From positions 1 to 48,191 of the forward strand of contig CANQNG010000015.1 in assembly GCA_947625155.1 (NCBI GenBank): a stretch of DNA of 48,191 nt, read 5' to 3'. Within the stretch, counting starts at the first letter, position 1, and the number at the start of each line of letters is the position of its first letter. Below the pieces are notes generated by a model, which saw only the letters and a program-made list of their open reading frames with translations, was not told the DNA's origin and made no database searches. Below are positions 1-48,191 of the stretch, piece by piece. This DNA is from an uncultured Clostridia bacterium. GTDB lineage: Bacteria; Bacillota; Clostridia; Oscillospirales; Ruminococcaceae. The position numbers were made by a program, and so were the translations under genes.

Positions 1-1
1 G

Positions 2-513
2 TTCAAAGCTTCTCTTAATCCTGAAGTTTTGCTCTCTGTTCTTTTATCCCTCAAAAAGTAAATGCTGTTGCCCTGGGACTGGGACAGCTTGCGTTCGGTA
101 TCGGCACGCTGATCTATTCGTGCAGCAAAATAGGGCTTGTGTTCACGCCGCTGATGCTGTTGAAAATGATCATATTCCTGATGACGGCTTCACTTATTAT
201 GATAGCCTTGCAGAATGCCGCCGCAGCGACCTGTTTCTGGATCCAGAACTCTTTCTATGTGTTGGACTTGGTATTCCGTTTTAAGGACTATGCGAAATAT
301 CCGGTCACGATCTTCAGTCCCGTATTTCGCTTTATTTTCACATTTGTGATGCCGATCGCATTCATTGCCTACTATCCAAGCCTTGTGATGCTCCGTCCCG
401 ATGAAGTGCCGATATTGTCATGGCTGTCGCCCATTATCGGTATCGCATTCTTCCTTATCAGCTATAAGATATGGATGTTCGGTGCGATGAAGTATAGCGG
501 GACAGGTCCATAA
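2..513 (+). CDS. ABC-2 family permease, C-terminal part (cut by window edge, apparent frameshift)
   Basis: This is the 3' part of an integral-membrane ABC exporter subunit of the ABC-2/DUF990 type. The hydrophobic segments, a CFWIQNS stretch, the RFKDYAKYPVTIFSP motif and the ending YSGTGP match that family. The first 19 codons read in frame 2 (FKASLNPEV and on) and stop at TAA 59-61. The rest reads in frame 1 from about position 58 (VNAVALGLGQ). The two join cleanly if the run of five A at 53-57 had six, giving LKKVNAVA, so a one-base deletion or sequencing slip is likely. If that is real, the protein is truncated; an internal start at ATG 139 would give only a fragment. Its ATPase partner is expected upstream of the window. 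I see no terminator before the convergent ThiF/MoeB gene. The family call is fairly sure; the frameshift is an inference. Confidence 0.72.
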
Positions 514-618
514 CCAAATGGCTCGGCGCTGTTTTTATTTTCCAGAAAGAGCATGATCAGAACTGTGGCGCAGCCATTGGAGGATACCAGTGAGTATACC
601 CCGGGCAGACAGCGGGAA

Positions 619-1392
619 CTATACAATGCCAGTCAGCCTTGTGATGGTCGGGTGATCGCCGCAGACCGCACAGCCGGAAGTGCGCTGCGGCAGCCTGATC
701 TTGCGGAATGTCATCGTCAGTGCATCAAAGGTCAGCAGATAGCCCGTGAGCAGTTCGCCCTTGCCGAGGATGTACTTGATCGCTTCCATAGCCTGTAGGC
801 TGCCGATCACACCGCACACCGCACCGACCACGCCTTCCGGTGCAGCGGTCTCCGGCGGAGGGCTTTGGAAAATGCAGCGGTAGCAAGGTCCCTGCCCCGG
901 CACATGGGTCATGAGCTGCCCGCTGAACTGGCTGATGCCCGCATGGGAAAACGGCTTCTGCGCCAAGACACAGGCATCATTGATGAGGAATTTTGATGTA
1001 AAATTATCCGTTGCATCCAAGATAAAGTCATAGCCGGCGATCAGTTCCGGGATGTTTTTCGGGGTGACAAGGGTGTGGTAGGTGTTCACGGTCACAGCGG
1101 GAGCGAGGGCTTCTATAGTCTCCCGGGCGGACTGCACCTTTGCCCTGCCGAGATCGGCGGTCGTGTGCAGGATCTGCCTCTGTAAATTAGAAAGGTCTAC
1201 CGCATCCGCATCGGCAATGCCGATCGTTCCCACGCCTGCGGCAGCAAGGTACAGCGCTGCCGGCGAGCCGAGCCCGCCTGCGCCGATGATGAGGACCCGT
1301 GCATGCAGCAGCTTTTCCTGTCCTTCTGCGCCTATTTCTTTGAGGAGGAGATGCCGGGAATAGCGTTCCTGTTGTTCTTTTGTCAGTGCCAT
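619..1392 (-). CDS. HesA/MoeB/ThiF family E1-like adenylyltransferase
   Basis: It activates the C-terminus of a small sulfur-carrier protein (ThiS or MoaD type) by adenylation, in the cytosol. The 257-residue protein has the nucleotide loop GAGGLGSP at 37-44, the acidic/arginine segment DADAVDLSNLQRQ at 61-73, DATDN at 126-130 and two CxxC pairs (C170/C173 and C241/C244) for a structural zinc. The length fits MoeB or ThiF. No thiS, moaD or other cofactor gene is adjacent, so thiamine and molybdopterin roles cannot be told apart; C193, in the segment AVCGVIGS, could be functional in a ThiF-type enzyme. The start is supported by AAGGAG six bases upstream of ATG, and by a promoter at 1435-1463. 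It appears to be a single-gene transcript. Confidence 0.9.
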   Translation of the reverse strand: MALTKEQQERYSRHLLLKEIGAEGQEKLLHARVLIIGAGGLGSPAALYLAAAGVGTIGIADADAVDLSNLQRQILHTTADLGRAKVQSARETIEALAPAVTVNTYHTLVTPKNIPELIAGYDFILDATDNFTSKFLINDACVLAQKPFSHAGISQFSGQLMTHVPGQGPCYRCIFQSPPPETAAPEGVVGAVCGVIGSLQAMEAIKYILGKGELLTGYLLTFDALTMTFRKIRLPQRTSGCAVCGDHPTITRLTGIV

Positions 1393-1434
1393 GGTCTGCT
1401 CCTTATCCTATAGAATAAAGGATGGGACGATCCC

Positions 1435-1463
1435 GTTATACTATTGTTTCCCGCATTTGTCAA
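1435..1463 (-). promoter_or_regulatory. SigA-type promoter of the ThiF/MoeB gene
   Basis: On the minus strand, TTGACA (1458-1463) and TATAAC (1435-1440) are separated by 17 nt. It lies 43 bases upstream of the start codon and downstream of the thrH terminator. Confidence 0.75.
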
Positions 1464-1491
1464 ACAGAGTCTCCGCATCCTTGTAACAATA

Positions 1492-1522
1492 AAAGGGTAC
1501 AGCCAACGCCGCTGTACCCTTT
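1492..1522 (-). terminator. Rho-independent terminator of thrH
   Basis: A perfect 12-bp stem (AAAGGGTACAGC at 1492-1503 with its complement at 1511-1522) and a 7-nt loop, followed on the minus strand by a T-rich tract. It begins within five bases of the thrH stop codon. Confidence 0.85.
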
Positions 1523-1526
1523 CCCT

Positions 1527-2126
1527 TTATCTTACTGCCCGGATGGCTGCCAGCAGGTCGTCAAATTCCTCAAATGCCGGGATCTCCGGATGTTCCTGCC
1601 GGATCTGCGGTGTGCTCCGGAACAGGAATCCTGCCTTGCTTGCTTGGATCATGGCAAGATCATTGAAGCTGTCTCCGGCAGCGATCGTCTCAAAGCCGAC
1701 CGACTGGAGCGCCTTGACCGTCGAAAGCTTGGACTTCTCGCAGCGCATCTGATAGCCGGTGATCTCTCCGCTTTCCGCAACGGTCAGGGAATTGCAGAAC
1801 AGGGTCGGATACCCCAGTTTCTGCATCAGAGGCATGGCAAACTGCGTGAAGGTATCGCTTAAGATCAATACCTGCCCTTCCGCCCGCAGTGCATCCAGAA
1901 ATGCCTTTGCACCGGGCATGGGGTCGATCTTCGCAATGGTCTCCTGAATTTCCTTCAGTCCCAGCTTATGTTCTTTGAGAATGGCAAGGCGGTACTGCAT
2001 GAGCTTGTCGTAGTCCGGCTCATCACGGGTCGTCCTGCGCAGCTCCGGGATGCCGCTTGCCTCCGCAAAGGCGATCCAGATCTCCGGAACGAGTACACCC
2101 TCCATATCCAGACAGGTAATGTTCAT
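1527..2126 (-). CDS. thrH: ThrH-type phosphoserine phosphatase / homoserine phosphotransferase
   Basis: A HAD-superfamily phosphatase. The ThrH family moves phosphate from phosphoserine to water or homoserine, touching serine and threonine synthesis. The 199-residue protein carries the nucleophile motif as LDMEGVLVPE (residues 6-15, Asp7 the likely nucleophile), LSDTFTQ as motif II, a motif III lysine in CEKSKL and the acidic motif AAGDSFNDLAM. The DMEG form instead of DxDGT is typical of ThrH. The start has AGGAGG seven bases upstream. It has its own promoter (2172-2200) and terminator (1492-1522), so it looks monocistronic. No serine or threonine biosynthesis gene is nearby. Confidence 0.9.
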   Translation of the reverse strand: MNITCLDMEGVLVPEIWIAFAEASGIPELRRTTRDEPDYDKLMQYRLAILKEHKLGLKEIQETIAKIDPMPGAKAFLDALRAEGQVLILSDTFTQFAMPLMQKLGYPTLFCNSLTVAESGEITGYQMRCEKSKLSTVKALQSVGFETIAAGDSFNDLAMIQASKAGFLFRSTPQIRQEHPEIPAFEEFDDLLAAIRAVR

Positions 2127-2171
2127 GATCCATTCCTCCTAATGGTTGATCGGGGCACAGCCCTTTTCTAT

Positions 2172-2200
2172 AGTATAGCACAAATGACACGATTTGTAAA
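2172..2200 (-). promoter_or_regulatory. SigA-type promoter of thrH
   Basis: On the minus strand, TTTACA (2195-2200) and TATACT (2172-2177) with a 17-nt spacer, 45 bases upstream of thrH and just past the stop codon of the kinase-like gene. Confidence 0.75.
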
Positions 2201-2207
2201 GAGAATG

Positions 2208-3191
2208 TCAAAAAAAGGTTTTGCAAAAGACCGGTGCGAGCATAGCCTCAAACTTATTATAATGCGGTGTCTCCGCAAACTCCAGCTCACTATGAAAGGC
2301 AATGACAGTAGGTTCTCCGCATAGCGGCAGTTCCAGACGGCAGGAGACGGTGTTCCCGTTCCGGAGCATCTGCCGCCGGACGCCATATTCCCGGCACCAA
2401 GTATCCAGCATCCTTTTTTCGCCGTCGGCATGTCCGGAAAGTGACCGCCCCACATAGCTGTTCTCCTCATGGGAGGGCGTGGCGGAAAGGATAAGGATGC
2501 CGGTGTTTTCTGCTTTTTCCAGAGAGATCTGAAAATGTGCCTTCGTCTGCATATCCGGCTTGCAAAGTACCAGCCCAGCCAGTACAGCAGTCAGGAATGC
2601 GTCCAGATCTCCCCGCATATAGAGCATCTCGGTACAGCAGTGCAGCTCCACGTCCGCACACCGGAAGAGGATGTTCCTTACTTTGTCATAAAGCGTTTGT
2701 ATGGCTTGGTTCAGGGAAAAAGCCTTGCTGCCAAGCATACCGTTCTCCATACGCCGGATGGTATCCTGCATCAGCGCTGTCCGGTAGAACCGGTAGCTGT
2801 TCCGGGTGATGCTGTCCAGCTCCTCCCGGAGATCAGAAAGATCCAGCGCATCCAGTGCGGCATACAGCGAATTGCACACGTTGTGGATGTTGTGTACGGT
2901 GTCGTATACCATACCCGTTTCAAACAGATCACTTTCCTTGTTGATCACGGCGATGCGTACACCGTCCACACGGTCGCACAGCAGATGGCACTGACAGCGT
3001 ATCTCCCCAAGTACAAGCGCTTTTGTGCAGCTTTCCCAATGATCAGAAGGGAGCATGAGCTGCTCACGAAGAGAGCTGATCCCAGAAGGGCGGTTGCACC
3101 AGACGGTGTTCCAGTCCTGATCCAGTATCTGTACCATGTCGGGAGAAGCGGCATAGCAATTTTTCAGAATTTGCAAAACTTCGTCTTTCAT
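2208..3191 (-). CDS. Degenerate histidine-kinase-like protein with PAS-like N-terminus
   Basis: A 327-residue soluble protein. Residues about 1-80 resemble a PAS sensor (ILDQDWNTVWCN) with a Cys-rich segment (CQCHLLCD) that could bind a metal. A helical segment around 95-150 (VYDTVHNIHNVCNSL) sits where a dimerisation/phosphoacceptor helix would be. The C-terminal part (from GDLDAFLTAVLAGLVL) looks like a relic of an HATPase domain but lacks the usual Asn of the N box and clear glycine-rich boxes. No response regulator is adjacent. I infer a regulatory, probably catalytically dead, kinase relative; other sensor folds are possible. The start has AAGGAGG nine bases upstream and a near-consensus promoter at 3228-3256. 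Confidence 0.55.
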   Translation of the reverse strand: MKDEVLQILKNCYAASPDMVQILDQDWNTVWCNRPSGISSLREQLMLPSDHWESCTKALVLGEIRCQCHLLCDRVDGVRIAVINKESDLFETGMVYDTVHNIHNVCNSLYAALDALDLSDLREELDSITRNSYRFYRTALMQDTIRRMENGMLGSKAFSLNQAIQTLYDKVRNILFRCADVELHCCTEMLYMRGDLDAFLTAVLAGLVLCKPDMQTKAHFQISLEKAENTGILILSATPSHEENSYVGRSLSGHADGEKRMLDTWCREYGVRRQMLRNGNTVSCRLELPLCGEPTVIAFHSELEFAETPHYNKFEAMLAPVFCKTFF

Positions 3192-3227
3192 TTAGATCGT
3201 CCTCCTTAAAATGTCTGATATACTTCT

Positions 3228-3256
3228 ATTATACTTCTTTTTTCGACTGATGTAAA
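3228..3256 (-). promoter_or_regulatory. SigA-type promoter of the kinase-like gene
   Basis: On the minus strand, TTTACA (3251-3256), a 17-nt spacer and TATAAT (3228-3233), 37 bases upstream of the start codon. Confidence 0.8.
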
Positions 3257-3388
3257 GCACCATACGAACAGATTTTTTTAGTCCTCAAAACCTTGTACAG
3301 TTCCGCCTAAATTATTTATAATTTTTTGTAAAAATTGTAGAAATTTCACATATGCTCCGGAAAAGCTGATAAATTTATGTCAAAGCCC

Positions 3389-3417
3389 TTGCATTTTTTT
3401 TGAAAATGGTGTAAAAT
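3389..3417 (+). promoter_or_regulatory. SigA-type promoter of gap
   Basis: TTGCAT (3389-3394), a 17-nt T-rich spacer and TAAAAT (3412-3417). It is followed by a short leader and AGGAGG before the gap start. The AT-rich DNA from 3257 to 3388 holds no gene. Confidence 0.7.
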
Positions 3418-3447
3418 AGAAGTATAAAATTTTAGGAGGTATATCCA

Positions 3448-4485
3448 ATGTCAGTAAAAGTTGCTATCAATGGTTTCGGCAGGATCGGTCGTCTGGCGTT
3501 CCGTCAGATGTTTGGTGCAGAGGGGTATGAGGTCGTTGCCATCAATGACCTGACCAAGCCTTCCATGCTCGCTCACCTGCTCAAGTATGATACCGCACAG
3601 GGCGGCTACGCAGGCAAGATCGGCGAGAATTTGCACACTGTTACCGCTGATGACGAAGCTGGTACGATCACTGTAGACGGCAAGACACTCAAGATCTATG
3701 CGGAAAAGGATGCAAAGGATCTGCCGTGGGGCGAGCTGGGTGTAGACGTTGTTCTGGAGTGCACAGGTTTCTACTGCTCCAAGGCAAAGTCTCAGGCTCA
3801 CATCGATGCAGGTGCCAAGAAGGTCGTTATCTCTGCTCCGGCAGGCAATGATCTCCCGACGATCGTATTCTCCGTAAACGAGAAGACCCTGACGGCTGAG
3901 GATACTATCATTTCCGCAGCATCCTGCACCACCAACTGCCTCGCTCCTATGGCTAAGGCGCTGAACGACTATGCACCGATCCAGACCGGTATCATGAGCA
4001 CCATCCATGCTTACACCGGCGATCAGATGATCCTCGACGGTCCTCACAGAAAGGGCGACCTGAGAAGAGCAAGAGCAGGCGCTGCCAACATCGTTCCGAA
4101 CTCCACCGGTGCTGCAAAGGCGATCGGTCTGGTCATTCCGGAGCTGAACGGCAAGCTCATCGGTTCTGCACAGCGTGTACCTGTTCCGACAGGTTCTACC
4201 ACCATCCTGACCGCTGTTGTCAAGGGTGAGAACGTGACCAAGGAAGGCATCAACGCTGCTATGAAGGCTGCTGCTTCCGAGTCCTACGGCTACAACGAAG
4301 ACCCGATCGTTTCTTCCGACGTTATCGGCATGAGATTCGGTTCTCTGTTCGATGCTACTCAGACGATGGTCGCTGATCTGGGCAATGGTCTGTACGAGGT
4401 ACAGGTCGTTTCGTGGTACGACAACGAGAACTCCTACACCAGCCAGATGGTAAGGACGATCAAGTATTTTGCAGAGCTTGGCTAA
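3448..4485 (+). CDS. gap: Glyceraldehyde-3-phosphate dehydrogenase, type I
   Basis: A glycolytic enzyme that converts glyceraldehyde 3-phosphate, NAD+ and phosphate to 1,3-bisphosphoglycerate. The 345-residue protein has the Rossmann start INGFGRIGR (8-16), Asp34 at the end of strand beta-2 (NAD rather than NADP preference), the catalytic motif SAASCTTNC with Cys160, and the base His187 in [10 protein letters not shown]. The length is normal for the family. The start is fixed by AGGAGG. Codon choice is strongly biased (many GCT, GGC and CTG), as expected for a highly expressed gene. It ends in a strong terminator at 4505-4538 but is followed closely by a membrane-protein gene. Confidence 0.97.
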
Positions 4486-4504
4486 ACCGCTATTGGCATG
4501 ACAC

Positions 4505-4538
4505 AGTGCCCCGATGTGCGTATCGGGGCACTTTTTTT
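4505..4538 (+). terminator. Rho-independent terminator after gap
   Basis: A perfect 11-bp stem (AGTGCCCCGAT with its complement), a 6-nt loop and seven T. Only 15 bases separate it from the next start codon, so the downstream gene must depend on read-through or an internal start of transcription. Confidence 0.9.
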
Positions 4539-4553
4539 AGGAAAGGGGTCGAT

Positions 4554-5270
4554 ATGAAAAATATACTTTCCATTGACCAGACCGCAGCCACTGGTCTGCC
4601 GGATGGTGCGCCATTTCTGACACGGCGTGCCGATCCGGGATCGATCCAGAAAATGCAGGCGGTACACAGACAGGGCGTGGAACTGCGTGCGAACAACGGT
4701 ACGATGCTATGGCTCGGCATTCTGCGCTGGGGATGCTTTTTGCTTGCGGTGCTGGGCTTGCAAGATCTGCTCCGGCAGGAGATCAGCTTTGCAGAATTTG
4801 TGCAGCAGAGGGGCTTCCCGGGGACGGTGGGGCTGCTCCTGCTGTTCCTGATGACGTTCCCGCTCGGCAGCTATCTCAAAAAACAGCATCAGGCGAAAGT
4901 CGTCATGACGGCAAGATCCATGCAGGCGCAGCTCGGCATCGAGCCGGGCAGTACGATGCTGCCGCTGCTTTGGTATACCTATCAGGAAATAGACGGCAGG
5001 GAAAGTCACCGGAAATGGGCATGGATGCAGTGCTTTACAGCGGTGCAGGACGGCTGTCTGTGTCTGTCAAATTTAACGATGCGGTTTGAGATACCGCTTT
5101 CATCCTTCACAGCGTTCCGGGCAGCGGAGGAGAAAGCTATTTTGCAGCAGAATGGGAGCATGACCGAAGTACCATACGCCATTGCAGAGATCCGGGATGC
5201 ACGGGGCGATTTTATGCTATGCGTTCCGGAACAGGGCGCAGAACAGCTGCGGCAGATGCTGGGACTTTGA
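4554..5270 (+). CDS. Membrane protein of unknown function
   Basis: A 238-residue protein that I do not recognise. It has a polar N-terminus of about 45 residues, two membrane segments (about 47-70, MLWLGILRWGCFLLAVLGL, and about 88-107, TVGLLLLFLMTFPLGSYL) and a C-terminal cytosolic domain of about 120 residues in beta-rich style (CLSNLTMRFEIPLSSF), reminiscent of PH-like or YcxB-type domains. I chose ATG 4554 because AGGAAAGGGG lies just upstream; a longer reading would run through the gap terminator and the end of gap. Nothing nearby indicates a function. The 210 bases after it (5271-5480) show no gene or clear signal. Confidence 0.7.
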   Translation: MKNILSIDQTAATGLPDGAPFLTRRADPGSIQKMQAVHRQGVELRANNGTMLWLGILRWGCFLLAVLGLQDLLRQEISFAEFVQQRGFPGTVGLLLLFLMTFPLGSYLKKQHQAKVVMTARSMQAQLGIEPGSTMLPLLWYTYQEIDGRESHRKWAWMQCFTAVQDGCLCLSNLTMRFEIPLSSFTAFRAAEEKAILQQNGSMTEVPYAIAEIRDARGDFMLCVPEQGAEQLRQMLGL

Positions 5271-5480
5271 ATTTTTGTCATAATTATACTCTCCGTTAAA
5301 TAACGCTGAATTTTACAGCACAGTGTACAGAAATGCATGTTGAATTTTGTGCTAACCAAACAGGAAAATACACCGCTTTGTTTATTGTGATAATATACAA
5401 AGACCACGCCGGCAACCCTGCAAGGATCTTGGCAAAGCGTAGAATTTTTCTGAAAAAGCGCCGGATGTGCCGAAAACCCG

Positions 5481-5509
5481 TTGACGTTTTCGGAATTTCC
5501 ATGTATAAT
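5481..5509 (+). promoter_or_regulatory. SigA-type promoter of ptsH
   Basis: TTGACG (5481-5486), a 17-nt spacer and TATAAT (5504-5509), near consensus, with a leader of about 60 bases before the HPr gene. Confidence 0.85.
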
Positions 5510-5575
5510 AACAGTATGCACTGGTAATCAAACACATACATTTACAATGCAAATGCAAAGATGGGAGAGTTGATC

Positions 5576-5848
5576 ATGTTTGTAAAAGATGTGACAGTTC
5601 AGAATCAGGTTGGTCTGCATGCAAGACCTGCGACATTCTTTATCCAGAAGGCAAATGAGTATAAGTCTTCTATCTGGATCGAAAAGAAAGAGCGCAGAGT
5701 CAATGCCAAGAGCCTGCTGGGCATTCTGTCCTTGGGTATCGTTGGCGGCACAGACATCCGCATCATTGCTGACGGCTCTGACGAGCAGGCTGCTGTAGAA
5801 GCTCTGGTAGAGCTGGTAGAGAGCGGTTTCAGCGATGAAAACAGATAA
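5576..5848 (+). CDS. ptsH: Phosphocarrier protein HPr
   Basis: A small cytosolic phosphocarrier of the PTS that in Firmicutes also acts with CcpA in catabolite control. From ATG 5576 the protein is 90 residues, with the phosphorylatable His15 in NQVGLHARPA and the HprK target Ser46 in NAKSLLGILSLG, both at the classical positions. The in-frame ATG at 5561 is less likely because GGGAGAG lies between the two, correctly spaced for 5576. No enzyme I or sugar permease gene is adjacent, so a regulatory role is plausible. It has its own promoter (5481-5509) and terminator (5865-5896). Confidence 0.95.
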   Translation: MFVKDVTVQNQVGLHARPATFFIQKANEYKSSIWIEKKERRVNAKSLLGILSLGIVGGTDIRIIADGSDEQAAVEALVELVESGFSDENR

Positions 5849-5864
5849 GTAATGCGTTTCCTGC

Positions 5865-5896
5865 GGCGCTGCCTTGCGGCAGCGCCTTTCTCTTTT
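5865..5896 (+). terminator. Rho-independent terminator of ptsH
   Basis: A 9-bp GC stem (GGCGCTGCC with its complement), a TTGC loop and a T-rich tail. It sits exactly between the convergent ptsH and spoIVB genes. Confidence 0.88.
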
Positions 5897-7083
5897 TACT
5901 TCATAGAACGTGTCACAGCATACATGCTTTCGGCAAAAATGCCGTAGCCCTTTTCCGGTTCGCCGACAAATACATGGGTGACAGCGCCGACAAGCTTCCC
6001 GTTCTGGAGAATGGGACTGCCGCTCATGCCCTGCACGATGCCGCCTGTTGCTGCCAGCAGTGCTTCATCTGTGACTTTTATGACCAGATTCTGCGTATCA
6101 GAAGTAAGATCAATGGAGAGGATCTCCACATCATATGCCTGTGGGATCTCTCCGGCAATGGTCGTCAGGATGGTGGCTTTGCCGGGCAGGATCTCCTGCT
6201 TCAGCCCAAGCGGGACAGCGTGGGAGACCGGCGGGTCTGTGAGCTGCCCGAAAATGCCGCAGCTGCTGTTGCTGGAAAGTGTCCCGAGCGGTCCTTTCGC
6301 TGAAAAGTAGCCCTGTAAGCTGCCGGGCGTGCCCGGCGCACCCGGAACAGCACCGCTGATCGTCACAGCATCTGCCTCACCGCTTGCCAGCGGGATGACT
6401 TCCCCTGTGTCAGGGTCGCAGATCGGATGCCCCAAGCCGCCGAAACAGCCGCTGTCCGGCTCGTAGTAAGTGAGTGTGCCGATACCTGCCGTGCTGTCAC
6501 GCACCCAGATACCTGTCTGATAGCAGCCGTCTGTCACGGAAAAAGCCGGTTCCAGTGTCATGTCAAAGGTCATGTCCCCCCGCTGCACGGTCAGCAGCAG
6601 AGGTCCGCCGTCTGCCGCAGCATCCCGGAGATCAGCCGTGCATGTCAGTGTCTCGTGGTCTGCCTCCCGCAGGATGTCGCCCTCCCGGATACCGGCTTCT
6701 GCCGCAGGGCAGCGGTGACTTCCGGCGACTTCACCAAAGCCGATGACCATTACCCCGTCCATCAGCATCCGCACCCCGAAAGGCTGTCCGCCCGGTACGA
6801 GCATGACCTCTCCGGTGGGCTGTACGGAAACGGTCTTAATGGGAAAGATCCCAAAAAGCCGCAGCATAGCTTCCTGTGTGCTGCTCCCGGCAGAAACGGT
6901 CTCAGCGATAGGCGCAGTGTACTGTGCGGTAACGGGCAGCGCAGTCGAAAGCGCCAGACTGCCGTCACGGGGTACATAATAGCTGTCCGGCAGCCGCCCC
7001 GCATAGTACAGCGAAGCCGTCACCGGAAACAGCAAAAGCATTCCGGCAAATGCTGCTAATTTTGTTCTGAATTTCCGTTTCAT
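5896..7083 (-). CDS. spoIVB: SpoIVB-type serine peptidase (family S55) with PDZ domain
   Basis: In spore formers SpoIVB is secreted from the forespore and triggers sigma-K activation by cutting SpoIVFA. The 395-residue protein has an N-terminal membrane anchor (about 9-29), a PDZ-like domain around 110-165 (MVIGFGEVAGSHRCPAAEAG) and an S55 domain with the likely catalytic His in GLGHPICD and Ser in GMSGSP (about 353-357). The length fits the family. The start has AGGTGA upstream. No sigma-G type promoter is obvious. A 7-bp inverted repeat (GTGCATG / CATGCAC, 7100-7117) lies just upstream of the start. Its presence argues for an endospore-forming ancestor or a living sporulation pathway. Confidence 0.9.
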   Translation of the reverse strand: MKRKFRTKLAAFAGMLLLFPVTASLYYAGRLPDSYYVPRDGSLALSTALPVTAQYTAPIAETVSAGSSTQEAMLRLFGIFPIKTVSVQPTGEVMLVPGGQPFGVRMLMDGVMVIGFGEVAGSHRCPAAEAGIREGDILREADHETLTCTADLRDAAADGGPLLLTVQRGDMTFDMTLEPAFSVTDGCYQTGIWVRDSTAGIGTLTYYEPDSGCFGGLGHPICDPDTGEVIPLASGEADAVTISGAVPGAPGTPGSLQGYFSAKGPLGTLSSNSSCGIFGQLTDPPVSHAVPLGLKQEILPGKATILTTIAGEIPQAYDVEILSIDLTSDTQNLVIKVTDEALLAATGGIVQGMSGSPILQNGKLVGAVTHVFVGEPEKGYGIFAESMYAVTRSMK

Positions 7084-7189
7084 CCGTCACCTGCTTTCTG
7101 TGCATGAGACCATGCACACTGTTAGCATGGACTGTATGCAGGCGGTTATGTGAGAAAATGATCACCCGAACTAAAAAAAGAAGGTATCT

Positions 7190-7723
7190 ATGCAAAAATT
7201 TTCAAAGTGTACCAGAATTTTCCTGCGTGTCGTCCTTGTCCTTTCCGCAGCCGTGTATCCCGGGCTTATGGCAATGCTGTCCGCAGCCGGGTGGCGCTAC
7301 AATGTGGAACAGGGGCGGTATCCGGAAATTTTTACCGTTTTTTCCGGGTGGATGTATGCGGGCGGTATCCTGCTTTGTACGGGCACGGTGCTGTGCCTGC
7401 TTGGCGCAAGAGAAAAGTGGTGGCAGTGCAATATACCTGCCATCGGGCTTGGTGTTGTTGGCTGTGCGGCGTGTCTGTCCATCCTGCATCGGTTCTGTGC
7501 CTATGCCGACCAGCATTTTTCGGGTCTGGATGAGACGATGGAGCCTGTCAGCCAGCTCTACCGGGACAGGTTGCTGCCGGTGCTGCTGCCTGCTTTGCTG
7601 CTGACCGTACTGTGCGTATGGCAGATCGTTCTTGCTGGTCCGTACCGCTGCCGGAAACGCCGGGAAAAGGAAGCCCGCCTGAATGAAGAAGCGCCACGGA
7701 TCCTTGGGGATCGAATAGAATGA
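7190..7723 (+). CDS. Small multi-pass membrane protein, unknown function
   Basis: A 177-residue protein with about four hydrophobic helices (about 9-32, 52-71, 82-102 and 128-150) and a basic cytosolic tail (RCRKRREKEARLNEE). No family is recognised. ATG 7190 follows AAGAAGG. It is divergent from spoIVB and ends before a MITE-like element. No clear promoter was found in the 106 bases between the two genes. The pattern resembles small Clostridia membrane proteins without enzymatic motifs. Confidence 0.6.
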   Translation: MQKFSKCTRIFLRVVLVLSAAVYPGLMAMLSAAGWRYNVEQGRYPEIFTVFSGWMYAGGILLCTGTVLCLLGAREKWWQCNIPAIGLGVVGCAACLSILHRFCAYADQHFSGLDETMEPVSQLYRDRLLPVLLPALLLTVLCVWQIVLAGPYRCRKRREKEARLNEEAPRILGDRIE

Positions 7724-7787
7724 TACAAGTTTATTCTACGTATTTTTTTTCGAGGATATGCGGATAAATTACGGTTATTATGTGCAG

Positions 7788-7934
7788 GCAGTGTTACGCT
7801 GCTCCGCCCAAGGGCGGAGCGGATAGTGTAAAGTAGAGGAAAGAAGGGGGCACTTTTTTGCCAAAAGTGCCCCCTTCTTTCAATTATTAGGCGCTATCCT
7901 TTTCGCCCTTGGGCGGAAAGCAGCGTGACGCTGC
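7788..7934. mobile_element. MITE-like element with imperfect terminal inverted repeats
   Basis: A 147-bp non-coding palindromic unit. The left end (7788-7826) begins with GCAGTGTTACGCTGC, then CCGCCCAAGGGCGG and GGATAG. The right end (7894-7934), read on the other strand, gives GCAGCGTCACGCTGC, then CCGCCCAAGGGCG and GGATAG. The centre is a perfect 19-bp hairpin (7839-7881). Such nested symmetry is typical of small non-autonomous elements. I could not identify a clear target-site duplication. The terminal palindrome recurs at 45086-45100 and 48096-48112. Confidence 0.6.
7839..7881. terminator. Perfect 19-bp hairpin, bidirectional terminator
   Basis: GAAAGAAGGGGGCACTTTT at 7839-7857 pairs fully with 7863-7881 around a TTGCC loop. 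It lies between two convergent transcription units and could end both the 7190 gene and the long minus-strand operon. Confidence 0.7.
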
Positions 7935-7944
7935 ACCCGTCATA

Positions 7945-8013
7945 CCTCCCAATGCCGCCTTACGTCGGCAAAGGTCGGCTTGCCCGACTGTTACTTTTAT
8001 CTTCCCTGAGAGC
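7945..8013 (+). repeat. Dispersed hairpin repeat, copy 1
   Basis: It starts CCTCCCAATGCCG and continues CGGCAAAGGTCGGCTTG to 7982, with a variable stem-loop between. The homology with the copy at 13710 goes on through ACTGTTACTTTTATCTT to about 8013. It abuts the MITE-like element and ends just before the stop codon of the phosphoesterase gene. Confidence 0.75.
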
Positions 8014-8020
8014 AGTGACC

Positions 8021-8716
8021 TCATTCTCCCAGCACCAGATAGTCGCTGAACAGGATATGTACATTGTCCTGCTGGTCGCTGACATGGTAGTGACCCAGAT
8101 ACCAGTTCTCGTAGGTGAGGCGTTTTTCGATCGTGTCAAGCCATTCTTCCGTGGACTTGTCTACCCTTGACTGGTCAATAGACGGCAGGAAAGCCCACGT
8201 CGGCTCATAGGAAAGCGGTGCGGTATGTGTCAGCACATCGTCCACCTGCCAGCCCTCCCGTGCAAGGCGTTCCTCCACCCGCTTTTTGGTGAATTCGTCC
8301 GGCTGTTCGTTCTCGAACCACTGCAAGCCATTGCGCAGCCGGTAGTATTTGTCCACGGAATACGCACCGCCGATGACCAGCACACGCCGTCCGTCCAAGG
8401 TGTAGATCTCCCCGTCCCGTGCGAACAGCAGGTTCGGGAATTCCGGTTCGCAGAAAACGATGCCGTCATGCCATTCCTGCTCCTCGTAGGACGAAATGTT
8501 CTCCGGACGTTCCTCGTGGTTGCCGTGTACGCAGAAAAGCGTGATCGGCAGCCGGCTCAGTTCCTGTTTCAGGGAAAGATCATGGCCGTCCAGAAAATAA
8601 TTGATCCCGGCATCGCCAAGGATGATGAGGATATCCTCCTTTGTTGTCCCCATCCGTTCACAGAAGTGAAAGACCCGGTCAAAGTCCCGGTGTGTATCGC
8701 CTGTCAGATAGATCAT
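8021..8716 (-). CDS. Calcineurin-like metallophosphoesterase
   Basis: A 231-residue soluble phosphoesterase with all family motifs: GDTH (D7, H9), GDAG (D35), GNHE (N66, H67), the histidine in LTHTAP (H164) and GHYH (H209, H211), which together bind two metal ions. The substrate is unknown; relatives include small bacterial phosphodiesterases and phosphatases. The gene is last in a five-gene minus-strand operon and its start overlaps the VanZ-like gene by four bases, so it is translationally coupled. The operon's envelope genes might suggest a lipid-linked substrate, but that is speculation. Confidence 0.88.
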   Translation of the reverse strand: MIYLTGDTHRDFDRVFHFCERMGTTKEDILIILGDAGINYFLDGHDLSLKQELSRLPITLFCVHGNHEERPENISSYEEQEWHDGIVFCEPEFPNLLFARDGEIYTLDGRRVLVIGGAYSVDKYYRLRNGLQWFENEQPDEFTKKRVEERLAREGWQVDDVLTHTAPLSYEPTWAFLPSIDQSRVDKSTEEWLDTIEKRLTYENWYLGHYHVSDQQDNVHILFSDYLVLGE

Positions 8717-9219
8717 GGCATTTTCTCCTTTTCGTCATGTTTCCAGACAGCACGGGGCGCGATCTCCCGGTGCCGCAGACAATACAGGACGCAGAGCAGC
8801 ACGAATGCCGCCAGTATCCCGCAGATCCCGCCGCTGCTGTCGATCAGTACGTCCCAGATCTTTCCCTCACGTCCGGGTACGAAGAGCTGATGGATCTCAT
8901 CCGTCACTGCATACCCTGTCGCTGCCAGAAAGGCAAGGAGCAGGTTTTTCGGCTTGTGCCGCAGCCAGATATACCAGAGCGCCCCCAGAAGTGCATACTC
9001 CGAAAAATGCGCTGCCTTGCGCACGGCAAATGTCAGCCCTTCTGTGATGCTCTCCTGCGTGATCGCTGTATAGCTCTCAAAGTCAGAGAACAGCAGCCGT
9101 GCCGCCAGCAGGCAGAAGCGGGAGCTTGTCACGGTGCTTTCATCTCCGGGCTGGGCGGACATGCAGAAGATAAAGAGCATCAGCGCCCCGATCAGCACCG
9201 GACAGAGATAACGTCGCAT
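8713..9219 (-). CDS. VanZ-like family membrane protein
   Basis: A 168-residue membrane protein with about four helices. Diagnostic VanZ-family residues are RKAAHFSEYALLGAL (about 67-81), the motif DEIHQLFVPGREG (about 108-120) and DVLIDSSGG. The prototype gives low-level teicoplanin resistance, but most members have no known role in the envelope. It sits 11 bases after rodA and overlaps the phosphoesterase start by four bases, inside the operon. It is probably a core envelope function rather than a resistance determinant. Confidence 0.88.
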   Translation of the reverse strand: MRRYLCPVLIGALMLFIFCMSAQPGDESTVTSSRFCLLAARLLFSDFESYTAITQESITEGLTFAVRKAAHFSEYALLGALWYIWLRHKPKNLLLAFLAATGYAVTDEIHQLFVPGREGKIWDVLIDSSGGICGILAAFVLLCVLYCLRHREIAPRAVWKHDEKEKMP

Positions 9220-9230
9220 AGACTGCCTCC

Positions 9231-10376
9231 TTAGTCGTCAGATCCATAAAAAATACGGGCTTTCCGGATGTTGTGACATCGTGTACTGTTGACAAGCCCG
9301 ATCGCCGTATACATACACACGACCGCCGTACCGCCCGCACTCAGGAACGGCAGCGGAATGCCGATAACAGGCATGACTTTCAGCACCATGCCGATATTCA
9401 TGAAGCAGTGTGCAAAGATCATGCCGAATATCCCCACACAGATAAATTTTCCCTGCATATTTTGGGATGTCATGCTGCTGACCAGAATGCGCAGACAGAT
9501 GAACACCAGCAGCACCAGCACCAGCAGAGAACCCACGATGCCCCATGCCTGCCCGATGTAGGAGTAGATGAAGTCGTTGTGCATTTCCGGTACGAATACA
9601 TACCCGTCTCCGGACAGACCCTTTCCGAAGATACCGCCTGCCGCCATGGCGGAGAGCGAACGGTCCTGCTGATATTCGAGGTTAGGATCCGTGCCGGGGT
9701 GCAGGAGGATGAGGATGCGCTCCTTGTGGGTACTTTGCAGCAGTCCGCTCGTCCATGCCACAAAGCAGGCAGTCGGGATCGCGATCGCTGCCGCTAGGAT
9801 ATAGCGCATGGCGATCCGGGAACTGAGCAGCTCCGCCATGAAGATGAACGCAAATACGATCGCCGTCCCATAGTCGCCCTGCAAAGCCACGATACCGATC
9901 GGTACTGCCGCATGGAGACAGAGCAGCACCATGTGCCAGAAGCGGTTCATGTGTTCCTCGTCTCGTGCAAGATGATAGGCAAAACTGAGTACAAAGGCAA
10001 GTTTCAGCACCTCCGAGGGCTGCATGAAGAAATTGCCGATCGAGATCCAGCTCGTGTCGTCTGCCCCCTCACGCTTATAGCCGAGCGGTGTAAAGGTCAG
10101 CAGTGTCAGCCCGATGGCGATCGGCGCATACAGCCACCACATCCGGATGAATTTGTTGTAGTCAAAGATGCTCAGCACGATGACCGCCGTCAGTCCCAGC
10201 AGACTTGCTGCGATCTGTGTGCGGAACGTGGACATGGTACACAGATCGACCAGCTCATTGGCGGCGATGCTGTAGAGCATGACCGCACTGATGACCGAGC
10301 AGGCAAGGACCGCTGCCAGCAGTGCCATATCGGATGTCCGCAGGTAGCGCTGTACCTTTTCCAGAAATCGTTTCAT
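9231..10376 (-). CDS. rodA: RodA/FtsW/SpoVE family peptidoglycan glycosyltransferase
   Basis: A polytopic SEDS protein that polymerises lipid II into glycan strands with a class B PBP partner. The 381-residue protein has about ten membrane helices. The functional loop is QGDYGTAIV (in place of the usual QPDLGTA, with the essential Asp kept), followed by DRSLSAMAAGGIFGKGL and the C-terminal GIPLPFLSAGGT. The length is close to the family norm. RodA is favoured over FtsW because the class B PBP and MreB are elsewhere in the window and no division genes are near, but SpoVE cannot be excluded. It lies 24 bases after comM in the operon. Confidence 0.9.
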   Translation of the reverse strand: MKRFLEKVQRYLRTSDMALLAAVLACSVISAVMLYSIAANELVDLCTMSTFRTQIAASLLGLTAVIVLSIFDYNKFIRMWWLYAPIAIGLTLLTFTPLGYKREGADDTSWISIGNFFMQPSEVLKLAFVLSFAYHLARDEEHMNRFWHMVLLCLHAAVPIGIVALQGDYGTAIVFAFIFMAELLSSRIAMRYILAAAIAIPTACFVAWTSGLLQSTHKERILILLHPGTDPNLEYQQDRSLSAMAAGGIFGKGLSGDGYVFVPEMHNDFIYSYIGQAWGIVGSLLVLVLLVFICLRILVSSMTSQNMQGKFICVGIFGMIFAHCFMNIGMVLKVMPVIGIPLPFLSAGGTAVVCMYTAIGLVNSTRCHNIRKARIFYGSDD

Positions 10377-10400
10377 GTGTTCTCCTTTTCTTTTTGTTGT

Positions 10401-11927
<1,527 letters not shown>

Positions 11928-11945
11928 ATGTCACGTTCCTTTCTG

Positions 11946-13625
11946 TTATAGTTTCGGAATATCCGGGATCTCCGGCAGATCGGGAATATCGTCTGCAATG
12001 TCCGGAACGCCGTGGTCAAGTACAAAGTCGTCCCAGCCCGGCAGCGGCTGTTCGGGTGTAGGGTCGGGCAGCGGCGGCAGTTTCTGTTCCGGTTCTGAAA
12101 GCTGTGCTTCCGGGGCGGCGGACAGTGCCGGGTCGATATAGGCGACACCGGGCATACTGTCTGCCGTTTCGCCTTCCTGTAGGATGCGGTGCTGCTTTTC
12201 CGTTTCAGCCTGTGCGGTCTCGGCAGTTTCCCGTTCCCGGCGGCGGCGCTGCCGTTCCCGCATATTGGCAATGGCAGTATCCGCATCAAACTCCGGTTTC
12301 GGGGCAGTCTCATCAACGGGTGTATTGCTGAATGTATGGTCGGCGTGGTATTGCGTGCCACGCTTTTCCATTTCGTGCATCCGTTCGTTGAAATAGGGAT
12401 AGCCCTCCTGTTCCCGCAGCCAGCGGTTCGACTTCACCTCAAGCAGCTGTGTTGCCCACACCTCGACAAGCCACCAACAGGGGAACAGTAAAATGTTCAG
12501 CAGAAGACAGACGATCAGAATACCCAACAGCAGGCATATCTTCCGCACATTGGTCGGTTCAGCGGCAATGGATGCCGCAAGCGGCAGGATAAAGACCGAA
12601 ACCACGATGCTTGCGATCATAAACAGAAAAGAAAGAACGACATCCCTTGGGGCATCTCCGCTGTACATCAGTGTCGATCTGAAAAAAGCGGCTGCGGGAA
12701 ACATGATCGTGTTGATCACAAGAAAAAGCGCTGTCAGGATGAACCTTGCCGAAGCGGTGCGCTTGTGGAATTTCATCCGTTTCAGGCACTTCGGGTAGTG
12801 GGAAATATCTTTAGGCTTTTCCCGTTCCGGTGCGGGGGCTTGTGCTTCTTCCGGTACGGGGGTGTAGAAAGGCTTCGGCGGCAGTTCCGGTGCAGCCTCG
12901 GAAAGCAGAGCGGCAATGTCCACAGGCGCTTCGACCGGGGCAGCTGTACGGGACACAGCAGGGGCAGAGAGTTCCGCAACGGTGACACGCTCTTCTGGAA
13001 TGGCAGTGATCTCTGGGCTGACAGGTTTCTGCGGTTCCGGGGCAGTCCATGTACTGGTCAATGCCTGTGCATCGAGTTCCGGCAGAGGGGTGTGCTGCGG
13101 TGTATTGGAATACTGCACCGTTCCCTTGTCCTTTATGGAATAGGTCGCCTTGTAGTCCCTGTTCCGGCACTGTTCGTCAAACCGTTCGCTGAAATGCGGA
13201 AATCCCGGCTGAGAGGCGACCCAGTTGTATTTCCGGACATCGGGCAAGGCAGTCAGCCATGTCAGGATCAGCACGGCTGACGTGATACCGTGGAACAGCT
13301 CAAACAGCCATGCCAGCACCGAAATTGCAAACAGGCTCAGGATCAGCTTCGGGCGCTGCGGTTCGGCAAACCATGCCACCGCCAGAAATGCGATCTCCAC
13401 GAACAGTGCGACTGACCCCTTGCCGAATGCCGTAAAGTCCATCGGTGCCCACCCCTGTTTGATGACCTCCAGTGCATACCCCGGATGTTTCACCACAAAC
13501 GTCAGAACATAGAAATACACATTGACCAAAAGCATGATCGCTGTCACGATCAGCCGCCGGATATGTCTGCGGGGAAATTGCCGCAGCAGTTCCCGGCATT
13601 CTGCATAATGTTCTGTTCCAGTCAC
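11946..13625 (-). CDS. Membrane protein with internal tandem duplication
   Basis: A 559-residue protein that I do not recognise. It consists of two related halves, each a four-helix membrane block followed by a soluble stretch. The first half carries KYNWVASQPGFPHFSERF and later VQYSNTPQHTP; the second carries SNRWLREQEGYPYFNERM and later HTFSNTPVDETAP. A Pro/Glu-rich linker lies between and after the halves, and the tail is very acidic (DDIPDLPEIPDIPKL). I chose GTG 13625 because GGGGGG lies seven bases upstream; a longer reading would overlap the -10 box. It is first in the five-gene operon with comM and rodA, so a role in the envelope is possible. Confidence 0.65.
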   Translation of the reverse strand: MTGTEHYAECRELLRQFPRRHIRRLIVTAIMLLVNVYFYVLTFVVKHPGYALEVIKQGWAPMDFTAFGKGSVALFVEIAFLAVAWFAEPQRPKLILSLFAISVLAWLFELFHGITSAVLILTWLTALPDVRKYNWVASQPGFPHFSERFDEQCRNRDYKATYSIKDKGTVQYSNTPQHTPLPELDAQALTSTWTAPEPQKPVSPEITAIPEERVTVAELSAPAVSRTAAPVEAPVDIAALLSEAAPELPPKPFYTPVPEEAQAPAPEREKPKDISHYPKCLKRMKFHKRTASARFILTALFLVINTIMFPAAAFFRSTLMYSGDAPRDVVLSFLFMIASIVVSVFILPLAASIAAEPTNVRKICLLLGILIVCLLLNILLFPCWWLVEVWATQLLEVKSNRWLREQEGYPYFNERMHEMEKRGTQYHADHTFSNTPVDETAPKPEFDADTAIANMRERQRRRRERETAETAQAETEKQHRILQEGETADSMPGVAYIDPALSAAPEAQLSEPEQKLPPLPDPTPEQPLPGWDDFVLDHGVPDIADDIPDLPEIPDIPKL

Positions 13626-13655
13626 AAGGATCCCCCCAAAGGTAAGTCTATTATA

Positions 13656-13684
13656 AGTATACCACAAACCGCCGCCTACGTCAA
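13656..13684 (-). promoter_or_regulatory. SigA-type promoter of the five-gene operon
   Basis: On the minus strand, TTGACG (13679-13684), a 17-nt spacer and TATACT (13656-13661). This position rules out a start codon upstream of GTG 13625. Confidence 0.8.
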
Positions 13685-13709
13685 GCGGCAGGCTGCCGCC
13701 TCCGATTTG

Positions 13710-13780
13710 CCTCCCAATGCCGGGCTATGCCCGGCAAAGGTCGGCTTGCTTAACTGCTGCTTTTATCTTACCTGAAACAG
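13710..13780 (+). repeat. Dispersed hairpin repeat, copy 2
   Basis: It begins CCTCCCAATGCCGGGC, then TAT, GCCCGGCAAAGG and TCGGCTTG to 13748, and continues with ACTGCTGCTTTTATCTT, like the copy at 7945. The inner stem is an 8-bp perfect pair (TGCCGGGC with GCCCGGCA). A smaller palindrome, CGGCAGGCTGCCG, lies just upstream (13685-13697). Confidence 0.75.
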
Positions 13781-13817
13781 AGTAGATGCACATAATGACT
13801 GCAATTTATCCACTCCC

Positions 13818-13846
13818 TTGCAAAAAGCGGAAATCTATGGTATAAT
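13818..13846 (+). promoter_or_regulatory. Orphan SigA-type promoter
   Basis: TTGCAA (13818-13823), a 17-nt spacer and TATAAT (13841-13846), as good as the gene promoters in the window. No open reading frame follows until 14222, which has its own promoter. Confidence 0.6.
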
Positions 13847-13852
13847 AAACAT

Positions 13853-14087
13853 ATCATACCCCGCATGCCCTGTGATCCGGCACTGCGGCGGCATCGACAC
13901 GGCAGATAACAGACCTTATCGCAAAGGCAAGATCTGGTATTCTTGGATAACGTGCTGATATATTACTGCTTGTATAATTTGTTTGGCGAAAACGTTGCAT
14001 TTTCTCTGGTATATTTTCCCATATTCGCCTTTTTGCGAATAAAATACGTTTAAGATATGAAATTTCTGTAAATAATTCAAAATACTA
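13853..14087 (+). ncRNA. Possible non-coding RNA or long leader
   Basis: This gene-free stretch follows the orphan promoter. It contains possible pairings: ATGCC / GGCAT around 13866-13895, and CAGACCTT with AAGATCTG at about 13911-13938, enclosing the loop ATCGCA. I could not match it to a known riboswitch, 6S or other RNA family. It may be an independent small RNA or an extra leader of the secreted-protein gene at 14222. This is weak evidence. Confidence 0.25.
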
Positions 14088-14116
14088 TTGCTTTTTCACT
14101 GTACTTTGTGTATAAT
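14088..14116 (+). promoter_or_regulatory. SigA-type promoter of the zinc-ribbon-repeat protein gene
   Basis: TTGCTT (14088-14093), a 17-nt spacer and TATAAT (14111-14116). The leader to the start codon is about 100 bases. Confidence 0.8.
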
Positions 14117-14221
14117 ATAAATATGCAAAGGGAAAACAAAGGCGTTGACCAATGCACACAGCAATTTACTTACACGTTTTATAAAATACCACAGCAAAAG
14201 ATCAGAATGGGGGTAACAACT

Positions 14222-16645
14222 ATGAAAAGAACATTGAGAAACATGCTGACCGGACTGCTTTGCGCAGGCATGCTGACATCCATGTTCCCGTTCACCGTAT
14301 CGGGCAGCACCGCCGCACAGCCGGAAGCACCGAAAGAGGCAGAGGCACAGGAGACCTACACCGTGAAGTACGAGGCAGAGTCGGAGGACGGACACGTCCA
14401 CCACGGCAGCACGTTCGTCAGGACGGTATGTATGCCAGCGACCTGTACCAGATCCGCAAGGGATGAGTACATTTTCCAGTGCGACGTATGCGGCGAGGAA
14501 TTTGTACTGATCTCCAGAGTCTGCGACCATGTTGAAAACCCTGCACCGTTGGGGCATCAGCTTGATGTGAATAAGGAGATCCAATCCCATACAAACGAAT
14601 GCGGTACATATCAGCAAGGGTACTGTACACGCTGCGAAAAGAAAGATGCCAAAGTCGGCACACTGAACCACAACTGGACAGAATGGACGACAACGGTCAA
14701 GGCAAATTGTGTGCAAGAGGGGCAGATGGAACGTAAGTGCCTGACTTGCGGTGATGTGGAAACTATTGCGGTCCCCAAGCTGAACTGCCATGCCATCCAT
14801 GAGTGGGAGATCACCCCGGCTACCTGCACCGAGGACGGTTCGGAGGTCGGAAGATGCGAAAACTGTGATCATGTGGAGACCGTCGTGATCCCGAAGCTGA
14901 ACCACCACTACTCCTATGCTTGGGAAGTGAAGGAGGCTACCTGCACCGAGGAAGGTATGCAGTATCGTACATGTGTACGCTGCGGTGCGGTCGATGAAAC
15001 GTCTAAGATCACGATCCCGGCAAAGGGACACTGTTGCGTAGACGACGGCGACTGCACGACGGACGTTCGCTGCCTCGTATGCAATGCGGTCGTGGTCGCA
15101 GGAAAAGATGATCACCAGTTCAGCGATACATGGACATTGGATACCCACAGCCACTGGCACGCTTGCCAGAACGAAGGCTGCAAGGTCAAAGAAGATGAAG
15201 CAGAACACACCGGTTCGCTCCGGAAGAATAAGTATGGCAAGGCAGACTGCACACTGGGCATCCAGTGCGATATCTGCGGCGGTGTCAGTGCCGGCGGAAC
15301 GCATGATTTCACGAATGCGACATCGGCAAAATATTACTCATTTGACAAGCATAGCATCGCCTGCGCTGACCCGGAATGTGAAGTGACGCTCCAATTGCCG
15401 CACGTAGCAGCAGAAAGAACGAACTGCATGGATCCTGTTATCTGCCAGCTTTGCGGATGGAAATTGCAGGACGGTCAGAAAAAGCACAACTATGGCACGT
15501 ACCGCTGCACCGACACGACCCATGAGCATCACTGCCTGAATCTGAACGGCAAGTGTACCGAGGGCGAGATCGAAGAACATCACCCGGAGAAGGATGACCA
15601 CAACTGCACCACTCCGGTGCGCTGCATCGAGTGCAGGATGATCCTTGCCGAGGGCGAAGCACAGCACAATTTCAGCCAAGAAGCCAAGCAGGATAGCAAC
15701 GGTCTGTACTATCATGAATGTCTGGATGCAGACTGCAATGTGAAGCAGTATGCAGATCATGACACTATGGATGCCAAGGGTCACAACTATGAGAACGGTG
15801 TCTGCACCGTGTGCGGCATGGTCGGCGAACAGCTCGGCGGTCACAGCCTGACACTGGACGGACAGATCGGCGTGAATTTCTTCGTCAGACTGGATGCATC
15901 CGTACTGGCTGACAAGGATGCTTATGTACAGCTCGCTACACCGGACGAGACGGAGCAGGTACTCGTCAGCGAAGCACCGGTCAGAACGGTCGAGGGCGTT
16001 CCGTACTATGTATTTACCTGCCATGTAGCGCCCATGGAAGTCAATGCCGACGTAACAGCACAACTTTTCTTGAGCAATGGCAAAACAGGTACGGAGTATG
16101 GCTATTCCGTAAGCGCCTATGCCGAAGCTGTGGAAAACAGCGTGGAAACACAGGAAGCGAAGAAGCTCATCAAGGCAATGATGCAGTATGGTGAGAGCGC
16201 TGAAATGTTCTTCGACGGCGGAGAAGTTCCCGAACCGGAGCAGAAGATCGAAGCATCCGATCTCGCAGCCTATGCGCCCCAGACAGTGAGCGAACTGCCG
16301 GCGGGTATCTCCTACATGGGCTCGAGCTTGGTGCTCCAGTCTACTATCACCATCCGCCACTATTTCGCAGCAGAGGATCCTGCCGCTGCCGCAGCATGCG
16401 GACTGACAGAGGCTGACACGCCCGGCTGCTACTACGCAGAGATCACCAACATCGCAGCACAGGATCTGGCAATGACACAGACCTACACGATCGGCGGCTG
16501 CACGATCAAATATTCCCCGATGAGCTATGTATACTCCGTCCTGAACAGCGAGCGCATCAGTAAAAAGCTGAAAAATCTGGTACAGTCGCTCTATCTCTAC
16601 CACGCAGCTTCTGACAGCTATCTGAAAAGCGTTGTTTCTGAGTGA
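14222..16645 (+). CDS. Secreted protein with tandem CxxC zinc-ribbon-like repeats
   Basis: An 807-residue exported protein of unknown function. A signal peptide (about 1-32) is followed by roughly ten repeats that each hold a CxxC knuckle (CDVCGEE, CTRCEKK, CLTCGDV, CENCDHV, CVRCGAV, CLVCNAV, CDICGGV, CQLCGWK, CIECRMI, CTVCGMV). These alternate with ATCTEDG-type turns and many His residues, a style known from Clostridia surface proteins. Residues about 539-807 form a separate domain starting SLTLDGQIGVNFFVRLD, also seen in secreted proteins of this group. No sortase motif, dockerin or catalytic motif is visible. ATG 14222 follows GGGGGTAA. It may bind metal or stack as a surface stalk; that is inference. 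It ends in a terminator at 16667-16701. Confidence 0.8.
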   Translation: MKRTLRNMLTGLLCAGMLTSMFPFTVSGSTAAQPEAPKEAEAQETYTVKYEAESEDGHVHHGSTFVRTVCMPATCTRSARDEYIFQCDVCGEEFVLISRVCDHVENPAPLGHQLDVNKEIQSHTNECGTYQQGYCTRCEKKDAKVGTLNHNWTEWTTTVKANCVQEGQMERKCLTCGDVETIAVPKLNCHAIHEWEITPATCTEDGSEVGRCENCDHVETVVIPKLNHHYSYAWEVKEATCTEEGMQYRTCVRCGAVDETSKITIPAKGHCCVDDGDCTTDVRCLVCNAVVVAGKDDHQFSDTWTLDTHSHWHACQNEGCKVKEDEAEHTGSLRKNKYGKADCTLGIQCDICGGVSAGGTHDFTNATSAKYYSFDKHSIACADPECEVTLQLPHVAAERTNCMDPVICQLCGWKLQDGQKKHNYGTYRCTDTTHEHHCLNLNGKCTEGEIEEHHPEKDDHNCTTPVRCIECRMILAEGEAQHNFSQEAKQDSNGLYYHECLDADCNVKQYADHDTMDAKGHNYENGVCTVCGMVGEQLGGHSLTLDGQIGVNFFVRLDASVLADKDAYVQLATPDETEQVLVSEAPVRTVEGVPYYVFTCHVAPMEVNADVTAQLFLSNGKTGTEYGYSVSAYAEAVENSVETQEAKKLIKAMMQYGESAEMFFDGGEVPEPEQKIEASDLAAYAPQTVSELPAGISYMGSSLVLQSTITIRHYFAAEDPAAAAACGLTEADTPGCYYAEITNIAAQDLAMTQTYTIGGCTIKYSPMSYVYSVLNSERISKKLKNLVQSLYLYHAASDSYLKSVVSE

Positions 16646-16666
16646 CATGACCGAAAGGCATTTCCA

Positions 16667-16701
16667 AAATACAGCTTCCCGCAGGGGAGGCTGTATTTTT
16701 T
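16667..16701 (+). terminator. Terminator of the zinc-ribbon-repeat protein gene
   Basis: AAATACAGC pairs with GCTGTATTT, extended inward by a G-T pair and TCCC/GGGA, followed by a T run. Confidence 0.85.
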
Positions 16702-16710
16702 GCTGTCCCG

Positions 16711-16745
16711 AAAAAACAGGATCTGCCGCATCGCTGCGGCAGATC
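16711..16745 (-). terminator. Terminator of the NrdD-like small gene
   Basis: A perfect 11-bp stem (GATCTGCCGCA with its complement, 16720-16745) and a 4-nt loop, followed on the minus strand by a run of six T. Confidence 0.85.
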
Positions 16746-16752
16746 TTTCAGA

Positions 16753-17016
16753 TCATACGCTGTGCTTCACTCTCTCGGATTCTTCTGCCCGCTTGGCATC
16801 GTTGAAGCGGTCCAGTGTCCCGACCAGATACCCGGTGATCCTGCGGATCCTGTCAAACGGCACCGTGTCATAGGTGTAGGACACGTCCACAAAATCCCCG
16901 TCCACACGGAATGTCACATCTTGGATGATCTGCTCCGGGTGCTTTTCCCGGATCATGTGGAGGTATGCCTCTGCCTCCTGCGGAGCAAGCGTTCCGCCTT
17001 CTACCTGATAACTCAT
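16753..17016 (-). CDS. Stand-alone glycyl-radical domain related to anaerobic ribonucleotide reductase NrdD
   Basis: An 87-residue protein. Its C-terminal third (RRITGYLVGTLDRFNDAK and RVKH at the end) matches the glycyl-radical end of class III ribonucleotide reductase, where R(V/I)xGYL carries the radical glycine; here that is Gly62. The active-site cysteines and catalytic barrel of full NrdD are absent, so it cannot reduce nucleotides alone. By analogy with GrcA/YfiD, which replaces a damaged radical domain of pyruvate formate-lyase, it could be a spare part for NrdD, but it could also be a regulator. Such short NrdD-like proteins are annotated in other Clostridia. GGGGG lies before the ATG. 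It is monocistronic, with promoter and terminator. Confidence 0.75.
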   Translation of the reverse strand: MSYQVEGGTLAPQEAEAYLHMIREKHPEQIIQDVTFRVDGDFVDVSYTYDTVPFDRIRRITGYLVGTLDRFNDAKRAEESERVKHSV

Positions 17017-17070
17017 TGCAATTCCCCCTCAGTGATAAAGATCGTGTGTCTCCTGCTTGTCTACAGTTTT

Positions 17071-17099
17071 AGTATAGCACATTTCCGATAAAATTGCAA
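17071..17099 (-). promoter_or_regulatory. SigA-type promoter of the NrdD-like gene
   Basis: On the minus strand, TTGCAA (17094-17099), a 17-nt spacer and TATACT (17071-17076), with a leader of about 50 bases. Confidence 0.8.
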
Positions 17100-17230
17100 G
17101 CCCCTGCCGGAAATTTTAATGCTTTTGAGGGATGTGAACGACCGGTCCTCTTGTTTCATCAGTTCGTGCGGGTCCCCTATATTTTGGTTTCCAAAAACAT
17201 TTCAAACAATGGAAACAGTCTCGTTCTGTA

Positions 17231-17259
17231 TTGACTTGCTCTTTTTGTCATGCTATAAT
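17231..17259 (+). promoter_or_regulatory. SigA-type promoter of the polydockerin-sortase operon
   Basis: TTGACT (17231-17236), a 17-nt spacer and TATAAT (17254-17259), near consensus. The leader is about 95 bases long. Confidence 0.85.
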
Positions 17260-17288
17260 AATACTGGTCATAGTGGGTGGGTGGAGGT

Positions 17289-17363
17289 ATGGTGTCTGTA
17301 GAGATGCTGGCGCGCGGTTCATCTGGGCAGACAAATTTCAGTAAAGAGAGGTTACAAGGATGA
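17289..17363 (+). CDS. Possible 24-codon leader ORF ahead of the polydockerin gene
   Basis: ATG 17289 opens a 24-codon frame (MVSVEMLARGSS and on) whose TGA overlaps the ATG of the polydockerin gene as ATGA. GGAGG at 17283-17287 is too close to this ATG but suits the GTG at 17292. If translated, it would couple ribosomes to the scaffold gene. It may also be chance in a 95-base leader. Confidence 0.3.
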   Translation: MVSVEMLARGSSGQTNFSKERLQG

Positions 17364-19993
17364 AAAAGAAAGACAGATCATTTCTGTCGCGTGTGGCAGC
17401 CGGACTTTCCTCGGCGGCAGTTGCGATGACTTTTACGCTTCAGACCGGAGCTGGGATGTTTGCCCATGCAGAGGATGTCCTGCTCGGGGATGTAAACGGC
17501 GACGGACAGGTGGACTGGGATGATCACGATCTTTTGGATCGTGTTCTGACCGGTGAAGCATCACTTGAAGATCTCAGCAGTTTTCAGGCGGGCGATGTGA
17601 ACAGAGATGGGGGGATCGGTATCGCCGATCTGATGACTCTTGAGCAGATGCTCGATGGAGAGGGATCCGAAGAAGAAACAACAGATCCGAAAGATGTCCT
17701 GCTCGGGGATATTGATGGAGATGGTCAGGTATTCTGGTCTGACTATGAGATCATGAAAGAGTATCTCTATGGTTTCAAAACAACAGAAGTCACTGATCTT
17801 AAGGCATGGGATCTGAATGCAGACAATACGCTTGATTTGGCTGACTTGAACATTTTGGCAAAATTCCTCAATGGTGAGATCACAGAGCTGCCCTATACCG
17901 GAGAATATGAGGGCAACAGTTTTGATGTAAGACTTGCATTGGCAAACGGCGATGTGGATCTTGACGGAGCAATTACCGAGGAAGATGCAAGACTGATACA
18001 GGACTACGTGATCGGTCGTATTAGTCACATCGAACTTGCGGGAGCAGAAGGTGCTTCCATATACGGTGATTTTAACTGCGATGACAAAGTCGATTCTGCT
18101 GATGCGGCTGCCATCCTCCAGTATGTTGAGGAAGGAGACGTTGCCTTTGACTACATCGGCGAGCCGACTATAGACAAAAATGATTATGAACTTGAGCTGA
18201 TGTGGACGGAAATGGAGCCGGGGGAGACCGGAAGGATCAAGGGTCGTCTTGTTATCGATGGCGATGGCACCCAGTACATTGGGATAGAGGGCGTGATCGG
18301 CACGGATAGCTGCTTTACGATCTCCGACTGGGATGCAGATCAGGGGATCATGGACATCGAACCATATACGGGAGCATTTTCATGGATAATGCGGGCAGAA
18401 GACAGTCAGATGATATTCTTTGACCTTTATGTAGAAGTAAATGTGGAGGAAGAGGGTCACTACCCGGTCGACCTGTATGCGGATGTTATGAATGTTGCTG
18501 GTATCTCATCGGATCGGGTCAAGCTGAGTAATGGCGTGCTGACCGTGAGACCAGAGACCACCTATCCGGAAGATCCCTATCCGGAAGATCCCTATCCGCC
18601 GGAAGAGGAGCCTGTCACATTCAAAGAGCAGGCACTGGTAAACGGGGATGTGGACGTCAACGGTTACCTTACCACAGTTGATGCCTATATGATCATGAAC
18701 TATGCTGCCGGTTTGCTCAGCAATGCCGATTTCCCGTTGACCGACAGTGGTGGGGTCGTAGGAGATGGACCAGCGGTCGTGGTCATAGCACCGCAGCAAG
18801 CTTATAAAAATAGATATTTTGGCGATTTCAACTGTGACGGCAAGATCAATACTGCCGATGCAGCAGCGATCTTACAGTATCTTGACGAGGGGGACAGTTT
18901 CTTTCCCAAACTGACGAGTCCGTCCACAAACGAGATCGAGTGCGATTTATATCTGTCAAACGTTTGCCTCGAAAAGAGTAGTAGATATGCAGAAGGCACT
19001 ATCACTTTTGAAGTACCCGATACTGATGCAAAATGCGTTTCGATCGAAGGAAAACTTGCCGTTGATGGTGATCTCCGTGAGATGGGTCTTGAATTGACCG
19101 TAATGAAATGGGAGAATTCTGATGCATATCAGGGGCAACTTGTGTACGATCACGAAACAGGAGAGTTTTCGATGATCATTCCAAATGATGGCAGTGTTTT
19201 AGTGGATCTTACGTTTGCCTTGAGCAGTATTGAGTATGAACCTATTGTCGGATATTACGCTCTTTGTCTGGATGCTGACATTTCGACACTTGCAGGAAGT
19301 ACATCGGCACAAGCCACAAGCGAACTAGAAGTGTTTGGAGAGGAGATATATGTCCCTGACCCGATAGAACCTGACCCGATAGAACCCGACCCGATAGAAC
19401 CCGAGCCGACCGAGCCCGCATCAACTGAGCCCGAGCCGACCGAGCCCGCACCGACAGAGCCCGAGCCAACAGAACCTGTACTGACAACCGAGTCCGAGCC
19501 GACCGAACCCGAGCCGACCGAGCCCGCACCGACCGAACCCGACACGACCGAACCCGAGCCCGCACCGACTGAGCCCGCACCGACCGAGCCAGCACCGACC
19601 GAACCCGAGCCGACCGAACCCGAGCCGACCGAGCCCGCACCGACCGAGCCTGAAACAACACCGTATTCAGAGGAGCAGCTCATCGAGTGGGCGATGTATG
19701 ACTACGAGACAAGAAACGGTGCAGCTCCTGCGGATGCACAGCTGACCGAGAACGAGGATGATACGGTCTCGATCGTCCTGACCGATGCGGCGGGAGAGAT
19801 CTTGGAGACCTATGTGATCGACCCCGTGACCGGAGAGGGCGTATTCGGGGATGGTACTTATGTGACCCTGCCGCAGACAGGCAGATATGACATGACGAAT
19901 TATTACATTGCTTTCGGCGCATTGCTGTGCGTGGGCATGGGTCTGTTCCTCGTGATCCGTTCCGGACTGCTCCGCAAGAAACGTGAAAACTAA
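17360..19993 (+). CDS. Wall-anchored protein with four dockerin-like modules and two cohesin-like domains (LPQTG)
   Basis: An 877-residue surface protein, probably a cellulosome-related scaffold. Order: signal peptide (1-37, ending AHA); dockerin-like modules at 39-103 (DVNGDGQVDWDD, DVNRDGGIGIAD) and 113-174 (DIDGDGQVFWSD, DLNADNTLDLAD); a third at 194-262 (DVDLDGAITEED, DFNCDDKVDSAD); a divergent cohesin-like beta domain at 275-397 ending LSNGVLTV; a fourth dockerin-like module at 426-513 (DVDVNGYLTTVD, DFNCDGKINTAD); a second cohesin-like domain at 525-660; a PTEP-type linker (666-767); a small domain at 770-835; LPQTG at 837-841; a membrane helix and a KKR tail. Modules 3 and 4 with their following domains look like a duplicated unit. 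The cohesin calls rest on pattern only. The sortase gene overlaps its end. The start has AGAGG eight bases upstream. Confidence 0.85.
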   Translation: MKKKDRSFLSRVAAGLSSAAVAMTFTLQTGAGMFAHAEDVLLGDVNGDGQVDWDDHDLLDRVLTGEASLEDLSSFQAGDVNRDGGIGIADLMTLEQMLDGEGSEEETTDPKDVLLGDIDGDGQVFWSDYEIMKEYLYGFKTTEVTDLKAWDLNADNTLDLADLNILAKFLNGEITELPYTGEYEGNSFDVRLALANGDVDLDGAITEEDARLIQDYVIGRISHIELAGAEGASIYGDFNCDDKVDSADAAAILQYVEEGDVAFDYIGEPTIDKNDYELELMWTEMEPGETGRIKGRLVIDGDGTQYIGIEGVIGTDSCFTISDWDADQGIMDIEPYTGAFSWIMRAEDSQMIFFDLYVEVNVEEEGHYPVDLYADVMNVAGISSDRVKLSNGVLTVRPETTYPEDPYPEDPYPPEEEPVTFKEQALVNGDVDVNGYLTTVDAYMIMNYAAGLLSNADFPLTDSGGVVGDGPAVVVIAPQQAYKNRYFGDFNCDGKINTADAAAILQYLDEGDSFFPKLTSPSTNEIECDLYLSNVCLEKSSRYAEGTITFEVPDTDAKCVSIEGKLAVDGDLREMGLELTVMKWENSDAYQGQLVYDHETGEFSMIIPNDGSVLVDLTFALSSIEYEPIVGYYALCLDADISTLAGSTSAQATSELEVFGEEIYVPDPIEPDPIEPDPIEPEPTEPASTEPEPTEPAPTEPEPTEPVLTTESEPTEPEPTEPAPTEPDTTEPEPAPTEPAPTEPAPTEPEPTEPEPTEPAPTEPETTPYSEEQLIEWAMYDYETRNGAAPADAQLTENEDDTVSIVLTDAAGEILETYVIDPVTGEGVFGDGTYVTLPQTGRYDMTNYYIAFGALLCVGMGLFLVIRSGLLRKKREN
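19355..19660 (+). repeat. Tandem repeat coding a Pro/Thr/Glu linker
   Basis: Degenerate 9- to 15-base units of the type CCGACCGAGCCC encode PDPIEP, PEPTEP and PAPTEP repeats between the second cohesin-like domain and the sorting signal. Slippage here could change linker length. Confidence 0.9.
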
Positions 19994-20507
19994 GTCCCTG
20001 CGGCAGCGGATACTGTTCATTACCGGTATCCTTCTGATCGTTGCCGGGCTGAGTGTGCTTTCCTTTTTTGCAGTCAGAAAGGTGATCCGCATCGTACAGC
20101 TGCATGCACTCTTAGAGGAAAATGTGGTCGTAGAGATCCCGGCGCTTGACATCAAAGCACCAGTGCTGGAGGGAACAGATCAGGCTGTGCTCCGAAAGGG
20201 CGCAGGGCATTTTCCGGGAACAGGTGATGTGGGGTCGGGCAACTATTGCATTGCCGGACACAGCAGCACGGTCTACAAGGAATTTTTCAATGATCTGAAG
20301 AACATCACACCCGGCACGGAGATCTACCTTTATGACAAGCAAAAGAAGCGGTATACCTACATTTTCAGTGAAAGCTACATCGTCAGCCCGGAGGAAGTCT
20401 GGGTACTGAATGAGACACAGGACGACCGGATCACGATCATCACTTGTACAGACACGGGGGAACAGCGGCTGGTCGTCGTGGGAAAACGCCGTGACAGTAC
20501 ATCCTGA
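19983..20507 (+). CDS. Sortase, class D/E-like, dedicated to the upstream LPQTG protein
   Basis: A transpeptidase that cuts LPXTG between Thr and Gly and joins the protein to peptidoglycan. The 174-residue protein has an N-terminal membrane anchor (about 10-30) and a sortase fold with His93 (CIAGHSS), Cys155 (IITCTD) and Arg162 (EQRLVVVG), the full catalytic triad. The short length and TCTD motif suit class D or E rather than A or B. The GTG start lies inside the last codons of the upstream gene, an 11-base overlap, so translation is coupled and LPQTG of that protein is the obvious substrate. It ends in a strong terminator at 20588-20631. Confidence 0.93.
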   Translation: MKTKSLRQRILFITGILLIVAGLSVLSFFAVRKVIRIVQLHALLEENVVVEIPALDIKAPVLEGTDQAVLRKGAGHFPGTGDVGSGNYCIAGHSSTVYKEFFNDLKNITPGTEIYLYDKQKKRYTYIFSESYIVSPEEVWVLNETQDDRITIITCTDTGEQRLVVVGKRRDSTS

Positions 20508-20587
20508 CCGACTGGGAAGGTATCGCAGAGGATGACTGCCGGAGAGCATGGTACAAATGCAGGACGGCACAAAAAGCCCCTATAACG

Positions 20588-20631
20588 AAGCACCGCCTAT
20601 GGTTTCTAGCATACCATAGGCGGTGCTTTTT
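20588..20631. terminator. Bidirectional terminator after the sortase gene
   Basis: A perfect 16-bp stem (20588-20603 with 20613-20628, core GCACCGCCTATGGT) and a T run on the plus side. It also closes the minus-strand DUF3784-like gene. Confidence 0.88.
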
Positions 20632-20661
20632 GGCTATGTCCGTTTTTACTGGAAGCAGCGA

Positions 20662-20979
20662 TCAGCTGAACCAACTGCCGTTGTATTTTTTCTGCGCATG
20701 ATCGCCGAGCAGTCCGCCGACCAGAAACCCGACAGCCATGAAACTCCATCCGATCTCCGTGGCAAGCAGCCAGTTGACGACCCCGACCGCACAGATACAC
20801 ACCCCCAGAATGACGAGTGCGATCCCCCAGAGCCTTGTATACGCCCGCACGTCCTCCGGCTTTACCCGGCTGCAATGGTAGTCATGGATGAGGTCGATCT
20901 TTTGCCGCAGCCAGACCACTAATCCAAGCACGATGCAGAGCAGTCCGATCGGCAGTGTGATACAGAATTCCACGATCAT
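20662..20979 (-). CDS. DUF3784-like small membrane protein
   Basis: A 105-residue protein with three hydrophobic helices (about 4-24, 48-70 and 75-93) and the segment IHDYHCSRVKPEDVRAYTRL, which matches the DUF3784 pattern seen in many Firmicutes. The function is unknown. It lies 11 bases after the ribbon-helix-helix gene and completes a three-gene operon with the SPFH protein. Confidence 0.75.
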   Translation of the reverse strand: MIVEFCITLPIGLLCIVLGLVVWLRQKIDLIHDYHCSRVKPEDVRAYTRLWGIALVILGVCICAVGVVNWLLATEIGWSFMAVGFLVGGLLGDHAQKKYNGSWFS

Positions 20980-20990
20980 GGCAGTTCCTC

Positions 20991-21212
20991 CTATTCTCCG
21001 TCTGATCTGCCGAATGCGGCAATATCAAGATCCGGCGGTGCATCCATAGTCTCCGAAACATATTTCCCGTTCTTCCGCCGCTGTTTCACGCATTCCGTGA
21101 GCAGGTATTCGATCTGTCCATTGACGGAACGGAAATCCTCTTCTGCCCACGCAGCAATGGCATGGTAAAGCGATTCGGAAAGCCGCAGCGGGATCTGTTT
21201 TTTCTGTGCCAT
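20991..21212 (-). CDS. Ribbon-helix-helix (Arc-like) DNA-binding protein
   Basis: A 73-residue protein whose N-terminal half (KKQIPLRLSESLYHAIAAWA and EDFRSVNGQIEYLL) fits an Arc/MetJ-type ribbon-helix-helix DNA-binding domain. Its start overlaps the stop of the SPFH gene by one base (TGATG), giving tight translational coupling. Arc-like proteins often repress their own operon or act as antitoxins. No toxin-like partner is visible, so autoregulation of the SPFH operon is the simpler idea. Confidence 0.75.
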   Translation of the reverse strand: MAQKKQIPLRLSESLYHAIAAWAEEDFRSVNGQIEYLLTECVKQRRKNGKYVSETMDAPPDLDIAAFGRSDGE

Positions 21213-22240
21213 CAGTACAGACTGCCCGAATTGACTACAGGCTGCGCATCATGGTTGCCGCAGAGGACGACAAGCAGGTTGGAGACCATCGCTGCCTTGC
21301 GTTCCTCGTCCAGCTCCACGGTCTTGTTTTCGTTCAGGCGTTCGAGAGCCATTTCCACCATGCCGACCGCACCGTCTACGATCATCTTCCGGGCATCGAT
21401 GACCGCCGAAGCCTGCTGCCTTTGAAGCATGACTGCCGCGATCTCCGGCGCATAGGCAAGGTAGGTAATGCGTGCCTCCAGTACTTCGATGCCGGCATTG
21501 CTGACTTTCTGCTGGATCTCCTCACGGATGCGGTCAGCAACGATATCGCTCGAACCCCGCAGGCTGCCGTCATCGGCAATGCCGTCTCCGGTGGTGTCCA
21601 CATTCGGGGCAACGTCATAGGGGTACAGGCGGACAATGTTCCGGAGCGCTGTGTCGCATTGCAGGGAGAGGTACTCCTTGTAATTGTCCACATTGAATAC
21701 CGCACTTGCCGTGTCCACAACACGCCACATGACGGCAATGCCGATCTCAACTGGATTGCCAAGGCAGTCGTTGATCTTCTGGCGGTTGTTGTTGAGCGTC
21801 ATGATCTTGAGGGAAATGCGCTTGTTTGTGCCCAGCGTGTCTGACCGTATGCCTGCTGTCAGGGCAGGGAGAAGAGGAGCATCCTCGCCCACATCTCCGC
21901 TTTGCCGGAGTTTGGTAGCGGCTGCCGGATCAAAGGCGTTGCAGAACGGGTTCACCCAGTAGAAGCCGTCTCCCTTGATCGTGCCGATGTACTTGCCGAA
22001 CAGTGTGAGGACAAGCGCTTCCTGCGGCTTGAGGATCTTCAGTCCCAGATACGGGATCCATCCCACACAGAGCCATAGGATGCTGAGGATGAGCAGAACG
22101 ACCGGAAGCACTTCGATCTCTTCTGCTTCTAAAGCCATGGCGCTGTAGATGAGCAGGACAACTGCGCCGATGTACAGCAGCGATGTGAGCAGCAGTGCTG
22201 CCATGCCGTTCTTTTTGGTGGTCAATATTTTTTCTTTCAT
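21212..22240 (-). CDS. SPFH/Band 7 domain membrane protein
   Basis: A 342-residue protein with two N-terminal membrane helices (about 13-35 and 44-65), a Band 7/SPFH domain from about 70 (LKPQEALVLTLFGKYIG) to 290, and a short helical C-terminus. The segment ARITYLAYAPEIAAVMLQRQQA is characteristic. Members form large ring assemblies that organise membrane microdomains and proteases. It is first in an operon with an Arc-like regulator and a DUF3784-like membrane protein, with a promoter at 22285-22313. The SPFH-RHH pairing is recurrent in Clostridia to my knowledge, but its role is unclear. Confidence 0.88.
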   Translation of the reverse strand: MKEKILTTKKNGMAALLLTSLLYIGAVVLLIYSAMALEAEEIEVLPVVLLILSILWLCVGWIPYLGLKILKPQEALVLTLFGKYIGTIKGDGFYWVNPFCNAFDPAAATKLRQSGDVGEDAPLLPALTAGIRSDTLGTNKRISLKIMTLNNNRQKINDCLGNPVEIGIAVMWRVVDTASAVFNVDNYKEYLSLQCDTALRNIVRLYPYDVAPNVDTTGDGIADDGSLRGSSDIVADRIREEIQQKVSNAGIEVLEARITYLAYAPEIAAVMLQRQQASAVIDARKMIVDGAVGMVEMALERLNENKTVELDEERKAAMVSNLLVVLCGNHDAQPVVNSGSLY

Positions 22241-22284
22241 GATATGATCCTTCCCGATAGCGGAGCTATCTGTTTGATATCATT

Positions 22285-22313
22285 ATCATATCACATTGAG
22301 ATGAGAAAGTCAA
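22285..22313 (-). promoter_or_regulatory. SigA-type promoter of the SPFH operon
   Basis: On the minus strand, TTGACT (22308-22313), a 17-nt spacer and TATGAT (22285-22290). AAGGATCAT precedes the start codon. Confidence 0.75.
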
Positions 22314-22372
22314 TAGGCTTTCCGGAATTTTCCGTTTTGCACAAAGGATAAGGAAAATTCTGTGCGATATAA

Positions 22373-22404
22373 CAAAAACTGCACATCCCGCAGGATGTGC
22401 AGTT
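22373..22404 (-). terminator. Terminator of the Gld/DUF4340 operon
   Basis: A perfect 12-bp stem (AACTGCACATCC at 22377-22388 with 22393-22404) and a 4-nt loop, with a T-rich run on the minus strand, 13 bases past the stop of the DUF4340 gene. Confidence 0.85.
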
Positions 22405-22417
22405 ATGTGCAGTATTT

Positions 22418-23764
22418 TTAGTCTTGCAGTTCCGCAAGCGCTTTTTTCAGGGCAGAGGTCAGAACACGCTGTTCCGTTTTCATGCCAGTGTAGTTGCCGT
22501 CCTCAAATGCATACAGGATGCCCTCTTCCGGCGTGGGCAGCAAAGTGATCATGGTATCTGTGCCGTCCTTTTTCGTGATGTGCAGCGTATAGACCGGCTC
22601 AGCATCCTCCGGGAGATCTGCCTTGCCGCTTTCGTCCACGTCCGAGACTAGAACGGTAGTAGCTGCCGTGTAGAGCGACTCGTATTTCGTACTGTCTGTG
22701 ACCGCCTCTCCGTCAAGCAGTTTCTCTTCGTCCTTCTGTTCCATCGTGAAGTTGAACTGTTCCGATGTGACTTCCAGCGAAGCCATATCGCCCAGCACGG
22801 GAACGGGCAGCAGAACGGAAAGGAGCTCGCTGGCTTTTGTTTGCAGGAATCCGGCTTTGGCAGTCTCAATGCCGGTGATCTGTCCGGTGTTCCGGTCCAG
22901 AAAATAGACCATGCCGTCATTTTCTTCATATTCCGCAAAGTCCAGCTCGACCGTCTGTTCATCGGTCTTGACGGTCAGTTTGTGTCCGATCTTGTCCAGT
23001 CCGTATTCTGCCGGGGAGAGCTCCTCTGTGTAGCCCAAAAATTCGTCCACTTCTGTCCGTGTCAGCACGGTCAGCAGGGAATCCATCTGCGCATTGTCCA
23101 CTGCCGCATACGGGAGCGGCACATGCATTTGCCAGCCACTTTCGTCCTTGCTGCATTCCCAGACCGTATCAGACCCGCTTTCGAGCTTGATATAATTGAT
23201 CTTGACATCGTACATGTTCAGCATATAGGGGCTTTTCAGGAGTGCTGTCCCGCCCCGGAGCGCTTCGCCGCATTTGGTATCGAGGCAGTAGATATGGTCA
23301 TCTTCGGGCAGTTTGGCATAATAGCTGTCGCCCAGTGCCGAAAGCCCACCGATATAGACCGTGCAGTGTTCATTGCCGACCGTGCAGGTCACGGCTGTCT
23401 CATTCCCGAAGCCGTAGTCCACACCCTCTTGGGGCAGGACACGGCTTTGGGCTGTCAGGCTGCTCATATAGGAGCAGACCGTGTTCACATAGCTTTCACT
23501 GAGCAGGAATTCGTGCGCATAGCTCGTATCCGTGAGTGTCCATGCCCCGTTTTCCCGTGTGATCGTGAAAGTGCCTTCCTCATTTTGTATCTCGACCGTA
23601 TCCACGTTGTTGACATCGAATCGAAACATATGCAGTGCATCCTGTTCCTCGGCGGCTTTCTGTTCTTCACGCCTTTTGCTGCCATCCACCAGCAGATAGC
23701 CGGTCACGGCTGCCGCCAGCAGCAGCAGCATGACGATCAGTACGCAGCGGAGTTTCTTGCTCAT
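22418..23764 (-). CDS. DUF4340 domain protein, partner of a Gld-type ABC system
   Basis: A 448-residue membrane-anchored protein (helix about 6-26, then an extracytoplasmic region) with repeated beta-rich DUF4340 blocks such as VDTVEIQNEEGTFTITRENGAWTL. DUF4340 proteins are usually coded beside GldG-type genes, as here, where the start overlaps gldG by four bases. The role is unknown; it probably works outside the membrane with the ABC complex. It is last in a four-gene operon. Confidence 0.85.
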   Translation of the reverse strand: MSKKLRCVLIVMLLLLAAAVTGYLLVDGSKRREEQKAAEEQDALHMFRFDVNNVDTVEIQNEEGTFTITRENGAWTLTDTSYAHEFLLSESYVNTVCSYMSSLTAQSRVLPQEGVDYGFGNETAVTCTVGNEHCTVYIGGLSALGDSYYAKLPEDDHIYCLDTKCGEALRGGTALLKSPYMLNMYDVKINYIKLESGSDTVWECSKDESGWQMHVPLPYAAVDNAQMDSLLTVLTRTEVDEFLGYTEELSPAEYGLDKIGHKLTVKTDEQTVELDFAEYEENDGMVYFLDRNTGQITGIETAKAGFLQTKASELLSVLLPVPVLGDMASLEVTSEQFNFTMEQKDEEKLLDGEAVTDSTKYESLYTAATTVLVSDVDESGKADLPEDAEPVYTLHITKKDGTDTMITLLPTPEEGILYAFEDGNYTGMKTEQRVLTSALKKALAELQD

Positions 23765-25350
23765 CCGGAGACCCTCCTCTTGAGCCAGACACCCAGCCCG
23801 ATCAGTCCCACCGCTGCCGGAACGACCGCAAGTACCACGGCTGTGGCATTGGCATCGTTCTCGGATGCAAATTCCATGGAATCATGGCGGTTTTCCTTGT
23901 CGTCAATGTGCATGTCGATATCCAGATCGCTGTCATACATCCACGAAAAAACGGCGAGCATCAGGTTGACCGGAATGATCATCTGACTGTTCTTGGTGTC
24001 GTCCTGCATGGTCGCATCGTCAATGAATTCCGCATTGCCCATGACCATGATCTTGGCATCGCTGCGCAGGGTACTGGTGGAATACATGGCAAGGTCGAGC
24101 ACTGTGTTGTTTACCACAACATTGCGTATCGTGGTGTCGCCGACCTGTACTTCTTTCATATTTTCCTCGGCATCCGGGTCGATATAGCCGTATTTCTCAC
24201 CGACCGCTGTGGAAGCCCGGTTGCCGAAATCATCGGTCGTATTGGCAGCGGTCTGCATCAGAGAACCGTATTTCAGGGAGGTGTCCGCCGGCTGGTCGAG
24301 CATGTAGAAGCTCCGGGTATCGCTCATGATCGGGCGGATGCCGCTGTTCACAAGGTCTGCCAGACCGGAAGTGATGTCGATCTCGCCGCTCTCCTCGTCT
24401 GCCGCCACAAGGCTGACCCGGAAGGTATAGGGATCCTCCTCGTCAAAGTAGAGATCGCTGCTCGTCTCACGCACGATGTCATAGTCCATAGCGATCCCGA
24501 AATCACCCATGATGCTTTCGATGTTCGTGTACCGTGTCGTTTCCTTGTTCGGGGACATCCAGAAGCAGACATTGCCGCCGTTGTCGAGGTAGTTATTGAG
24601 CTTGCGTGTCTCGTCATTGGACAGGTCATACTGTGGGGCAGCCAGAATGACCATAGCCGCATTATCGGGTACGCTGTCCTGCGTGGAGAGGTCGAGCGTG
24701 TTCGTCAGATAGTTGCGGTCGGACAGATTGCCGGCAAGGGTAGAATAGTCGCTGCTCAGGGATTTTTCCCCGTGTCCCGTCAGGAAATAGATCACGGTAT
24801 CCCGTCCGCTGACAACGGCATCGATCGCTCCGGTAATATAATTCTCCCCCGTGAAATAGCTGCTGTTCACGATCTCGTTGCCGTTGTCATCTTCGGAAAC
24901 ATTGTTCAGGTACATATTCAGGGCAGGAACGTGCTTGGTGCGCCCCTCACACTCCACCACGATGTCTCCTTCGGTCAGCGTATAGCCATAGTCCTGCAAT
25001 TGCTGCACCAAAGAGGGATCACTGTCCGGGTCGAAGTCGATCAGCTCGATATTTTCGTAGGAATCATATTCTTTCAGGCAGCGGTAGAGGGACATGACCG
25101 CAAGTTCATCTTTCAGCTCATCCAGTTCTTTCAGAAAGTAGATCTTGACCGGCTTGTCCAGTGCGGCAAGGTAGTCTGTCGTGGTGTCCGTCAGCTCATA
25201 CAGCTTGGTGGGGGTCATGTCCCACGTCACGTTCAGCCGGTTGGCAAGCAAATTCAGCGGAATGGCGATCGCCAGTGCCAGTGCTGCAAAGATGGCAGCA
25301 TAGGCAGTGAATTTCCGGTTTTTCAAGTTCTTGGCAGGTTTTTCGCTCAT
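23761..25350 (-). CDS. GldG-like ABC system auxiliary protein
   Basis: A 529-residue protein with an N-terminal membrane helix (about 14-36), an extracytoplasmic ABC-type transport domain (LNVTWDMTPTKLYELTD, YFLTGHGEKSL, MVILAAPQYDLS, GNVCFWMSPN) and a C-terminal helix with a basic end (about 500-525, KRRVSG). This matches the GldG/IFT52-like family. In Bacteroidetes, GldA, GldF and GldG form an ABC complex linked to gliding; in Firmicutes such loci are common and the substrate is unknown. It lies 12 bases after the permease gene. Confidence 0.88.
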   Translation of the reverse strand: MSEKPAKNLKNRKFTAYAAIFAALALAIAIPLNLLANRLNVTWDMTPTKLYELTDTTTDYLAALDKPVKIYFLKELDELKDELAVMSLYRCLKEYDSYENIELIDFDPDSDPSLVQQLQDYGYTLTEGDIVVECEGRTKHVPALNMYLNNVSEDDNGNEIVNSSYFTGENYITGAIDAVVSGRDTVIYFLTGHGEKSLSSDYSTLAGNLSDRNYLTNTLDLSTQDSVPDNAAMVILAAPQYDLSNDETRKLNNYLDNGGNVCFWMSPNKETTRYTNIESIMGDFGIAMDYDIVRETSSDLYFDEEDPYTFRVSLVAADEESGEIDITSGLADLVNSGIRPIMSDTRSFYMLDQPADTSLKYGSLMQTAANTTDDFGNRASTAVGEKYGYIDPDAEENMKEVQVGDTTIRNVVVNNTVLDLAMYSTSTLRSDAKIMVMGNAEFIDDATMQDDTKNSQMIIPVNLMLAVFSWMYDSDLDIDMHIDDKENRHDSMEFASENDANATAVVLAVVPAAVGLIGLGVWLKRRVSG

Positions 25351-25362
25351 GATGCTCCCTCC

Positions 25363-26094
25363 TTAGCTGCGGCTCCAGCGGCGTTTTTCGATGATGATGA
25401 TGTTCCAGCAGACAATGACAGCGCCCGCACTCAGGAAGAACACCAGATCCTCCAGCCGGAACAGCCCCTGCGAGAAATACAGGAAGCGCCGCTGCATGGA
25501 GATCCAGCCGATCAGAGCATCCAGTTTCGGATAGACGGAAACGAGCGTGGAATTGGCGAACATGTCCAGAAACAGAAGCCCGACCATAATGATCTCCCCC
25601 AGCACGGCTGCCAGTATGGAATTCGTCGTCAGTGCGGAGAGCAGCATCCCCACCGTGATGCAGACAGCCCCCCACAGGAAGAAGCCCATGTACGCACAGA
25701 GCAAAGACGACCAGATGACATCTCCCTTACACATTATATAAATAGGAAAGAACAGTGTCAGAACGACCATGAACAGATATACGGTCAGGATGGCAAGGAG
25801 CTTGGCGAGGACGATCTTGGTCGTACTCAGGGGGCTGGACAGGAGCAGGACCTCCGTGCCGCCGTGCCGTTCCCCGGCAAAGGAGCGCATCGTCAGGATC
25901 GGGATCACAAAGATGAAATAGAAGAAATTATCATAGAAAATGGACGGGAATGAGAATACCAGCGTACTGCTGTCCAGTTCCGAGATCAGAGAAATGAAGC
26001 TGATCGAGAACACGAGCATGAACAGCATCGCCAGCACATAAGCGAACGGGGACAGGAAAAAGGATCGCAGATCTTTTTTGTACAGAGCGAACAT
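25363..26094 (-). CDS. GldF-like ABC-2 permease
   Basis: A 243-residue permease with six membrane helices, beginning MFALYKKDLRSFFLSPFAYV as in ABC-2/GldF subunits. The loop motif RSFAGERHGGTEVLLLSSPLS is characteristic. It should pair with the ATPase coded 11 bases upstream and the GldG-like protein downstream. The transported substrate is not known. Confidence 0.9.
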   Translation of the reverse strand: MFALYKKDLRSFFLSPFAYVLAMLFMLVFSISFISLISELDSSTLVFSFPSIFYDNFFYFIFVIPILTMRSFAGERHGGTEVLLLSSPLSTTKIVLAKLLAILTVYLFMVVLTLFFPIYIMCKGDVIWSSLLCAYMGFFLWGAVCITVGMLLSALTTNSILAAVLGEIIMVGLLFLDMFANSTLVSVYPKLDALIGWISMQRRFLYFSQGLFRLEDLVFFLSAGAVIVCWNIIIIEKRRWSRS

Positions 26095-26105
26095 GGCGCA
26101 CCTCC

Positions 26106-27098
26106 TCAGCTTTCTGCGGGCTGTTCCGGCGTTTCCTCCAGCAGTGCTTCGATGCCGGAACGCTTTTTGCCCTGTTGGGTGATCTTCAGGAATACTTCCT
26201 CCAAGGTCAGCTTTGCCATGGACATTTCCACGATGCTGCAGTCGTTGGCAAGGAGGACGGACATGATCTCGTTGCGCACATTGTCAGACTCCAGAACTGC
26301 CACGCACTGGAAACGGTTTTCCCCCATGTCCTGAATATCTGAAACGGACTTCACGCCCCGCACATCTTTCAGGATACGGATGATCTTGTCCTTTTCGCCC
26401 GCAACGGTCAGGCGGAGCTGCTTGTTGGCAGTCATGGTCTCCTCTAAGTGGGAAATGGTGTCCTCCGCTAAGATCTCGCCCTTGTTGATGATAACGACCC
26501 GGTTGCAGACCGCACTGATCTCCGCTAAGATATGGGAGCTGAAAATGACGGAGTGATCCTTTCCGAGGTCACGGATGAGCGCACGCACTTCGCTGACCTG
26601 CGCCGGGTCAAGCCCGACCGTCGGCTCGTCCAGAATGAGCAGCTTCGGGTCGCCCAGCAGCGCCTGTGCGAAACCCACACGCTGCTTGTAGCCCTTGGAA
26701 AGGCTGCGGATGAGGCGTTTGCGCATGTCCGTGATGTTCAGGCGCTCCATTGCCTGCTCGATCTGTGCGGGTATCTCGCTGCGCTTCACGCCCTTGATGC
26801 CGGCGACAAAGCGGAGATATTCCTCCACACGCATGTCCGGGTAAACGGGTGGGATCTCCGGCAGGTAGCCGATACACTGCTTCGCCTCGGCAGCCTGTTC
26901 GGTGATGTCGAACCCGTTGACCGTGACCGTTCCGGAGGTGGAGGGAAGATACCCCGCAATGATGTTCATCGTGGTGGACTTTCCTGCTCCATTCGGTCCG
27001 AGGAAGCCGAGGATCTCATTGTCCCGGATCTCAAAGGAGAGATCCCGTATGGCGGGGTGCTTGCCATAATATCTTGTGAGCCGCTTGATCTCGACCAT
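26106..27098 (-). CDS. ABC transporter ATPase, GldA-like
   Basis: The 330-residue ATPase of the Gld-type system, with Walker A GPNGAGKST, the signature LSKGYKQRVGFAQALLGDP, Walker B LLILDEPTVGLDP and the H-loop in FSSHIL. A C-terminal extension of about 90 residues (KLTLEEVFLKITQ) is typical of drug/lipid-type ABC-2 exporters. I chose ATG 27098 over much longer readings because AAAGGGGA lies upstream and the ATPase fold begins there (MVEIKRLTRYYG). It is the first gene of the operon and divergent from the GH48 gene. A small hairpin (TGCCTGTA / TACAGGCA) lies in its leader. Confidence 0.93.
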   Translation of the reverse strand: MVEIKRLTRYYGKHPAIRDLSFEIRDNEILGFLGPNGAGKSTTMNIIAGYLPSTSGTVTVNGFDITEQAAEAKQCIGYLPEIPPVYPDMRVEEYLRFVAGIKGVKRSEIPAQIEQAMERLNITDMRKRLIRSLSKGYKQRVGFAQALLGDPKLLILDEPTVGLDPAQVSEVRALIRDLGKDHSVIFSSHILAEISAVCNRVVIINKGEILAEDTISHLEETMTANKQLRLTVAGEKDKIIRILKDVRGVKSVSDIQDMGENRFQCVAVLESDNVRNEIMSVLLANDCSIVEMSMAKLTLEEVFLKITQQGKKRSGIEALLEETPEQPAES

Positions 27099-27449
27099 GA
27101 TAATGTCCCCTTTCTGTGCAAAACTGCCTGTATCTGCTGTACAGGCACATACATAAATAGTATGACATATAGATGTGAACACCGTATGTATAAAATATAA
27201 AGTAAATATGTATCGAACGATTTTTTTACATTTTTTCTTAAAGAATACACGGAAATTGTGAACAGTCTGTGAGGATCTCCGGAGGATCTGCTGAAAATAT
27301 GTCCGCTTTGTGTCAAGACCACTGCAGGAACGTGACAAATTTATTAAGAAAGACAAAATGTTCTTCGTTAAAATAGCCAAAAAATAGGTTCTGGTGATGT
27401 ACAAAGCGCTGAAAAAATCAAAAAACGGAAAACGATTTTCTGTAAAGCC
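27099..27449. other. AT-rich divergent intergenic region between gldA and the GH48 gene
   Basis: It holds no gene that I can support. I found no good -35/-10 pair for gldA. The segment 27180-27260 is very AT-rich and could carry regulatory sites. Confidence 0.5.
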
Positions 27450-27478
27450 TTGACAAAGAAAATGGGGTCGGTTATAAT
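27450..27478 (+). promoter_or_regulatory. Consensus SigA promoter of the GH48 gene
   Basis: TTGACA (27450-27455), 17 nt, TATAAT (27473-27478): a perfect match to both hexamers and spacing. It predicts very strong basal transcription, so control may lie in repression or in the leader. Confidence 0.92.
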
Positions 27479-27484
27479 TAAATG

Positions 27485-27624
27485 TGAAAAGTCCTCGGTG
27501 TCCGTCTGCCCCTGCTGCACTGGCGGGCAGGTCGGTGGGGTCTTTTGATGAACGTTTGCGGTGTCTGCCGCACAAAAAAACGGGCGCATGCCCGACAAAT
27601 TCTATTACGAGAGGGGAAATATCA
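27485..27624 (+). promoter_or_regulatory. Structured 5' leader of the GH48 mRNA
   Basis: About 140 bases with three stem-loops. CTGCCC/GGGCAG (27506-27530) is framed by AAAAG ... CTTTT and followed by GGGGTCTTTT, terminator-like. TGCGG/CCGCA is at 27557-27572. CGGGC/GCCCG is at 27581-27594, just ahead of the ribosome site GAGGGG. It could act as an mRNA stabiliser or attenuator. It matches no riboswitch family I know. Confidence 0.45.
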
Positions 27625-30354
27625 ATGCTTTTGAAGAAGAGCAAGGCTGTGATCGCCAGTGTTCTGTCCGCTGCGATGGCAGTCAATGCAATGGCAATGA
27701 CCATGTCGGCATCTGCTGCCGGCACAAGGACCAAGCCGGAAGCATACGGCGATTCTACTTATGCAGAACGTTTCATGTCCCTGTATGATGATGTTATCAC
27801 ACACGGCATCGACAACGGCTACATGGGCAAGAGCGGCGTTCCGTACCATGCAGTTGAGGAAGTTATCGTCGAGGCACCTGACTATGGTCATGTAACGACA
27901 TCTGAGGCTATGTCCTATCTGGTATGGGCATCTGCTATGAGAGACAATATCGTGACCAATCACAAAGATCAGGTCTCTACCGGCGACATTGCGAGTCAGT
28001 CCGCAGGCGATCTGGCTAAGGCATGGAAGACCATGGAGACCCTGATCCCGGATGTACAGGATAACTTCTGGACGGCTGGCTCCGTCAGCGCACAGTATAC
28101 CGGTGAGTATGATACGCCCGATCAGTGTCCGGGCGAATGGGGCGCAGAGCCTGAAAAGACTGGCGTGAACCCGATCTACAGCTACTTCACCAGCGTTTAC
28201 CATGGCAAGAGCGGCACAGGCGGTCTGTACCTGATGCACTGGCTGGCTGACGTTGACAACTGGTATGGCTACGGCGGTTCTGAGACCAAGACCGTACTCA
28301 TCAACACGTTCCAGCGTGGTGAGCAGGAGTCCTGCTGGGAGACCATCCCGCATCCCTGCGTAGATGAGATCAAGTTCGGTATCCCGGGCAGAGGTCTGAA
28401 GGGCTTCTTCAACCGTGATCAGCAGGTAACTGCACAGTACGCATACACCAATGCACCTGACGCTGAGGACCGTGCGATCCAAGGTGTATTCGATGCGGAT
28501 ATGTGGGGCGTTGGCGACGCTTCCGTTTCTGCTAAGGCAGCAGAGATGGGCGACGAAATGCGTAACAACATGTTCGATAAGTACTATCAGAAGATCGATG
28601 AGGCTACTTCTGTCAATAGCTGGAACAACACCCCGAATGCTACTGACGGCTGCCACTATCTGATGAACTGGTACACTTCTTGGGGCGGTGCTCTTGCAAG
28701 CTCCGGTCAGAGCTGGTGCTGGCAGATCGGCTGCTCGCACTGCCATGAGTTCTATCAGAACCCGCTGGCTGCTTTCGCTCTGATCACCGATGATGCGATG
28801 GATATGAAGGCACAGGGTGCTGATGCTGACTATACCAAGTCTCTGGAGAGACAGATCGAGTTCTATCTGTGGCTGCAGTCCAATGACGGTCCGATCGCCG
28901 GCGGTGCTACCAACTCCTACAAGGGCAGATATGTGGCTTATCCGGATGGTGCTTCTACGTTCTACGGCATGGTCTACACACCGCATCCTGTATACGCTGA
29001 CCCGGGTTCCAACCACTGGATCGGTAACCAGGTATGGGCTGTACAGCGTCTGTCTGAGCTGTATTACTGGGTAAAGACCAATGGCGACAACACAGGTGTT
29101 AAGCCGGGCGGCATGACACTTGAGGCAGCGCTGGAGCGTATCCTCGACAAGTGGGTCGCTTGGTTCGTCAACAACACGCTGCTCACCGAGGATGGCGACT
29201 TCTACATCCCGTCTAACCTCGACTGGGGCGCAGATGACTTTGACACCACACAGCATCCGGATACTTGGACAGGTACACCGACCGATAATACGAGCCTGCA
29301 CTGCACGATCAGCGGTTACGGCAATACAGACTTCGGCTGCGTATCTTCTCTGGCAAATACGCTCATCTACTACGCTGCTGCCAAGAAGGTCGATGCTGGC
29401 GACATCGTTGACTACACCGAGTCCTCTGTCGGCGGCGCATTCAAGGGCTTTGACGGCGTAGATGCAAAGGCTGGTACAGCTACCTATGAAAAGGACGATG
29501 CAAAACTTCCGGCTGTAGGTCTGTATCTGGCAAAGCAGCTGCTTGACCGTGAGTGGGAGATCGGCCGTGACGATATCGGTCTGACCAGAACGGATCACAA
29601 TGGTTCTCTCGCACGTATGTTCAGCCAGCCTGTATACGTTCCTGAGGACGGTACAGCAGGTGTAAGCAGCTTTACTGGTACGATGCCGAACGGCGATGAG
29701 ATCAAGAACGGCGCAACGTTCCTGAGCATCCGCTCCATGTATCTCGACAGCAGCAAGTGCGTCGGCGGTACAAAGACCTCTGACGAGGCAATTGCCCTTG
29801 TTAAGGAGCTGCAGGCAGCTTATGATAAGGACGTTAAGGAAAACGGCGCTAAGTGGTCTGGCAACTACTCCGCATCCTCTCCGGAGGGTCTTGCAGAGTT
29901 GGCTAAATTCACCAACGTTGGTGCTGTGGATCTCCAGTACCACAGATTCTGGCATGCTGGTGACATCATGATGGCACTCGGTGCAATGGCAAATCTGTAT
30001 CCTGAACTGACACCGGATGAGTCGATACCAGAGCCGATCCCGACCGATCCTGATCCGACGGATCCTGATACGACGGATGATACCAAGCCTACCCCGACGG
30101 ATGATACCAAGCCTACCCCGACGGATGTTGTTTGGGGCGACGCTGACTGCAGCGGATTCACCAATCTGCAGGACGTTGTTCTGGTCAACAAGATGCTGCT
30201 CAACATTGATAACACAGAACTGACCGATCAGGGTGCCACCAATGCCGATGTAGACGTAGACGGCGCTGTTACACCTCAAGATGCACTGAACATTCTGTGT
30301 CTTGTCATCGATCTGTACACCGTGGATGATTTCCCGATGACAGCACAACAGTAA
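27625..30354 (+). CDS. GH48 processive exocellulase with C-terminal dockerin
   Basis: The key cellulosomal exoglucanase, releasing cellobiose from cellulose chain ends. The 909-residue protein has a signal peptide (about 1-31, ending ASA), a GH48 catalytic domain (about 35-800) with the signature VEAPDYGHVTTSEAMSYLVW holding a catalytic-site glutamate, a Pro/Thr/Asp linker with repeats (DDTKPTPT twice), and a dockerin (about 835-909) with calcium loops DADCSGFTNLQD and DVDVDGAVTPQD. GH48 is usually single-copy and marks true cellulose degraders. ATG 27625 follows GAGGGG; codon bias is that of a highly expressed gene, like gap. It is monocistronic, with a consensus promoter and a terminator. 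Confidence 0.96.
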   Translation: MLLKKSKAVIASVLSAAMAVNAMAMTMSASAAGTRTKPEAYGDSTYAERFMSLYDDVITHGIDNGYMGKSGVPYHAVEEVIVEAPDYGHVTTSEAMSYLVWASAMRDNIVTNHKDQVSTGDIASQSAGDLAKAWKTMETLIPDVQDNFWTAGSVSAQYTGEYDTPDQCPGEWGAEPEKTGVNPIYSYFTSVYHGKSGTGGLYLMHWLADVDNWYGYGGSETKTVLINTFQRGEQESCWETIPHPCVDEIKFGIPGRGLKGFFNRDQQVTAQYAYTNAPDAEDRAIQGVFDADMWGVGDASVSAKAAEMGDEMRNNMFDKYYQKIDEATSVNSWNNTPNATDGCHYLMNWYTSWGGALASSGQSWCWQIGCSHCHEFYQNPLAAFALITDDAMDMKAQGADADYTKSLERQIEFYLWLQSNDGPIAGGATNSYKGRYVAYPDGASTFYGMVYTPHPVYADPGSNHWIGNQVWAVQRLSELYYWVKTNGDNTGVKPGGMTLEAALERILDKWVAWFVNNTLLTEDGDFYIPSNLDWGADDFDTTQHPDTWTGTPTDNTSLHCTISGYGNTDFGCVSSLANTLIYYAAAKKVDAGDIVDYTESSVGGAFKGFDGVDAKAGTATYEKDDAKLPAVGLYLAKQLLDREWEIGRDDIGLTRTDHNGSLARMFSQPVYVPEDGTAGVSSFTGTMPNGDEIKNGATFLSIRSMYLDSSKCVGGTKTSDEAIALVKELQAAYDKDVKENGAKWSGNYSASSPEGLAELAKFTNVGAVDLQYHRFWHAGDIMMALGAMANLYPELTPDESIPEPIPTDPDPTDPDTTDDTKPTPTDDTKPTPTDVVWGDADCSGFTNLQDVVLVNKMLLNIDNTELTDQGATNADVDVDGAVTPQDALNILCLVIDLYTVDDFPMTAQQ

Positions 30355-30376
30355 TGTGACTGACTTATCGCAATAA

Positions 30377-30406
30377 AAAACAGGACTGCTCCGGCAGTCC
30401 TGTTTT
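30377..30406. terminator. Bidirectional terminator between the GH48 and HhH genes
   Basis: A perfect 13-bp stem (AAAACAGGACTGC with its complement), a TCCG loop and A/T tracts on both sides. It serves both convergent genes. Confidence 0.9.
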
Positions 30407-30407
30407 G

Positions 30408-31220
30408 TTATTCGCTGGCTTCTGTCAGCCAAGGGATCGGCAGTTGTGTGCCGCCGTTATCATCGACAGCCAGATAGTCCATCCAGAGGATAAACAGCTC
30501 ATCCGTCATACCCTCCGCAAATAGGATCTCATGCGGGTTATAGAAGATCCCAAGTTCTTCCCGCAGCCGGAGAATGCTTTCAGCCATTTCCTCCGTACAT
30601 TCCGGGAGCTGCATCAGGTCTTCCTTTGTCGCCTTATTCAGGTTGATGACCGGGATCACCGGCGGCTCGGTGGGGTCTGTAGGCGCTGGTTCGGTAGGCG
30701 CTCCGGCGGACGGCGGTCCATCGGGCGGCGATCCGGTAGGCGGCAGTTCTGTGACCGGCGGAACAGGGTCGGCAAGATACAGATACGGCAGGATGCTCTT
30801 GTAGGTCTTTTCTCCGATGCCGGGTACATCCAGAAGCTGTTCATAGCTGGTGAAACCGCCGAGCTGCTGTCTGTAGGCAACAATGGCAAGCGCTGTTTTC
30901 TCCCCGATGCCCGGCAGTGTGCAAAGCGCTTCGGGCGTGGCGAGATTCAGGTCGATGGGAACAGGCTCTGTGGGGGCTTCTGTTTCAGGCGGGCAGGTGG
31001 ATGCGGCTTCGGTAAAGTCCGTAGACAGGACAGGGGATGTAGTCTCCGGCAGGGTCGCAGCTTCTGTTTCCGTTCTCATTTCCGTTTCTGTTTCGTAGGT
31101 ATGCTGATAGGGCGTGACTGGTTCAAAGGAGCGCTTGTAGGAAGTATACTGAAATGCGCAAAAACCAATAACTGCCAGAAAGTAGACGGCATAGACAAAT
31201 GCCATTTTGTGCTTCATCAC
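30408..31220 (-). CDS. ComEA-like protein with two helix-hairpin-helix domains
   Basis: A 270-residue protein with an N-terminal membrane helix (about 5-24) and an acidic Thr/Glu-rich stalk. The first helix-hairpin-helix pair is canonical (DLNLATPEALCTLPGIGEKT, then LLDVPGIGEKTYKSILPYL). A Pro-rich linker (PPTGSPPDGPPSAGAPTEP) leads to a second, degenerate pair (NLNKATKEDLMQLPECTEEM) lacking GIG. ComEA binds DNA outside the membrane during transformation. Two HhH units split by a long linker is unusual. It is last in the recD2-comF-mreB operon, directly abutting mreB, next to comF. Confidence 0.8.
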   Translation of the reverse strand: MMKHKMAFVYAVYFLAVIGFCAFQYTSYKRSFEPVTPYQHTYETETEMRTETEAATLPETTSPVLSTDFTEAASTCPPETEAPTEPVPIDLNLATPEALCTLPGIGEKTALAIVAYRQQLGGFTSYEQLLDVPGIGEKTYKSILPYLYLADPVPPVTELPPTGSPPDGPPSAGAPTEPAPTDPTEPPVIPVINLNKATKEDLMQLPECTEEMAESILRLREELGIFYNPHEILFAEGMTDELFILWMDYLAVDDNGGTQLPIPWLTEASE

Positions 31221-32240
31221 TCAATGGTACTTGTAGAGTGTCACACCTTCAAATCCGTCCAGCAGATTGTTGATCTTCTGGAAGGCGATGCCTGTACCCT
31301 TTGCCACGCAGTTGACCGCATCCTTGGCAAGGATACAGTTGACATTCAGTGTGCGGTGGATCAGTTCCCGCAGCCCCCCGAGCAGCGAGCCGCCGCCCGT
31401 CAGCAGGATGCCGTTTTCGTAAATATCGCCCACCAGCTCCGGAGGCGTTTCCTCCAGCACCTTCTTAATGGCTTCCATGATGGCGAACACCTCGTCCTCC
31501 ATGGCATCGAACAGTTCTGTCTCGTTCAGTTCGACGGCATCCGGCAGCCCCCGCATCACGCTGCGCCCCTTGACGGTCATGGTCACATCGTCCCGAGGGT
31601 CGTAGAGATTGGTGAGCTTGATCTTGACCTGTTCAGCAGTCTGATCGCCGATGAGCAGTTTGTAGCGGTCGAGCATGTATTTCTGGATCGCCTTGTCGAT
31701 CGCCGTGCCGGCGCTTTTGATAGAGTGGGAGGTGACGATACCGTTCATGGAAACGATCGCCACATCGGTCGTGCCGCCGCCGATGTCCACGACCATGTGT
31801 CCCTTTGCCTTGCCGATATGGATGCCTGCGCCCAGCATGGCAGCGATCGGTTCATCGATCAGGTAAGCTTTCCGGCATCCGGCAGCCATGACCGCATCGC
31901 CGACCGCACGTTTTTCCAGCTCCGTAATGAATGCGGGCACACAAATAATGATCCTTGGCTTGACGAGCTGACTGCCGCAGACTTTTTGCAAAAATTCACG
32001 GAGCATACACTGTGTCAGCAGGTCGTCTGAAATGACACCGTTTGCGACCGGGCGAACGACATCTATGTAGGCGGGTGTCTTGCCGATCATTTTGTATGCT
32101 TCCTGCCCGACGGCAAGAATGCGCTGTGTGGCAGTGTTGTAGGCGATCACAGACGGCTCGGAGAGCACAACGCCTTTCTTGCCGTAGGTCATAATGATAC
32201 TGGTCGTACCCAGATCAATGCCAATATCCGGTGAATTCAT
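31221..32240 (-). CDS. mreB: MreB/Mbl-type actin homologue
   Basis: A cytoskeletal ATPase that forms membrane filaments and guides wall synthesis with RodA and a class B PBP. The 339-residue protein has the actin-fold motifs IDLGTTSI (phosphate 1), VVDIGGGTTDVAIVS (phosphate 2), IDEPIAAMLGAG (connect) and LLTGGGSLLGGL (adenosine). The length matches MreB. It overlaps comF by four bases and has no mreC or mreD beside it, so it may be an Mbl/MreBH-type paralogue rather than the main MreB. Confidence 0.92.
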   Translation of the reverse strand: MNSPDIGIDLGTTSIIMTYGKKGVVLSEPSVIAYNTATQRILAVGQEAYKMIGKTPAYIDVVRPVANGVISDDLLTQCMLREFLQKVCGSQLVKPRIIICVPAFITELEKRAVGDAVMAAGCRKAYLIDEPIAAMLGAGIHIGKAKGHMVVDIGGGTTDVAIVSMNGIVTSHSIKSAGTAIDKAIQKYMLDRYKLLIGDQTAEQVKIKLTNLYDPRDDVTMTVKGRSVMRGLPDAVELNETELFDAMEDEVFAIMEAIKKVLEETPPELVGDIYENGILLTGGGSLLGGLRELIHRTLNVNCILAKDAVNCVAKGTGIAFQKINNLLDGFEGVTLYKYH

Positions 32241-32974
32241 GGTGTTCCTCCTTCAGGTGGCAGGGGAGCAGTCTCCTCTGATTTGCGGTAGTCTTTTGGC
32301 GGGGTAGAAGCAGCCGCCGCAGCCACGACCGCAGCAGCGCCGTTCTGTTTGAGCAAAGCAGCACAGCGGTCGAGCGTTGCGCCGGTGGTCAGTACATCAT
32401 CGCAGAGCAAAATGCGCAGCCCATCCAGCCGTATGTCCCGGATGCCGAACCCGGAGACATTTTTCTTTCTGTCCTTTGCACCGAGGCTGTGCTGGGAGAT
32501 CACGGACCGTTCCTTGTAAAGCACATCCTCCCGGTAGGGCAGGGAAAGCAGCCGGGCAATTTCCTTGCCGATCAGTGCTGCCTGATTGTAGCCCCGTTCC
32601 CGCTGACGGGACGGGTGCATGGGGACCGGCATCACGCAGTCAAATGTCCCGAAATTCAGGCTGAGCCGGATACGTTCCGCTAAAATGCGGGCTGCGAAAT
32701 GTGCCATGTTGGTATTTTCGGAAGTTTTCATGCGAACGATGGCGGAGACCGCTTCGTCCGCATAGCGGCAGCAGATGACTGCCCGGTCATAGGCAAAGCT
32801 TGTCCGTTTGCAGCTGCATGCCTCTTTGCCGCAGCGCTGACAGTAGCTGTCATGCGTCAGCAGGATATGTTCACTGCAAGCCTCACACAGATCTTCCGAG
32901 GCGGTCAGTATCTTGTTACAGCCCGGGCATCTATTCGGAAAGAACAGGTTCATCAGATCGTTCCGTATCTGCAT
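32237..32974 (-). CDS. comF: ComF family phosphoribosyltransferase-like protein
   Basis: A 245-residue protein with an N-terminal zinc-finger region (CPGCNKILTASEDLCEAC, CQRCGKEACSC) and a phosphoribosyltransferase fold with PVPMHPSRQRERGYNQA and the binding loop LLCDDVLTTGAT. ComF helps in handling imported single-stranded DNA during transformation. It overlaps recD2 by 44 bases and mreB by four. A Pro/Glu tail follows the fold. Start ATG 32974 lies within recD2. Confidence 0.92.
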   Translation of the reverse strand: MQIRNDLMNLFFPNRCPGCNKILTASEDLCEACSEHILLTHDSYCQRCGKEACSCKRTSFAYDRAVICCRYADEAVSAIVRMKTSENTNMAHFAARILAERIRLSLNFGTFDCVMPVPMHPSRQRERGYNQAALIGKEIARLLSLPYREDVLYKERSVISQHSLGAKDRKKNVSGFGIRDIRLDGLRILLCDDVLTTGATLDRCAALLKQNGAAAVVAAAAASTPPKDYRKSEETAPLPPEGGTP

Positions 32975-35183
32975 GGCTCTCCTCCGTTGGCAGGCTCCGC
33001 ACCAGCATGTCTTTCAGGCAGGAATAGCGGTTGGTGCGGCGGTCGTTGGCGACCATTTCCTGTATCTTTTCGGGTGTGCCGATGAGGATGAGCAGCCGTT
33101 TTGCCCGTGTGACAGCCGTATAGAGCAGATTCCGGTAACTGAGCATTTCAAATTTGCCCAGCAGCGGCATGACGACCGCTTCAAACTCACTGCCCTGACT
33201 TTTGTGTACGGTAATGGCATAGGCAAGCTCTAGCTGCTCCATCATGGCGAGCGGATACACCGTCCGCCGCCCCTCAAAGTCGATGACCGCTTCGCTCCGC
33301 CGCCGGTTGATGCTCAAAATACACCCGATGTCGCCGTTGAAGATGCCCTTTCCGTTTTCCTCGTCCCTTACCCAAGTGATATCGTAATTGTTTTTGGTCT
33401 GCATGACCTTGTCGCCCTCCCGAAAGACGTACAGGGGGGACTTCACCTGTGCCTTTTCAGCGGTCGGGGGGTTGAGCCTTGCCTGCAATGCCTTGTTCAG
33501 CTCCACGACCCCGAGCGTTCCTCTTCGGGAAGGACAGATGACTTGGATATCCCTTGTCGGCGAGAACCGGTAGGCAGGCGCTTGCGGCAGCCGCCGGCAT
33601 ACCAGATCGATCAGCAGCGTGGCAGCCTGTTCATGATCCGTCCGGTGGAAAAAGAAGAAGTCACTGTCTTTCCGGAGCAGGTCGGGCATTTCGCCCCGCA
33701 CGATCTTATGGGCATTGGTGACGATGCAGCTCTGCTGTGCCTGCCGGAAAATTTCCTTGAGGGCGATGACCGGTAGGCAGCCGCTTTTGATGAGGTGCCG
33801 CAGCAGATCGCCAGCCCCTACAGAGGGGAGCTGGTCGCTGTCACCGACCAGAATGAGCTTGCAGCCGAGCCGGAGCGCCCGGAGCAGATGCGAGAACAGC
33901 AGCACGTCCACCATGGACATTTCGTCCACGACCAGCACATCGCAGGCAAGGGGCTTTTCCTCGTTGTGGAGAAATTTTGCCAGCCCGGTCGGTCCATACT
34001 GCACCTCCAGCAGGCGGTGGATGGTCTTTGCCTCGTAGCCCGTCAGGTCGGAGACTCGTTTGGCAGCCCGTCCGGTCGGGGCAGCGATCATGACCCGTTC
34101 CCCCTGCTTTTCAAAGCAGGAAATGATGGCGTTCAGGGTGGTCGTCTTTCCCGTACCCGGACCGCCGGTCAGGATGAGCAGTCCCCTTGCCAGTGCCGCT
34201 TGGATGGCTTCTTTCTGGAGAGCGGCATATTCCATGCCGCTTTCCGCTTCGGCTTCTGCGATCTCGGCGGCAAAGCTGTGTTCCGTGCGGCTGCCAAAGT
34301 CCCGCATGACCCCGATACGGTCAGTGATGTACCGTTCCGCATCGTAGTATTCTTTCAGGTAGACGAATTCCCGTTCGCCCTTGATGTATTCCACGATCGT
34401 TTCATCCTGCAATTGGGCGTTATAAGCCTGATAGAAAACCGATCCCGACACTTGCAGGAATTTGACAGCGGTCGTGCAAAGCCTGTCCAGCGGCAGGCAG
34501 GTATGTCCGCACGAAAGATTGTGCCGCAGGAGATGAAGGATGCCAGCCCCGACCCGGCACGGGGCATCCGGCGGGATGTGCAGGTCACGGGCATAGGGTT
34601 CGACCTGTTTGAAATCCATGCCGATCTCCTCCTGACAGAGGAGGTAGGGGTCGTTCTCGATGATGTTCCGGCAGCCTGCTCCCCACACTTGGTAGGCACG
34701 CATGGCAAAGCGGGACTTGATGCCGTATTCCTCAAAGTAGGAAAGTACGCCCCGCAGGGCAAAGATCTCCTTGGCTTCCTTGGCAAGTGTCTGACAGGTC
34801 TGTGCCGTGATGCCCCGCACTTCCATGAGCCGTTCGGGTTCGTTTTCCATGACCGAAAGCGTTTGTTTCCCGAATTTTTCCACAATGCGGCTGGCGAGCT
34901 TTTCGCCGATGCCCTTGATGACACCGGAAGCCAGATAGCGCTTGATATTTTCCTCCGTATCCGGCAGCTTGCGCACATAGCTCTCCACGATCAGCTGCTC
35001 CCCATAACGGGGATGGCTGGTAAATTCGCCTGTAACAGACAGGCATTCGCCGACATCGACATCACCCAGATACCCGACCGCTGTGATCAGATCGGTGCCA
35101 GTATTCAGGTCAAATACGACATAGCCGTTGTCCGGGTTGCCGAACAATTTCTGTTCCACTGTCCCCTCAAATCGTTCCGCCAT
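32931..35183 (-). CDS. recD2: RecD2-type ATP-dependent DNA helicase
   Basis: A 750-residue SF1 helicase of the RecBC-independent RecD2 type (5'-to-3'). The N-terminal region (about 1-330) has an OB-like start and helix-hairpin-helix elements (SGVIKGIGEKLASRI). The motor core has Walker A GGPGTGKTTT, Walker B VLVVDEMSMVD, VGDSDQLPSVGAGD (motif III) and TVHKSQGSEF (motif VI region). The length is typical. GGAGGTG precedes ATG 35183. It is first in the four-gene operon with comF, mreB and the HhH gene, under a promoter at 35213-35241. Confidence 0.94.
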   Translation of the reverse strand: MAERFEGTVEQKLFGNPDNGYVVFDLNTGTDLITAVGYLGDVDVGECLSVTGEFTSHPRYGEQLIVESYVRKLPDTEENIKRYLASGVIKGIGEKLASRIVEKFGKQTLSVMENEPERLMEVRGITAQTCQTLAKEAKEIFALRGVLSYFEEYGIKSRFAMRAYQVWGAGCRNIIENDPYLLCQEEIGMDFKQVEPYARDLHIPPDAPCRVGAGILHLLRHNLSCGHTCLPLDRLCTTAVKFLQVSGSVFYQAYNAQLQDETIVEYIKGEREFVYLKEYYDAERYITDRIGVMRDFGSRTEHSFAAEIAEAEAESGMEYAALQKEAIQAALARGLLILTGGPGTGKTTTLNAIISCFEKQGERVMIAAPTGRAAKRVSDLTGYEAKTIHRLLEVQYGPTGLAKFLHNEEKPLACDVLVVDEMSMVDVLLFSHLLRALRLGCKLILVGDSDQLPSVGAGDLLRHLIKSGCLPVIALKEIFRQAQQSCIVTNAHKIVRGEMPDLLRKDSDFFFFHRTDHEQAATLLIDLVCRRLPQAPAYRFSPTRDIQVICPSRRGTLGVVELNKALQARLNPPTAEKAQVKSPLYVFREGDKVMQTKNNYDITWVRDEENGKGIFNGDIGCILSINRRRSEAVIDFEGRRTVYPLAMMEQLELAYAITVHKSQGSEFEAVVMPLLGKFEMLSYRNLLYTAVTRAKRLLILIGTPEKIQEMVANDRRTNRYSCLKDMLVRSLPTEESHADTERSDEPVLSE

Positions 35184-35212
35184 TGTTTCACCTCCGGGAA
35201 TACACTGACTTC

Positions 35213-35241
35213 ATTATACCGCATTTTCAGAGAAAATGCAA
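35213..35241 (-). promoter_or_regulatory. SigA-type promoter of recD2-comF-mreB-HhH
   Basis: On the minus strand, TTGCAT (35236-35241), a 17-nt spacer and TATAAT (35213-35218). Confidence 0.82.
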
Positions 35242-35266
35242 CACTTTTTGCGGGATTTCCAATTTT

Positions 35267-35617
35267 TTATGCGGCAAGTGTCCGTGCATCGAGCAGGCGG
35301 TGGACATCCGGCAGAGAAATGGCAGTGTAAAAAGCATACTCCCGTTCCATTTCCTCGCAGAGTGCTTGAATGTCCGGCGCATGCTCCGGATAGACCAGCA
35401 GCACACAGCGCAGGACATTGGTGTCCATCCATGCGACCTGTGAGGCGAGATGCTCTAAGAATGCCCGTGTAGAGGGCTTTCCGTCCGGAACAGGCAGCAC
35501 GGCGACCGGCAGAAGGCGTTCCTCCGGTGTCTCCGGTTTTCCGGAGAGCAGGGCGATCACCAGTGCCGCACACACGATGAGCAGCAGTGACACACCGACC
35601 AATACGGTTCCCAGCAT
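35267..35617 (-). CDS. Small single-pass membrane protein, unknown
   Basis: A 116-residue protein from ATG 35617, where AAGGAG stands eight bases upstream. It has one membrane helix (about 3-22, TVLVGVSLLLIVCAALVIAL) and a cytosolic region of about 90 residues with a predicted alpha/beta pattern (LLPVAVLPVPDGKPSTRAFL). No family is recognised. It has its own promoter (35657-35685) and lies just upstream of the recD2 promoter. Confidence 0.55.
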   Translation of the reverse strand: MLGTVLVGVSLLLIVCAALVIALLSGKPETPEERLLPVAVLPVPDGKPSTRAFLEHLASQVAWMDTNVLRCVLLVYPEHAPDIQALCEEMEREYAFYTAISLPDVHRLLDARTLAA

Positions 35618-35656
35618 AGGATCAACTCCTTGTTTCCTGTGGGGTTTTCTGGTATC

Positions 35657-35685
35657 AGTATATGCGGGCAAAAAATTTTTGTGAA
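35657..35685 (-). promoter_or_regulatory. Promoter of the small membrane protein gene
   Basis: On the minus strand, TTCACA (35680-35685), a 17-nt spacer and TATACT (35657-35662). Confidence 0.6.
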
Positions 35686-35710
35686 TTCTGAAGAAATTTC
35701 TCAATAGCTA

Positions 35711-35739
35711 TAGAAATCTTCCGCCCGATATGGTATAAT
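35711..35739 (+). promoter_or_regulatory. Promoter of the PHP phosphatase operon
   Basis: TATAAT (35734-35739) preceded at 17 nt by a weak TAGAAA (35711-35716). It lies 30 bases before the start codon and drives the run from the PHP gene onward. Confidence 0.6.
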
Positions 35740-35769
35740 AGATATGTATACCCGAAAGGAGGCTTATCG

Positions 35770-36609
35770 ATGCTGACCGATTGTCACACCCATACAGAGG
35801 CTTCACCGGATTGTGATGCGCCCCTTTCCGAAATGTGCCGGGCTGCACGGGAGAAAGGCATCCGCTGCTATGCCGTGACCGACCATGTGGAACTTTGCCG
35901 GTGGTATCCGCAGGCGCATTACGGCGCAGGCGCAGAGGACAGCGGCGATGGCTTTGACTATGCTGCCCGCTTTGCACGTTCCATGCAGCAGATACAGGCT
36001 GAAAAAGCGCAGCAGACGGATGACTTTACGCTGATCAGCGGCGTGGAGCTGGGTGAGCCGGATGCAGATCCTGCGCTGGCGGAGCAGATCTACCGGGATG
36101 AAAGGCTCGACTTTGTGCTGGCTTCGCTCCATGAACTGCCGGGGGAAAAGGATTTCTATTTTCTGGACTACACGCAGGATAATGCAGAACAGCTGCTGGA
36201 GACCTATTTTGCGGAGCTGCTGCACATTGCCCGGCAGGGTCACTTTGACGTGCTGGCGCATCTGACCTATCCGCTGCGCTTCATCGCCGGCAGGGATAAC
36301 ATTTCCGTGGATATGGGAAAGTTCCGGGACTGCATTGCGGAGATCTACCGGACACTGATCGCACGGGGAAAAGGCATCGAACTGAACACCGCCGGGTATC
36401 GCCGTTCCTACGGTAAGCCGTCCCCGGAAGAAGAACTGCTCCGCCTGTACAAGGACATGGGTGGGAAGATCCTGACGCTCGGTTCAGATGCCCACCGTCC
36501 GGAGGATGTGGGCGGCGCTCTTGAGAAAGGCGCTGCGCTGGCAAAGTCCTGCGGTTTTACGGAGGTCTGCTATTTTCTCAGGCATGCACCGCATTTTGTG
36601 ACGCTCTAA
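35770..36609 (+). CDS. PHP-family histidinol-phosphatase
   Basis: A 279-residue metallophosphatase of the HisJ/HisK type, expected to remove phosphate from L-histidinol phosphate in histidine synthesis. PHP motifs: DCHTHTEAS (H6, H8), AVTDHVE, the glutamate in SGVELGE, LASLHEL, LAHLTYPLRF and LGSDAHRPEDVG. The family length is about 270. AAAGGAGG precedes the ATG. No other his gene is near, and the next genes are an Lrp/AsnC regulator and an aminotransferase, so the substrate could differ. Confidence 0.88.
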   Translation: MLTDCHTHTEASPDCDAPLSEMCRAAREKGIRCYAVTDHVELCRWYPQAHYGAGAEDSGDGFDYAARFARSMQQIQAEKAQQTDDFTLISGVELGEPDADPALAEQIYRDERLDFVLASLHELPGEKDFYFLDYTQDNAEQLLETYFAELLHIARQGHFDVLAHLTYPLRFIAGRDNISVDMGKFRDCIAEIYRTLIARGKGIELNTAGYRRSYGKPSPEEELLRLYKDMGGKILTLGSDAHRPEDVGGALEKGAALAKSCGFTEVCYFLRHAPHFVTL

Positions 36610-36621
36610 GGAGGAATTACG

Positions 36622-37101
36622 ATGAACGATCTGTTGAACTTACTGAAAGAAAATGCCCGGCTGACCAATGCCCAGCTTGCCGCCATGCTCGGAAAGACGG
36701 AGCAGGAAGTGGCTGACGAGATCCATGCGCTCGAACAGAAGGGCATTATCCGGGGCTACACTGCCATCCTCAATGAGGAACTTGCCCAGAGTACCGAGGT
36801 AGAGGCGCTGATCGAGCTGCGTGTCACCCCGAAGCGGGATCTTGGGTTTGACGATATTGCCAAGACGATCATGATGTATGACGAGGTGGAGAGCGTTTCC
36901 CTGATGTCCGGTGCGTATGACTTGGCGCTCACCGTCAAGGGGGAAAGCCTGAAAGAGGTCGCCATGTTCGTTTCTCAGCGGCTTTCAGCCATGGAGGGCG
37001 TGCTGTCCACGGCAACGCATTTCGTGCTGAAGCGCTATAAGGACAAGGGCATCTTCATCGAAGATGAGGAGCAGGATGAAAGGAGCATGATCTGTCCGTG
37101 A
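36622..37101 (+). CDS. Lrp/AsnC family transcriptional regulator
   Basis: A 159-residue regulator with a winged-helix N-terminus (LTNAQLAAMLGKTEQEVADE) and a C-terminal RAM effector domain (SVSLMSGAYDLALTVKG). It responds to amino acids in this family. It lies 12 bases after the PHP gene and overlaps the aminotransferase start by four bases (GTGA), so it probably regulates this amino-acid locus or its aminotransferase partner. Confidence 0.92.
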   Translation: MNDLLNLLKENARLTNAQLAAMLGKTEQEVADEIHALEQKGIIRGYTAILNEELAQSTEVEALIELRVTPKRDLGFDDIAKTIMMYDEVESVSLMSGAYDLALTVKGESLKEVAMFVSQRLSAMEGVLSTATHFVLKRYKDKGIFIEDEEQDERSMICP

Positions 37102-38273
37102 ATTATGGATCCATTCTGTCCGCCCGTGTGCAGAAAATGAAACCCTCCGGCATCCGGCGGTTTTTTGACTTGGCTGCCACGATGGACAATGTTATCAGCC
37201 TTGGCGTGGGAGAACCGGATTTTTCCACACCGTGGAGCATCCGCAAGGAGGCGATCGAGGTCCTCGAACGCCGGAAGATCGTCTACACGGCAAATGCCGG
37301 CATGATCCAGCTCCGGGCTGCTATTACGGCGTACTTAGAGAAGACCATCCACACCAGCTATGACCCGGAGCATGAGATCGTTGTCACGGTCGGCGGTTCG
37401 GAAGCCATTGACATTGCCATCCGGGGACTGGTCGATCCGGGCGATGAGGTGCTGGTGGTCGAGCCTTCGTTCGTGTGCTATGCGCCGATCGTGGAAATGG
37501 CAAGCGGCATCCCCGTGCCGATCGAGACCAAAGCGGAGAACCGTTTCCGCCTGACAGCGGACGAACTGCGGGCAAAGATCACCCCCAAGACCAAGCTCCT
37601 TGTGCTGCCCTACCCGAATAATCCCACCGGAGCGATCATGGAACGGGAAGATCTGGAAGCCATTGCCGAGGTACTTCGGGGGACGGACATCATGGTGCTG
37701 TCGGATGAGATCTATTCCGAAATGACCTACGGCAAAAAGCACTTCTCCATTGTCGAACTGGAGGGGATGCGGGAGCGCACGATCTTGGTCAACGGCTTTT
37801 CCAAGGCATTTGCCATGACGGGCTGGCGGTTAGGCTATCTGTGTGCGCCCGAACCCGTTGTGAAGGAACTGGTAAAGATCCACCAGTATGTCATTATGAG
37901 CTCCCCGACCGTGAGCCAATATGCAGCCATCGAAGCCCTTGCCAACTGTGAGGAGGACGTGAAGCGCATGGTGCGGGAGTACAACCTGCGCCGCCGCTAT
38001 CTTGTGGAAGCATTCAACCGCATCGGCATGACCTGTTTCAACCCGGAGGGGGCATTTTATGTGTTCCCCAGCATCCAGTGTACGGGCATGACGAGTGAAG
38101 CATTCTGCGAGAAACTGCTCGAAGAGGAACTGGTCGCTGTCGTGCCGGGCAATGCGTTCGGGGACAGCGGTGAGGGCTTTGTGCGGGTGTCCTATGCGTA
38201 TTCGCTCCGGCACTTGATGGAAGCCGTGGAGCGTATCTCCCATTTTCTGGAACGGCACGGAGGCAAGGCGTGA
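37098..38273 (+). CDS. Class I/II pyridoxal-phosphate aminotransferase
   Basis: A 391-residue aminotransferase of the aspartate/aromatic group. PLP motifs: VTVGGSEAIDIAI, PYPNNPTG, LSDEIYSEM and the Schiff-base lysine in VNGFSKAFAMTGWRLGYL. The substrate is not certain; the PatA/aromatic-type subgroup with an adjoining Lrp regulator is common in Firmicutes. GTG 37098 overlaps the lrp stop, and its own stop overlaps ispE (GTGA again), so three genes are translationally coupled. Confidence 0.92.
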   Translation: MNYGSILSARVQKMKPSGIRRFFDLAATMDNVISLGVGEPDFSTPWSIRKEAIEVLERRKIVYTANAGMIQLRAAITAYLEKTIHTSYDPEHEIVVTVGGSEAIDIAIRGLVDPGDEVLVVEPSFVCYAPIVEMASGIPVPIETKAENRFRLTADELRAKITPKTKLLVLPYPNNPTGAIMEREDLEAIAEVLRGTDIMVLSDEIYSEMTYGKKHFSIVELEGMRERTILVNGFSKAFAMTGWRLGYLCAPEPVVKELVKIHQYVIMSSPTVSQYAAIEALANCEEDVKRMVREYNLRRRYLVEAFNRIGMTCFNPEGAFYVFPSIQCTGMTSEAFCEKLLEEELVAVVPGNAFGDSGEGFVRVSYAYSLRHLMEAVERISHFLERHGGKA

Positions 38274-39154
38274 AACAGACGATGCGGCTGCAATGCGCCG
38301 CAAAGCTCAACCTGTCCCTGGACGTGACGGGAAAAAGAGCGGACGGATATCACACGCTCGAAAGCATATTCCAGAGCGTTTCGGTATATGATGTAATAGA
38401 CCTGTCCGTGGAGGACGGGACGGGCATTTTCCTGACCTGCGATGCCCCCGGTGTCCCCTGCGATGAGAGCAATCTTGCCTGCCGTGCGGCAAAGGCGCTG
38501 CTGACGGCATCCGGCAGGCAGGCGAAAATTACAATTTCCCTGCAAAAGGGCATCCCATCCGGCGCTGGCATGGGCGGCGGCAGTGCGGATGCGGCAGGCG
38601 TGCTTTACGGGCTGGATCGCTTGCTGAACTGTGGCTTTTCCGGGGAGGAACTGCGTGAGATCGGTGTCACACTGGGGGCTGACGTGCCTTTTCTCCTACT
38701 GGGCGGTACTGCCTATGCAGAGGGTGTCGGGGAGATCCTCACCCCCCTGAGACCGCTGCCGGAACTGCCGGTGGTCATTCTGAAAGGGGAGGCGGGCATT
38801 TCCACACCGGCAGCCTATCGGGCGATCGATGCGCTGCAAGCGCCTGTTCACCCCGATACCCAAGCAATGCTGCAAGCTGTTGAAACGGGGGACGTTCCGC
38901 TTCTGTGCCGGAGCTGCGGCAACCTCTTTGAGGCGGCAGTAGAATGTGCGGACGTGGAACGTGCCAAGAAGCGCCTGTTGGACTGCGGCGCATGCTGTGC
39001 TGTCATGACGGGCAGCGGTGCGGCGGTGTTCGGCATTTTCCCGGATGCAGCGGCGGCGGATGCCTGTGTGCAGGCGGTCGGGAGCGAATTTGCATTTGCT
39101 AGATCTGCCCGTCTGATCGCACAGACATTTACAGAAATGGAGGCTGCCCTGTGA
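38270..39154 (+). CDS. ispE: 4-diphosphocytidyl-2-C-methyl-D-erythritol kinase
   Basis: A GHMP kinase of the MEP isoprenoid pathway, phosphorylating CDP-methylerythritol. The 294-residue protein has AAKLNLSLDVTGKRADGYHTL at the N-terminus (with the conserved AKxNLxL and DGYH), the ATP loop PSGAGMGGGSADA, and the C-terminal SGSGAAVFGIF. The length fits. The GTG start overlaps the aminotransferase stop and its stop overlaps the dockerin-protease gene, an unusual mixed operon. Confidence 0.95.
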   Translation: MKQTMRLQCAAKLNLSLDVTGKRADGYHTLESIFQSVSVYDVIDLSVEDGTGIFLTCDAPGVPCDESNLACRAAKALLTASGRQAKITISLQKGIPSGAGMGGGSADAAGVLYGLDRLLNCGFSGEELREIGVTLGADVPFLLLGGTAYAEGVGEILTPLRPLPELPVVILKGEAGISTPAAYRAIDALQAPVHPDTQAMLQAVETGDVPLLCRSCGNLFEAAVECADVERAKKRLLDCGACCAVMTGSGAAVFGIFPDAAAADACVQAVGSEFAFARSARLIAQTFTEMEAAL

Positions 39155-41331
39155 GGCGGCGGTTCACGGCACTGCTGCTGGCGGCAGTGCTTGGCAGCAG
39201 TGTACAAACGCTCCCGGCAGCGGGTATCTCCATCCGCACGGAGGAGAACGCTGCACCCCTACAGGCAGCAGCGGCTGCGGCGCTGCCGGAACGCTTCGAC
39301 CTGCGGGAAAAGGGATGGATCACTTCTGTCAAAAGTCAGGGCAGCTATGGCATGTGCTGGAGCTTTGCGGGCATTGCTTCTTTGGAAAGTTCTCTGATCG
39401 CCCGCAGACCGGAGATCGACCTGTCGGAATGGTTCACGGCATATTATACCTATTCCCCGCTGTTTGGCTATCCGCTGGACAGTGATGCGGCAGATGCGCC
39501 CTTTGAGCAGGGCGGGAATTTCTACCTGTTCGGCAGTCTGCTGACGAGGTGGAACGGTCCGGTCTCGGAGGATGTTTTCCCGTTCGGGAATTTTGACGTA
39601 CCGGATCCGGATGCGACCGAGGAAATGCTCCGGGCAATGGCGGAGTACCATGTCACGGATATAGAAATGTTCCGCTACGAGCCGGAGGCAGAGGACTTCG
39701 GGGCGCAGCTCACTGCTGTCAAGCGAAAGGTGCAGGAAGGACATGCCGTTGCTGCCAGCTACTATGAACTTTCTGCGGCGCTGGATCCCGACAGTCTCGG
39801 CTACTACAACAGCGAGGGAAAGACCGAGGGCGGCGAATACCATGCGGTGACGATCGCCGGGTGGGACGACAATTTTCCGGCGGAGAACTTCAACGAGAGC
39901 CCCGGCAGGGACGGCGCATGGCTGATGAAGAATAGCTGGGGCACGGACTGGGGCGATGACGGGTACTTCTGGGTCTCCTATGCCGAGCCGACACTGTTTG
40001 AGGTGTACTGCGTGGAGGGAGAACCGACACAGGTACACACGGGGCAGTATGGCTGCGATAATTATGGCTTCTGGTCGGCATTTTCGGTGGAGGAGGCGGA
40101 CGAAAGCGCTTGGATGGCGAATGTATTCACGGCGGAGGAGGATACGTGGCTGACTTCGGTCATGTTCTGCACGGCACTGCCGGAGGAGAACTATACCATT
40201 CAGGTGTACCGGGATATGCCGGCGGACAGTTCACCGGTCTCCGGAACACCCTGCACGCCTGTCAGCGGCTTTTTGGAAACGAGCGGGTATCATACCGTTG
40301 ACCTTGCTGAGCCTGTCCGGCTGCGGGCAGGGGAGCGCTTTTCGGTGGCAGTACACCTTTCCGGGCAAAGCGGACAGCATATTGCCTGTGAAGCTGCTGT
40401 GCAGAACACGATAGATCACCCGGACGGTACGGCAGACGTGGAAAAGACGATGCTGACGGAAGAAATGCTGACACGTGACTTTCATGCCGGAGAGAGTTTC
40501 TACAGTCTGGACGGCGTGGCATGGTCGGATATGTTTGATGAGGAAGTCATAGACGAAACGACCACTGTTCAGACCGACGAGGGCGAGGAGCGGATACATA
40601 CCTACGCAAAAGCAGGCAATGTCTGTGTGCGTGCCCTGACACAGAGACCGGGGGATGTGGTGTTTTCTGCCTACGATGCGGCACTGCCGGCAGGGACGGA
40701 GATCACGCTTTCCTGTCCGGGGGCAGATGCCCTGTATTACAGCATCAACGGCGGCGCATATACCCTTTATGAAACGCCGATCGCTTTGCAGGAGGATATG
40801 ACACTGTCCGCCTATGCAAGCATGGACGGCGTGGACTATCCGGTCTTTACGCAGCACTATGCCATACAGGCGGCAAGGCTTTCCAGCCTGCTGTATGGGT
40901 CTGACTATGCGGTGTTCCGGGAGGCGGATGATGACCTGTTCATTGCGGACTGTATCCCCGGAGCGGGAGAAGTGCCGTCCTTCCTGCCGATCACGACCGG
41001 GACGGTCACGAGCGATGCCGGGATATTTGCTTCCGGGAAGCGCACGGAAACGGCAAGGCAGCCTGCGGTCACGCTGCATGTGTCAGAAGAGGGGATGCAG
41101 GAGACGACCTATCTGCTCTATTTGCAGGACGTGCAGGGAGATGTGGATCTGGACGGGTCGCTGACGGTGGATGATGCTTCCCGGATACTTGCCTGTCTGT
41201 CGGAGATGCTGTTCGGAGAGCCGTCTGAGGATGGTGCATGGCTGCTGCGAGCCGATCATGACGGGGACGGAGCGCTTTCGGTGAACGATGCCAGCAGTGT
41301 GTTACAGGCTGTTGCGGAGGCGTTGTTCTGA
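39151..41331 (+). CDS. Secreted papain-like cysteine protease with C-terminal dockerin
   Basis: A 726-residue exported C1-family protease. Signal peptide (about 1-25), then the papain fold: Gln63 and Cys69 in VKSQGSYGMCWSF, His231 in GGEYHAVTIAGWDD and Asn261 in LMKNSWGTDWGDDGYFWVSY. A beta-rich lectin-like region (about 290-420) is typical of this C1 subgroup. A chitobiase/Ig-like repeat (about 530-600, LYYSINGGAYTLYETPI) follows. A dockerin is at 660-726 with calcium loops DVDLDGSLTVDD and DHDGDGALSVND. It would be displayed on the cellulosome. GTG 39151 overlaps the ispE stop. Target and role are unknown. Confidence 0.92.
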   Translation: MRRRFTALLLAAVLGSSVQTLPAAGISIRTEENAAPLQAAAAAALPERFDLREKGWITSVKSQGSYGMCWSFAGIASLESSLIARRPEIDLSEWFTAYYTYSPLFGYPLDSDAADAPFEQGGNFYLFGSLLTRWNGPVSEDVFPFGNFDVPDPDATEEMLRAMAEYHVTDIEMFRYEPEAEDFGAQLTAVKRKVQEGHAVAASYYELSAALDPDSLGYYNSEGKTEGGEYHAVTIAGWDDNFPAENFNESPGRDGAWLMKNSWGTDWGDDGYFWVSYAEPTLFEVYCVEGEPTQVHTGQYGCDNYGFWSAFSVEEADESAWMANVFTAEEDTWLTSVMFCTALPEENYTIQVYRDMPADSSPVSGTPCTPVSGFLETSGYHTVDLAEPVRLRAGERFSVAVHLSGQSGQHIACEAAVQNTIDHPDGTADVEKTMLTEEMLTRDFHAGESFYSLDGVAWSDMFDEEVIDETTTVQTDEGEERIHTYAKAGNVCVRALTQRPGDVVFSAYDAALPAGTEITLSCPGADALYYSINGGAYTLYETPIALQEDMTLSAYASMDGVDYPVFTQHYAIQAARLSSLLYGSDYAVFREADDDLFIADCIPGAGEVPSFLPITTGTVTSDAGIFASGKRTETARQPAVTLHVSEEGMQETTYLLYLQDVQGDVDLDGSLTVDDASRILACLSEMLFGEPSEDGAWLLRADHDGDGALSVNDASSVLQAVAEALF

Positions 41332-41346
41332 GAATAAGGAGGATGT

Positions 41347-42375
41347 ATGCTATACGTATTTCTGAAATGGGCTGCACCGGGTCTTTTAGGCGTGTATGAG
41401 TCGGAGCTGTTTGCCGGAGCGATCGCTTTTTTGGTGACACTGGCAGCCATTCTGGGCTTTTCACGGTTCCTGCCCAAAGATCATGGACGGGAATTTGCCG
41501 TCAATGGTGCGCTTTCCAAGGGCAAGGCAAGGGGGGCGGGGCTGCTGCTCATCCTTGCGCTGATCGTGACGGAAGTGCTTTATCAGCCGCTTTCGGTGGA
41601 GTACATCATCTACATGGCAGCCCTGTTTCTGGAAATGCTCAGCGGCTATCTCGATGATGCAGCCGAAAAGCCGTGGGGTGAACTGAAAAAGGGACTGATC
41701 GACCTGTTTGTTGCCATTGCTGTTTCGGTGACGGTGTACATATACAACGGCAGCACGGTGAGCCTGCTGCTGGATAAAGGCATATTTACGATACCTGCGC
41801 CGATCTATATTATTTTGGGGGTCATCCTCATCTGGGCAAGCATCAATGTCACCAACTGTGCTGACGGTGTGGACGGCTTGTGTGCGAGCCTTTCGACTGT
41901 GACACTGGCAGGTGCTGGCATACTGCTGGCGGTATGGCTGCGCCGTACCGTGACCTATGATATAGACACGAGTCTGCTGCAAGGCAAGCTGAGTACGCTC
42001 CTTGTTCTGGTGATCGCGGCGATCGCTGTGCTGCTGACCTATCTCTGGTTCAACTGTTCCCCGAGCCGCATCCTGATGGGCGATGCGGGTTCAAGGGCGG
42101 TCGGGCTGCTGCTGGCGGTCGTGTTCATGGTGCTGGGGATGCCGTTCCTGTTCGTTCCGTGTGCGCTGATGCTGATCATCGACGGCGGTATGGGGCTGCT
42201 GAAGCTGATGGTGCTGCGGGTGACAAAGTCCAAGAACTTCATGAAGAACATCCGCACTCCCATTCACGACCATGCCCGGAAGAACAAGGGCTGGAGCGAT
42301 ACGCAGGTCGTGACACGGTTCACACTGCTCCAGATCCTGCTGACGGCGGTGAGCGTGCTGCTTGTGACACAGTAA
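41347..42375 (+). CDS. mraY: MraY-like phospho-N-acetylmuramoyl-pentapeptide transferase
   Basis: An integral-membrane transferase that makes lipid I from UDP-MurNAc-pentapeptide and undecaprenyl phosphate. The 342-residue protein has about ten helices and family motifs SGYLDDAAEKPWG, NVTNCADGVDGL and LMGDAGSRAVGL. The C-terminal signature usually written HHH is here IRTPIHDHARKNKGWSDTQV, with Asp in the middle. It is not in a mur/fts cluster. It may be a paralogue acting on another UDP-sugar. AAGGAGG precedes ATG 41347; it lies 15 bases after the protease gene. Confidence 0.85.
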   Translation: MLYVFLKWAAPGLLGVYESELFAGAIAFLVTLAAILGFSRFLPKDHGREFAVNGALSKGKARGAGLLLILALIVTEVLYQPLSVEYIIYMAALFLEMLSGYLDDAAEKPWGELKKGLIDLFVAIAVSVTVYIYNGSTVSLLLDKGIFTIPAPIYIILGVILIWASINVTNCADGVDGLCASLSTVTLAGAGILLAVWLRRTVTYDIDTSLLQGKLSTLLVLVIAAIAVLLTYLWFNCSPSRILMGDAGSRAVGLLLAVVFMVLGMPFLFVPCALMLIIDGGMGLLKLMVLRVTKSKNFMKNIRTPIHDHARKNKGWSDTQVVTRFTLLQILLTAVSVLLVTQ

Positions 42376-42381
42376 ATGAAA

Positions 42382-42434
42382 ATTTGACATCGCTGTCAAA
42401 TATGTCAGAAACCGGACAGAAATGTCCGGCTTTC
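42382..42434 (+). terminator. Two small hairpins after mraY, possible weak terminator
   Basis: ATTTGACA/TGTCAAAT (42382-42401) and CCGGACA/TGTCCGG (42412-42429) with a short CTTTCCC tail. T runs are weak, so termination may be partial. Confidence 0.4.
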
Positions 42435-42506
42435 CCGAAGTTTCGGTACTTTGCGGGGTCTTGAAATTTCCTTTTTCGTCATATTGACGAAATATGCATA
42501 AAACGC

Positions 42507-42535
42507 TTGCAAATCTTATCAATTCACGGTATAAT
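42507..42535 (+). promoter_or_regulatory. SigA-type promoter of dtd
   Basis: TTGCAA (42507-42512), a 17-nt spacer and TATAAT (42530-42535). Confidence 0.82.
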
Positions 42536-42591
42536 AACAATAGGAACCATTTGCACCGCTTTTTTCCATGGCTGCGTACCCGGAGGAATGT

Positions 42592-43026
42592 ATGAGGATC
42601 GTTGTTCAGCGTGTGACAGAGGGCTCTGTCAGTGTGGGAGATACTGTGATCGGAGAGATCGGCAGGGGATATGTGATCTTTTTGGGGGTCGGTGAAAACG
42701 ATTCAGAGGAGACAGCCTGCCGTCTGGCGGACAAGCTCGTCAAACTTCGCCTGTTTCCCGATGAAACAGGAAAAACGAACCGTTCTTTGCGTGAGGTGGA
42801 CGGAGAAGTGCTTGTCATCTCACAGTTTACGCTCTATGCTGACTGTAAAAAGAACCGTCCCAGTTTTTGCCATGCGGGCGCACCGGTGCTTGCGGAGCAT
42901 CTCTATGAGGTGTTCCTCGAACGGCTCCGGCCGCAGGTACGCCGTGTGGCACAGGGTGTATTCGGTGCAGAAATGCAGGTGCGGCTCTGTAATGATGGTC
43001 CGTTCACCATATTCCTTGAAGCATAA
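42592..43026 (+). CDS. dtd: D-aminoacyl-tRNA deacylase
   Basis: It clears D-amino acids wrongly attached to tRNA. The 144-residue protein carries SQFTLYADCKKNRPSF, and its C-terminal motif is NDGPFTIFLEA in place of the usual NxGPVT. I chose ATG 42592 (MRIVVQRV) because GGAGG lies five bases upstream and the family begins with MRxVVQRV. It lies 12 bases before the HTH gene, in the same transcript. Confidence 0.95.
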   Translation: MRIVVQRVTEGSVSVGDTVIGEIGRGYVIFLGVGENDSEETACRLADKLVKLRLFPDETGKTNRSLREVDGEVLVISQFTLYADCKKNRPSFCHAGAPVLAEHLYEVFLERLRPQVRRVAQGVFGAEMQVRLCNDGPFTIFLEA

Positions 43027-43038
43027 GGAGGGATACCT

Positions 43039-43320
43039 ATGACTAAAATCGACCATCTCGAAAGCTATGACCGCTTTGTGGATGCGATCAAGCTCAACCT
43101 CATCATGTGGCGAAGAAATGGAAATCAGGATCTTTCTGATATTTCCAAGAAGCTTGGCATTTCGGAGCGCACTGTCCGCCGCCGCTTTAATAACCCCGGC
43201 ACACTTACGCTGGAAGAACTGTATGCGTGGTGTGAACTGTATGACAAAGACCCCTGTGAAGTGTTACAGGGTGCATTTGAGGATGCTGGACGCTCCAAGA
43301 GCGAAACAGCATCCACTTGA
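43039..43320 (+). CDS. Small XRE-like helix-turn-helix protein
   Basis: A 93-residue protein with an HTH (DLSDISKKLGISERTVRRRF, about 31-50) and a C-terminal helix. It is probably a DNA-binding regulator. AAGGAGGG precedes the ATG. It lies just downstream of dtd. The target is unknown; the next gene is a class B PBP behind a terminator, which it might control. Confidence 0.75.
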   Translation: MTKIDHLESYDRFVDAIKLNLIMWRRNGNQDLSDISKKLGISERTVRRRFNNPGTLTLEELYAWCELYDKDPCEVLQGAFEDAGRSKSETAST

Positions 43321-43344
43321 ATGATCCCGGATCTGCTGTATAAG
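43317..43344 (+). promoter_or_regulatory. Possible weak promoter upstream of the PBP gene
   Basis: TTGAAT (43317-43322), 16 nt, TATAAG (43339-43344). If used, its transcript must pass the terminator at 43393-43430 before the PBP gene. Confidence 0.35.
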
Positions 43345-43392
43345 ACAGACCAATTTCTCCCATACTAACGGTAATTCCGCCATACTGCGGAT

Positions 43393-43430
43393 GATCCGTG
43401 CCGTCTTTGCGGGCGGCACGGATCTTTTTT
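43393..43430 (+). terminator. Terminator directly before the PBP gene
   Basis: An 11-bp stem (GATCCGTGCCG with CGGCACGGATC) and six T, ending only 19 bases before the PBP start, leaving no room for a promoter between. This implies attenuation or read-through. Confidence 0.85.
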
Positions 43431-43449
43431 ATGGAAAGGGAGACTGGAT

Positions 43450-45024
43450 ATGTACAGACGATTGACGTATACGGGCGTTTTACTGGTGATGGGCTTTATG
43501 GTGCTGGTCGCTGTGCTTGCTGTACACATGAAGAACGGCAGCTACACGCAGACGGCGATCCGCCAAAGTCAAACAGTCCTGACAGCAGGCAGTGCGGAGG
43601 GAACGATCTACGATCGGCATTTCACGCCGCTGGAGGAGCGGCATGATGCCTATTATGCTGCTGTGGATCCGACACCGCTGTCACTGGCTGCACTGTATCC
43701 CCATGTTCTGGAAATGGCTCCTGTGGTCAGGGGCATCCAGACGGGCGAGCCGTTTCTCTGCCGGGTGGATACGCCGGTGATCGACAGCCCGGATGTGACG
43801 ATCCTGACACTTCCGGAACGAACGGCGAAAGCCCCTGCTGCGCTGCATGTGGTCGGCTACACGGCAGAGGGGAAGGGCGTGACCGGGCTGGAGGCAGATC
43901 AGGATGCCCTGCTCCGGGGCACATCCGATCCGGCGACCGTCACCTATGCGGTGGATGCGGAGGGGAAAGTGCTGGAGGGGGAGCTGCCTGTCGTTCATCC
44001 TGCCGCAGGAAGAAAGGACGGTGTCGTTACCACCATTGACCGGGACATCCAGCTTTTATGCGAGAGGCAGGAAGTGGAAAAGGGTGCGATCGTTGTCATG
44101 GAGGTAAAGACCGGGGATATTCTGGCAATGGCAAGCTTTCCCACCTACGACCCGGAGGATCTGTCCGCTGCGCTCGATGACCCTGACAGCCCGCTCATCG
44201 ACCGCTGTCTGTATGCCTACAGCGTGGGTTCGATCTTCAAGCTGGTGACTTGTGCGGATGCCTATGCGGAGGGGAAAACAGGGTTTCAGGCAGAATGCAC
44301 GGGCAAGACGGAAGTCAAGGGGCAGGTGTTCCGCTGTCATGACTGGCGGGGGCATGGGCTGCTGGATATGAAGCGGGCAATGATCTTTTCCTGCAACACG
44401 TATTTCATCGACCTGAGTACACAGCTTGACCCGGTGAAGATGCGGGAAACGGCGCAGGCGCTTGGGTTCGGGACACAGATAGCCCTTTCGGGGAGCATCG
44501 TTTCCGCAAGCGGTACGCTGCCGTCTGCGGCGGAGCTGGAACTTCCGGCAGAGATGGCAAATTTCTGCTTCGGGCAGGGCAAGCTGACGGCGACACCCCT
44601 GCAAGTCACACAGATGACCTGCGGCATCGCCAATGACGGGGATATGCCCCTTGCCCGGCTGATCGCCGGATATACCACGGACGGCGTCACGGTGGAGAAC
44701 GAAAAGCAGCCTATGTATGCCAAGGCACTGCCCCGCAATACTGCCTATTTTTTGCAGGATATGATGATCGCAGCCGTCAACGAGAGCGAGAATTCCAATG
44801 CCGTTCCTGCCAATGTCTTTGCCGCCGCCAAGACCTCCACAGCGCAGACCGGGCGCTATAACGAGGAGGAGATCGAGCTGTGCCATGCGTGGATCACAGG
44901 CTATTTCCCCATTGATGCGCCAAAATATGCTGTGACCGTACTGGTGGAGGACGGCGGTTACGGCAATGATGCCGCCGCTCCGGTGTTCCGGGCGATCGCG
45001 GAGGGTATCACGGAACTGGGGTAA
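43450..45024 (+). CDS. Class B penicillin-binding protein (transpeptidase)
   Basis: A 524-residue membrane-anchored (helix about 8-27) D,D-transpeptidase that cross-links peptidoglycan. Catalytic motifs: SIFK with Ser261 and Lys264 in YSVGSIFKLV, SCN at 314-316, and a third motif KTS (461-463) where KTG is usual. This resembles SpoVD/PBP2-type enzymes but has a short N-terminal dimerisation region. It could be the partner of the RodA in the window. GGGAG precedes the start. It lies behind a terminator, and a hairpin-repeat cluster follows it. Confidence 0.9.
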   Translation: MYRRLTYTGVLLVMGFMVLVAVLAVHMKNGSYTQTAIRQSQTVLTAGSAEGTIYDRHFTPLEERHDAYYAAVDPTPLSLAALYPHVLEMAPVVRGIQTGEPFLCRVDTPVIDSPDVTILTLPERTAKAPAALHVVGYTAEGKGVTGLEADQDALLRGTSDPATVTYAVDAEGKVLEGELPVVHPAAGRKDGVVTTIDRDIQLLCERQEVEKGAIVVMEVKTGDILAMASFPTYDPEDLSAALDDPDSPLIDRCLYAYSVGSIFKLVTCADAYAEGKTGFQAECTGKTEVKGQVFRCHDWRGHGLLDMKRAMIFSCNTYFIDLSTQLDPVKMRETAQALGFGTQIALSGSIVSASGTLPSAAELELPAEMANFCFGQGKLTATPLQVTQMTCGIANDGDMPLARLIAGYTTDGVTVENEKQPMYAKALPRNTAYFLQDMMIAAVNESENSNAVPANVFAAAKTSTAQTGRYNEEEIELCHAWITGYFPIDAPKYAVTVLVEDGGYGNDAAAPVFRAIAEGITELG

Positions 45025-45040
45025 TATACTATCAGTCGAG

Positions 45041-45075
45041 CAAGCCGACCTTTGCGGCGCAGCCGCATTGGGAGG
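45041..45075 (-). repeat. Dispersed hairpin repeat, copy 3 (inverted)
   Basis: It reads CAAGCCGACCTTTGC, then a stem GCGGC gca GCCGC, then ATTGGGAGG: the reverse of the copies at 7945 and 13710. Confidence 0.8.
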
Positions 45076-45085
45076 CACAACGGGT

Positions 45086-45100
45086 GCAGCGTCACGCTGC
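45086..45100. repeat. Palindrome GCAGCGTCACGCTGC
   Basis: It matches the terminal palindrome of the MITE-like element at 7788-7934 and the one at 48096. It sits between copies 3 and 4. Confidence 0.7.
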
Positions 45101-45135
45101 CAAGCCGACCTTTGCGCCGTAGGCACATTGGGAGG
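45101..45135 (-). repeat. Dispersed hairpin repeat, copy 4 (inverted)
   Basis: CAAGCCGACCTTTGC, stem GCGCC gta GGCAC, then ATTGGGAGG; one stem base is unpaired. It directly follows the palindrome at 45086. Confidence 0.8.
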
Positions 45136-45143
45136 CAGAACGG

Positions 45144-45236
45144 AGCCGGCAGCCTGCCGGTGGGAGGCACAACGGGTGCAGCGGTGCGGGTGTCCGGTGG
45201 ACACCTCTGCGAAGCAGAAGCACCGACCGAACCGAC
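45144..45236. repeat. Degenerate repeat copy 5 and small hairpins
   Basis: GCCGGCAGCCTGCCGG with GGGAGGCACAACGGGTGCA resembles the repeat family but lacks the CAAGCCGACC arm. It is followed by GTGTCCGGTGGACAC and TCTGCGAAGCAGA hairpins. It fills the gap up to the LRR promoter. Confidence 0.55.
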
Positions 45237-45253
45237 AGGTGAGACCACGCTGC

Positions 45254-45282
45254 TTGACAAATAGGCAATGCTGCGGTATAAT
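45254..45282 (+). promoter_or_regulatory. Consensus SigA promoter of the LRR gene
   Basis: TTGACA (45254-45259), 17 nt, TATAAT (45277-45282), both hexamers perfect. Confidence 0.92.
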
Positions 45283-45314
45283 AAAATAGGAAGAGAGCCG
45301 AGGGGGTGAGCCGC

Positions 45315-47195
45315 ATGATGCAGATGGACTACAGCGACAATATCCTGTCTTTCTATCAGGGGCAGGACAAGGAGCTTACGCTCCCGGACGGCATACGCCG
45401 CATCGAAAAGGCTGTTTTTCAGGATGATGTACATCTCGAAAAAATTATACTGCCGGGCAGCCTTGTGTCTATCGGCGATCATGCGTTTGCCATGTGCCGG
45501 AATTTGAGATCGCTGGAGATCCCGGATTCCGTGACCACGATCGGCGGGAGTGCGTTTCAGGCATGCGAAAAGCTCCGGAAGATCGTCATCCCGGACAGCG
45601 TGACGGAAATCGGCAGGAATGCCTTTGCCAACACCGGGTGGCTGTATGCCAGAAAATTCCGGAACTTTGTCATTGTCGGGGACAATGTGCTGCTTTGCTG
45701 CAATAAACATGCGGCAAAGATCTCCGTTCCGGCAAAGGTGCGGCATATCGGCGGTTCGGCGTTTGCATTCGACCGGTATTTGCAGGCAGTGGAGATCCCG
45801 GATGGCGTGGACAGCATCGGGGACGGGGCGTTTGAGAACTGTTTCTGCCTCAAAGCGGTAAAGCTGCCGTCCACGATACGCACCATCGGAGAGGAAGCAT
45901 TTGCGAGCTGCGATGCGCTGGAACAGCTCGTACTGCCGCCGGACATCCATTCCATCGGGGCAGGAGCATTCCGGAACTGCGGCAAACTGCGCTCTATCGT
46001 GCTGCCGGAACGGCTGCGTCATATCGGGGCGGAGGCATTTGCCGGGTGTACGGCACTGTGCGAGATCATCCTCCCGGAAAAGCTGCGCACAGTCGGCAGA
46101 GGGGCATTTTCCGGCTGCACAGCGCTGCGGCGCATTCGCTTTCCCGGAAACGTGCAGGAAATGGCAGAGGCGGTCTGTTCCGGGTGTACGGCTCTGGAAA
46201 CGGTCAGTCTGCCGGAGAAGCTGGGCGTCGTGTGGCAGGGGGCTTTCCGGGGCTGCACGGCGCTGACGGAGATCACTGTCCCGGACGGTGCGGAGCTGAT
46301 AGAGACAGAGGCATTCGCCGGGTGCAGGGTACTGGAACGGGTGCAGCTCCCGGCACACCTGAAAGAGATCGGTGAAAGGGCGTTTGCAGGCTGTTCGGCA
46401 CTGCGGGAGATCACGATCCCGGCTGAAACGGAAATTGTCAGAACACAGGCATTTCTGCAATGCAAAGCCCTTGCATCCGTAGCGCTGAAGGGGAGTATCG
46501 AGGATATTTCGCCGCATGCCTTTGCGGAGACGGCATGGGCAGAAGCGAAAGAGCCGGCATGGTGCATCCAGCAGGGCATTTTGTTCCGGTGTCCGGATAT
46601 GCGGCATGTCACGATACCCGATACGGTACATAAGCTGCTGGGCAGTCTGGGCGACCCGAAACAGGTGGAGACGTTCACCCTCTCGGAGCATGTGACGGAT
46701 ATGCGGCTGTTTACGGCGAAGTACAGATTTCTGGAACTGGTCAGGAAAGACTGCCGTGTTCGGATACACAGCGGCACGGATACCGCAGCAAGGGCAGAGG
46801 ATGTGCAGCGCCTGTATCGGTTCTGGGAGGAGAAAGAGATAGAAAACCGGCAGAGGTTGTTTTTTGACATAAAGTCAGAAGCATTCAAGCATGCCCTTGC
46901 CGTGCTGATGTCGCTTTCTGAGCCGGACAATGTGTTCTTTGCCTCGTATGTCAAGCGCTATATCCGGAGCATTATCGCCTATCTGATAGAACTGGATGAC
47001 GTGGAGAACATCCGCCGCCTGCTGCCTTTGGGGTATGTGGATGAGAAATACATCGACAGCCTGCTCGAGCAGGCGATCGCCCATACACAGGCGACCGGGG
47101 AGGCAGAGGTGCAGCTGCTGCTGATGGAGTATAAGAAACGGAACATCGGCTTTTCGGATCCGGACGATATTATTTCGGGGACATTCGATCTCTAA
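45315..47195 (+). CDS. BspA-like leucine-rich-repeat protein, probably cytosolic
   Basis: A 626-residue protein with about 15 LRR_5 repeats of the form IPDSVTTIGGSAFQACEKL, residues about 25-430, then an alpha-helical C-terminus (about 450-626). No signal peptide, membrane helix or sorting motif is visible, unlike secreted BspA proteins. I chose ATG 45315 over GTG 45306 because GGGGG lies seven bases upstream of it. Function is likely protein binding; target unknown. It is followed by the metallophosphoesterase gene 13 bases on, in one operon. Confidence 0.85.
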   Translation: MMQMDYSDNILSFYQGQDKELTLPDGIRRIEKAVFQDDVHLEKIILPGSLVSIGDHAFAMCRNLRSLEIPDSVTTIGGSAFQACEKLRKIVIPDSVTEIGRNAFANTGWLYARKFRNFVIVGDNVLLCCNKHAAKISVPAKVRHIGGSAFAFDRYLQAVEIPDGVDSIGDGAFENCFCLKAVKLPSTIRTIGEEAFASCDALEQLVLPPDIHSIGAGAFRNCGKLRSIVLPERLRHIGAEAFAGCTALCEIILPEKLRTVGRGAFSGCTALRRIRFPGNVQEMAEAVCSGCTALETVSLPEKLGVVWQGAFRGCTALTEITVPDGAELIETEAFAGCRVLERVQLPAHLKEIGERAFAGCSALREITIPAETEIVRTQAFLQCKALASVALKGSIEDISPHAFAETAWAEAKEPAWCIQQGILFRCPDMRHVTIPDTVHKLLGSLGDPKQVETFTLSEHVTDMRLFTAKYRFLELVRKDCRVRIHSGTDTAARAEDVQRLYRFWEEKEIENRQRLFFDIKSEAFKHALAVLMSLSEPDNVFFASYVKRYIRSIIAYLIELDDVENIRRLLPLGYVDEKYIDSLLEQAIAHTQATGEAEVQLLLMEYKKRNIGFSDPDDIISGTFDL

Positions 47196-47208
47196 GGGAG
47201 GCATACCT

Positions 47209-48096
47209 ATGCATGACGACTGGGAACTGGATCCGGCACAGCCGAAGCCGAAGAAGAAGCGGCACTGGTTCAGGCGGATCGCTGTCATTTTAATAGTACT
47301 GCTGTTGCCGGGGCTGGATCAATCGCTTGTGGTGCGCAGGTATCTTATGGATGTGGAGACGATCTCCGATAGGGTACGCCTTGCCCTGATCACGGACTTG
47401 CACTCTAATCCTTACGGCAAGGAACAGCAGACCTTGCTGGATGCTGTGGAACAGCAAGAGCCGGATGTGGTCTTGCTGGGCGGCGATATTTTTGACGAAC
47501 GGATGGACACAAAAGCCGCCGAGACAACGCTGCGGGTATTGGGGGAGATCTACCCGTGTTATTATGTGATCGGCAATCATGAATGCTGGGGCACGATGGA
47601 GCAGTTTGAGGAGGATATGCGGATCCTGCATGACTGCGGCATCGAGATCCTTTCGGGGGAGACCGTCACGCTGACGGTCAACGGGCAGACGTTCGATCTC
47701 TGCGGGGTGGACGACCCGATCGCCTATCCTTTTCCGCCGGAAGAAGGGCAGGAGAAGCGTCTGGACTTTGCGGCACAGCTCAAACAGGTAAAGGCAGCAT
47801 CGGACAACGGGCACTACACCGTTTTGCTTTCCCACCGCCCGGAACGGTTCGAGGAATATGTGGAACAGGGCTTTGATCTAGTGCTGAGCGGGCATGCACA
47901 CGGCGGACAGTGGCGCATCCCGTTTCTGCTCAACGGTTTGTATGCGCCGGATCAGGGGCTTTTCCCGAAATATGCCGGAGGAATGTACCAAAGCGGCAGT
48001 ACGACCATGATCGTGAGCCGGGGACTTGCGAGGATCACGCCGCTTGTCCCGAGAATTTATGACCGACCGGAGCTTGTCATTGTGGACTTGGAGTAG
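47209..48096 (+). CDS. Membrane-anchored calcineurin-like metallophosphoesterase
   Basis: A 295-residue protein with a basic, polar N-terminus (KPKKKRHWFRR), a membrane helix (about 24-38) and a phosphoesterase domain with TDLH (D63, H65), GGDIFDE (D93), GNHE (N123, H124), LLSHRPE and GHAHGGQWR. It resembles the YkuE/YpbG group that may act on lipid-linked phosphates. The substrate is unknown. GGGAGG precedes the ATG. It belongs to the LRR operon. Its stop codon abuts the palindrome at 48096. Confidence 0.9.
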   Translation: MHDDWELDPAQPKPKKKRHWFRRIAVILIVLLLPGLDQSLVVRRYLMDVETISDRVRLALITDLHSNPYGKEQQTLLDAVEQQEPDVVLLGGDIFDERMDTKAAETTLRVLGEIYPCYYVIGNHECWGTMEQFEEDMRILHDCGIEILSGETVTLTVNGQTFDLCGVDDPIAYPFPPEEGQEKRLDFAAQLKQVKAASDNGHYTVLLSHRPERFEEYVEQGFDLVLSGHAHGGQWRIPFLLNGLYAPDQGLFPKYAGGMYQSGSTTMIVSRGLARITPLVPRIYDRPELVIVDLE

Positions 48097-48112
48097 GCAG
48101 CGTGACGCTGCC
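48096..48112. repeat. Palindrome GGCAGCGTGACGCTGCC
   Basis: A perfect 8-bp-arm hairpin at the stop codon of the preceding gene; it belongs to the same repeat family as 7920-7934 and 45086-45100. The remaining 79 bases are AT-rich and show no gene before the window ends. Confidence 0.7.
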
Positions 48113-48191
48113 AGCACGGAAATCAATTTTCAAAATCAGGAGTAAAAAAGTCACAATTTCATTACAAAATGCACAAAAAGCTGGACAAAAC

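Follow-up and report, generated by a model that had tools for sequence, protein, structure and literature searches.

The wall anchor ScaE of Ruminococcus flavefaciens is a sortase-anchored protein that carries, in the cited sections of its descriptions, a single cohesin and no dockerin (PMC2930009, PMC4081043), and a 'ScaE-like' scaffoldin of strain FD-1, ZP_06142991, is given a group-1b dockerin in excerpts of two reports (PMC2930009, PMC5301203). Adaptor scaffoldins (ScaC and similar) are described as combining one cohesin with one dockerin, and in FD-1 also two cohesins with one dockerin; the same excerpts mention seven tandem dockerins in single proteins of R. flavefaciens 17 and 007c (PMC4081043). 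Up to 13 dockerins per protein have been counted in a rumen gene catalogue (PMC7260996), and the cited passages call the function of multi-dockerin proteins unknown (PMC7260996, PMC12484212). For R. bromii, the portion cited here describes Amy4, which has both modules and the potential to self-aggregate, and Sca5, with two cohesins and a sortase signal (PMC5814915).

Here we analyzed an 877-residue protein encoded in a 48,191-nucleotide stretch of DNA (the window; assembly GCA_947625155.1, contig CANQNG010000015.1) from an uncultured Clostridia bacterium of the family Ruminococcaceae. The protein brings together four dockerin-type modules, two diverged cohesin-like domains and an LPQTG sorting signal, and may serve as a wall-anchored scaffoldin.

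Domain architecture of the 877-residue protein

Computation established the modules of the protein and the adjacency of a sortase gene (Table 1), as well as the paralogue and the link between beta domains and cohesins described below. Pfam searches recognized Dockerin_1 in five stretches (E 4.2e-29) and Gram_pos_anchor with 22.4 bits (cut-off 20). The C-terminus has the organization of a sortase substrate, an LPXTG-type motif followed by a hydrophobic stretch and a positive tail, and two anchor models scored above their cut-offs; a probable signal peptide, recognized by eye, suggests secretion. The first-pass annotation of this DNA had proposed four dockerin-type calcium-loop pairs, a PTEP stalk with an LPQTG sorting signal, and a tandem dockerin-cohesin unit at residues 194-397 and 426-660. 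All three proposals held: the pairs were recovered as eight canonical loops forming D1-D4, the stalk and signal were found where Table 1 places them, and the units, here described as dockerin-beta units, span residues ~188-400 and ~418-664 and are 36% identical to each other. Features beyond that annotation are the ~70-residue module before LPQTG, the overlapping sortase gene and the insertion in D4; in addition, neither D1 nor D2 is followed by a beta domain.

Table 1. Coordinates in the window of the protein, its modules and the adjoining sortase gene
Feature	Position	Strand	Evidence
Predicted 877-aa surface protein: signal, D1, D2, D3-beta1 unit, D4-beta2 unit, PTEP stalk, C-terminal module, LPQTG anchor	17360..19993	+	ORF, Pfam
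Probable signal peptide, residues 1-37	17360..17470	+	By eye; residues 1-38 76% identical in paralogue
Dockerin D1, loops at residues 44 and 79	17483..17653	+	PF00404 E 1.2e-7
Dockerin D2, loops at residues 117 and 151	17702..17872	+	PF00404 E 5.6e-10
Dockerin D3, loops at residues 198 and 237	17945..18136	+	Local dockerin HMM 2.5e-20; PF00404 covers part only
beta1, cohesin-like domain of unit 1, residues 263-400	18146..18559	+	Leave-one-out HMM 2.7e-11
Dockerin-like D4, loops at residues 430 and 489, insertion of ~20-25 residues between repeats	18644..18898	+	
beta2, cohesin-like domain of unit 2, residues 515-664	18902..19351	+	AF2 model and VIA-align, profile comparison, leave-one-out HMM 3e-31
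PTEP-rich stalk, residues ~667-766	19358..19657	+	Sequence
~70-residue module before LPQTG, residues 767-836	19658..19867	+	A8 profile (module and sorting signal)
Sorting signal: LPQTG (residue 837), hydrophobic stretch, positive tail	19868..19990	+	Gram_pos_anchor; TIGR01167 18 bits, cut-off 15.9
Sortase gene, overlapping the 3' end of the 877-aa ORF	19983..20507	+	PF04203 E 1.7e-31; TIGR01076 75.6 bits, cut-off 39.35

Dockerin modules

The eight loops conform to the pattern D-x-[DN]-x-[DN]-x-x-h-x-x-x-D, compared with a mean of 0.05 and a maximum of 2 in 5000 shuffles of residues 39-664, and every one of them retains the canonical calcium ligands. Paired in this way, with acidic or amide ligands at positions 1, 3, 5 and 12 of two EF-hand-type loops, they have the sequence characteristics of type I dockerins (PF00404). 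The spacing between paired loops is 23, 22 and 27 residues in D1, D2 and D3 and 47 residues in D4, which points to the insertion in the latter module. D1 and D2 match PF00404 over almost its full length and D3 was detected mainly with the local dockerin HMM, whereas D4 was recognized only through its loops and through matches that are split because of the insertion between its repeats. In addition, residues 40-184, which span D1-D2, could be aligned to residues 3-145 of a chain of solved structure, 8x3a_A (E 9.9e-12).

We compared D1-D4 with the other dockerins of the same genome, in which PF00404 matched 63 places; 48 of these were gathered as loci of their own, together with the dockerins of the paralogue (see below) and the scaffoldins. 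With split or short matches (including L097, L111 and part of the ScaB-like dockerin) and same-place duplicates (L040, L050, L078) dropped, and the window protein and its paralogue left out, D1-D4 did not exceed 41% identity with any of 49 dockerin rows (47 loci). By eye, these dockerins fall mostly into three groups, characterized by LNxYLL/DALNILxYVI, QKWLL/VFDLALLK and DDATxILKYIA, and the dockerin of the GH48 protein encoded in the window reads like a member of the LNxYLL/DALNILxYVI group. D1-D4 resembled none of the main groups in the same 49-row comparison, and there is thus no basis for naming their partner. The first repeats of D1 and D2 carry a tryptophan at loop position 10, a residue seen there in 0 of 94 loop matches from other dockerins (some loops counted twice). 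In five dockerins of this genome (L008, L097, L102, L111 and L128) the loop-helix repeats seem, by eye, to be swapped, with an FDLALxK-like repeat standing first.

Comparison of the beta domains with cohesins

The cohesin fold is a beta-sandwich of the jelly-roll type. The beta1 and beta2 domains and two copies in the paralogue were mutually related, with leave-one-out HMM i-Evalues of 2.7e-11, 3e-31, 3.5e-30 and 2.7e-18. When profile A1, made from the beta domains, was run at E 0.01 against 38 genomes of the genus, it recovered the four copies themselves and a single further locus, which encodes a ScaB-type cohesin (E 4e-5). Comparison of the four-row beta profile with 81 cohesins by hhalign gave a score of 51.2, compared with at most 18.8 in 200 shuffles, in a test confined to cohesins; a longer four-row alignment scored slightly lower (46.8). 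The hhalign probability was 95 for the two paralogue rows, 22 for the two window rows and ~1 for each of the latter alone. With the AF2 model of beta2, cohesins filled the first 17 rows of the VIA-align result and collagen-binding adhesin domains ranked first in Foldseek; the beta1 model was too poor for use. A lost strand in beta1, suspected from the first alignment, was dismissed when a longer N-terminus mostly closed the gap.

The Pfam cohesin model, PF00963, did not match the beta domains; it likewise misses the ScaA-like and ScaE-like proteins of this genome, and in the ScaB-like protein it recognizes one stretch. At E 1 the beta domains were not recovered by the five-row cohesin profile A9, and the 81-sequence cohesin HMM matched the window protein weakly (E 0.16). 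The initial assignment of two cohesin-like domains is supported, in that the protein has two related beta domains and the four-row profile connects them to cohesins, with a weak signal from the window rows alone. Taken together, the comparisons indicate that the beta domains most probably descend from ruminococcal cohesins. They suggest cohesins that have drifted past the Pfam model, and counts of ruminococcal cohesins may be too low.

The main rival explanation treats the protein as a calcium-stiffened rod or adhesin, in which the EF-hand pairs and beta-sandwiches are structural repeats and the beta domains, no longer able to bind dockerins, may attach to fibre or other cells. We regard this as possible but doubtful. 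The profile evidence, namely the ScaB-type match and the hhalign score, favours cohesins within the range of profiles compared; moreover, a purely structural role is at variance with the canonical ligands kept in all eight loops and with the match of D1-D2 to a solved dockerin tandem.

The dockerin-beta unit and its paralogue

The same genome encodes, on contig C5, a paralogue of 767 residues composed of a signal, two dockerin-beta units, a PTEP region, the same C-terminal module and LPQTG; it lacks D1-D2. Over its last 109 residues it shares 96% identity with the window protein (15 of 327 nucleotides differ), other blastp pieces are 29-41% identical, and tblastn gave 63% identity to residues 412-877 of the window protein, C-terminus included. 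The leader and first codons (window 17286-17459) are ~89% identical between the two loci (88.6% over 175 bases), above the other aligned pieces, and some 20 bases matching the sortase gene remain 3' of the paralogue stop. The leader identity and the residual sortase bases suggest that the pair arose by duplication from a locus with a sortase gene alongside.

Together, these two proteins contain four dockerin-beta units. The second dockerin loop starts with DFNCD in all four units, and the first loop varies in its middle and at its end. Both the recurrence of the unit and this pattern, which would suit one face kept unchanged by an invariant partner, speak for a self-associating surface layer, in which the dockerins would pair with their own or neighbouring cohesin-like domains, in cis or between molecules or cells; Amy4 of R. 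bromii, with both modules and its self-aggregation potential, is a described parallel (PMC5814915, as cited above). We nevertheless consider self-association unlikely, as the dockerin part of the AF2 model has a pLDDT below 50 and so reveals nothing of a contact, and with four related copies contact and shared descent are inseparable. An extended form of the idea, a self-complementary wall lattice with calcium-dependent binding between neighbouring molecules or cells and a free N-terminal double dockerin capturing scaffoldins, is quite unlikely; if it were true, the receptors on the wall would include dockerins in addition to cohesins.

Distribution in the genus and order

Searches with the beta part found the whole dockerin-beta unit in this genome only (1 of 38 in the genus), and in the order it was present in 1 of 394 sampled genomes, with at most 6 candidates scored per genome; conservation across species thus lends no support to a function. 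Among the genomes searched, the full combination of polydockerin, adaptor and anchor occurs only here. Profile A8, which covers the C-terminal module and sorting signal, has matches in 28 of the 38 genus genomes, and within its own genome the module was found together with LPQTG only in the window protein and the paralogue. The module also ends lipoprotein-like proteins of ~300 residues in several genus genomes, and its place in the cell envelope may thus be a general one. These ~300-residue proteins were considered as ScaE candidates and rejected, since seven of that size look like lipoproteins by eye.

Dockerins were present in 4 of 36 distinct LPQTG-ended ORFs, a subset of those detected that includes at least one incomplete ORF and counts the paralogue and window protein as one because their last 60 residues agree. 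The other three dockerin-bearing proteins (L062, L162 and L177, from three genus genomes) have one mid-protein dockerin and are C39-peptidase-like, and L062 and L177 are also GH25-like (by eye, with Pfam run on L062 only). While such LPQTG proteins with enzyme-like domains exist in the genus, Pfam detected no enzyme domain in either the window protein or the paralogue, which makes it very improbable that the protein is a surface enzyme, or has some other unrelated function, with dockerins as ordinary cellulosomal tags and a transient anchor. In Ruminococcus sp. RGIG8024, an 863-residue polydockerin-like protein with many DxDCDG/DFNCDG-type loops was observed (L042:3747-6338).

Cellulosome context and proposed role

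Contig C6 of the genome holds a cluster in the order ScaC-, ScaA- and ScaB-like (named by layout), the same scaC-scaA-scaB order that the cited excerpt gives for the R. flavefaciens sca cluster (PMC4081043). The window itself contains the GH48 gene, ~7.5 kb downstream at 27484-30354 on the + strand (PF02011 E 2.5e-175), assigned from its + strand Pfam match and its last residues; its C-terminal dockerin-like end scores 18.9 bits with PF00404, below the cut-off of 22.9. Together with the 63 PF00404 matches, the cluster and the GH48 gene show that this genome has a cellulosome, which favours a scaffoldin role for the window protein. On contig C23, a protein named ScaE-like by its layout has a signal, a cohesin-like domain, a TTT linker and an SPQTG signal, with TIGR01167 above cut-off; judged by sequence it is a probable ScaE-like wall anchor with a presumed cohesin that Pfam does not match. 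Contig C4 encodes a probable lipoprotein whose end resembles a cohesin (E 2.6e-7 for a partial match to a two-row profile). Two further loci were noted: on contig C8 (L078:428-2106) a probable cohesin-dockerin adaptor gene is directly followed by a sortase gene, and on contig C3 (L040:8392-9246, - strand) a 284-residue lipoprotein seemingly has the C-terminal half of a cohesin before the N-terminal half, perhaps a permuted cohesin and perhaps an assembly fault.

With dockerins and an LPQTG anchor in one protein, the presence of dockerins at the wall follows from anatomy, and to this extent the reverse-polarity scaffold of the first-pass annotation is retained. The reversal itself has to be softened, as a probable ScaE-like cohesin anchor is encoded in the same genome and three other genomes of the genus also code for LPQTG proteins with a dockerin. 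Given the probable ScaE-like anchor, the wall dockerins would be an addition rather than a replacement, and conventional anchoring is probably present with the wall dockerins on top of it.

Our preferred reading, in which our confidence is about evenly balanced, is a wall-anchored scaffoldin with putative binding functions, in which two dockerins at the N-terminus are joined to a pair of dockerin-cohesin units and a long stalk. Judging by adjacency, the neighbouring sortase probably attaches the protein to peptidoglycan via LPQTG. The dockerins, held out on the stalk, would capture cohesin-bearing proteins, and the diverged cohesins beta1 and beta2 could capture dockerins, so that docking would have a second layer next to the ScaE-like anchor. 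Such an uncommon arrangement could let the cell wall itself catch parts of the fibre-degrading machine, and a sortase anchor that places dockerins on the cell surface would make the function of polydockerins directly testable; the importance of the finding is tempered by its occurrence in a single genome and by dockerin sequences that point to no particular partner.

Comparison with known systems

The window protein has in common with ScaE the type of a sortase-anchored cellulosomal surface protein with a cohesin, here a probable one, but it is set apart by its dockerin pairs, four in number, and its two diverged cohesin-like domains, in addition to the PTEP stalk and LPQTG; the dockerin pairs place it outside the ScaE type, which is limited to one cohesin and lacks dockerins. 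The nearest precedent on record is ZP_06142991 of FD-1, putatively cohesin-bearing and with a dockerin, which we compared by a partial description that covers neither its number of modules nor its wall signal, so that a closer likeness is possible. Both modules in one chain are shared with the ScaC-type adaptors, which the cited passages describe without mention of a wall anchor. In R. bromii, the cited portion of the account describes no single protein with both modules and a sorting signal (PMC5814915). A wall-anchored polydockerin with cohesin modules was not found in the open-access PubMed Central literature, as far as its texts were covered. The ingredients (ScaE-type anchors, cohesin-dockerin adaptors and polydockerins) are all known, and it is their combination that was not met in the open-access literature searched.

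D1-D2 align over 145 residues with the tandem dockerin chain 8x39/8x3a (PDB label Serine protease; E ~1e-11), from which the window protein differs in having a wall anchor and no Pfam protease. Like the described polydockerins, it carries several non-identical dockerins, and it adds a wall anchor and cohesin-like modules that the cited sections do not mention for polydockerins. If the proposed role is correct, this protein would add dockerin receptors to a field whose described wall anchors display cohesins.
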